In this document: piece by piece, positions 1-38,506 of the stretch
How positions within the stretch are numbered: the first letter of the stretch is position 1
Layout: each line of letters begins with the position of its first letter
The notes under the pieces: model-generated
The model's database searches: none
What the model was told of the DNA's origin: nothing
What the model saw: only the letters and a program-made list of their open reading frames with translations
Program-made: the position numbers and the translations under genes
IMG/VR virus record: IMGVR_UViG_3300017958_000024
Span: 1 to 38,506 of that record
From: a virus
Reading direction: 5' to 3' (one strand)
DNA: 38,506 nt

Positions 1-16
1 GATAAAGGTTGCGATC

Positions 17-33
17 CATATCTAACAGATATG
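17..33 (+). promoter_or_regulatory. Perfect 7-bp hairpin upstream of the first gene
   Basis: CATATCT (17-23) pairs exactly with AGATATG (27-33) around a 3-base loop. It lies about 38 bases before the first start codon. It has no T-tract, so it is not an intrinsic terminator. It could be a 5'-UTR stabilising hairpin or a protein-binding palindrome. Nothing more can be read from it. Confidence 0.4.
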
Positions 34-70
34 CACATTCAGTTTAAACCGAGAAAGGAGGAAATTTAAA

Positions 71-373
71 ATGAAAAAGATTATCGCATTAGCATTAGTA
101 TTAAACGCAACAACAGCATTCGCATTTTTTAATGACGGACAGTCAGCAGGCAATGGCGCTGGCAATGCAAACGGAGAAGTAGTAGGTAACGGCAACGCAG
201 AAGGTGAAGCAACATTCACTATGAGCTTCTCAGGTAAAGGTCGTACAGCAGGTGACTTTGCTGGCAACGGCAACACTTCGGGTAACTTTGCCGCACAAGG
301 TGACGGTCGTGATGTATATCGCCCACCATACTACGGTAACCCAAACTACGTTTTTCCTGCAGAGAAAAAATAA
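71..373 (+). CDS. Small secreted Gly/Asn-rich protein
   Basis: A 100-residue protein of unknown function, probably exported. Residues 1-19 form a clear Sec signal peptide: a KK N-terminus, a hydrophobic core IIALALVL, then TTAFA before the likely cleavage site. The mature part is low in complexity, with repeated GNGN/GNAN units (residues ~26-75), a central FTMSFSGKG segment and a Pro/Tyr-rich tail (RPPYYGNPNY). The start is certain, with a strong AAAGGAGG at 54-61, nine bases ahead of the ATG. The pattern of signal peptide, Gly/Asn repeats, an 'F-x-MSFSG' segment and a PYYG tail resembles, from memory, the small sulfur-globule-type proteins of sulfur-oxidising gammaproteobacteria. That likeness is weak and not proof. 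The protein stands apart from the structural array, because an independent promoter and RNA follow it, so it may be a host-derived moron or auxiliary gene. Confidence 0.8.
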   Translation: MKKIIALALVLNATTAFAFFNDGQSAGNGAGNANGEVVGNGNAEGEATFTMSFSGKGRTAGDFAGNGNTSGNFAAQGDGRDVYRPPYYGNPNYVFPAEKK

Positions 374-396
374 TTTAAAAAAATGTAAAAAAGTGG

Positions 397-424
397 TTGA
401 CATTTGTCTTAAAGATGTTATATT
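397..424 (+). promoter_or_regulatory. Sigma-70-like promoter for the structured RNA
   Basis: TTGACA at 397-402 is a perfect -35 box. TATATT at 419-424 is a good -10 box, 16 bases downstream. The expected start of transcription is near 431, exactly where the first hairpin of the RNA begins. This is a host-type vegetative promoter, unlike the ATAAATA late promoters used elsewhere in the window. It suggests that this RNA is made by unmodified host polymerase, perhaps early in infection. Confidence 0.7.
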
Positions 425-430
425 AATACT

Positions 431-678
431 ATAACAAGACGTTGTTATATGGGTTGGCGCTAATAATCCTGTTTCTAGAGAGGATAAGCGCACTTGTTAG
501 GGGTAGTGCCCGGCGTAGAGTTTGGAGACAAGCAGTGCGCTCACTGTCATACTAGACAGAGCAAGGTTCTAAGTGTTAACGATGAAAGGTATCTAGGCGC
601 TTAGTTGGAGGTAAACCCAAGTCCTTCACCCACCCTTAATTTTAAAGGCTCTATCATACTTACTGGTAGGGCCTTTTT
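431..678 (+). ncRNA. Structured non-coding RNA of ~250 nt, family unknown
   Basis: The 415 bases between the first gene and the next start codon hold no credible ORF but have all the parts of an RNA gene: a promoter ending at 424, dense secondary structure and an intrinsic terminator at 644-678. Stems visible by eye are: 430-437 with 442-449 (8 bp, 4-nt loop); 457-461 with 487-491 plus 466-470 with 481-485; 501-503 with 509-511; 539-541 with 560-562 continuing into 544-548 with 555-559 (loop ATACTA); and 569-573 with 600-604. The segment 488-494 (GCGCACT) is also perfectly complementary to 534-540 (AGTGCGC). This competes with the 457-491 stem, so two folds are possible. Local GC is higher than in the flanking genes. 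It does not match tRNA, tmRNA, 6S or RNase P by inspection. Marine phages carry several orphan RNA motifs (for example manA and wcaG), and it might belong to one of these. Confidence 0.65.
644..678 (+). terminator. Intrinsic terminator of the structured RNA
   Basis: AAAGGCTCTA (644-653) pairs with TAGGGCCTTT (667-676) over 10 bp with one G-T wobble and a 13-base loop. A run of five T begins inside the stem (674-678). This is a canonical rho-independent terminator. It separates the RNA from the late promoter at 687. Confidence 0.8.
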
Positions 679-686
679 CTATTTGT

Positions 687-695
687 GATAAATAC
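687..695 (+). promoter_or_regulatory. T4-type late promoter (GATAAATAC)
   Basis: GATAAATAC contains ATAAATA, the core of the T4 late-promoter box TATAAATA. It lies right after the terminator at 644-678 and about 95 bases before the gene at 789. The identical 9-mer occurs at 6145. It probably drives the first structural operon. The long leader (696-788) contains a small CCGC-AAG-GCGG hairpin. Confidence 0.65.
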
Positions 696-788
696 TTGTG
701 TCAGATAGTGTGCCGCAAGGCGGACTTATGCTGTACCCACAGCGTAGCGGCTAGAACCCGCATCGGACTTCTAATAAGGAGAAAACAA

Positions 789-1229
789 ATGGGAAGACCA
801 ATTAATAAAAGATATTTCGGAGTACCTACAGCAGGCGGCAACGAAATTAAAGTTCAATTTAATAATGGTAACGGTTCAGTTCCAGGTTACATTGTAAACC
901 AAAAAGGCTCAAAACGTTTTAATGTTTCAAACGCAGGTGGTACAGAAACCGGTTTGTGTAAACTAGTTGATAAAGCATCAGCTGATTTACTAGAAGGTGA
1001 AATGTCAATTGTTGTTGATGACGGTGGTACTGCACGTCAAGTTATTAAAATTTCAGGACGTATGGTAACAATGGACAACGGTTCTAAAATTAACTGGGAC
1101 TTCACAGGTACTGGTGATACAGTAGCAGTTGAAGAAGCAGGTACAGGCGTAGGCGCAGGTGTTGACGCAACTCTTGGTACAGCAGATGATACTCTAGACG
1201 GTGCTGACGATACTGAAGGTGACGGCTAA
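789..1229 (+). CDS. Virion structural protein with acidic tail
   Basis: A 146-residue protein. The reading frame stays open upstream to 696, but the start at 789 is chosen because AAGGAG stands seven bases ahead of it and the extension (Cys/Arg-rich) looks non-coding. The N-terminus MGRPINKRYFG, followed by a beta-rich body with GYIVNQKGSKRF, is familiar to me from uncharacterised structural proteins of marine T4-like phages. The last ~30 residues are almost only Gly, Thr, Asp and Glu (two ADDT units, ending EGDG) and are probably disordered. The gene is first in the late array, behind the late promoter at 687 and before a hairpin at 1239. Its function in the particle is unknown. Confidence 0.85.
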   Translation: MGRPINKRYFGVPTAGGNEIKVQFNNGNGSVPGYIVNQKGSKRFNVSNAGGTETGLCKLVDKASADLLEGEMSIVVDDGGTARQVIKISGRMVTMDNGSKINWDFTGTGDTVAVEEAGTGVGAGVDATLGTADDTLDGADDTEGDG

Positions 1230-1238
1230 TAAACGTTT

Positions 1239-1264
1239 AGTAGGGGAGCAATCCCCTACTTTAT
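1239..1264 (+). terminator. Hairpin after first structural gene, weak terminator
   Basis: AGTAGGGG (1239-1246) pairs perfectly with CCCCTACT (1253-1260) around AGCAAT, followed by TTATT. The stem is strong but the T-tract is short and interrupted. It may therefore be a partial terminator that lowers downstream expression, or a hairpin protecting the 3' end of the upstream message. The next gene's ribosome site (AAGGAA, ~1267) follows directly. Confidence 0.6.
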
Positions 1265-1277
1265 TAAGGAATTAAGA

Positions 1278-2273
1278 ATGTCAAAATTTGTAAATGTACC
1301 AAACGGTGATTATAAAATATCTGTCCAAGACGGCGGAGAAATCACGCTGAATACAGGATTTAATCAAGGAACTGTTTACATTACCGGCAATTTAGTAGTT
1401 CAAGGAGAAAGTACTGATCTACAAACAACAGAACTTATTGTTGAAGATAGAGTTATTGAATTAAACAAAGGCGACGACACAGCCGCAGGTATTCAAGGTA
1501 CAGATAGATTTTCTGGTATACGTATAAACAGAGGACAATTGCCAGATGCATATTTTGGCTATGACGAAGATACTTCTTCGTTTATAATGTACGACAATAA
1601 TAATTCATTAGTTGCATTAAGAACAGATGAAATATCAACAGGCGGCGGCGATCTTACATTTAACTTTGACGGAGGTAACGGCGTTGCACAAGTTGCTATA
1701 GGACAAAGTGCTAATGATTATGAAAAAAGAATTTTTGGATATGACTTGGCAGGAAATATAACAGGAACAGTTTTAGAACCTGACGGTATTCCAAACACAC
1801 AAGCTCTAGTTGATTGGGTTGATTATAACTTTGCAAACGTTTTCTTACGTCAGATCGGTGATGGTACAACTAGTGTAACTAGTATCACAATTGACGATGA
1901 AGAAAATACTGGAAATCCAAGTGTAATTACATTTTCAATTGATGCTGTTCCAGTTTCACAGCTATATGCAGATAGATGGGAATTTGATGAACTAAGATTT
2001 GTTGGAACACAAATTGAAACAACTACTAGTAATACTGATTTAGTATTAAGTTCTTCAGGAACAGGTACTGTAAGAATTAATGATACTTTAGAAATTTCAA
2101 ACGATCCAGATCCTATTGCATTAGATTCAGTAATTACTCCTACAAGTAGTATTAAAATAATGTCAAGAGAACCGTCAACTGGCAAATCAGGATTGTTTTT
2201 CGTTAACAAAAACAATGATAGAGATGAAATAATAAGTAAAAATAGATCATTGCTGTTTAGCATGATATTTTAA
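1278..2273 (+). CDS. Phage tail-fibre/baseplate structural protein
   Basis: A 331-residue beta-rich virion protein. Residues ~30-65 hold the string VYITGNLVVQG followed by TTELIVEDRVIELNKG, a segment recurrent in T4-like marine phage fibre proteins. Further on, NTDLVLSSSGTGTVRIND (about residues 250-270) is the same short motif that recurs in the beta-helix fibres at 3554 and 6448 (for example NTDLILSANGTGEVVIDD). That motif suggests a common building block for trimeric fibre shafts. The start has AAGGAA seven bases upstream. The gene is spaced nine bases from the next and is probably co-transcribed with 2283 and 2826. There are no catalytic motifs. Its exact position in the particle cannot be told from sequence. 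Confidence 0.85.
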   Translation: MSKFVNVPNGDYKISVQDGGEITLNTGFNQGTVYITGNLVVQGESTDLQTTELIVEDRVIELNKGDDTAAGIQGTDRFSGIRINRGQLPDAYFGYDEDTSSFIMYDNNNSLVALRTDEISTGGGDLTFNFDGGNGVAQVAIGQSANDYEKRIFGYDLAGNITGTVLEPDGIPNTQALVDWVDYNFANVFLRQIGDGTTSVTSITIDDEENTGNPSVITFSIDAVPVSQLYADRWEFDELRFVGTQIETTTSNTDLVLSSSGTGTVRINDTLEISNDPDPIALDSVITPTSSIKIMSREPSTGKSGLFFVNKNNDRDEIISKNRSLLFSMIF

Positions 2274-2282
2274 GGATTAAAA

Positions 2283-2822
2283 ATGGCTATAGTAAATGCA
2301 CAACTCAAAAACAACGAATATGTAAACATAATTGATCCATTAGGTGATAATGCTCTACCGTATACTGGCGCAGTACCTGAAGGAAAATCTTATGCAATTA
2401 CAAACATTCTAGTTTGTAATAACGGTGCAGCTACAGCACAATTTGATATGCACCTAGTACCACAAGGTGAAGAAATTGACAACTTCCAAACTAGAGTAAT
2501 AAACAATTTAGAATTACCAGCAGCAGAAACATTTACATTTGATAATGAAAAAATTATTTTACAAGAAGGTGATAGAATAGTATTTGCTGCACAACCTGCA
2601 ATTGTTCCAAACGATACTGTTGCAACAGATATTAAACGTGGCAGAGAATATGAAATACAAGCCGCAGGAACTAGTGATTTTACTACATTTGGTTCAGTTG
2701 ATAATAACCCTGGAACAACATTTGTTGCTTCACGCAACGGTGGAGTATCAGACGGAACTGGTACTGTAAAACTTTACGGATATACAAATTTAGCAGCAAC
2801 AGTAAGTTATTTGGAAGTATAA
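2283..2822 (+). CDS. Small virion structural protein with 'GTxDFT' module
   Basis: A 179-residue protein. Residues 1-115 look like a beta-sandwich (YAITNILVCNNGAA..., then a hydrophobic run IILQEGDRIVFAA) of the type seen in the short proteins at 9599 and 20302. Residues ~118-165 carry a module RGREYEIQAAGTSDFTTFG...GTGTVKLYGY that also occurs in the next gene (DGVEYKITSLGTTDFTLLG...GDGTVRLTGQ). The start follows AAGGAT. The gene ends three bases before the next start codon, so the two are translationally linked. Function in the particle is unknown; small decoration or connector proteins are plausible. Confidence 0.85.
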   Translation: MAIVNAQLKNNEYVNIIDPLGDNALPYTGAVPEGKSYAITNILVCNNGAATAQFDMHLVPQGEEIDNFQTRVINNLELPAAETFTFDNEKIILQEGDRIVFAAQPAIVPNDTVATDIKRGREYEIQAAGTSDFTTFGSVDNNPGTTFVASRNGGVSDGTGTVKLYGYTNLAATVSYLEV

Positions 2823-2825
2823 TAA

Positions 2826-3530
2826 ATGAGACTAATTAAACGCCAAACAACAAATCTAAGAAGTATTACTGGAAAAGGTGTACAATACGATATTGACAAT
2901 CAAGTTGTTGTTGATAGCGAACGTGCTATGGTTGTTCCAGTAGGTACAGAAGGGCAACGCCCAGGTGAAGCAGGCGTAATTACTGGCGCAACTAACGGAC
3001 AAATTAGATATAATACTACAACTAATGAACTTGAAGCATATCAAAACAGTGCATGGCGCAACATTAGATTCAAAGAACCAAACAGAAATCCTGGTATTCA
3101 CCAACAAACACCAGGAACAGGTGATGCAACTTCTACAATTTTTGGACCGTTAAACAGTAACGATCCAGATTACCCAACAGCACATGCTGCTGAACATGTA
3201 ATTGTTTTAATTGAAAATGTATTTCAACTTGCAACAACTAACTATACACTAATACAAAACCCACCTGCTTCTGACCCAGGTTCGGAAGCAATTGCAACAA
3301 CTATACAAGACGGTGTAGAATATAAAATTACATCTTTAGGAACAACTGACTTTACACTATTAGGTGCGGCAAGTAATACCGTAGATGTAGTGTTTACTGC
3401 TGATTTACAAGGCGGCGCAGTTGTACCTACAGGCGATGGAACTGTTAGACTTACTGGGCAATATGTAAGATTTAATTCTGCTGTTCCTTTAGGAAAAGAC
3501 GTAACAGTTATTCATAACTTTGACAAATAA
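2826..3530 (+). CDS. Virion structural protein with 'GTxDFT' module
   Basis: A 234-residue protein. The N-terminal ~80 residues contain VPVGTEGQRP...GQIRYNTTTNELEAYQNSAW, the short 'RYNT-x-E-x-Y-x-W' fibre motif also found near the C-termini of the fibres at 3554 and 6448. The middle (residues ~85-135) is a less typed linker, and residues ~160-215 carry the GTTDFT module shared with the gene at 2283. The ribosome site is weak (GGAAG about 12 bases upstream, inside the previous gene), which fits translational coupling. The stop codon overlaps the ATAAATA of the late promoter at 3527. Confidence 0.85.
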   Translation: MRLIKRQTTNLRSITGKGVQYDIDNQVVVDSERAMVVPVGTEGQRPGEAGVITGATNGQIRYNTTTNELEAYQNSAWRNIRFKEPNRNPGIHQQTPGTGDATSTIFGPLNSNDPDYPTAHAAEHVIVLIENVFQLATTNYTLIQNPPASDPGSEAIATTIQDGVEYKITSLGTTDFTLLGAASNTVDVVFTADLQGGAVVPTGDGTVRLTGQYVRFNSAVPLGKDVTVIHNFDK

Positions 3531-3534
3531 ATAC
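3527..3534 (+). promoter_or_regulatory. T4-type late promoter inside an inverted repeat
   Basis: ATAAATAC overlaps the stop codon of the previous gene and stands 19 bases before the next ATG. It sits in the loop of an inverted repeat (TTGACA 3520-3525, TGTCAA 3537-3542). It probably initiates a separate transcript for the beta-helix fibre at 3554. Confidence 0.6.
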
Positions 3535-3553
3535 ATTGTCAAGGGAGTAAGAA

Positions 3554-6133
3554 ATGCCTGAACCAAAAAACGGCCGTATAGGCGGTGGCGTACTTAAAGA
3601 TAATCTACTACGCCAAGGAGTTGATTTAAAATTTTACAATTCTAACAACCTACAGTCTGTAGGTAATCCTGTCATACACCTTGATGTTAACAATTCTAAA
3701 ATTGGTTTTAATTTAGAAAATCCAAACTTTGAAGTAGAAACTCCTACTAGCATTAGAACAACAAACTTATTACTAGATACATATGCAACTATAGATCAAT
3801 GGACTATTGATACTAGCAGAATATATCAAGGTAACGGAGATATTAATTTAAGTGCAGCATCAAATATTTTTGCTACAGCAATTTCTACTAATGATATAAA
3901 AATTGATTTCAATACTATTAGTACAACAACTCCTAATACAAATTTAGAATTACGTCCAGACGGCAATGGAACTTTGAATATTCATAGTAATTGGAATATT
4001 ACTGGAGATTTACACGCTACTGGAGATATTACATTCCAAGGAAATATTACATTAGGTGACAGTGACGAAGATAGTATAGATTTTAATGCTGATATTCAAA
4101 GCCACATTGTTCCTGATGTAGACAATGTTTCTAATCTAGGATCGCAATTAAAAAATTGGGGAACTATACATACTCATACAGTTAACCCTCAAAATATTGT
4201 TGTTAATCAACTAATTACATCTAACGATAATGCAAATATAGACAGACGCCAAGGAAACATTTATTACGTTAGTACACTAGGTGATGATACTAACGTTGGA
4301 GATCATCAACATGGTGCATTTCGTACATTAAAACATGCACTTGATGTAATGGATGCAAGTACACTAGGTCCAGTAACTATACACATTTATCCGGGCATTT
4401 ACGAAGAAGAATTTCCATTAGTTGTACCTGAAAATGTTTCAATTAGCGGCGAAGATTTAAGAAACGTTATAATTAAACCGACAAGTTCAACTAGTACTAA
4501 TAATGCATTTGAATTAACACACAACACTACTATAGAAAATATAACCGTTAAAGATTTTTATGCACCAGGATATGCATTTGTATTTCAAAACGGAGCAATT
4601 ATATCAGAAAGGTCTCCGTACATTAGAAACGTAACTGTAATTACACAAGGTAGTCTTACATACGCACCTGTAACAGATATTTACGATGCTGGTGATGCTA
4701 CAGGCGGCGTAATTACAGATACTTTTGACGGCGGAAGTGCTAGTACAGAAGTTACTAATCCGACAGATATACTAGATGGTCTCTTAGTAACTGCTGGTAC
4801 AGTTCCAGGTGGTGGCGCATATATTGACGGCGGCGTATTAGATAGTGCTACACTAGAAGGTAGTATGTTATTTCATAGCTGTACCTTTATTACACCAGGT
4901 GTCGATACAATTACAATGACAAATGGTGTAAGAGTAGAATGGTTAAACTCATTTACATACTTTGCAAATAGAGGATTTTATGCAACCCAAGGAGTTAACG
5001 GCTTAGGTAGTAATGGAACAAGATTTGGTGCAGAATTACGTTCAATTGGAAGTGCTAATATATATGGTAATTATGGTGCCGTAGCAAATGGCGTAGATAC
5101 ATTAATGTATCTAATAGGACATAACTTTGCATATATTGGTTCAGCATTAGATTCATCAAATGATAGTACATTGGTAATACATGAAAATGAAGCAGTTGAG
5201 TTAAACTCTGGAAAAATACATTATACGGCAACAGACGCTGACGGAACTTTTAAAGTAGGTGATACGTTTTATGTAGACTTTGAAACAGGTTCAACTAGTA
5301 TTGATGCTAACAATGTTGACTTTAGTGGCATAGGATCCATTATTGTTAGAAATGGAGTTGACAGAACCTTTATTGACGGGACAAAAGTAGACACAGGCAA
5401 TATAAGAATTTCTGGAAATACAATAACAACAATTGATGGAGATTTAAATTTAAGTCCTGTAACAGATGTTTTTAATACTGACAATAATCCAGGATTAGTT
5501 ATTAGTAGAGGGACAGATAACCAGCGTAACAATCTTGCAGGTGATATTAGATTTAATACAGATTCAAATTTATTTGAAGGATATTCAACAGGTAATTTAA
5601 GTTTTGGTGGCGTTTATTCTGCAGACAGATTAACTAGTGTAGATGCACACGACACTAACAATACTTTAATATTTAGAGTTGACGGTTCACAAGTAGGAAC
5701 TATTGATAGTGATAGTACAAACTTACACGGGTTATCATCAGGCGATATTCTTTTCGATAATAACTCTATTGTGACACTTTCTAATCAAGATTTAAATTTA
5801 GAAAGAGCAACACCTACAAATGCAGTAAGTGTATTTGATTTAAAAATACAAGGCGATTCTATTGAAAATCAAACTAACAATAAATTGATACTTGAAAATA
5901 CTGGCGCAGGTTATGTTAAGTTTGACGGAACATACGGTGTCGTTATACCACTCGGTCCTAGCACTAGCAGACGAGGAAATCCAGAAACTGGCGAAATTAG
6001 ATACAACACAGATGACAACCAACTAGAAACATGGGACGGATTTTCCTGGCAAAGAGCTGCTGGAGGTGGTGGCTCAGTTTCCGCAGACGACATTGACGAT
6101 TTAGTTACACTATATACTGTTATCCTTGGTTAA
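3554..6133 (+). CDS. Beta-helix tail fibre (pectin-lyase-like fold)
   Basis: An 859-residue fibre. The N-terminus (GRIGGGVLKDNLLRQGVDL..., residues ~6-60) is shared with the neighbouring fibre at 6266 and is probably the attachment module. Residues ~85-215 are short beta repeats (ATGDITFQGNITLGD...). From ~235, NIYYVSTLGDDTNVG starts a right-handed beta-helix with the typical sequence FRTLKHALDVMD, VTIHIYPGIYEEEFPLVVP, NVSISGEDLRNVIIKP, the start of many pectin-lyase-like domains. The C-terminal ~60 residues carry VVIPLGPSTSRRGNPETGEI, a YNTDDNQLETWDGFSW segment and a short hydrophobic tail, as in other fibres here. I see no obvious catalytic acids, so this may bind rather than degrade polysaccharide. 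The start has GGGAG seven bases upstream. Confidence 0.85.
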   Translation: MPEPKNGRIGGGVLKDNLLRQGVDLKFYNSNNLQSVGNPVIHLDVNNSKIGFNLENPNFEVETPTSIRTTNLLLDTYATIDQWTIDTSRIYQGNGDINLSAASNIFATAISTNDIKIDFNTISTTTPNTNLELRPDGNGTLNIHSNWNITGDLHATGDITFQGNITLGDSDEDSIDFNADIQSHIVPDVDNVSNLGSQLKNWGTIHTHTVNPQNIVVNQLITSNDNANIDRRQGNIYYVSTLGDDTNVGDHQHGAFRTLKHALDVMDASTLGPVTIHIYPGIYEEEFPLVVPENVSISGEDLRNVIIKPTSSTSTNNAFELTHNTTIENITVKDFYAPGYAFVFQNGAIISERSPYIRNVTVITQGSLTYAPVTDIYDAGDATGGVITDTFDGGSASTEVTNPTDILDGLLVTAGTVPGGGAYIDGGVLDSATLEGSMLFHSCTFITPGVDTITMTNGVRVEWLNSFTYFANRGFYATQGVNGLGSNGTRFGAELRSIGSANIYGNYGAVANGVDTLMYLIGHNFAYIGSALDSSNDSTLVIHENEAVELNSGKIHYTATDADGTFKVGDTFYVDFETGSTSIDANNVDFSGIGSIIVRNGVDRTFIDGTKVDTGNIRISGNTITTIDGDLNLSPVTDVFNTDNNPGLVISRGTDNQRNNLAGDIRFNTDSNLFEGYSTGNLSFGGVYSADRLTSVDAHDTNNTLIFRVDGSQVGTIDSDSTNLHGLSSGDILFDNNSIVTLSNQDLNLERATPTNAVSVFDLKIQGDSIENQTNNKLILENTGAGYVKFDGTYGVVIPLGPSTSRRGNPETGEIRYNTDDNQLETWDGFSWQRAAGGGGSVSADDIDDLVTLYTVILG

Positions 6134-6144
6134 TTAATATTTCT

Positions 6145-6153
6145 GATAAATAC
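6145..6153 (+). promoter_or_regulatory. T4-type late promoter (GATAAATAC)
   Basis: The same 9-mer as at 687. It is followed by a 112-base leader (6154-6265) that holds a GGTTAACC palindrome near 6193 and a GGAG ribosome site before the ATG at 6266. It probably drives 6266 through 14752, since no further late-promoter core precedes the genes at 9599, 9940 or 10334. Confidence 0.6.
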
Positions 6154-6265
6154 TATTAATGCAGCGTACGACCAATGCCTGCAGGGTCAAACTGTGGTTA
6201 ACCAGCAAAGAGCGCAAGCTGAGAATTTGGTTAGAGGGACAGGATCCCCGTGTTGAGGAGAAGAG

Positions 6266-6487
6266 ATGGCTATTGGTCGAATTAGTGGTCCGCTCTTAAA
6301 AGCTAACCTTCTGAGGGAAGGGGTTGATCTAGCTTTTGAGAACGACCTTTTATACTTAGATGTTAATAATGCCAGAGTTGGTATCAACAATGCTACGCCT
6401 CAACATGATTTAGACGTAAGTGGCACAACAAAAACAACTAATCTTAAGTTACAACAGAAGCAGACATTGCCCAAATTAATTTTTTAG
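6266..6487 (+). CDS. N-terminal part of beta-helix fibre, frameshifted
   Basis: A 73-residue frame. Its first ~60 residues (MAIGRISGPLLKANLLREGVDL..., LYLDVNNARVGINNATP) match the N-terminus of the fibre at 3554 (GRIGGGVLKDNLLRQGVDL..., IHLDVNNSKIGFN). After TTNLK at about 6448 the likeness stops and the frame runs into a TAG. The homologous continuation is in the -1 frame (see 6448-9594). Adding one G at 6448 (AAG-GTT in place of AAG-TT) would restore a single fibre of 1109 residues. The start is well supported by GAGGAG upstream and by homology. The likely explanation is a one-base deletion, either an assembly error or a real mutation. No clear -1 slippery heptamer is visible. Confidence 0.75.
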   Translation: MAIGRISGPLLKANLLREGVDLAFENDLLYLDVNNARVGINNATPQHDLDVSGTTKTTNLKLQQKQTLPKLIF

Positions 6488-9400
6488 GCAATAACATTTC
6501 TACAACTGCAAACACACTTATATTAGGTACAAATGATAATGTTGTCTACCAAAATAGACTAACTGTTGATAGTTTTGATATACAAAACAATATTATAAGC
6601 ACTAATACTACAAACGCAAATATTGAACTTGCACCAAATGGTACAGGAACTGTAGAAATATTTGCTGACACAAATGTTACTGGTAATATACATGCAACCG
6701 GAGATATTACAGCTGATGGTAATATTACTATTGGTGATGCAAACACAGACAATGTTACGTTTAATGCAGAAATTGCTAGTGATATTATTCCAGATGCAGA
6801 TAATACTTATGATTTAGGTAGTGATCCAAATCTTGGAGGTAAGGCTTGGGCAGAAGTATGGACTAATTCATTATATGCCGACTCTATTACAACAACTAAC
6901 ATTACAGCAGGAGGAGTTGATCTTTCTTTAAGACAGGGTAACATATGGTATGTTGCAGAAAATGGGCAAGATACATACACCGGTGATCATCCAAATGATC
7001 CTTATGCAACTGTTAGACAAGCATTAACTTCTGCAACAGCAGGAGATACTATACACATTTATCCAGGCGTGTATACAGAAATCTTTCCATTAACTGTTCC
7101 AGCAGGAGTAACAATCAAAGGACATAGTTTAAGAAGTGTCAAAATTATTCCAACAACATTAACAAATACAAACAGTGCATTTTTATTAAATGGCGAAGTT
7201 ACCATTGAAGATCTAACTATTGCAGATTTTTATGCACCAGGATATGCATTTGAATTTGCAAACGGGTACACTGTAACATCTCGTTCACCGTACGTAAGAA
7301 ACGTATCAGTAATTACACAAGGCTCAGTTACAAGTGGTGCAGATCCAAGAGGTTTTGATGAAGGCGATGCTGGCGGTGGCGCATACTTAGACGGCAGTGT
7401 AGCAAACTCTGCATCAAGAGAAGCAGGTTGCTTATTCCACTCTGTAACTTTTATTACTCCAGGAGTAGATGCTTTAACAATTACAAACGGTACTAGAGTA
7501 GAGTGGTTAAATTGCTTTACATATTTTGCCAACAGAGGATTGTACGCAGTTGACGGAGCAACAGGACTAAAAGGTACAGGTAAAACATCAGTTCGCGTAG
7601 ATAGTGTAACAGGTACGTATCTTGCAGGAGAAACATTTACATATTATGATACAGACGGTGTAACAGTACTTGCTACAGGAACTATTGACAGTGTAGATAC
7701 AGACGGAAAATTTTATGTTTCTGGAAACTTAACTGGGCTAGAAACAGCAGGTGAAAGAGGCGGAAAAACTGCCACAGCAGTTGACAATGCACAGTTAAAC
7801 ACAACAATTAAAAAGTTTGGAACTGCTAGTTTAGCATTAGACGGTACAGGTGATTATGTTTCTTTAACATCGCAAGATGATTTTGGATTTGAAACAGGAG
7901 ATTTTACTGTAGAAGGATGGTTCTATCCTACAAATACCGGAAATGCAAGAGTATTGTTTGACTTTAGAGCTGCCGCAGCAAATGATGATGCAGTTCTTAT
8001 TGGTATAGATGTTAACGATTATGTTTATTTTCAAACAAGTGGCGCAATTGAAATACAAGGCGCAACAGCAGTAACACAAAATGCATGGAATCACATAGCA
8101 TTAGTAAGAAACAGCGGCACAACAACATTGTATCTTGGAGGTGTAAGCCAAGGAACATATGCAGATACAGTAAACTACGGTGTAGCTAAACCTCTTGTAA
8201 TTGGTAACACATACGGAGTTACTGATGGATTTACAGGATACGTTGACGAAGTAAGAATTTCGAAAGATATTGCTAGATACACAGCGGGCTTTGTAACACC
8301 AACATCAGAATTTACTAGTGATTTAGACACAGTATTATTATTACATTTTAATGGTACAAACACTTCAACTACTTTTGTAGATGATACTTTAAATTCACAA
8401 GACATACAGTTTAGTGGAGGTGCAACAGCTAACTATGTTACACTAGCTAACACTACAGACTTTGGTGGCGAAGTTCGTTCTATTGCCAGTGCTTGTGTAT
8501 ATGGTAACTATGGTGTTGTAGGTGACGGACCGGGCGTACTAATGTATTTGATGAGTCAAAACTTAGCATATGTAGGTACAGGTAAATTATCAGATAACGA
8601 CGAAACAAATGTAATACAAGCAAACGAAGTTGTAGAACTTAATGATGCAAAAGTTAGATATAGTTCAGTTGACCATAAAGGTGATTTTAGAGTAGGCGAT
8701 TTATTTTATATTAATCAAGCAACTGGTACTGTAGACTTTACAAGTTCTGAATTTAATATTGATACTACTAGTGGTATTACTATCAATACAGGCGGAAATA
8801 CAACTACTATTACTGGTGATAAAATTGACACAGGAAATCTACGTATTAGTGGAAATACTATCGAAAGTTTAAGTGGAGATATTAACTTAGATGCAGACAG
8901 CGGTACTGTTAGAATAGATTCTACTAGTGCATTACAACTACCAAAAGGCAGCACAGCAAGTCGTCCTACACCAGCAACTGGTATGATTCGTTACAACACA
9001 GATACTAGTTTGTTTGAAGGATATGATGGTAACTGGACTGCACTAAACGGCGTATACGATTTAGATTTGGATACTAAAATAACTGCTGAATTAACACCTG
9101 GTGCAAACGACAGTACCATTCGTTTTTATGTAAATAACAATGTAATAACTACAATTGATGCAAATAAATTAGAGACACCAAGAGTTGAAGTTGACGACAT
9201 TTCGATAGATGGAAACACTATAACAACAGAAACTTTAAACACTGATTTAATTCTATCTGCAAACGGTACTGGCGAAGTTGTTATAGATGATCTTGCTTTT
9301 AAAGATTCTACTATTACAAACAGAGCAGTTGACGGTGTAATGAACTTTACACAAACCGGTTTTGGATATGTTAAGATTGCAGGCACAAACGGCTTTGTTG

Positions 9401-9594
9401 TTCCTGTAGGTACTAACAACGAAAGACCTGCAACTGCTAATAGAGAAACTGGAATGGTAAGATATAACACACAACAAAGGTATTTGGAAATATATGACGG
9501 GTTTAGTTGGGTGTCAGTTGCAGGTGCTTCGGGTTCGATTACACTTACAGCAGCAGAAGATATAGCATTAGAAATTGTTTTAAGTTTAGGATAA
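6448..9594 (+). CDS. Beta-helix fibre body with LamG-like insertion
   Basis: This is the continuation, one frame back, of the gene begun at 6266. The frame is open from 6448 although its first ATG is only at 7069. The translation of 6448-7069 (VTTEADIAQINFLGNN..., GNIHATGDITADGNITIGD..., GNIWYVAENGQDTYTGD) parallels the 3554 fibre, which shows that the 7069 start is not the true one. The beta-helix starts near 6940 (TIHIYPGVYTEIFPLTVPAG). Between about 7590 and 8460 lies an insertion absent from the 3554 fibre. Its core (FGTASLALDGTGDYV, FTVEGWFYP, WNHIALVRNSGTTTLYLGG, GYVDEVRISKDIARY) is a concanavalin A/LamG-like lectin domain. The scaffold then resumes at EVRSIASACVYGNYG. The C-terminus has the usual FVVPVGTNNERPATANRETG and YNTQQRYLEIYDGFSW fibre motifs. 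Confidence 0.8.
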   Translation, partial: VTTEADIAQINFLGNNISTTANTLILGTNDNVVYQNRLTVDSFDIQNNIISTNTTNANIELAPNGTGTVEIFADTNVTGNIHATGDITADGNITIGDANTDNVTFNAEIASDIIPDADNTYDLGSDPNLGGKAWAEVWTNSLYADSITTTNITAGGVDLSLRQGNIWYVAENGQDTYTGDHPNDPYATVRQALTSATAGDTIHIYPGVYTEIFPLTVPAGVTIKGHSLRSVKIIPTTLTNTNSAFLLNGEVTIEDLTIADFYAPGYAFEFANGYTVTSRSPYVRNVSVITQGSVTSGADPRGFDEGDAGGGAYLDGSVANSASREAGCLFHSVTFITPGVDALTITNGTRVEWLNCFTYFANRGLYAVDGATGLKGTGKTSVRVDSVTGTYLAGETFTYYDTDGVTVLATGTIDSVDTDGKFYVSGNLTGLETAGERGGKTATAVDNAQLNTTIKKFGTASLALDGTGDYVSLTSQDDFGFETGDFTVEGWFYPTNTGNARVLFDFRAAAANDDAVLIGIDVNDYVYFQTSGAIEIQGATAVTQNAWNHIALVRNSGTTTLYLGGVSQGTYADTVNYGVAKPLVIGNTYGVTDGFTGYVDEVRISKDIARYTAGFVTPTSEFTSDLDTVLLLHFNGTNTSTTFVDDTLNSQDIQFSGGATANYVTLANTTDFGGEVRSIASACVYGNYGVVGDGPGVLMYLMSQNLAYVGTGKLSDNDETNVIQANEVVELNDAKVRYSSVDHKGDFRVGDLFYINQATGTVDFTSSEFNIDTTSGITINTGGNTTTITGDKIDTGNLRISGNTIESLSGDINLDADSGTVRIDSTSALQLPKGSTASRPTPATGMIRYNTDTSLFEGYDGNWTALNGVYDLDLDTKITAELTPGANDSTIRFYVNNNVITTIDANKLETPRVEVDDISIDGNTITTETLNTDLILSANGTGEVVIDDLAFKDSTITNRAVDGVMNFTQTGFGYVKIAGTNGFVVPVGTNNERPATANRETGMVRYNTQQRYLEIYDGFSWVSVAGASGSITLTAAEDIALEIVLSLG

Positions 9595-9598
9595 TAAG

Positions 9599-9928
9599 AT
9601 GGCAACACAGTTTAAAAATAAAGTAGTAAAAGAAGTAGGAGCAATACCTATACTTGCAATCGAAACAGATAGCGCCACAACAGCTACAGTAGTTGGTATG
9701 AGTTTTGCAAACTTAACAGACAACGTAGTTAATATGAGCGTACTAGTTCATGACGATACCAGTGTTGAAGGCTATTTTATAAAAGACGTAGTAATACCGC
9801 CAAACACAAGTCTAAGGGCATTAAATGGTGGTGAAAAATTAATTTTAGCAAACAGTAATCAGTTGTATTTTGTAGCAGATCAAGATAATGCAGTTGATGC
9901 AATTGTAAGTTATGTTAACATTGTATAA
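9599..9928 (+). CDS. Small beta-rich virion protein
   Basis: A 109-residue protein starting four bases after the fibre stop codon. The pattern is an N-terminal FKNKVVKEVG, a central VVGMSFANLTDNVVNMSVLV, then VIPPNTSLRALNGGEKLILANSNQLYFVA and a C-terminal VDAIVSYVNI. It fits a single beta-sandwich domain and is familiar from marine T4-like phages, where such proteins are annotated only as structural. A weaker protein of the same style is at 20302. The ribosome site is weak (GGA, 10 bases upstream), suggesting coupling to the fibre's translation. Possible roles are fibre cap, connector or capsid decoration. Confidence 0.8.
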   Translation: MATQFKNKVVKEVGAIPILAIETDSATTATVVGMSFANLTDNVVNMSVLVHDDTSVEGYFIKDVVIPPNTSLRALNGGEKLILANSNQLYFVADQDNAVDAIVSYVNIV

Positions 9929-9939
9929 GGAATAAGATT

Positions 9940-10317
9940 ATGAATTATGTGGGTGAAACAGCAGACGGAATAGTAGCAGCTTTAAAAGACAGATTCTTTT
10001 ACGGACTACGTAGAACAGACCAAGGAGAGTTGTTCTTGGGTAAAATGGATCAGCTAGGTCAAGGTGCAAACGCAGAAATTCAAATTAACAAGCCTGGAGA
10101 TAACTCAAACGATTTTGATGATTTTGAAGAAGGTTCAGATTTCTACGAAGGTAGAAATGTAGAACACGAAATTGTTTATAGCAATCTTAATTATGAGCAG
10201 TATCGTTGGGCAGATAAAAATATTTGGTATTATATTAACAGTGACGGCGAGTTAGTTGCAAGTGTAAACAAAAAACATGTATATGATGACGGATCGTCTT
10301 CAAGTGGCATTGAATAA
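9940..10317 (+). CDS. Conserved small virion protein
   Basis: A 125-residue acidic protein. Recognisable segments are ALKDRFFYGLRRTDQGELFLG near the N-terminus, an acidic stretch (DFDDFEEGSDFYEGR, residues ~63-78) and NLNYEQYRWADKNIWYYIN near residue 90. The same segments appear, from memory, in uncharacterised structural proteins of cyanophages and other marine myoviruses. It has a reasonable AAGGAA upstream. It sits between the small sandwich protein and the first giant fibre, in a position suited to a connector or baseplate accessory. No enzymatic motif is visible. Confidence 0.8.
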   Translation: MNYVGETADGIVAALKDRFFYGLRRTDQGELFLGKMDQLGQGANAEIQINKPGDNSNDFDDFEEGSDFYEGRNVEHEIVYSNLNYEQYRWADKNIWYYINSDGELVASVNKKHVYDDGSSSSGIE

Positions 10318-10333
10318 AGCATAGGAAAGAAAA

Positions 10334-13300
10334 ATGGCAAATTTTAAATTAGATAGAATACGCTTTAAGTGGAAAGGTGCATGGGCTCCTGCCACGGGTT
10401 ATACTAAGGATGACATTGTACAACATAGAGGTTCTACTTTTGTATGTAAAAATGGCCATACTTCACAATCAGAATTTGAAGCAGATTTTGGCGTACTCGA
10501 TCAAGAAGTAATTGTTACCGTTGCACGTAATGCTGGAGATACTGGAAACATTTATAGATTAAACGGCCGAGACAATCCTACAATGTATCTAAGAAAAGGT
10601 ATAACTTATGTCTTTAACCAAGATGATGAATCTAATGTTTACTTTCCAAATGCCAACGGATCTACTCCAAACCCGCATCCTTTACACTTTAGTCAATTAG
10701 AAAACGGAACACTTGTTAATAGTGGATTTAGATATCTAGATGGAGTAAGATATTATCTAGACAAAGCACCTGTTACTGCTGATCAATATGTTTCGGGATT
10801 TAATACAGCAACATATAGAGAAGTAAGAATAGATGTTGCTAAAGATGCTACAGCATTATATTACTATTGTGAATATCATACCGGAATGGGTAATGATATA
10901 GACTTTACTAGTGAAATACATTGGGAAAAACAAAACACAGGCTCTGTTTATAAAAACGACTGGCAAACCGGTATAATATACAATCAAAACGACATTGTAA
11001 CATATAATGGTAATATCTATCAATGTATAAACAAACATACCAGTGAAGCTGATATAGTAAACGGATTAGAAGCAGATATATTACATTGGAAACTCATTGC
11101 CTATGTAGACAACTGGAGAGGCAACTGGATTAACGAAGCTAGATACATTGTTAATGATGTTGTAAGAAATAATGGTACTGTATACCGTTGTATTGAAGCA
11201 CATACTAGTGCTGCTACAGTATTAGAAGGAATTGAAGCTGATCTAAACAAATGGGAAGTTACATTTCAACAAGTAAATCATTTACAAGATTGGACAACTA
11301 ATGTTAACTACAAAATATTTGATCTTGTAAAAGTAGGAGCTAGTATATGGAAGTGCGAAACACAACACGTTTCTACAACTTTTGCTGATGATTACTCAAA
11401 TTGGTCGTTATACTTAGATGGGTTAGAATGGGACAACGCTTGGACAGGCGGAGTTTTCTATCAAATAGGTGATGTTATATCATATGGTGGATATCAGTAT
11501 AGAGCAAAATTATCTAACATAAACACACGACCAGAAGCAACAGATAGTGCAACTTGGCAGCAGGTTAGTGAAAACTACAACTTTGCCCAAGATTATTCAT
11601 TTGATAGCACAAGAGAATATCGTGTTGGCGATCTTGTAAGACACAGTGGTTACTTGTATGTAGCAATTTTAGATAACGATAATTTAATAGAACCTCCAAG
11701 CCCAACACACTGGAAAGTAGTAGTTCCTGGACGCCAATGGAGAGGACAATGGTCCGAGGGAAGAGAATACAAAATAGAAGATTTAGCAACTTATGGTTCT
11801 AACACTTATATTTCTAATGGAAAACACTTAGCAACAGGTTCAAATACTCCAGGGTTAGATGCAACATGGTCTCTACATGTTGAAGGTGCAACAACTAACG
11901 TAATGACAACTAGAGGCGACATGATAACTTATATTAATGACGCTGGCACATTAAACAAACAAAGATTTGCAAGAGGAAATTCTGGACAAATACTTTCTAG
12001 TTTAAACGGGACGCAACTTGAATGGGCAGACTTTGATTATGTTCCTGATGTATATTATGTTTCTGCATCAACAGGACTAGATAGTGCTTTAAATGGTGGA
12101 GGCACAAGTATAAACAGTCCATTTAAAACTATAAGATTTGCATGTGACCATATTTTAAATAATAGGAATTATATTGACGAGTTTGACGGCAATGATCTTG
12201 GAAACTTATTAATAGCAATTGCATTAAGTAATCCTACTCCTGATGCAACAGTTATTAGAGGAATTCTAGAATCAACAAATCCTGACACAGGGTTTGCATT
12301 TGGAGATATCACCGGTAACGGAGCAATCCAATCATCAGATGCTAGTGCTTGGAGTCAATACTGGCGTAAGTATGTTACTAATGAAAGCGAAAATGATACT
12401 ATACTAGCAGGATACGAAGCAGCCGCTTTGCAATTACACAATGAATTACTTAGACAGTTTAGCTCTTTCAAAGACGAAACAGTTGAAGCTAGTGGAATAA
12501 CATATGACTTTAAATCGCAAAGAGTCCAAGATGTTTCTGTGTTTGTTTCAACAGGTGTCTATAAAGAACAACTACCTATTGTAGTTCCAGCTGGAACTGC
12601 TATTATAGGAGACGAATTAAGAGCTGTTGAAGTACAACCAGCAGAAGGATATGAAGCTTCAACTATGTTTAGAGTAAGAGACGGTAGTGGCATAAGAAAC
12701 TTAACAATGTCCGGAATGTTTGACACCCAGACCCCACCAAATCAATATTTTACAAAACGCCCTTTAACAGACGCATGTTTTGTAAGTCTTGACCCTGGTC
12801 AAGGTCCTAATGACGAAGATGTATGGATTAAAACAAGATCTCCATATGTTCAAAACTGTACAACATTTGGAACATCAGTTACTGGTTTAAAAGTTGATGG
12901 TAATTTGCACAATGGCGGCAATGATTCAATTGTTGCTAACGACTTTACACAAGTTATAAGTGACGGAATTGGTGTTTGGGTAACAAATAATGCTAGAGCT
13001 GAACTTGTTTCAGTATTTACATATTATAATCATGTTGGGTATTTGGCAGAAAACGGTGGCAAAATTAGAGGAACAAACGGCAACAACTCTTACGGAGATT
13101 TTGGATCATCTGCTGAAGGCGTTGATGCAAACGAAACACCAATTACAGCAACAGTTAACAACCGATCCGGAGAAGCAATTGTTAGTGAAATATTAACTGA
13201 CGGTAACGAAATCTTAGCATTACAATATACCAACGCTGGACAAGCGTACGATAACACAACTACATATACATTTACAGGCGCAGGTACTGGTGCAGCAGTA

Positions 13301-14752
13301 GCATCTCCTAATGTTAAGGACGGCGGTATTTTCCAAATTAGACTTGACGGTCAAGGAGATAACAATCTAGGAAGTAATTATTTACAAGTAGAAGGTAACG
13401 CACAAGACGGCGGCACAATTGCTGGAGGCATTGTAATATCAGGTGCTGACGAAAACACACTAACAGAATATCAAGGTATGAGAATTATTATACTTTCAGG
13501 TGCAGGCGCAGGCCAGTATGGCTACATTGATACTTACGACGATGCTACAAAAATAATGGGTGTTTTAAAAGAATCAGACGATTCCAATGGTTGGGATCAT
13601 GTAGTTACTGGAAGAACAATTGTTGCTCCTGATTCTACGTCTAGATATAGAATTGAACCTAGAGTAATTGTTGATGCACCAATCGGAGGCGGCGATACTG
13701 CATTTGTTAGATTGTTTATTTCCGGTGGCGGTTTAGGAGAATTTAGAATTATAGATCCAGGATCAACATACAATCCAGCATCACCGCCAAATATTACTAT
13801 AATTGATCCTAATAACACAACTGACGGTAGTTGGACTATTAGAATAGGAGACGGTGTACTAGCACAACCTACGTGGACAAATAGAGGAACGGGTTATCAA
13901 TCAGCATATCTTGCTACAATATCTGGTGTTGGTTATGCTGACGAATATCCATCAGATGGTGATATTGTTGTTTCAAATTTAACTCTATTACCAGGACCGG
14001 GTGCTAACCTTGAATTTGCTGGAAATGATAATTTATATAGTGTTGTTGAAGTATTAAATGTTACAGGTAGTGCTCCTAACTATAGTGCAAGTTTAAAAAT
14101 AACTCCTTATTTAAAGGCTATTACATCACCTGCACACGGGACAGACATTACTATTAGAGAAAGTTATTCACAAGTACGTCTAACAGGACACGATTTCTTA
14201 GATATTGGTACTGGTAGTTTTGATGATACAGATTATCCGGCTAGATATTTGTTTGGATATACTACTGACAATAATCCAGACCAGCCAAGTGAAGCAGTAG
14301 CAGCAGGTGGCGGACGAGTATTCTACACAAGTACTGACCAAGATGGTAACTTCCGAGTTGGAGAATTGTTTAAGGTAGACCAGGCGACTGGAGTTATTAC
14401 ACTAAACGCAGATGACTTTGAACTATCAGGACTGACTGAATTAAGAATTGGTGGTATAATCTTAGGCGGAACAAATGCTGTAGTTAGAGAATTTAGTACA
14501 GATATTAATTTAGCAGCAAATTCAGACAATGTTGTTCCGACACAAAAAGCAATTAAAGGTTATATTGAATCACTCATTGGCGGTGGTGGTGCAGACCTAG
14601 TTGTGAGCGGATTGTTAGCAGGTAACATAACAGTATTGAATGTTAATGAAATCGGCGGCAGCGGCGGTGTAGTCAATTTTGAAAATATAACTAATTTTGA
14701 AGAAGGTGTTCAAGGAGATATGTTAACTGCATCTCTCTTCTTATTGAAATAG
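10334..14752 (+). CDS. Giant fibre: W/Y-rich repeats, cupredoxin-like domain, beta-helix
   Basis: A 1472-residue fibre. (1) Seven repeats of the form W-x-Y-x-GD-V-x-G-x-Y-x-C-x-HTS between residues ~10 and ~515 resemble CBM5/12-type carbohydrate-binding modules (for example NNGTVYRCIEAHTS). (2) Between repeats 1 and 2 (residues ~72-195) there is an inserted domain with LRKGITYVFNQDD, NPHPLHFS and YYYCEYHTGMG. H115/H118, C179, H182 and M185 match a type-1 copper site. (3) Around residue 655, GDITGNGAIQSSDASAW resembles a dockerin or EF-hand calcium loop. (4) A beta-helix begins at VYYVSASTGLD, with VSVFVSTGVYKEQLPIVVPA. (5) The C-terminal domain contains SQVRLTGHDFLDIGTGSF and FYTSTDQDGNFRVGELF, nearly identical to the paralogue at 14794. 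The start has AGGA nine bases upstream. The domain count marks it as a receptor- or polysaccharide-binding appendage. Confidence 0.85.
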   Translation: MANFKLDRIRFKWKGAWAPATGYTKDDIVQHRGSTFVCKNGHTSQSEFEADFGVLDQEVIVTVARNAGDTGNIYRLNGRDNPTMYLRKGITYVFNQDDESNVYFPNANGSTPNPHPLHFSQLENGTLVNSGFRYLDGVRYYLDKAPVTADQYVSGFNTATYREVRIDVAKDATALYYYCEYHTGMGNDIDFTSEIHWEKQNTGSVYKNDWQTGIIYNQNDIVTYNGNIYQCINKHTSEADIVNGLEADILHWKLIAYVDNWRGNWINEARYIVNDVVRNNGTVYRCIEAHTSAATVLEGIEADLNKWEVTFQQVNHLQDWTTNVNYKIFDLVKVGASIWKCETQHVSTTFADDYSNWSLYLDGLEWDNAWTGGVFYQIGDVISYGGYQYRAKLSNINTRPEATDSATWQQVSENYNFAQDYSFDSTREYRVGDLVRHSGYLYVAILDNDNLIEPPSPTHWKVVVPGRQWRGQWSEGREYKIEDLATYGSNTYISNGKHLATGSNTPGLDATWSLHVEGATTNVMTTRGDMITYINDAGTLNKQRFARGNSGQILSSLNGTQLEWADFDYVPDVYYVSASTGLDSALNGGGTSINSPFKTIRFACDHILNNRNYIDEFDGNDLGNLLIAIALSNPTPDATVIRGILESTNPDTGFAFGDITGNGAIQSSDASAWSQYWRKYVTNESENDTILAGYEAAALQLHNELLRQFSSFKDETVEASGITYDFKSQRVQDVSVFVSTGVYKEQLPIVVPAGTAIIGDELRAVEVQPAEGYEASTMFRVRDGSGIRNLTMSGMFDTQTPPNQYFTKRPLTDACFVSLDPGQGPNDEDVWIKTRSPYVQNCTTFGTSVTGLKVDGNLHNGGNDSIVANDFTQVISDGIGVWVTNNARAELVSVFTYYNHVGYLAENGGKIRGTNGNNSYGDFGSSAEGVDANETPITATVNNRSGEAIVSEILTDGNEILALQYTNAGQAYDNTTTYTFTGAGTGAAVASPNVKDGGIFQIRLDGQGDNNLGSNYLQVEGNAQDGGTIAGGIVISGADENTLTEYQGMRIIILSGAGAGQYGYIDTYDDATKIMGVLKESDDSNGWDHVVTGRTIVAPDSTSRYRIEPRVIVDAPIGGGDTAFVRLFISGGGLGEFRIIDPGSTYNPASPPNITIIDPNNTTDGSWTIRIGDGVLAQPTWTNRGTGYQSAYLATISGVGYADEYPSDGDIVVSNLTLLPGPGANLEFAGNDNLYSVVEVLNVTGSAPNYSASLKITPYLKAITSPAHGTDITIRESYSQVRLTGHDFLDIGTGSFDDTDYPARYLFGYTTDNNPDQPSEAVAAGGGRVFYTSTDQDGNFRVGELFKVDQATGVITLNADDFELSGLTELRIGGIILGGTNAVVREFSTDINLAANSDNVVPTQKAIKGYIESLIGGGGADLVVSGLLAGNITVLNVNEIGGSGGVVNFENITNFEEGVQGDMLTASLFLLK
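10361..11886 (+). repeat. Seven W/Y-rich CBM-like repeats, first giant fibre
   Basis: Seven protein-level repeats of 45-75 residues. Each has an N-terminal Trp (for example DNWRGNW, QWRGQW), a Tyr-x-x-x-D-x-V/L pair (YIVNDVV, YKIEDLA) and Gly-x-x-Tyr followed in most by Cys and HTS. A cupredoxin-like domain separates repeat 1 from repeat 2. Repeats 5-7 have lost the Cys/HTS end. The DNA of the copies has diverged, so this is an old internal duplication. Confidence 0.7.
14163..14222 (+). repeat. 60-base direct repeat, copy 1
   Basis: This segment is identical, base for base, to 19715-19774 in the paralogous fibre. It encodes the segment around SQVRLTGHDFLDIGTGSF. A second stretch just downstream (starting at 14312 and at 19846) is also nearly identical over ~60 bases. 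Flanking sequence is clearly more diverged, which suggests recent gene conversion or strong nucleotide-level constraint. Confidence 0.85.
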
Positions 14753-14753
14753 A

Positions 14754-14761
14754 ATAAATAT
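14754..14761 (+). promoter_or_regulatory. T4-type late promoter (ATAAATAT)
   Basis: The ATAAATA core lies two bases after the stop of the previous fibre and 32 bases before the next ATG. It is followed by a small hairpin, TGTAT (14761-14765) with ATACA (14772-14776), just upstream of the GGAG ribosome site. It probably gives the second giant fibre its own late transcript. Confidence 0.6.
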
Positions 14762-14793
14762 GTATAGCGCGATACAAACTTTTGGAGTAAACG

Positions 14794-17700
14794 ATGGCAG
14801 AGTTTAAACTAGGTAGAATTAGATTTGTTTGGAAAAACGATTGGGTAAGTTCTACAATTTATTATGTGGACGACGTGGTTTTAGTAAACGGTCGTACGTA
14901 TATCTGTGTGACAGGACACACATCATTATCAGATTTTAATTTAGATTTAGCAACTAATAAATGGGAAATGATGACAGATGGCCAATCATGGAGAAACAAT
15001 TGGCTAGCTAGTACACAGTACCAAATTGGAGACTTAGTAAAATACGGTGCTCGTGTTTATATATGTATTACAGGGCATATGTCACAAAGTTCACTCGAAC
15101 TTGATCAATCAAAATGGGACGTTTTTGCTACTTCGTCATTTGATTGGAAAAGTGATTGGACAATATCAACTTATTATAAAGTAGGTGATCTTGTAAAGTA
15201 CGGCGCAGGTTTGTACATATGTACTGAAGGTCATACTAGTGCTAATACAACAACTTTAGGTTTAGAAGACGACTCTGCTAAATGGGATACACTAAATTTA
15301 GGTTTTGATTATAAAGGCACTTGGACAGGAGCAACAAGATATAAACTAAACGATGTTGTAAAACAAGGTGGCGGACTTTGGTTAAGTACCATAGGACATA
15401 CTGCCGATGCTGCTGATTTTACAGTTGATTCTGCAAATTGGGTACAATTTGTTGAAGGTTTAGAATTTGAAGATAGCTGGAATATTGCTACAGCATATCA
15501 AGCAGGTGATATTGTAAACTACGGTGGATATCAATATGCAGCAATTACTAATCACACAGGTACAACACCAACTGCTCCAGGACAAACAGATTGGGATTTA
15601 TTCTCAACAGGATTTAATTTTGAAGGCGACTACAATAATGCAACAAACTATCAAGTAGGCGATGTAGTAAGAGTAGGTGGATACACATATTTGTGTGTTT
15701 CAGATGTAGTTGGAACTAGACCTCCAAGCATAGAATGGGAAAGATTAAATTCTGGACAATACTGGAAAGGCAACTGGGCAGATGGCACATATTATGATAC
15801 TGGAGACCTAGTAAGATATGCAAATTCAAGTTATATATGTATTTCAGAACATACTTCCGATGAAACTGTAGAGCAAAATAGACCAGATCAAGACTTAGTT
15901 GGATCTGTATGGAACCAATTAGTTGGCGGCGCTGAAACTACAGTATTAACAACAGACGGCGACATTGTTTATTATTCTGGTGCAGGTCCTGCACGTCTTC
16001 CTATTGGTAACGACGGCGAAGTACTAAAAGTTGATGGAAGTAATCTTTCATGGTCAGAATTTGGAAAAGTTAATAATGTATTCTATGTAAGTATTGACGG
16101 TGGCGCAAACGCTCTCGATTATGGTTATACACTAGATAAACCATTTGCTTCTGTACGCTATGCATGTGAAAGAGTTGAAGACGGTCACAACAGCACTGGT
16201 ACAAAACAATTATTACAACTTAATAGAAGCTTTATGGGTGCAGAAATTGGAGAATGGGTTGATTATCAAATTGCAAACGCAACTCCGGGAGATATCTGGG
16301 ATGGATTTACTCAAGACGACAAAGTTAAATGTATAAGAGATATTGGACAAATTACAGATGCACTAGCTTGGGACATTTCTCATGGCGGAAACGTTAGAAC
16401 TAGAGCAGCAGCTCTTTCATACTTTAACGGAGGAAGTTTAGTAGTTGGAATCCAAGACGAGTATGAACAATTAGCAGCTTCTTTAGTATACCTTAAAGAA
16501 TTAATTGATGCAGTGATTTCAAACGCAGCACCGGCAGTTAATTATCAAACAACTAATGGTGTAGTAACACCTATAACACAGCAAATTGATGCTACACTAA
16601 AAGAAAAAGCAGATGATCAAGGTACACTTAATAATTTACTTAACATAATTATTGATGCGTTAAATGATCAAGCACCTACAGATATTCCAGCAGAAATTAA
16701 AGCAAATAACACAATATTTGTTAAAACAGGATTGTATAAAGAAACTCTTCCAATGTCTGTTCCAGAAGGCACAGCAGTTGTAGGTGACGAATTACGTTCA
16801 ACTAGAATAGAACCTGCAGGATCTCTTGTAGCACCAGCAGATGTTCCTTACAGTTTAGATGCTATTGATAGACTAAGAGTTATTATTGGCGATATTGCAC
16901 AAAACGTTGCAATTACAGCAGACGCAGGAAACGCAGAATCACAAGTAACAACACGCCCTGCAGGCGCAGCAGCAGCAGGTACAGCCGCACAAAGTATTGT
17001 ACTTGATATATACAATTATATAGATGACGAACTAAATGCAGCTGGATCGCCACCAACACTAGCAGGAACAAATACACCTCAAACACATACAGATTATACA
17101 TTTGCTGTAGAGTGTATTGAAGCAAATAGAACATTTATTGTAGCTGAAATACTAGCATATATTGCAACTACATATCCTGCATATGTCTATGATACAGAAA
17201 AATGTGCAAGAGATGTAAACAGATATATTGATGCTATTAAATATGATCTAATTTATACAGGTAACTATCGTGCATTAACAGCAGCTAAACTTTATGTAAA
17301 TGCAGTTAATGGATCTTTAGAACAAGACATGTTCTATTTAAGAGACGGCTGCGGATTACGTAACTGTACTATTGCAGGATTAACAGGTACACTAGGTGCA
17401 GCAAATTCATACGGAACAAGTAGACCAAGTGCAGGATCTTACACATCATTAGATCCAGGCTGGGGTCCAAATGATGATAGAGTATGGATTAACACAAGAT
17501 CACCTTATGTACAAAACGTTACAACATTTGGTACTGCATGTGTAGGATGTAAAGTAGACGGTGATCTACACGCTGGTGGTAATGATTCAATTGTTGCTAA
17601 CGACTTTACACAAGTATTAAGCGACGGTATTGGTTATTGGGTAACAAACCTAGGAAGAGCAGAACTTGTATCTGTATTCTGTTACTATAACCATATTGGT

Positions 17701-20286
17701 TATCTATCAGAAAATGGTGGCAAGATTCGTGCTACAAATGGTAACAACTCTTACGGTGACTTTGGTTCAGTTGCTGAAGGGGTTGATAGTACAGAAACAC
17801 CTATCACAGGTACAGTTAATAACAGAGCATATGAAGCTCAAGTTGGAAGAGTGTTTACAGATTCTTCAGATATATTAGTAGTTGAATACAGAAATGCAGG
17901 TACTGCATACACTACAAAAAATAATGTTTTTGATTTTACTGGAATTGGTTATGATCAAGATTTTATAGCAGATGAAATCAGAGACGATGCAATTAGTGAA
18001 ATTAGAATGTTAACAGTTGGCGAAGACTATAGACAATCTGAAAACACTGCACAAACAGGAACAACTACAAGTATTACACTTGCAGGTTCTGAAACAGCAC
18101 CATCGAGCGCATATGTAGGTATGCGAGTGTTTATTAAAACAGGACAAGGCGCTGGTCAGTATGGTTATGTTAATACATACAACTCAGGTACAAAAGTAGC
18201 AACAATTCTTAGAGAATCGGATGATGCACCAGGTTGGGATCAAATCCTTGCTGGAAAACCGATTGTTGCTCCAAATAGTGCATCAACATACAGTGTTGAA
18301 CCTAGAGTAACAGTTTCGGCACCTGATGCAGTAAGTTATAATGGAGGTAGCTTCCCAACAGGCGCAAATAATACAACAGATATTTGGACAGACGTTGCAT
18401 ATGGTGATGATGTTTGGGTAGCAGTATCAAATACAAGTACTGCAACAGCAGTATCAGCAGCAAGAGGTACATGGACACCTGGCGGTCAAATATTTAATGC
18501 AGGTGGTGCAGCACCAGCGAGTATGGATAGCATTGAATACGGCAACATTGGCGGAACAGGCTATTTCGTAACGCTTCCAACAGCAACAGGAACAGCAGGT
18601 GCTTACAGTGCTGATAGCGGAGCAACCTGGAATGCAATGACGCTACCTGCATCAGCAGATTGGGTAGATATAGCATTTGATACATTTAATGAAGAGTTTA
18701 TAGCAATTAGTGCAGCAGGTGACGTTGCATTATCAACAGATGGAACAACTTGGACAGGTGTTACTAACTTGCCAAGTATTGGTTCGAGCTATACTGCATT
18801 GGGTTATGGATTGAAAAAATTTGTAGCACTAGCAGCAGGAGCAAATAATGTTGCATATACTGAAAATTCAGGAACTTCTTGGACTACTGGAATAACTACA
18901 CCTTCTTCATCAAACTGGTCAAGTATAGCATTTGGTAACGGAAGATTCATTGCTGTTGCTACAGGAACTAACGCTGGTGCATATAGTTTAGATGGTGTAA
19001 CTTGGTATGCAAGTACATTACCTGCATCGGCTGATTGGAGTAGAATTGCATACGGACAAGGTTCATTCTTAGCAATCGACAATACAACTGGACAAGTTGC
19101 TGCTACTACACAAGATGCTTTAAAATGGACAAGCTCTACACTAACATACACTAACAATCACAGAGGTGTTGCATTTGGAAATCCGGGTGCAGAAGGAACG
19201 TTTGTTGTTGTAGGCGGTGATGGCACAAATGCAGTTGCACAATATCAGAAAAATGCAACTCCTGCATTTGTAAGAGCACAATCACAAAGTGGACAACTGT
19301 CTGCAATACGTATAATTGAACCAGGTTCAGGTTATACTACAACTCCAACACTAACTGTAACAGATCCTAGTAATACTGTTGACGGTACATGGACTGTTAG
19401 AACAAGTAACGGAGCTCTAGCACAGCCAAACTGGCTAGATAGAGGACAAGATTGGGAAAACGCAGAATGTCAAATAACTGGTGACGGTTATGCAGATATG
19501 TATCAAGACGGAAGATATGTCAACGTTGAAGGTTTGTCAGATGTTCCTCAAGAAGGTGCAAACATTACATTTGCAGGAAACAGTACATTCTATAAATTAG
19601 TTAACGTAACAGGATTGCTAGGCAACGGCCCTTATACTGCAACATTGCAGTTAAGTCCAGAAGTTAGTATCCCTCTTGCACCAGAACACGGAGATGCACT
19701 AGAAGTTAGAATTCGTTATTCACAAGTACGTCTAACAGGACACGATTTCTTAGATATTGGTACTGGTAGTTTTGGTGATACTAACTATCCAAATACACCT
19801 GCATACGAACCAGACGCAACTAAAGAAACTAGTGAGTCAGGCGGTGGACGAGTATTCTATACAAGTACTGACCAAGATGGTAACTTCCGAGTTGGCGAAT
19901 TGTTTAGTGTTGAACAAGCAACAGGTAAATCAACATTGAATGCCGATGCGTTTAACTTAGCAGGTCTACAAGAATTGCAACTAGGTACAGTTACACTAGG
20001 TAGTTCAAACACTGCTATTAATGAATTCAGTACAGATGGAACATTTGCTGCAAACTCAGATAGTATTGTTCCAACACAAAAAGCAATCAGAACATATATA
20101 CAGTCACAAATTGGTGGCGGCGGAAGTAATCTAAATGTTAACAGCGTTCAAGCAGGTTCGATCCTTATCTCGCTAAATAGTATTAGTCATGTAGAAGATG
20201 GTACGATAAACATAGTTAGTAAGGCTAATTTCAAAGGTGGAATATCTGGAACCCCGTTAGCGTTAAACTACTTATTATCAAGATAA
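14794..20286 (+). CDS. Giant fibre: W/Y-rich repeats, beta-helix, seven-bladed propeller
   Basis: An 1830-residue paralogue of the fibre at 10334. (1) Seven tandem CBM-like repeats (residues ~8-375) are better preserved than in the paralogue (for example VKYGARVYICITGHMS), with no cupredoxin insertion. (2) A beta-helix starts at VFYVSIDGGAN, with FVKTGLYKETLPMSVPEGTAV. (3) Two helical modules of the type KC-x-RD (Cys at residues 513 and 804). (4) An insertion at residues ~1179-1490 is absent from the paralogue. It contains seven repeats of W-x-x-IA(Y/F)G-x-G-x-F-x-AV ... STDGTTW, that is BNR/Asp-box blades of a seven-bladed propeller. (5) A C-terminal domain has the conserved segments SQVRLTGHDFLDIGTGSF and FYTSTDQDGNFRVGELF. 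Start: GGAG eight bases upstream. It is probably a receptor-binding fibre. No catalytic residues of a sialidase could be identified. Confidence 0.85.
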   Translation: MAEFKLGRIRFVWKNDWVSSTIYYVDDVVLVNGRTYICVTGHTSLSDFNLDLATNKWEMMTDGQSWRNNWLASTQYQIGDLVKYGARVYICITGHMSQSSLELDQSKWDVFATSSFDWKSDWTISTYYKVGDLVKYGAGLYICTEGHTSANTTTLGLEDDSAKWDTLNLGFDYKGTWTGATRYKLNDVVKQGGGLWLSTIGHTADAADFTVDSANWVQFVEGLEFEDSWNIATAYQAGDIVNYGGYQYAAITNHTGTTPTAPGQTDWDLFSTGFNFEGDYNNATNYQVGDVVRVGGYTYLCVSDVVGTRPPSIEWERLNSGQYWKGNWADGTYYDTGDLVRYANSSYICISEHTSDETVEQNRPDQDLVGSVWNQLVGGAETTVLTTDGDIVYYSGAGPARLPIGNDGEVLKVDGSNLSWSEFGKVNNVFYVSIDGGANALDYGYTLDKPFASVRYACERVEDGHNSTGTKQLLQLNRSFMGAEIGEWVDYQIANATPGDIWDGFTQDDKVKCIRDIGQITDALAWDISHGGNVRTRAAALSYFNGGSLVVGIQDEYEQLAASLVYLKELIDAVISNAAPAVNYQTTNGVVTPITQQIDATLKEKADDQGTLNNLLNIIIDALNDQAPTDIPAEIKANNTIFVKTGLYKETLPMSVPEGTAVVGDELRSTRIEPAGSLVAPADVPYSLDAIDRLRVIIGDIAQNVAITADAGNAESQVTTRPAGAAAAGTAAQSIVLDIYNYIDDELNAAGSPPTLAGTNTPQTHTDYTFAVECIEANRTFIVAEILAYIATTYPAYVYDTEKCARDVNRYIDAIKYDLIYTGNYRALTAAKLYVNAVNGSLEQDMFYLRDGCGLRNCTIAGLTGTLGAANSYGTSRPSAGSYTSLDPGWGPNDDRVWINTRSPYVQNVTTFGTACVGCKVDGDLHAGGNDSIVANDFTQVLSDGIGYWVTNLGRAELVSVFCYYNHIGYLSENGGKIRATNGNNSYGDFGSVAEGVDSTETPITGTVNNRAYEAQVGRVFTDSSDILVVEYRNAGTAYTTKNNVFDFTGIGYDQDFIADEIRDDAISEIRMLTVGEDYRQSENTAQTGTTTSITLAGSETAPSSAYVGMRVFIKTGQGAGQYGYVNTYNSGTKVATILRESDDAPGWDQILAGKPIVAPNSASTYSVEPRVTVSAPDAVSYNGGSFPTGANNTTDIWTDVAYGDDVWVAVSNTSTATAVSAARGTWTPGGQIFNAGGAAPASMDSIEYGNIGGTGYFVTLPTATGTAGAYSADSGATWNAMTLPASADWVDIAFDTFNEEFIAISAAGDVALSTDGTTWTGVTNLPSIGSSYTALGYGLKKFVALAAGANNVAYTENSGTSWTTGITTPSSSNWSSIAFGNGRFIAVATGTNAGAYSLDGVTWYASTLPASADWSRIAYGQGSFLAIDNTTGQVAATTQDALKWTSSTLTYTNNHRGVAFGNPGAEGTFVVVGGDGTNAVAQYQKNATPAFVRAQSQSGQLSAIRIIEPGSGYTTTPTLTVTDPSNTVDGTWTVRTSNGALAQPNWLDRGQDWENAECQITGDGYADMYQDGRYVNVEGLSDVPQEGANITFAGNSTFYKLVNVTGLLGNGPYTATLQLSPEVSIPLAPEHGDALEVRIRYSQVRLTGHDFLDIGTGSFGDTNYPNTPAYEPDATKETSESGGGRVFYTSTDQDGNFRVGELFSVEQATGKSTLNADAFNLAGLQELQLGTVTLGSSNTAINEFSTDGTFAANSDSIVPTQKAIRTYIQSQIGGGGSNLNVNSVQAGSILISLNSISHVEDGTINIVSKANFKGGISGTPLALNYLLSR
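14815..15930 (+). repeat. Seven W/Y-rich CBM-like repeats, second giant fibre
   Basis: Seven contiguous repeats of ~50 residues with the pattern W-x-x-x-T-x-Y-x-x-GD-(L/V)-V-x-x-G-x-x-Y-x-C-x-x-x-HTS. Repeats 1-3 and 7 keep the Cys and the HTS/HMS end; repeats 4-6 are partly degenerate. The regular aromatic residues are what a sugar-stacking surface would need. Confidence 0.7.
18331..19260 (+). other. Seven-bladed propeller domain inserted in giant fibre
   Basis: Seven units of ~40-45 residues begin at IWTDVAYGDDVWVAV, SMDSIEYGNIGG, WVDIAFDTFNEEFIAI, YTALGYGLKKFVAL, WSSIAFGNGRFIAV, WSRIAYGQGSFLAI and HRGVAFGNPGAEGTFVVV. Several carry an Asp-box-like S-x-D-G-x-T-W. The scaffold on either side (RVTVSAPDA before, RIIEPGSGY after) joins directly in the paralogue at 10334 (RVIVDAPIG..., RIIDPGSTY), which defines this block as an insertion. 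Confidence 0.75.
19715..19774 (+). repeat. 60-base direct repeat, copy 2
   Basis: Identical to 14163-14222. See that entry. The two copies are 5552 bases apart in the same orientation, so recombination between them would delete one giant fibre or fuse the two. Confidence 0.85.
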
Positions 20287-20301
20287 TGGAGAAAAAGTAA
20301 A

Positions 20302-20619
20302 ATGTCGGGTAAATTAGGAGCATTAAATTTAGCAGCAAATATAGATACTGTTGTGTATACTGCGCCATCGAGTACCTTTGCTGTTACGACAATTAACGTT
20401 GTTAACAGAAGTGGAAGTACAGTTACAATAAGAGTTGCTGTCAGTGATGCAGATACACCAACAGCAGCAGAATATATAGAATACGATGTAGGCATAGGAC
20501 CAAAAGGGGTTCTTGAAAGAACTGGAGTGGTTGTAGGAGCCGATCAACGTGTAGTAGTAAGATCAAGTGCTACAGACGTTAATGCAGTCGTTTATGGAAT
20601 AACAACAAGTACAGCGTAA
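20302..20619 (+). CDS. Small beta-rich virion protein
   Basis: A 105-residue protein. It has an N-terminal MSGKLGALNLAANIDTVVYT, then FAVTTINVVNRSGSTVTIRVAVS, AEYIEYDVGIGPKGVLERTG and VVVGADQRVVVRSS. This is the layout of a single beta-sandwich and is familiar from marine T4-like phages as a conserved structural protein. It resembles the protein at 9599 in length and style. The ribosome site GGAG lies 12 bases before the ATG. It is placed between a giant fibre and the glycine-rich adhesin, so a fibre-tip connector or cap is plausible. Confidence 0.8.
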   Translation: MSGKLGALNLAANIDTVVYTAPSSTFAVTTINVVNRSGSTVTIRVAVSDADTPTAAEYIEYDVGIGPKGVLERTGVVVGADQRVVVRSSATDVNAVVYGITTSTA

Positions 20620-20629
20620 GGATTTAATT

Positions 20630-22132
20630 ATGGGAAGATTTATATCAGGTTCAGGCAGCGGTAGCACAGAAGCTAGTTTTGCACGTGCCGAAGTTTACAC
20701 TACACCAGGAACTACATCCTGGACTGTTCCTGCAGGAATTAGTAAAGCTAAAGTATTTGTAATTGGCGCAGGTAGTAATTATAGAACAACAGAGTTTTGT
20801 TTTGAAAGTACTGCTTGTTGCTCAGGCGTTGCAGTTCCAGGATCAGATTATTGTATTAATATGGTAGGACACTTAACTGGTGCCGGAGGCGGCTATGCAG
20901 AAAAAACTCTTACAGATATTGCACCAGGGCAATCAATGACGATTAATGTTGGTTCAAGCGGAGGTTTAACAGCAAGTAGTATTAGCATCGGAAGTACAAC
21001 AGTAACAGCAAACAATGCAACAGAAACAGCAGTTTCTTGGAACTGTGTAGGTAATGCAATAGCTAGAGATGATTCAAACGATAACCCGGTAAGTTTAGGA
21101 TTTGATCTTCCTGTATGTGGATATAGAAACTGTATTAACGGTTATTTTAACTCAGGCGGTACAGCAACTGGCGGCGATATTAATAGAGACGGCGGTGACG
21201 GCGTATTCATTCCTTACTTTAGAGAAGATGCAACAATAGATGGATCATTAGTAGCAAATGGTTCCGGCGGAGCAGGCGGCGGTCTTGAAGGTTGTACTTG
21301 TACAAATACATATTATTCAGGTTATGACTATAATTTTGGTGGAACAAGATATAATTGTGTTTGCACTATTGGTTATTTAAAACCAAATAATAGTACACTA
21401 AACGGCGGAACATGTGGATGTTGTTTCTACTGGGGCGGCGAAACAAACTTTCCTTGCTTGTGTCTAGTTACATATCATAACGTATTCGGCGGACAATGTT
21501 ATTACAACATGCCGTGGTCAAACTGTATTTGCCAAAGAATGTGTAATAATGTATACCTTTGTTCAAATAGCGGAGGAGGCGGCGGCGCCGCTGGTGTAAC
21601 ACAGTTTGCTAAATCAGCTGGCGGTGGCGGCGGCGGACAAATGTATCCGTCAAGTTATGACGATTTTGCTGTTACAAACTGTCCAGTAGGAATAGGTGCA
21701 GAATCAGGTGCTTCGCATTCAAACGGACACAACGGAGTAAGTGATGTACATATTATGGCTCCAGAAGTTACAGCATCATCAGGCACTGGTGAATCGACTA
21801 CTATTGTTTGTTATATAGGATTTAGCCAAGACCATTTCACCTTTATTTACGGAACTAACATAAGTAGTTGGCCTTGTGCTGCAATGGAAAACTTATATGG
21901 CGGTGGCAGTGCATTGTACTATACTCTAGGGTATTCTAAAGATAGCGATTCTTTAAAACCGTCGCATACTAGTGTAATTCCGTTATCAACACTTAAAGCA
22001 AGAAACGGCGGCAATGTAGTAGATTTTGAATATGGCTATGGAGCAACAAGTAAACAAGCTGCAGGTGCAGGTGGCGGAGGCAATAGATTGTATCCAACAG
22101 GTGGCAGCGGCGCAGTTGTTGTTGTATATTAA
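20630..22132 (+). CDS. Glycine-rich, Cys-rich tail-fibre adhesin
   Basis: A 500-residue protein. The N-terminus (residues ~17-50, VYTTPGTTSWTVPAGISKAK followed by VFVIGAG) is the typical start of glycine-rich phage fibre-tip proteins. Long glycine runs follow: GAGGG, GGAGGG, GGGGG twice and GAGGGG. These recall the glycine-rich motifs of the gp38 adhesins of T2-type phages, in which polyglycine helices carry variable specificity loops. Unusually for a phage tip protein it holds 24 cysteines, concentrated in residues ~220-310 (GCTCTN, NCVC, TCGCC, FPCLC, NCICQRMC). They could bind metal or form disulfides outside the cell. The last residues (GGSGAVVVVY) form the usual closing strand. It follows the small protein at 20302 by ten bases, with AAGGA upstream. 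It is a likely receptor-binding protein. Confidence 0.8.
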   Translation: MGRFISGSGSGSTEASFARAEVYTTPGTTSWTVPAGISKAKVFVIGAGSNYRTTEFCFESTACCSGVAVPGSDYCINMVGHLTGAGGGYAEKTLTDIAPGQSMTINVGSSGGLTASSISIGSTTVTANNATETAVSWNCVGNAIARDDSNDNPVSLGFDLPVCGYRNCINGYFNSGGTATGGDINRDGGDGVFIPYFREDATIDGSLVANGSGGAGGGLEGCTCTNTYYSGYDYNFGGTRYNCVCTIGYLKPNNSTLNGGTCGCCFYWGGETNFPCLCLVTYHNVFGGQCYYNMPWSNCICQRMCNNVYLCSNSGGGGGAAGVTQFAKSAGGGGGGQMYPSSYDDFAVTNCPVGIGAESGASHSNGHNGVSDVHIMAPEVTASSGTGESTTIVCYIGFSQDHFTFIYGTNISSWPCAAMENLYGGGSALYYTLGYSKDSDSLKPSHTSVIPLSTLKARNGGNVVDFEYGYGATSKQAAGAGGGGNRLYPTGGSGAVVVVY

Positions 22133-22145
22133 GGAGTAATTATTA

Positions 22146-22832
22146 ATGTATTTTAGAACAGAAGAAAACGCTTACGGAATTGACATAATAGTTGCTACAG
22201 AAACAGATGCAACATTGGTTAGTAGTAGCGGTAATGTTTGGATAGAATCATCAGATCCAGATTGTGTACCTGGCAATTATTGGCATAACAATACAATTTA
22301 TGTTCCTGGAAGCGATGAGTATAATAATGATATTGCACCGTTAATTAGTGCAGCTAGAGCAGACGCAGACGCAGCGATAGCCGATGCTGAACAAGCAGAA
22401 AGAGATAGAATTGCAGAAGAACAAGCTGCAATGTCTACTGATCTAGAAGGCGATCCTGTTGAAGGAACTGAACTAACACTTGAAGAAAGAAAAGTATTAG
22501 CTAAACGGTATCCTTCACCAACTTATATTCCAATTAGAGAAGACCCTTTAGGTGTACCTGATATAACAGCTGAAAATTTAGCTATATGGGAAGAAAGATT
22601 AGCAGACACTGGTAGACTAATAGCTGGCGTTGAAGGTGATACTGATCCTGACCCACAAATTGTACGTTTTCCAGAACCTATTACGTTCTTAGAAGGAACT
22701 GATATGGAACACACTATAGAATATGTTATATTACCAGATGAAGAAAAAGCTGACTATATTGCACATTTAAGAATAGTCGAAGCAGATCAAGCTTCTTGGG
22801 TAGCACATATGAAATCTGTACTTGGCGTATAA
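22146..22832 (+). CDS. Possible tail-fibre assembly/accessory protein
   Basis: A 228-residue acidic protein that I do not recognise with certainty. Residues 1-75 are beta-rich with two Trp (NVWIESSD..., NYWHNNTIYVPG). Residues ~80-120 form a strong Ala/Glu-rich helix (ARADADAAIADAEQAERDRI). The rest is mixed, ending in a second helix (SWVAHMKSVLG). Its place directly after a fibre adhesin and before the operon terminator is that of tail-fibre assembly chaperones in many phages, and the mix of a helix with a small beta domain would fit. This is inference from position. Ribosome site: AAGGAG, good. Confidence 0.75.
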   Translation: MYFRTEENAYGIDIIVATETDATLVSSSGNVWIESSDPDCVPGNYWHNNTIYVPGSDEYNNDIAPLISAARADADAAIADAEQAERDRIAEEQAAMSTDLEGDPVEGTELTLEERKVLAKRYPSPTYIPIREDPLGVPDITAENLAIWEERLADTGRLIAGVEGDTDPDPQIVRFPEPITFLEGTDMEHTIEYVILPDEEKADYIAHLRIVEADQASWVAHMKSVLGV

Positions 22833-22844
22833 GCCAAAACCTAT

Positions 22845-22902
22845 AACCTATCTAACTATCTTAGCATAACTAAATGTATAGAACTAGTTAGATAGGTTTT
22901 TT
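22845..22902 (+). terminator. Strong terminator abutting next start codon
   Basis: AACCTATCTAACTA (22845-22858) pairs perfectly with TAGTTAGATAGGTT (22885-22898) over 14 bp, with a 26-base loop and a run of six T (22897-22902). It closes the structural operon that ends at 22832. The T-run ends two bases before the ATG of the glycosyltransferase at 22904, so the hairpin occupies the place where that gene's ribosome site should be. Confidence 0.85.
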
Positions 22903-22903
22903 C

Positions 22904-23824
22904 ATGAAAAAAGTTTTTGCTATTAATGGCGGAGCCGGAAGAGTACTTTGTGCTATACCAGCACTTTTAAAATATTATAAAAATAATGGTCCTAATTTTT
23001 ACATCTTTACCGAAAGTGGTTTAGATTTTTTTGTAGGTATTCCAGAATTACAAGATTTAACATTTACTCCTGAACACAAAGGTGTTTTTGAAGATTACAT
23101 AAAACCTAACGAATTAATTTCTCCAGAACCGTATAGAGATCATGGTTACTATAATCAAAAAAGGCATTTAATAGAAGCATTTGATTATCTAATAAATGGG
23201 TCCGAGGATCACACTGATTTAGAAAATATAAAAATTGTTTTAAACAAGCAAGAAGAAATTAATGCACTTGATGCTATAGTTAATGCAAAAAAACATCAAG
23301 GTAAAGAAAAAACAATTGTAATACAACCGTTTGGCAGATCAGCTGAGCCTAAACACAATGAAGTAATTGATGTAATGAGTAGATCTTTAACTCTTTCATC
23401 ATACAAAAAAATCATTGACGAATTGCATAAAAAATATAATGTTATTTACATGGGAGAAAATAACGAAGTAGATGATACTACGTTTAAAGTTCAAACAAGT
23501 TTAAGACAATGGGCTGCAATTATCGAAGCGTGTGATTATTTTATTGGATGTGATAGTGTTGGACAACATATGGCAAAAGCCTTTGACAAACCTGGAACTG
23601 TAATCTTAGGAAGTACTTTTGCAGAAAATACTTCTTATAAAGATTATTTTCAAATACTACGAAAACCAAACACTGAAATTAGATATTTTCCGATACGAAT
23701 CGGTGAACGAGGAGTCGATGGCGATATAACTAATAGAGTAAATGACACTTGTATGGATTTTACTGACGATGAAATAAATGATATCATTAAAAAAATTATT
23801 AAAGATATTGAGGATAAAGTATAA
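22904..23824 (+). CDS. GT9-like glycosyltransferase (heptosyltransferase family)
   Basis: A 306-residue enzyme. The GT9 family transfers heptose from ADP-heptose to lipopolysaccharide core, or in related enzymes to autotransporter proteins. Visible are an N-terminal glycine-rich loop (FAINGGAGRVLCAIPALLKY, residues ~5-24), IVIQPFGRSAEPK (~137-149, the start of the second Rossmann domain) and RQWAAIIEACDYFIGCDSVG followed by QHMAKAFDKPGTVILGST (~200-237), the nucleotide-sugar-binding signature of GT9. The length is a little below the usual 320-350. The start codon has no Shine-Dalgarno, because a terminator stem sits immediately upstream. The carbamoyltransferase follows two bases after the stop. 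Together with the heptose genes at 36657-38505, a heptosyltransferase role is likely. The acceptor is unknown. Confidence 0.7.
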   Translation: MKKVFAINGGAGRVLCAIPALLKYYKNNGPNFYIFTESGLDFFVGIPELQDLTFTPEHKGVFEDYIKPNELISPEPYRDHGYYNQKRHLIEAFDYLINGSEDHTDLENIKIVLNKQEEINALDAIVNAKKHQGKEKTIVIQPFGRSAEPKHNEVIDVMSRSLTLSSYKKIIDELHKKYNVIYMGENNEVDDTTFKVQTSLRQWAAIIEACDYFIGCDSVGQHMAKAFDKPGTVILGSTFAENTSYKDYFQILRKPNTEIRYFPIRIGERGVDGDITNRVNDTCMDFTDDEINDIIKKIIKDIEDKV

Positions 23825-23826
23825 CT

Positions 23827-25632
23827 ATGAAAAAAGATATTTGGATTGCTGGAATAACTAGAGGTCATAATGCAGGAGTCTGCCTTTTAAAAAACGGTAA
23901 AGTAATTTTTGCAATCGAAGAAGAGCGGCTAAGCCGACATAAGTATGACGGTACTCCTCTACTTACAATGAATAAAATTAAAGAATATACTGATAAAATA
24001 GATTTCTTAGTAATTGCACATACTACATTAGATACTAAGTCAGTAATAGCAGATTTTTCAGGAGTAGACATATACACAGCATTTGCTTTAAAACTAGGAC
24101 TACTTGATCATAAAAATCAAATATCAGCAACTGAGCATAGTCAAGTTGTAAATCTTGGAAATATTCATCATAAATTACATGCAGCATGTGCATTTTATAG
24201 ATCAGGTTTTGAAGAAGCTGTAGCAGTTGTTATTGACGGAGCAGGCTCCGTCATGTCGTTTCCGGTAAACGAACGTCATGCAGCTAGAGGATGGGAAACA
24301 GAAAGTATTTATAAATGTGAGTATCCTAATGCATTTACAACCTTATATAAGCATGTTGGATGTACAGATCCAATGCCAACTATTCATAAAATGCAAAGCG
24401 GCGAGCAATTTTTTGAAGGATTAGAATCTCAGTTTGAATGTATTTTGAGCGATCATGCCGGAATAGTTAAAACATATGAAGCAGTAACTGAATTCTGTGG
24501 ATTTGATTTTATCGAAGCCGGAAAAACTATGGGACTTTTTCCTTATGGTAAAGAAAATGATGAAATCCCGCCATTGTTTGATAAAAATAGCATGACTGGA
24601 TTATCTAACAGAAATTTCATAAAACCCACATATCCAAATGGCGCATATATAAATCATGCTGATTACAAATACTTTAATAATCACGTAGTTAATGAAGGCG
24701 AAAATCTAACTCATTTAGAAAATAGAAGAGACTTAGCATATGCATTACAAACACAAACGCAAAAAGCATCATTAGATCTTATAAGAAAAGCAGTTAAAGA
24801 TAGTGGGTGTAAAAATGTTGTCTTTTCTGGAGGTTACGGATTAAATTGTGTTGCAAATTATTATTACTTAGAACAACTAAAAGATGAAGGAATTAACTTT
24901 TATGTTGAGCCAATTAGTAATGATGCAGGAACTGCAATTGGTGCAGCTATATTAGTTTACAAAGATGTATCTGAACACGAAACAGTTGATCATTCAACAG
25001 ACGGATTATATCTTGGTTTTGAATATGATTATTCAAACGAAGAGATTATTAAAACAGCAGAAAAATATAATGCAGAAGTTTCAGATGCTACAAACGAAGA
25101 CATTATTGATTTAATCACTTCAAAAAATATTGTTGCTTGTTTTCAAGGACGTTCAGAAGCAGGTCCTCGAGCATTAGGTAATAGAAGTATACTATATGAT
25201 CCAACTGATCCTAACGGTAAAGATCATGTTAATAAAGTAAAGCGTAGAGAGTATTTTAGACCATTTGCAGGATCTATTTTACAGGATGACGTACACGATT
25301 GGTTTGATTTACGAGGAATGGATGACACTCCATATATGATGTATGCTGTAAATTGTAAAGAAGGAGTTAAAGAAAAAATTCCTTCAATTATTCACGTAGA
25401 TGGTACTTGTCGTATACAAACAGTAACAAAAGAATCTAATCCTAATTATTATAATTTAATTAAAACATTTAAAGATCGTACAGGTGTTCCGATTATTTTT
25501 AATACTAGTTTTAACTTAGGCGGTGAACCATTAGTAGAAACATTAGACGATGCTATTAGAACATTAGCTAATAGCGAAATTGAATATCTATACCTACCTG
25601 AGTATAATAAATTAATTACGTTTAAAAACTAA
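23827..25632 (+). CDS. NodU/CmcH-type O-carbamoyltransferase
   Basis: A 601-residue carbamoyltransferase. Members of this family make carbamoyl-adenylate from carbamoyl phosphate and ATP, then carbamoylate a hydroxyl group on a sugar or antibiotic. The N-terminal Kae1-like domain shows GITRGHNAGVCLL (~9-21), EEERLSRHK (~31-39), the metal-binding HHKLH (114-118) and DGAGS near 137. The C-terminal domain shows GRSEAGPRALGNRSIL (~441-456), EYFRPFAGSIL and GVPIIFNTSFNLGGEP, all hallmarks of the family. The length is normal. It is translationally close to the GT9 gene. In Pseudomonas, a carbamoyltransferase of this class (WapO) modifies LPS core heptose, so pairing with GT9 and heptose genes points to carbamoyl-heptose. 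The stop overlaps the convergent gene by four bases. Confidence 0.85.
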   Translation: MKKDIWIAGITRGHNAGVCLLKNGKVIFAIEEERLSRHKYDGTPLLTMNKIKEYTDKIDFLVIAHTTLDTKSVIADFSGVDIYTAFALKLGLLDHKNQISATEHSQVVNLGNIHHKLHAACAFYRSGFEEAVAVVIDGAGSVMSFPVNERHAARGWETESIYKCEYPNAFTTLYKHVGCTDPMPTIHKMQSGEQFFEGLESQFECILSDHAGIVKTYEAVTEFCGFDFIEAGKTMGLFPYGKENDEIPPLFDKNSMTGLSNRNFIKPTYPNGAYINHADYKYFNNHVVNEGENLTHLENRRDLAYALQTQTQKASLDLIRKAVKDSGCKNVVFSGGYGLNCVANYYYLEQLKDEGINFYVEPISNDAGTAIGAAILVYKDVSEHETVDHSTDGLYLGFEYDYSNEEIIKTAEKYNAEVSDATNEDIIDLITSKNIVACFQGRSEAGPRALGNRSILYDPTDPNGKDHVNKVKRREYFRPFAGSILQDDVHDWFDLRGMDDTPYMMYAVNCKEGVKEKIPSIIHVDGTCRIQTVTKESNPNYYNLIKTFKDRTGVPIIFNTSFNLGGEPLVETLDDAIRTLANSEIEYLYLPEYNKLITFKN

Positions 25633-26225
25633 CCTGTAACATTAGTAAAGGTGCGTTGAGGATAACTTACCGCACCAGTTCCTTCGACATTACCTACGAC
25701 TATAATACGTTCGTTATCGCTGTTGTGAGTTGGGACTTCGTGTGCAAGCCATCCAGGAAAAATTATACCAGTACCAGGAGTTGGCTTGTATTGTATGCCA
25801 GGTTTATTAGGAAAGTTTAATGAAGCTGCTTCTTCGTCAGCTTTAACGTAATAAACCCAACTATAAAGTGCAGGAACATGTGCATGAAGCTCACTATAAT
25901 CTCCTCGCTTATAGATAGCACCCCAACATGTTGTCATAAAAGTTTTTAACTCAAGGTCTGTTTTTTCTCGATGCCAGTCTTGTATAACTTTCTCAACGTG
26001 ATCACAAATGTACTTAAATGGTTTATATTCGGTCATTAACCAACTAGTCATATGGGCCTTAACATTAGTTTCTTTTTTTCTAACGTCTCCAACATCTCTA
26101 ATTATTTGTTCAACTTCAGAATGTAAATCTTGTACTTTATATTCGTCATTATCTTCTAAAGTAAATTCCCACATATGTATTGGAACTTCTAACCATAATA
26201 ATGTTTCTTTAAAGCCTTTGTCCAT
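25629..26225 (-). CDS. Phage-type 2OG-Fe(II) oxygenase
   Basis: A 198-residue member of the putative 2-oxoglutarate/Fe(II) oxygenase group common in marine phages. These enzymes use oxygen and 2-oxoglutarate to hydroxylate proteins or other targets. The iron site reads SELHAHVPALYSWVYYVK (H114, H116), with a distal H162 in IIFPGWLAHEVP and an arginine (R173) in NERIIVVGNV that would bind 2-oxoglutarate. The core is FPN...GTGIIFPG as in family members. The N-terminal ~90 residues are variable. It is the last gene of a four-gene operon on the minus strand, nine bases behind the second oxygenase (26234), with AGGA upstream. The substrate is unknown; phage fibres or host proteins are both possible. 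Confidence 0.8.
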   Translation of the reverse strand: MDKGFKETLLWLEVPIHMWEFTLEDNDEYKVQDLHSEVEQIIRDVGDVRKKETNVKAHMTSWLMTEYKPFKYICDHVEKVIQDWHREKTDLELKTFMTTCWGAIYKRGDYSELHAHVPALYSWVYYVKADEEAASLNFPNKPGIQYKPTPGTGIIFPGWLAHEVPTHNSDNERIIVVGNVEGTGAVSYPQRTFTNVTG

Positions 26226-26233
26226 TAATTTTC

Positions 26234-26806
26234 CTAAATATTAAATGTAAACGATTTTCTTGGGTTATCGTTTTCTTTTTGATAAACTTCGTGTTCTAAC
26301 CAGTGATCCCATATAAGTATTGATCCTTCCTGAGGATAAACTGGAATAACCGGAATAGTTTGATATCTAGTAGGCTCAAAATTTGTAAACGGTCTTGGAT
26401 CATGAAATACTAATGGAGGTACATCATCTCCTATTTCTAAATATATTATGCCACTAAACATACAATCTCTGTGTGCATGTTTTCTCAAATATGCGCCTTT
26501 GTGCATATCACTAAAAAATCCAAAAGGAGATAAATCTTCCTCAAAATAAGGCTGTCTTCTAGCAGTCAATAATTCTTTTATTGATTGTTTAATAATATCA
26601 AATGTTTTAATAACTGTTGGATGAGAATTAACTTCATCTTTTAAATTAGTTTCTGCATGAAGTGTGCTTTTAAAATTTTTAATATTTAAAAGAGTCTCGT
26701 CTGTTTGATTAACATAAAAATTACATAGATCTAATAATTCTAAACGAAGATTTTCTTCAATAATATTTCTATAAATGATAGTTGGAAAGAGTTGTTCATA
26801 TGCCAT
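26234..26806 (-). CDS. Second phage-type 2OG-Fe(II) oxygenase
   Basis: A 190-residue paralogue of the gene at 25629. The N-terminus YEQLFPTIIYRNII is the usual start of this phage oxygenase group (a target-facing 'FPt-i-y' strand). The iron site is YLRKHAHRDCMFSGIIYLE (H110, H112), followed by LVFHDPRPF, then GSILIWDHWLEHEVYQ (H172) and RKSFTFNI (R183). All expected ligands are present, so it should be active. The two enzymes differ widely outside these motifs, which suggests different substrates or an old duplication. The ribosome site is weak (TAGGT), and the gene starts seven bases after the stop of the upstream gene. Confidence 0.82.
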   Translation of the reverse strand: MAYEQLFPTIIYRNIIEENLRLELLDLCNFYVNQTDETLLNIKNFKSTLHAETNLKDEVNSHPTVIKTFDIIKQSIKELLTARRQPYFEEDLSPFGFFSDMHKGAYLRKHAHRDCMFSGIIYLEIGDDVPPLVFHDPRPFTNFEPTRYQTIPVIPVYPQEGSILIWDHWLEHEVYQKENDNPRKSFTFNI

Positions 26807-26813
26807 TTGATAC

Positions 26814-27533
26814 CTACATTAAGTTATTTTTTATTTCATTTAATATATTTTTCTTCATTTTAGATTGAATAAAGATGTCATATAATTTTGATAACTGACG
26901 TTGTCGCCAATAAGATTTTAATCGAACACAGCTCATTGACATATCAAATAGTTTATCAGATAAATTAAACTTTTTTAGTTCAATTTTTTCATCTGTATTA
27001 AATTTAACGTATAATAAAGGGTCGCCTTGTGAAACTTTAAATTCGTTACATCCTTCTTTCATTTGAAACGCATATTCAAGCGGCCTAAACCATTTACTAA
27101 TATTAAATGATCCTGGAACATAAAATCCATAGTTAGTTACAGAAGTTTCATGCATGTAAGGGTGCATAGACTCAATAAACAAATCATCTTCACTAAAAAA
27201 TATCCAGTTTGCTGCTAGTCTAACTGTTCGTGCATTTAATAACGAAGGAGATTTATATATAAATGTTTTTTGGTTAAAAGGAATATGTTCAGACATATTA
27301 TTCCTAATACGATCATCTAAAAATGTTAAATCAACATTAGTAGGACTAGTAAACATAAATGTATTTTTAGACACGTTTACAAAAGCCGGACAGTTTAAAA
27401 AATTATCCATTTTATTTTCTTTGTTAATTTTTTTACTTAGGTCATGAAAAACATTTACAGGATCACTGTATGCTAAAAACATTTCAGTGTACATGTCTTT
27501 GAAGTCCCACGGTGCCCAATAAACTGTCTTCAT
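26814..27533 (-). CDS. Unknown phage protein, paralogue of the gene at 27530
   Basis: A 239-residue protein of unknown function. It begins MKTVYWAPWDF and has an N-terminal half with NCPAFVNVSKNTFMF. The second half (YVPGSFNISKWFRPLEYAF, then VSQGDPLLYVKFNTDEKIELKK) lines up with the gene at 27530 (ISPGVTSFKWQHATNIHLN, LKHGMPLVSLFPLTERNVDLK), so the two are diverged copies of one family. The layout (W-x-x-P, G-x-PL) reminds me of the DUF6065 group, but I cannot confirm it. The start overlaps the upstream stop by four bases (ATGA). Lysines and asparagines are frequent, with low GC. The operon also holds two oxygenases, so these proteins could be substrates, partners or capping factors. Confidence 0.75.
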   Translation of the reverse strand: MKTVYWAPWDFKDMYTEMFLAYSDPVNVFHDLSKKINKENKMDNFLNCPAFVNVSKNTFMFTSPTNVDLTFLDDRIRNNMSEHIPFNQKTFIYKSPSLLNARTVRLAANWIFFSEDDLFIESMHPYMHETSVTNYGFYVPGSFNISKWFRPLEYAFQMKEGCNEFKVSQGDPLLYVKFNTDEKIELKKFNLSDKLFDMSMSCVRLKSYWRQRQLSKLYDIFIQSKMKKNILNEIKNNLM

Positions 27534-28255
27534 TTTTTATATCCGGCCTGTTTAAAATATTTTCCGACTGGTACTCTAGGAAAATGTTCTCCTATTTCGC
27601 CCCATGTATTATAATCTACTTTTTTACATTTTAAATCTACATTTCTTTCCGTCAAAGGAAATAATGATACAAGAGGCATACCGTGTTTTAATGTTATAAC
27701 ATATGGTTCGTCTTTAACAGGACAATTTAAATGTATGTTAGTAGCATGTTGCCACTTAAAACTAGTAACACCGGGAGATATCCAGATACCCTTTTCTCTA
27801 AAATAGCTTGTACTATAATGAGATTCAGTAAACACATAATAAATGTCATCCGTTGATACCAACTTCCAAGGATTTGACAATTTTAAAGCTATGCGCTTTC
27901 CGGGATACATCCCCCTCCATTGATCTTCGTGGTGTTGAGAAATTTCAGTTCCTAGTTCTGGTCTAGATTGACATGTACTACTCCAAGATCCGTCGGGATT
28001 AATTCTAATATCAACTTCTGCCCACATGTTAAGATGTATTGGCTTTGAAAGAAATTCTCTTACGCCTGGACATACTGCTACTGTACCTACCTTATCAAAA
28101 AGGCCAATTCTTTCATTCCATGTTTTAATAGCAGTTTGCATATTTTTTAAAAAAGAAGGCTTAGGTAATTTGTCTCCATAGTTTAACTGACAGTTGTTAT
28201 AAACACTTAAATCATGTGTGTATGCTGTTAATTTTATTGGTTTTTTAAAAAACAT
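27530..28255 (-). CDS. Unknown phage protein, first gene of minus operon
   Basis: A 241-residue protein of unknown function. The N-terminus KLTAYTHDLSVYNNCQ resembles a beta strand pair. VGTVAVCPGVREFLSKPIHLNMWAEVDIRI (residues ~58-87) is the most conserved-looking block. The C-terminal ~90 residues match the downstream paralogue at 26814. No catalytic pattern is evident. The ribosome site CGGAGATCTG is good. It is first in the operon, facing away from the structural gene at 28328. The 72-base gap holds TATAAGTA on the minus strand, a possible weak late-promoter variant. Confidence 0.75.
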   Translation of the reverse strand: MFFKKPIKLTAYTHDLSVYNNCQLNYGDKLPKPSFLKNMQTAIKTWNERIGLFDKVGTVAVCPGVREFLSKPIHLNMWAEVDIRINPDGSWSSTCQSRPELGTEISQHHEDQWRGMYPGKRIALKLSNPWKLVSTDDIYYVFTESHYSTSYFREKGIWISPGVTSFKWQHATNIHLNCPVKDEPYVITLKHGMPLVSLFPLTERNVDLKCKKVDYNTWGEIGEHFPRVPVGKYFKQAGYKK

Positions 28256-28274
28256 TCAGATCTCCGTATGCATT

Positions 28275-28282
28275 TACTTATA
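28275..28282 (-). promoter_or_regulatory. Possible weak late-type promoter for minus operon
   Basis: On the minus strand the segment reads TATAAGTA, one base from TATAAATA. It lies 19 bases before the start codon at 28255. No better promoter is visible in the 72-base divergent gap. The match is imperfect and could be chance in AT-rich DNA. Confidence 0.3.
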
Positions 28283-28291
28283 AATTTTTAC

Positions 28292-28299
28292 GATAAATA
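28292..28299 (+). promoter_or_regulatory. T4-type late promoter (GATAAATA)
   Basis: GATAAATA lies 28 bases before the ATG at 28328, with the core ATAAATA intact. It starts the second structural block. Confidence 0.6.
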
Positions 28300-28327
28300 A
28301 TTATATAAATGACTGTAGGAAAATTCA

Positions 28328-28720
28328 ATGGACTTTAAAAATTTCTTTACTAAAGGATTTCACGGAACACTAAGACTAACTAACAACACTCAGTTTTCAT
28401 ATAAAAATAACTGGAAACAAGTTTATAGCAATACTGTTTTAGATGAGTGGCATGTTGGCGATTTTGCTAGTGCTGAGTATACCATTGTTGTTGATCATAA
28501 TAGAGCCGACAAAGAAGTTGTAAAAGCAATAGTAGTTGCATCTCCAAATGATGCAGGCATAACTGTTTTTGCTAGATCAAACACAGGAGATGACTTAATA
28601 ACTGTTACAGCCGAAGTTAATTTATCTACATTCAAACTGCTTGTGAGTCCGGCTCAGCCCTCTAAAGCAGGTGCAAGAGCAATGTTTAGCGCAACATATT
28701 ATCAAAATCTTTCGGATTAA
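28328..28720 (+). CDS. Small conserved virion protein
   Basis: A 130-residue beta-rich protein. The recognisable region is WHVGDFASAEYTIVVD (residues ~37-52), then KEVVKAIVVASPNDAGITVFAR and a C-terminal GARAMFSATYYQN. The same layout is known to me from unnamed structural proteins of marine T4-like phages. It has its own late promoter at 28292 and is followed by another at 28729, so it may be expressed at a level different from its neighbours. The ribosome site is weak (AGGA about 10 bases upstream). Function is unknown. Confidence 0.8.
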   Translation: MDFKNFFTKGFHGTLRLTNNTQFSYKNNWKQVYSNTVLDEWHVGDFASAEYTIVVDHNRADKEVVKAIVVASPNDAGITVFARSNTGDDLITVTAEVNLSTFKLLVSPAQPSKAGARAMFSATYYQNLSD

Positions 28721-28728
28721 TATTTTGC

Positions 28729-28736
28729 ATAAATAT
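28729..28736 (+). promoter_or_regulatory. T4-type late promoter (ATAAATAT)
   Basis: GCATAAATAT lies nine bases after the stop codon at 28720 and 19 bases before the ATG at 28756. The core is intact. It probably drives 28756 and the giant fibre at 29686. Confidence 0.6.
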
Positions 28737-28755
28737 ACTAAACGCGGAGATATTG

Positions 28756-29682
28756 ATGCCAGTAGTTAACAAACCTTTTCAGTCACAATACGGATTTAAA
28801 AGTCCAGGATTTGAAGTCGACAGTCAAGGAAACATTGTTGCAACAAGTATTATTGCATCTGGTGCAGGCGGAGGCGGCACTGGGGGAACTGGCGCATCTG
28901 ACTATTCTTTTACAGACGAAACTGGATATTATGTTGTTAACAATGGTACAACCCAAAACGAATCATTAAATTTAAAAAGAAACACAAGATACACATTTAA
29001 TTTAGATTTAGATCTGTATAACTTTAATATATACAGCAATTTATCAGGAACTCTTTACAACGATGGCTTAACACACACTGCAACAGACGGAACAGTTACT
29101 GAAGAAAACGAAGCCCAAGGAAAACAGTCAGGATCTTTACTTATTACAATTTCTTCTACTGCTCCTGATACTCTTTATTACGGAGATTTTGCAAGCGGAA
29201 TTATAGGTACAATCTTAATAACAGACCCAAACGGTTTGTTTGGCGAGATTGATGTTACAAGTACTACAGGATCTACAAGTCCGTCTACCGGAGCATTAAC
29301 AGTTGCAGGTGGCGTTGGCATAGGAGAAAATTTATTTGTAGAAGGTTATGTAGCTACAAACGGCATTGATGTTAACGGAGTTGGTATTAGCAGTCTTTCG
29401 TCAACTACTAATTTAGAAATTGATGCTGCAAATAGAATAGTAATAAAAAACAATAGAACTTATTTAGGACAAATTGACAGTACTGGATTAGCGATACCTA
29501 TAAATAACAGTACTATTGAAACAAGCACTATTGATAGCACAACAATTGGTCAAACTACTCCGTCCACCGCAGCTTTTACATCGGCTTCGGTTATAGATAA
29601 ACCAGTAACTAAAAATGATGTTACAAATAGAAGATATGTCGATAAGACTGCAACAGCATTGGCAATAGCATTTGGATTATAA
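28756..29682 (+). CDS. Fibre protein with degenerate cupredoxin-like domain
   Basis: A 308-residue protein. The frame also allows a TTG at 28753, but ATG at 28756 is preferred because GGAG stands at 28746-28749. Residues ~1-40 hold an N-terminal module (GFKSPGFEVDSQGNIVATSI) and a glycine linker. Residues ~70-155 form a domain like the inserted domain of the fibre at 10334 (LKRNTRYTFNLDLD, then TLYYGDFASGIIGTILI). The copper-ligand positions C, H and M have become G, A and I, so it should not bind copper. Then TSPSTGALTVAGGVGIGENLF starts a repeat-rich shaft common in marine phage fibres, and the C-terminus has NDVTNRRYVDK. It is followed after three bases by the giant fibre, probably with coupled translation. 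Confidence 0.82.
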   Translation: MPVVNKPFQSQYGFKSPGFEVDSQGNIVATSIIASGAGGGGTGGTGASDYSFTDETGYYVVNNGTTQNESLNLKRNTRYTFNLDLDLYNFNIYSNLSGTLYNDGLTHTATDGTVTEENEAQGKQSGSLLITISSTAPDTLYYGDFASGIIGTILITDPNGLFGEIDVTSTTGSTSPSTGALTVAGGVGIGENLFVEGYVATNGIDVNGVGISSLSSTTNLEIDAANRIVIKNNRTYLGQIDSTGLAIPINNSTIETSTIDSTTIGQTTPSTAAFTSASVIDKPVTKNDVTNRRYVDKTATALAIAFGL

Positions 29683-29685
29683 GAA

Positions 29686-32600
29686 ATGGCAAAGACACTA
29701 GTAAAAAATTATGTATTCAAACCCGGAATGAGCAGAACAGGAAATCTTTATCCTAATGCTTATTCATTACTTGAACAAAATAAACAATTTATTCAATCAG
29801 AAACAACAGCATATATTGCACAAGAAGTAATTGATGCTGTAAAATGTAAACGTGATATAGGATATATAATTGACGGTCTAGCATATGACATTGCATTAGG
29901 AACTAACTATAATGCAATATTTTTAGGTCTTACAGAAGTTAATAGTTTAGATCTGTCAGAAACTGTATTTAGAACTTTTACAAGAACACAAACTGCTATC
30001 GACGCACTGTCTGCCGTTTCAGGTGACGCAACAGCAACTACTAGAAGTCAAACTTTTTGGACTGAGCTTGTAAATATTTCTAGAAATGGAAGAGATGTTG
30101 CTAGTCCACTAAATTTACCAAATCCTACAAATGCTACACAAGAAAGAATAGATGCTAAGAATAGAATTTTAAATAACATTACATTTTTACAAGCTGAAAT
30201 AAATGCCTGGATGGACAACAACTATCCAAATCATAATCATGATGTTGATAAATGTTCTCGTGATGTTAAATATGCACTATGGGCTGCTGCTTACGATATA
30301 ATTTACACAGGAAATAGTGCTAGTTACGATAGTGCAAAATTCTTCAATTACTATTCTGCACAAGGTAACACAGGAATTACAGCCGAACATCAAGCACAAA
30401 CAGTTGCAGCATATAGACGACTACAAAATATTATAGACGAAATTGTAAGAGGACAATCAATTACTCCGTCTTCAGGTAATACTGAAACACAAAATTTAAC
30501 AGGTGGAACAGTAACAGCAACAATTGGAACTGCTGCTGCAAACTTAATTGATATAGTGGCTGACGTTGTAGAAAATGGAACAGGTGCTCTACCTACAAAA
30601 GTTGCACCTTCAACTGGCTGGGCAAGTTCTGAACTTCAAGCAGCTAGAGTTTCAATTGTTAATGCAAAAAATTCTATAATTGATGACGTAACATGGGACG
30701 AAAATTATACCTATAATCAAGCAAAATGCGAAAGAGATGTTGGATATGTAATTGATGCATATTTAAATGACTTACGTTATGATGGAAATTATAAATTATA
30801 CAACACTGTAAAATATTATTGGGATAACGGTGTTGCTCAAGTTGACGGTAACAGATTACCTGAAATTGACACACATGCATTTATTGGTGAATTAATAGAT
30901 GATTATATTTTAACTAATACTGCATATTCTGCATTAGGTGCAGTTTCACAAGTTATTGATACTACAAAAACAGCCGAAACTGCGGCAGCAACTAAATTGC
31001 AAACACTTGTAAATCAAACAATTGCTGTAATTACAAACGGAATAAGTGCATTTGGAACTATAGAAGAAAACACTGTAGGATATGTAAAAATACAAGGAAA
31101 GTACGATCTAAACGAACTATTACTAATCACAAACGTAACTACTAATGATATACTTTTTAACTTTAGTGACATTGACGCAGGTGGATTAGGAGAAATACAC
31201 GACTACGGTGCTGATGAAGATTTTGTATCATACCTTCAAACTACTGACGGTACAACTAAAATATATCTAACTTTTGATACAAGCTCACATAGCGAAACTG
31301 ATAGTATACAAATTTTTGTTGAAAAAACAGAAAACGGAAAAAGTCAAGTAATTGTAAGACCATACGATTTTGGTACTGATGCTATCGAACGTCATAGAAT
31401 GGCAGCACCTTTAAGTATGCTTGACGCTGACTTTGAATACGGGTTGCAACCTACTAAATGGAGTGCAATTGGTATGATGCGTGGGTATCCAAGTATCTAC
31501 GAAATACCAGGTACTGATACAGAAGTACTTAGTGTTACAACTGATGCTTCTACAGGAACTAATGGTGTTGGTGCAAGTTTAATAACAGTAACAACTGTTG
31601 GCGCACATAGTTTTAGTGTTGGAACTCCAATTACTATCAAAGCGTTAGAAACTAGTGTTTCAGGTTCTGCTAGAGCAGAAGGATCGTTTGTTATTATTAA
31701 TGTTCCGGATAATAAAAGTTTCCAGTTTTATGCAAAATCAAAAGTTGGAACTACTAGCGGAGAAGAATTAGCAGCTGGATACACACAATTAAGAGAAGGC
31801 GGATTTTATACTGGTGCAGGTATTGAAGGGGCAGAATTTACTGTTGTAAGTAATGGTTCCGCAGGAACAATGGTAACACAATTACAAGTTCCATCAGGGT
31901 CAAACACAGTACCTTTTGACGGTAATGCTCCAGAAATTGGCTCACCATTAACAAACGCATTAATACCTACAGGTTCTCAGGTAACTAACGTAATTTCTAA
32001 TAGTGCAGGTGGTGGCGAATACTTAACACTAAATATTGGAACAAATGCTTCAGCAGGCGATACATCACTTACATTGTTTGATGCAACTGGAGTAGAAGAA
32101 AACCTTGCTCTTGATCGCGGCGACGGACAAGCAGTATTCATCGACACTGTTATAGGTAGTACTATTAATTTAAGTGGACAATTACAACAAAATGTTGTTT
32201 CAAACAGTCGCACATATGCAAACGTAACTGCAAACATAATACAACCATCAGGTGTTGGATTGATTTTAACAATTAATCGCTCTGGGGGTTCTTATACTAT
32301 TGGTTCCATACAACTTGCAGGTTTAGGATTTGAAGTAAACGATCAAATTAGAGTTAACGGTTCTGATCTAGGCGGCGTTGATGTAACTAATGACTTTATT
32401 GGCACCGTATCTGGAGTAAATGCTAATGGCGGTGTTACTAGCATTACACCATCAGGAACTGCTGTTAACGGAACAGCAACATATACTGGTGTTGTTTCAC
32501 AGCCTCAATTTGGTAATGGTATTGATGCTAGATTTGATGTTACAGTAACTAATGGCGCATACACAGCAGCAACACCACCTGCAGCAGATATTTCGCAGGG

Positions 32601-35600
32601 GTTTGTTGTAAATGATAGAATTATAATTCCAGGAAATCAACTAGGCGGTGTAGCAGGAACAAATGATTTAACAGTTAAAGTTACAGGAATTGAACCGGGC
32701 CCTAACTCTGAACCTGGAAATATTGCTACAGTTACAGTTGAAGGCGGAACTCCGGCAGACGTTGATGAAATATATCCGCTAGTTCCATATACTACAAACA
32801 GTGTCAGCGGCGGCGGCGCAGTTATTGATGTTAGAAGAGTTGGAACTGTTTATAGTGTAATTGTAACAAACGGTGGCACAAACTTTGCTATTAATGATAC
32901 TATTACAGTATTAGGTACAGACCTAGGTGGTGCAAGTCCTACTAACGACTTAGATATTAACGTTGATAATATCGGCGCAAGTGGCGAAATTACAGCAACA
33001 AGTGTTACTGGTATCGCAGTGAATTCAGGTTCATATGATGCTGCTGATGGTAATGTTGTTGTAGGGTCAGGTGCATTATTTGATGTAGCAATGGCAGGCG
33101 GTGTATACACTGTAACACTAAACGCTGGTGGACTTAATTATTACCCAGATCAAGAATTAAAAATAAGAGGTAATATATTACAAGGTACTACACCAACTAA
33201 TGATATAACAATAACAATTAATTCAATTAACGCTACTGGCACAATACAAACATTTACAGCAACTGGTACTGCAAGTAATGGTACTGAATCTTATGTTGAT
33301 GTAGAACCTATTAATGTCAACAAAGACGGCTCTGGAGCAACATTTGATATTTCTAGAACCGGCGGCACCTATACCGACATTGGAGATATTGATACAGGCT
33401 CAAATTACGAAATTGGCGATAAACTAAAAATACTAGGTAGTGACTTAGACGGTGCTACACCTGAACATGATATTATTATCGAAGTTACAGGAGTAGATCC
33501 TTCAAACAGCAATGCATTGACAACATTTACAACTTCGTTTGATGGTGCAGAACCAGGAACACAAATACCATTGTATTCAACATTTACAATGACAGAAAAT
33601 ACAACAGCTATTATTCCTGTCAACGACACTATTACATTTAGTGCGTTAGCAACTTTAGAAGCTGTATTTCCAAATGCACACGGACTTGTTCCAGGAGACA
33701 CATTTATTGTTGCAACAAGATCAGATACAGGGACAAATAATCACAATTTAGCTGATGGTGCTTTCTTGGCATTAAGTGTACCAACAACATCAAGTTTACG
33801 CTATAACGCAAGAGCTGCTGGAACAATTAGTACAGCTACTGAAGATATTTCAGGAACAATTTATGCAAGACCTGACAGCTTCTTTGTTCACAGACCATTT
33901 GATGGAGGTGTGCAACTAGGTACAGGCGGTCCACAACATGGTGCGCAAGCAATACGTCAAAGTAAAAAGTATATTCGTTACCAATCAGGTAAAGGTATTA
34001 TGTATACAACTGGTGCCCTATTTGCACCAAGTTATGATTTGCGTAGTGTAACAGCAGATGGTACTGAAGTTGGCAGTGTAATTACAGTTACTACGGATGA
34101 TAACGATCACGGTGTACAAGCAGGCGGAATCATCCGTTTATTAGGTATTGAAACTCCAGGTTATAATAGCGGCAAAGGTAATAGCACTCCACCGTGGTTT
34201 GATTACGCTGTATCAGAAGTTATCGATGAAAGAACATTTAGAATACAGGCTCAAAGGCGCTTAGGAGATACAACAGAACTTGTTCTTACACCTACTCCGT
34301 CAACTTGTCCGTTTATTGTTGCAATGCAAGAAGCACAAGCAGGCGATAATACAAATGATTTTCATGCTTTCTTCCAAGAAACTGCGCAAGACGGATATGT
34401 TTGGGGAGATGTAAATCAAAGTGGTTCTTTTACAATTGATGATATAACCGAAGTACAAAATTATCTAAACAGCGGTAATGGTTCTTCACAAGCAATTACA
34501 GATCGTATAGCATTAATGTTTGCTGAAGCAAAATCTAGAAGAAATACCGGAGCAATTGAAGACATCGTTGGAGCATATATTCAAGAAGCAGATATTGGCT
34601 TTGGTTCTCAAATGAGTGTTGTTAACTGGCACGGTGCTACTGTTCGATCAGGCATTTTTGATGACCAAAACGGTATTTTTTGGGAGTTTGATGGTACAAA
34701 CATAAGTGTTGTACAGCGTACAGGTACACAGCAAATAGCCGGAACAATTGCAATCGATAGTGATAGTAACCTAGTAACAGGGACAAATACACGATTTAGA
34801 GATCAATTAACAGCAGGCGATAGAATTATTATTAGAGGTATGACACATGTTGTAACACACGTTGATAGTCAATCTACAATGACTGTTGCTCCTGACTTTA
34901 GAGGAGTTAACAACATTTCTGGTGCTAAAATAAACTTAGTTGTAGATAAAAAAGTTAAACAAGAAGATTTTAATTTAGATACACTAGACGGTAACGGTCC
35001 AAGCGGATACGACATTGACATTGCTAAAATGCAAATGATCGGTATTCAATTTAGTTGGTATGGTGCTGGCTTTATTGATTATATGCTACGTGGTAGTGAT
35101 GGTAACTTCGTATTCTGTCATAGAATGCGTAACTCAAACATTAACACAGAAGCGTTTATGCGTTCAGGTAACTTGCCTGTGCGTTATGAAGTAACAAACG
35201 AAGGACCTCCAGGCAAACTTGCAGTAGGTATTGATAACTCGCAAACAACACTAGAACTTGTTGACGGAAGTTTCTTCCCAACATATGGTACAATATATGT
35301 TGACAACGAAATTATGAGATTTACTGGACGTTCAGGAAATACACTTACTGGTTTAAGTAGAGGAAGCAGTTTGACAAACTTCCAAGCTGGTGCTGAACGT
35401 ACTTATTTTGCAGGAGCAGCAAGTCCACACACTGCAAAAACAGGTGTTATTTTAATTAGTAGTACAATTACTCCGCTAATTAGTCACTGGGGTAGTGCGT
35501 TCCTAACAGATGGTGGATTTGATGAAGACCGCGGTTATATTTTCTCATACAACGAACCAAACATTGAAATTACACAAACAAGACAAACAGCATTCATGAT

Positions 35601-36660
35601 ACGACTAGCACCTAGTGTTTCAAATGCTGTTATTGGAGACTTAGGCGAACGTGAACTACTAAATCGTGCGCAGTTGCTACTACAAGGACTTGAAGTTACA
35701 TCAGATGGTTACGATGGTTCAAATAATCCAATTAATGGTGGTATTGTTGTTGAAGGTATTCTTAACCCGCAAAACTATCCTCTCAATCCAAGTGACGTTG
35801 GTTGGTCGGGACTTAGTTCACTAGCACAAGGTGGACAGCCTAGCTTTGCTCAAGTTGCCGCAGGTGGTTCTGTTGTATGGAGTACAGGGCAAGCTGCTGT
35901 AACTGCAACTGCTACTGCAATTCCAACTACAAATGTAGATTTAACAGTGTATGATAGATATGTTTACTACGGCAATGAAATTAGAATATCAAAAAGTCAG
36001 TATGCATCTACTGGTCCAGTAGCTATAGGTTCTCATGTTTCAGTTACTAATACCGCCGGAGGCTTTGGCACAACTAATTCTATATATGCCACAGTAATAA
36101 GCGTTGAAGAACGAAAAGATTACTATAGAATTAGAACAAGTACTACGTACAGCGGATATATTCGAGAAGGCGGCACTGTTAGATTTACTGTAGGCGAAAC
36201 ATTAACAAACAGAAACTATGGTGAATTTACTGCTACTAGTGTAGATGCAGCAGGAGTTACTAATGGTACTTCAGTAACAAGCGGAGGTTCTGTTTCATTC
36301 CCAGCTGGTACACTTGTTTCAAATCTTGCAACATACACACACGGTAGTTTAAGTTATTATAGAATTACATTTAACAACACCTATAGTGGAACACTTACAC
36401 AAGGCTCAGGCACAGTAGGATTTGAATTTGTACAACCTCCGTATGCACAGCCTGGAGAAACTATTTTCTCATTCGTTGCTGTTCCTGGAGAGCGTTCTCA
36501 AATTGACTTCTCAGAATTGAAAGAGTTAACTAATACGCCATTAGGTGGTAGAGGTACATTCCCAAATGGTCCTGATGTTCTTGCAATTAACATATACAAA
36601 CCAACAGGTTCATCAACTACTGGTAACTTAGTTCTTAAATGGGGTGAAGCACAAGCCTAA
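29686..36660 (+). CDS. 2324-residue giant fibre/baseplate appendage protein
   Basis: The largest gene in the window. N-terminal (~1-400): three helical modules centred on KC-x-RD (Cys at residues 54, 190 and 348; for example KCKRDIGYIIDGLAYDI), also found in the fibre at 14794. Middle (~850-1290): five tandem repeats with the pattern ND-x-I-x-V-x-G-x-x-LGG-x-x-x-TNDL. Around 1400, FFVHRPFDGGVQLG and RQSKKYIRYQSGKGIMYTTG start a block that I recall from marine myovirus fibres. Near 1570, GDVNQSGSFTIDDITEVQNY resembles a dockerin/EF-hand calcium loop. Around 1800, DYMLRGSDGNFVFCHRMRNS is another recurrent fibre block. The C-terminus lacks an adhesin-type glycine-rich end. No Shine-Dalgarno is evident; coupling to 28756 is likely. 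Probable role: long host-contact fibre or baseplate appendage. Confidence 0.85.
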   Translation: MAKTLVKNYVFKPGMSRTGNLYPNAYSLLEQNKQFIQSETTAYIAQEVIDAVKCKRDIGYIIDGLAYDIALGTNYNAIFLGLTEVNSLDLSETVFRTFTRTQTAIDALSAVSGDATATTRSQTFWTELVNISRNGRDVASPLNLPNPTNATQERIDAKNRILNNITFLQAEINAWMDNNYPNHNHDVDKCSRDVKYALWAAAYDIIYTGNSASYDSAKFFNYYSAQGNTGITAEHQAQTVAAYRRLQNIIDEIVRGQSITPSSGNTETQNLTGGTVTATIGTAAANLIDIVADVVENGTGALPTKVAPSTGWASSELQAARVSIVNAKNSIIDDVTWDENYTYNQAKCERDVGYVIDAYLNDLRYDGNYKLYNTVKYYWDNGVAQVDGNRLPEIDTHAFIGELIDDYILTNTAYSALGAVSQVIDTTKTAETAAATKLQTLVNQTIAVITNGISAFGTIEENTVGYVKIQGKYDLNELLLITNVTTNDILFNFSDIDAGGLGEIHDYGADEDFVSYLQTTDGTTKIYLTFDTSSHSETDSIQIFVEKTENGKSQVIVRPYDFGTDAIERHRMAAPLSMLDADFEYGLQPTKWSAIGMMRGYPSIYEIPGTDTEVLSVTTDASTGTNGVGASLITVTTVGAHSFSVGTPITIKALETSVSGSARAEGSFVIINVPDNKSFQFYAKSKVGTTSGEELAAGYTQLREGGFYTGAGIEGAEFTVVSNGSAGTMVTQLQVPSGSNTVPFDGNAPEIGSPLTNALIPTGSQVTNVISNSAGGGEYLTLNIGTNASAGDTSLTLFDATGVEENLALDRGDGQAVFIDTVIGSTINLSGQLQQNVVSNSRTYANVTANIIQPSGVGLILTINRSGGSYTIGSIQLAGLGFEVNDQIRVNGSDLGGVDVTNDFIGTVSGVNANGGVTSITPSGTAVNGTATYTGVVSQPQFGNGIDARFDVTVTNGAYTAATPPAADISQGFVVNDRIIIPGNQLGGVAGTNDLTVKVTGIEPGPNSEPGNIATVTVEGGTPADVDEIYPLVPYTTNSVSGGGAVIDVRRVGTVYSVIVTNGGTNFAINDTITVLGTDLGGASPTNDLDINVDNIGASGEITATSVTGIAVNSGSYDAADGNVVVGSGALFDVAMAGGVYTVTLNAGGLNYYPDQELKIRGNILQGTTPTNDITITINSINATGTIQTFTATGTASNGTESYVDVEPINVNKDGSGATFDISRTGGTYTDIGDIDTGSNYEIGDKLKILGSDLDGATPEHDIIIEVTGVDPSNSNALTTFTTSFDGAEPGTQIPLYSTFTMTENTTAIIPVNDTITFSALATLEAVFPNAHGLVPGDTFIVATRSDTGTNNHNLADGAFLALSVPTTSSLRYNARAAGTISTATEDISGTIYARPDSFFVHRPFDGGVQLGTGGPQHGAQAIRQSKKYIRYQSGKGIMYTTGALFAPSYDLRSVTADGTEVGSVITVTTDDNDHGVQAGGIIRLLGIETPGYNSGKGNSTPPWFDYAVSEVIDERTFRIQAQRRLGDTTELVLTPTPSTCPFIVAMQEAQAGDNTNDFHAFFQETAQDGYVWGDVNQSGSFTIDDITEVQNYLNSGNGSSQAITDRIALMFAEAKSRRNTGAIEDIVGAYIQEADIGFGSQMSVVNWHGATVRSGIFDDQNGIFWEFDGTNISVVQRTGTQQIAGTIAIDSDSNLVTGTNTRFRDQLTAGDRIIIRGMTHVVTHVDSQSTMTVAPDFRGVNNISGAKINLVVDKKVKQEDFNLDTLDGNGPSGYDIDIAKMQMIGIQFSWYGAGFIDYMLRGSDGNFVFCHRMRNSNINTEAFMRSGNLPVRYEVTNEGPPGKLAVGIDNSQTTLELVDGSFFPTYGTIYVDNEIMRFTGRSGNTLTGLSRGSSLTNFQAGAERTYFAGAASPHTAKTGVILISSTITPLISHWGSAFLTDGGFDEDRGYIFSYNEPNIEITQTRQTAFMIRLAPSVSNAVIGDLGERELLNRAQLLLQGLEVTSDGYDGSNNPINGGIVVEGILNPQNYPLNPSDVGWSGLSSLAQGGQPSFAQVAAGGSVVWSTGQAAVTATATAIPTTNVDLTVYDRYVYYGNEIRISKSQYASTGPVAIGSHVSVTNTAGGFGTTNSIYATVISVEERKDYYRIRTSTTYSGYIREGGTVRFTVGETLTNRNYGEFTATSVDAAGVTNGTSVTSGGSVSFPAGTLVSNLATYTHGSLSYYRITFNNTYSGTLTQGSGTVGFEFVQPPYAQPGETIFSFVAVPGERSQIDFSELKELTNTPLGGRGTFPNGPDVLAINIYKPTGSSTTGNLVLKWGEAQA
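32242..33540 (+). repeat. Five tandem ~90-residue repeats in giant fibre
   Basis: Copies start near 32242, 32512, 32806, 33067 and 33331, a spacing of about 260-295 bases. Each has G-x-x-x-x-(F/I)-D/T-x-x-x-x-G-x-Y ... ND-x-(I/L)-x-(V/I)-x-G-x-x-LGG-x-x-x-x-ND ... V-x-x-I/V. Good examples are NDTITVLGTDLGGASPTNDL and NDQIRVNGSDLGGVDVTNDF. DNA identity between copies looks low. Confidence 0.7.
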
Positions 36661-36671
36661 AGGGCTTGTGC
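36649..36671. terminator. Hairpin across convergent stop codons
   Basis: GCACAAGCC (36649-36657) pairs perfectly with GGCTTGTGC (36663-36671) around TAAAG. The plus-strand stop (36658-36660) and the minus-strand stop (36657-36659) both lie in or at the edge of this hairpin. There is no T-tract on either side, so it may act as a bidirectional 3'-end block rather than a classical terminator. Confidence 0.5.
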
Positions 36672-37247
36672 AAACTGCCAAAGATTGTCATATATCTTTG
36701 TACGTTTAGCAATCTTTTGATTAGTAAACTTTTTTAAAAGTTGCTCTGTCTCAACTCCGTGTCCAGTTCTAACTAAAATAGGCTTTGCACCTATTTTGTA
36801 AGCAGCTTTCAAATCTGATAGTTTGTCACCTACATAAAATCCAGATGAAAATTTAATACCGGGTATTTCGTTTTCTGCACGTTCAAACATTCCTGTATTA
36901 GGTTTTGCATATAAATCGTGCCGCAAGCTCGATGAACTATAATATAATCCTTCTATACTAGGACATCCTGCTTGTCCTAGTAATTCCATTAAACGTTGAT
37001 TTACAGAATTTACTTGTTGTTCTGTAAGAACACCTTTTTGTATACCGCCTTGATTGGTAATAATTACAATCTTATGTCCTTTAGATCGTATGAGTGCAAC
37101 TGCTTCTAAACTTTTTTCAATTGGTAATAAGTCTTTAGGATCAGTAACATATGTACCTAAATCTTGATTAAGTACACCATCTCTGTCTAATCCAACCACA
37201 CATTTATTATACGTTTGATTGAGAGACTGTGCCTTGAATCTGCCCAT
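36657..37247 (-). CDS. gmhB: GmhB-like heptose-bisphosphate phosphatase (HAD)
   Basis: A 196-residue HAD phosphatase. GmhB removes the 7-phosphate of D-glycero-D-manno-heptose 1,7-bisphosphate, the step before nucleotidyl transfer. Motif I is GLDRDGVLNQD (D21, D23), motif II is IITNQGG (T64), the lysine is in AKPNTGMFERA (K115) and motif IV is VGDKLSDLKAA (D141, D145). GDKLSD and VRTGHG match E. coli GmhB closely. The zinc-binding cysteines of classical GmhB, normally between GIYYC and KPHPGM, are missing; here the loop reads YYSSSSLRHDLYAKP. The longer frame would begin at 37277, but the ATG at 37247 is chosen because AAGGAAG precedes it and HAD homologues start here. It overlaps the cupin gene by 41 bases. 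It is the last gene of the heptose cluster. Confidence 0.8.
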   Translation of the reverse strand: MGRFKAQSLNQTYNKCVVGLDRDGVLNQDLGTYVTDPKDLLPIEKSLEAVALIRSKGHKIVIITNQGGIQKGVLTEQQVNSVNQRLMELLGQAGCPSIEGLYYSSSSLRHDLYAKPNTGMFERAENEIPGIKFSSGFYVGDKLSDLKAAYKIGAKPILVRTGHGVETEQLLKKFTNQKIAKRTKIYDNLWQFAQAL

Positions 37248-37623
37248 TATCTTCCTTTTGACTATCACCAGGAGCAATTCGATAATTATCTTCTACACTG
37301 TCTGGTGTACTTACTTCAGTAATACTAGAATTACCTACAATTGCAATTAGTTGATGAGGTTGTAATGGAGGATTATGCCAAGTGTCTCCTTCTTTTAATT
37401 CTCTCTCATTAAATTTTGCAGTTTCTGTATCAATCCATCTAACAAGAAAACGTCCGGTGTTTACAAACCATGTTTCGTCTTTTTCTCTGTGAAAGTGCAT
37501 ACTAAACTTAGCGCCTGCCTTTTCGAAGACTAAAAGTTTACCACAATACTTTTCAGTAGTAGCCCAGATAATTTCGTATCCCCAGCCTTTTTTAACTAAA
37601 CCTTGTAACCTAGTTGGCTCCAT
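37207..37623 (-). CDS. Cupin-domain sugar-isomerase-like protein
   Basis: A 138-residue single-domain cupin. The N-terminal KKGWGYEIIWATTEKYCGKLLVF is typical of cupins in sugar-nucleotide clusters and of the C-terminal domain of type II mannose-6-phosphate isomerases. The metal site is MHFHREKDETW (H43, H45, E50), completed by H90 in PPLQPHQL. The last ~20 residues are Gln/Ser/Asp-rich and probably disordered. It starts inside the end of the epimerase gene (14-base overlap) and overlaps the phosphatase gene at its other end, so the four minus genes form one tightly packed operon. The reaction is unknown. Sugar-phosphate isomerisation or epimerisation in the heptose pathway is an inference. 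Confidence 0.75.
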   Translation of the reverse strand: MEPTRLQGLVKKGWGYEIIWATTEKYCGKLLVFEKAGAKFSMHFHREKDETWFVNTGRFLVRWIDTETAKFNERELKEGDTWHNPPLQPHQLIAIVGNSSITEVSTPDSVEDNYRIAPGDSQKEDNGQIQGTVSQSNV

Positions 37624-38431
37624 CTATATAATCCTCTATTTTAATCCAATCCATATCTATAGTAGAATTTAGTTTTTCAAGATTAGCACATGTGTATTCT
37701 TGATATTGTCCTTTTAAATTTTCAGGAATTTCAATAATGTTTATTGCTGCGCCGTATTTTTTACTAATAGAATTAGCAACAGTATCAAAACTTACTGCTC
37801 TACCTGTACCTACATTCCAAATACCTGATTCATCAATGCCTAACATTTTTTCATGTACTTTAGCTACATCATCTACACAAACAAAATCTCTCAAATATCT
37901 ATCGCTATCTCTAAATAGTTCAATAACGCCTTGTTTTTGCGCTTGTTTTGTAAACTTAGTTACTGGAGATGCTTGATCACCTTTGTGTTCTTCGCCTTGT
38001 CCGTAAACATTAAAATATCTAAATCCTTGTATCAAAATATTAAATTCATCTTTAGTTTGGTTAACAAATCTATCAAACAAATATTTGCTCCAAGCATACG
38101 GAGATTTAGGCAATAGTGGGCCACTTTCTGTAAAATGTGTTGTAGGACCATATACACTTGCACTAGATGCATATTGAAAATTTACACCAAAATGCGCACA
38201 TGCTTGTACAAGTCTAAGACTAAATTCAAAGTTTTGTTCTAATACTTTTTCAACATCTGTTTCTGTAGTGGAGGTTATTGCACCTAAATGTATTACCCAA
38301 TCATACCCGTCAGGATCGGGTATAGCATTAGGCATGTAATCCCATCCTTCTACTTCATGTCCTTGTGATTGCAAATATTGTGCAACATTTGCACCTATAA
38401 ATCCTTTATATCCTGTAACTAATATTCTCAT
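37610..38431 (-). CDS. hldD: ADP-glyceromanno-heptose 6-epimerase
   Basis: A 273-residue short-chain epimerase of the HldD/RfaD type. HldD converts ADP-D-glycero-D-manno-heptose to the L-glycero form, the donor for LPS inner core. Visible are the NAD(P)-binding TGYKGFIG (6-13), YASSASVYG (87-95), catalytic YAWSK (Y112, K116), GFRYFNVYG (136-144), EHKGDQAS (148-155, containing the second catalytic lysine of HldD), RYLRDFVCVDDVAKV (~178-192), SGIWNVGTGRAVSF and LKGQYQEYT. These last segments follow the E. coli enzyme almost position by position. It is ~35 residues shorter than E. coli HldD, mainly because of a deletion after the first Rossmann strands. Start: ATG overlapping the upstream stop (ATGA), with AGAAGAG upstream. 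It is probably a functional enzyme rather than a remnant, since every active-site residue is kept. Confidence 0.88.
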   Translation of the reverse strand: MRILVTGYKGFIGANVAQYLQSQGHEVEGWDYMPNAIPDPDGYDWVIHLGAITSTTETDVEKVLEQNFEFSLRLVQACAHFGVNFQYASSASVYGPTTHFTESGPLLPKSPYAWSKYLFDRFVNQTKDEFNILIQGFRYFNVYGQGEEHKGDQASPVTKFTKQAQKQGVIELFRDSDRYLRDFVCVDDVAKVHEKMLGIDESGIWNVGTGRAVSFDTVANSISKKYGAAINIIEIPENLKGQYQEYTCANLEKLNSTIDMDWIKIEDYIDGAN

Positions 38432-38505
38432 TTGCTCTTCTCTATAATACTTGTTGTACTAAATCCTTTTACTGTAGGAATAATTTTTACAGGCACAATA
38501 TCATG
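38428..38505 (-). CDS. hldE: C-terminus of HldE-type heptose-1-P nucleotidyltransferase (partial)
   Basis: Only the last 25 codons are in the window; the gene continues beyond the right edge. The end reads KIIPTVKGFSTTSIIEK plus two residues, which closely parallels the closing strand and helix of HldE/RfaE nucleotidyltransferases (E. coli ends with ...GCSTTNIIKKIQ). GxSTT near the C-terminus is the ISTT-like motif of this nucleotidyltransferase group. The stop TGA overlaps the hldD start as ATGA. Whether the full gene has the kinase domain or only the nucleotidyltransferase domain cannot be told here. Glycerol-3-phosphate or other cytidylyltransferases share this ending, but the next gene being hldD makes heptose the best reading. 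Confidence 0.6.
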   Translation of the reverse strand, partial: HDIVPVKIIPTVKGFSTTSIIEKSK

Positions 38506-38506
38506 C

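Follow-up and report, generated by a model that had tools for sequence, protein, structure and literature searches.

A phage glycosyltransferase of GT9 type (GT9L) is found where the fibre tips encoded beside it are rich in cysteine, and this points to chemically modified phage adhesins of a new kind. On balance we favour the reading that GT9L, the carbamoyltransferase encoded next to it and the heptose pathway genes of the same clusters form a kit with which the phage decorates its own Cys-rich adhesin with a carbamoylated heptose-type sugar, most likely on cysteine.

Gene content of the window

The window, i.e., the whole stretch of DNA analysed, is a 38.5 kb marine viral contig from IMG/VR, and all coordinates in Table 1 refer to it. 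It comes from the tail-fibre cluster of a cyanophage-like phage of T4 type. Its fibres have matches among PHROG families of phage baseplate and tail-fibre proteins, and the nearest named relatives of the GT9L gene lie in Kyanoviridae and in marine single-cell phage contigs. As the initial annotation had stated, the genes for GT9L and a NodU-type carbamoyltransferase are adjacent and ADP-heptose genes are present in the window. The gap between the two genes is two bases, and the heptose genes are an HldD-like and a GmhB-like reading frame. The same annotation described the fibres next door as rich in Ser, Thr and Asn. The description suits the large fibres. It passes over the Cys-rich protein of Gly_rich_2 type, which is encoded by the closest virion-type gene of some size upstream of GT9L. 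The 228-aa protein between this adhesin and GT9L is possibly an assembly protein. Membership of the two 2OG-Fe(II) oxygenases in the module is uncertain; oxygenases of this type were found near GT9L in 17 of the 66 pooled loci described below, which derive from the best 80 of at least 584 relatives.

Table 1. Features of the window referred to in the text.
Feature	Position	Strand	Basis and remarks
105-aa fibre-cluster protein	20302..20619	+	Unbiased marker for the control set, by alignments and control scan
Cys-rich Gly_rich_2-type fibre-tip protein, 500 aa, 24 Cys	20630..22132	+	Weak match to PF21722; 4.8% Cys; proposed acceptor
228-aa protein between adhesin and GT9L	22146..22832	+	No Pfam or PHROG match
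GT9L, GT-B glycosyltransferase of GT9 type, 306 aa	22904..23824	+	phrog_8954 family; proposed adhesin (heptosyl)transferase
NodU/TobZ-type O-carbamoyltransferase, 601 aa	23827..25632	+	PF16861, PF02543, phrog_1601
Two 2OG-Fe(II) oxygenases	25629..26225 and 26234..26806	-	PF13759, phrog_81
GmhB-like HAD phosphatase, heptose pathway	36657..37277	-	PRK08942 heptose-bisphosphate phosphatase, 121.7 bits (cut-off 178)
Small cupin, conserved metal site	37207..37623	-	Cupin fold
HldD-like relative of ADP-heptose 6-epimerase	37610..38431	-	TIGR02197, 235.4 bits (cut-off 274.6); best family match

Fold and active site of GT9L

GT9L scores 21.1 bits against the GT9 family PF01075, just under the cut-off of 22; its S-CAM1 orthologue lies above it at 22.6 bits, and the other orthologues tested lie below. 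The match to phrog_8954, for which PHROG gives no function, reaches 300.7 bits. A search of the PDB with the single sequence gave no match and a profile search gave only marginal matches to WaaF and WaaC, hence a fold search was needed. We modelled GT9L with AlphaFold2 using 55 related sequences from the window and IMG/VR (pLDDT 94.2, pTM 0.92). In a Foldseek comparison with the PDB the top 30 matches were all GT9 enzymes, with a Veillonella GT9 protein (3tov), TibC with ADP-D,D-heptose, WaaC and WaaF at the top. The modelled fold is GT-B and nearest to GT9 heptosyltransferases, TibC included.

The link to heptosyltransferases raised in the initial annotation is supported by the fold, but not by the active site. 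TibC transfers heptose to Ser residues of autotransporter adhesins, and its Asp-110 is essential (PMC4358343). The counterpart of this catalytic base in WaaC is D13 (GDVLHTLPAL), which in GT9L is an Arg (GRVLCAIPAL); the equivalence rests on this N-terminal motif, which aligns position for position and free of gaps, while a profile-profile comparison with WaaC and WaaF aligned the C-terminal donor side only. R13 is invariant across 65 sequences of the GT9L family, from which the catalytic Asp of the GT9 N-terminal GxGD motif is absent. We therefore conclude that GT9L is no orthodox heptosyltransferase, and its reaction may differ from that of WaaC and TibC. An Arg at the general-base position might suit a thiolate as acceptor, for which less base catalysis is required. 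Use of ADP-heptose by GT9L on a protein is predicted from the fold and the gene linkage, and we regard a heptose-type donor as probable.

GT9L and cysteine-rich fibre tips

Clustering of neighbouring genes revealed Cys-rich virion-type proteins immediately upstream of GT9L, often as two to three tandem paralogues with 8–12% Cys, whereas the background median is 0.8%. In S-SSM7 the Cys-rich proteins are SSSM7_114 to 116. The proteins are members of the Gly_rich_2 tip family (PF21722), some by weak matches. Where a GT9L locus extends 3 kb or more upstream, a protein with at least 5% Cys lies nearby in 47 of 54 cases. Because this set had been selected by GT9L itself, we analyzed a control set of 80 loci picked by the unrelated 105-aa fibre-cluster gene, using a tighter marker alignment. 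GT9L and a Cys-rich protein were found together in 41 of these loci and neither in 27, with the Cys-rich protein alone in nine and GT9L alone in three (Fisher p=1.6e-10). All nine contigs with the Cys-rich protein alone stop within 1.5 kb past its gene, at the place where GT9L is expected, and the three loci with GT9L alone contain a protein with 4.8–5.0% Cys.

Removal of redundancy and of loci too short on the downstream side left 44 loci of the control set. A protein with at least 4.5% Cys was present in 30/30 loci with GT9L versus 1/14 loci without it (Fisher p=2.7e-10); this threshold was chosen after the first tabulation, and at the original 5% the counts are 28/30 versus 1/14. The lone GT9L-negative locus with a Cys-rich protein is a truncated contig (L112). 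Fibre-tip proteins of the 30 GT9L-positive loci range from 4.8 to 12.3% Cys. The linkage between GT9L and Cys is solid.

In a phylogeny of the marker gene, gain or loss of GT9L has to be assumed at least nine times, and supported branches force four of these events; the Cys state likewise needs nine changes. Four independent pairs lie on supported branches, too few for significance alone: in three both states change together, none opposes and one shows no difference. This shows that the Cys-rich adhesin and GT9L were swapped repeatedly as a cassette. Neighbouring genes can be nearly unchanged while the slot differs, e.g., between L104 and both L120 and L143. A Cys-rich protein beside a carbamoyltransferase in the absence of GT9L was sought in S-SSM5 and not found, hence the cysteines go with GT9L and not with the carbamoyltransferase.

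Residue composition and the candidate acceptor

The adhesin is quite likely the substrate of GT9L. It might be glycosylated on Ser, Thr or another residue in the manner of TibC, the cysteines being disulphides or metal ligands and hence a structural correlate; we consider this unlikely. It would fit that TibC, among the closest folds, modifies Ser of beta-helix adhesins, and that Ser and Thr still make up about 8% apiece of the phage adhesins. However, no residue differs as strongly between loci with and without GT9L as Cys does. Using strict GT9L labels and with truncated contigs dropped, we compared the slot in 33 loci with and 16 loci without GT9L. Cys amounts to 6.2% with GT9L versus 0.9% without (p=8e-8; 0.6% when the truncated L112 is omitted), i.e., it is 7–11 times higher, whereas Ser drops from 9.7% to 7.7% and Thr from 9.9% to 7.6%, and no residue other than Cys shifts more than 1.6-fold. 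Homologues with the adhesin fold in loci lacking GT9L are poor in Cys (23/23 below 4%), and no Cys-poor adhesin homologue was found in GT9L-positive loci. Half of the cyanophage Cys-rich adhesins have an odd number of cysteines, and only 27% of their Cys fall in well-conserved columns, which is unlike a fixed disulphide network.

More distant homologues of GT9L, from Vibrio and Aeromonas phages (25–30% identity), point the same way. In Vibrio schitoviruses GT9L adjoins another kind of tail protein with 39–41 Cys (up to 6–9 per 100 residues in D505 and K479). The neighbour of GT9L in Aeromonas phage HJ05 has 4.1% Cys and weakly resembles Gly_rich_2. The Cys-dense neighbours are of two different folds. 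In a Vibrio homologue of the tail protein from a phage lacking GT9L, the Cys positions are mostly occupied by polar residues, as expected for exposed sites. These cysteines are probably exposed, which further argues against a mere structural correlate. Beside the distant GT9L genes no carbamoyltransferase or heptose genes were recognised or annotated; Vibrio and Aeromonas hosts make ADP-heptose themselves. For cysteine as the acceptor we see an even chance.

Heptose pathway genes and hosts

An IMG/VR scan with the GT9L family alignment found at least 584 relatives. The best 80 of these, together with the window and named phages, gave 66 loci after reduction at 90% identity. In this pooled set from the best 80 of at least 584, at least one heptose pathway gene lies within 16 kb of GT9L in 47/66 loci, at least three of HldE-C, HldE-N, cupin and HldD are nearby in 20/66, and a GmhB-like homologue in 35/66; no heptose genes were found near GT9L in 19/66, partly owing to the shortness of contigs. 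The order and strand of the heptose genes and GT9L differ among lineages, so the linkage looks functional and not merely inherited. The large-genome named cyanophages with GT9L (S-SSM7, S-SSM6a, Sf-FS3, S-CAM1, S-CAM3, P-SSM2 and P-SSM5) all carry HldD and HldE-C. The check called for by the initial annotation, co-occurrence of GT9, carbamoyltransferase and heptose genes in related phages, thus gave a positive result.

By best family match, mostly below curated cut-offs, the relatives encode an HldE-type adenylyltransferase, an HldE-type kinase, a HAD phosphatase and an HldD-type epimerase, i.e., the pathway set of HldD, both halves of HldE and a GmhB type. The window itself has only the HldD-like and GmhB-like members and the cupin visible as heptose-type genes, and the contig ends 75 bp past the HldD-like gene. 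No match to the isomerase GmhA (TIGR00441) was found in seven whole phage genomes; genes annotated as 'phosphoheptose isomerase' in public records match a HAD phosphatase family. We speculate that the small cupin might act in place of the missing GmhA. Its metal site (H43, H45, E50 and H90) is invariant in 30 sequences, and a fold search was unspecific, with sugar isomerases among many matches.

As recipients of the sugar, the initial annotation had named host LPS or the phage fibres. The fibres are favoured, since GT9L tracks the Cys-rich tips; the likely substrate is, however, the Cys- and Gly-rich adhesin tip and not a large Ser/Thr-rich fibre. The kit could instead remodel host LPS or another surface glycan with carbamoyl-heptose, e.g., for a superinfection block, in a role like that of WapO, the carbamoyltransferase of Pseudomonas LPS. 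This role, also raised in the initial annotation, has become less likely, and we judge it improbable. Such heptose genes have been called LPS genes in cyanophages (PMC3037559), GT9 enzymes classically act on the LPS core, and in S-SM2 and P-TIM68, which have no GT9L, heptose genes lie within large polysaccharide clusters, hence the sugar made by this pathway serves several purposes. On the other hand, GT9L resides in the fibre cluster and tracks the Cys-rich adhesins almost perfectly, even where heptose genes are absent. Moreover, the cyanophage hosts mostly lack a heptose pathway: Synechococcus WH7803, the host of S-CAM1, gave no hldE-C match, and 101 genomes from the family of this strain yielded two matches above the cut-off for hldE-C, two for hldD and none for gmhA. 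Cyanobacterial LPS has been reported to be devoid of heptose and Kdo (PMC4515613). Taken with the host genomes, this argues against a simple role in the LPS core.

Carbamoyltransferase

The gene next to GT9L clearly encodes, as judged from its sequence, a carbamoyltransferase of NodU/TobZ type. It matches PF16861 (207 bits) and PF02543 as well as phrog_1601, 'Nol-like carbamoyltransferase' (572 bits), and in a PDB search resembles the solved O-carbamoyltransferases TobZ and GdmN. Both Pfam domains and the catalytic and metal residues of this type are present; H14, H114, H118, D137, D366 and the motif GPRALGNRS are conserved in 61 carbamoyltransferase sequences. That the enzyme acts apart from GT9L, e.g., on phage DNA bases or another metabolite, with only GT9L belonging to the adhesin, is very improbable: cyanophages such as S-SSM5 do have a carbamoyltransferase without GT9L and the distant GT9L loci have none, but in 61 of the 66 pooled loci (from the best 80 of at least 584 relatives) it is the gene immediately downstream of GT9L, almost always within 20 bp. 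This pairing is not chance. Carbamoylation of the sugar transferred by GT9L is, in our estimate, somewhat probable.

Proposed mechanism

We propose that HldE-, GmhB- and HldD-type enzymes would build an ADP-heptose-type donor, from which GT9L would move the sugar to the Cys-rich tip protein whose gene lies a short way upstream, with Cys sulphur as the most likely site. A hydroxyl of the transferred sugar would then be carbamoylated by the NodU/TobZ-type enzyme, and carbamoyl-heptose would be the presumed product. As an outcome, many exposed thiols would be capped and the receptor-binding surface altered. A thiol-rich tip in oxygenated water would presumably cross-link otherwise, and capping would hence be sensible. 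More tentatively, and at somewhat less than even chances, a GT9-derived enzyme whose catalytic Asp has given way to Arg puts heptose or carbamoyl-heptose on many adhesin Cys sulphurs and its acquisition permits Cys-rich tips, which would be a previously undescribed system. A literature search, with preprints and most subscription papers outside its scope, found no report of Cys-rich fibres in cyanophages or of phage fibres modified by GT9 enzymes, nor any that connects a GT9-type enzyme with Cys-rich phage adhesins.

If this proposal is true, chemical modification of receptor-binding proteins joins the known ways in which phages vary their adhesins, and an enzyme that may join heptose to cysteine would be useful in glycoprotein chemistry. 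Moreover, it provides a testable function for cyanophage T4-GC 302 and 303 and for the 'LPS gene' clusters.

Comparison with known systems

Heptosylation of proteins is known from TibC and AAH, the bacterial autotransporter heptosyltransferases (BAHT). GT9L resembles these enzymes in its GT9-type GT-B fold and in the location of the enzyme gene beside the substrate gene, with an adhesin as likely substrate and heptose as likely donor. It differs from them by Arg in place of Asp-110 and by lacking two BAHT elements: the N-terminal beta-barrel is absent from the model, where the Rossmann strand begins at residue 3, and the four-Cys iron-finger motif is found neither in the window sequence nor among the invariant family columns. 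In addition, the phage system has a Cys-rich Gly_rich_2 tip and a carbamoyltransferase partner, whereas BAHTs modify Ser of a beta-helix autotransporter. With WaaC and WaaF (GT9), GT9L shares the fold, the C-terminal donor-side motif D-x(4)-H-x-A-x-A and the N-terminal GxG-x-V-L-x(4)-P-A-L; it departs from them in the invariant Arg at D13 and in its linkage to phage fibres instead of LPS core genes. The phage carbamoyltransferase shares its two domains and its residues for catalysis and metal binding with NodU, TobZ and GdmN but, in contrast to these and to WapO, is paired with GT9L in fibre clusters.

The S-glycosyltransferases of glycocins belong to a different enzyme family than GT9L. Enzymatic glycosylation of Cys sulphur is known from these systems, e.g., pallidocin (PMC6405829), where specific cysteines of small peptides are modified from another donor (S-linked glucose in pallidocin). 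For phage particles, capsid glycosylation has been suggested in a mycobacteriophage from its glycosyltransferase genes (PMC11256854). In cyanophages, Sullivan et al. (2010) listed the carbamoyltransferase as T4-GC 303 and found the LPS genes T4-GC 304, 305, 307 and 308 to co-occur, leaving these as either functional LPS genes or stuffer DNA (PMC3037559). The same heptose-type genes of P-SSM2, S-SM2 and S-SSM7 are concerned here; in 2010, however, they were not tied to T4-GC 302 (GT9L), T4-GC 303 or the Cys-rich adhesins.

Isomerase step of the heptose pathway

The cyanophage genes annotated 'phosphoheptose isomerase' look, from their sequences, like EcbF/BcbF-type HAD phosphatases. The copies of S-SSM7 and Sf-FS3, two cyanophages encoding the GT9-fold glycosyltransferase (GT9L), matched TIGR01689, and a family search across seven phage genomes gave no match to gmhA, the gene for the sedoheptulose-7-phosphate isomerase GmhA. 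A candidate sugar-phosphate isomerase that may stand in place of GmhA is the small cupin, which was linked to heptose genes in 22 of the 66 non-redundant GT9L loci and also in S-SM2 and P-TIM68.

Positions of features in the window and in compared loci
Feature	Locus	Position	Strand
Small cupin	window	37207–37623	
Two 2OG-Fe(II) oxygenases, two uncharacterised genes (phrog_17480, phrog_7084)	window	25629–28255	minus
Tailed GT9L	L001	18740–19987	
Tailed GT9L	L003	16839–17978	
Tailed GT9L	L008	19992–21146	
Annotated 'phosphoheptose isomerase', cyanophage	L001	27459–27794	
Annotated 'phosphoheptose isomerase', cyanophage	L002	20903–21247	
Annotated 'phosphoheptose isomerase', cyanophage	L003	20771–21091	
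Annotated 'phosphoheptose isomerase', cyanophage	L004	17762–18085	

GT9L variants and neighboring genes

GT9L of several cyanophages extends into a Pro/Gln/Lys-rich C-terminal tail of 70–110 residues, sometimes including a close Cys pair; the window GT9L has no such tail. Downstream of GT9L and its adjacent carbamoyltransferase lie two 2OG-Fe(II) oxygenases, also present in the closest relatives (L012–L015), and two uncharacterised genes. The oxygenases could conceivably hydroxylate fibre residues. Elsewhere in the window (6134–7068), a baseplate/fibre gene has an interrupted reading frame. For the 841-residue ORF starting at 7069, the match to phrog_13163 begins only at position 289; the N-terminal part absent from this ORF was found upstream in two other frames. 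The interruption may be genuine or may stem from an error in sequencing.

Heptose genes in a second setting

A psbA gene with 89–91% identity to that of cyanophage syn9 is present on two MAG contigs (L259, L204), which are labeled Euryarchaeota (TMED129) and Gammaproteobacteria (CPC44) but are probably misbinned phage or cyanobacterial DNA.

In S-SM2 and P-TIM68 (L092, L093), heptose-type genes lie in a polysaccharide cluster together with transketolase-like and other sugar genes. These cyanophages hence provide a second context for the same sugar module.
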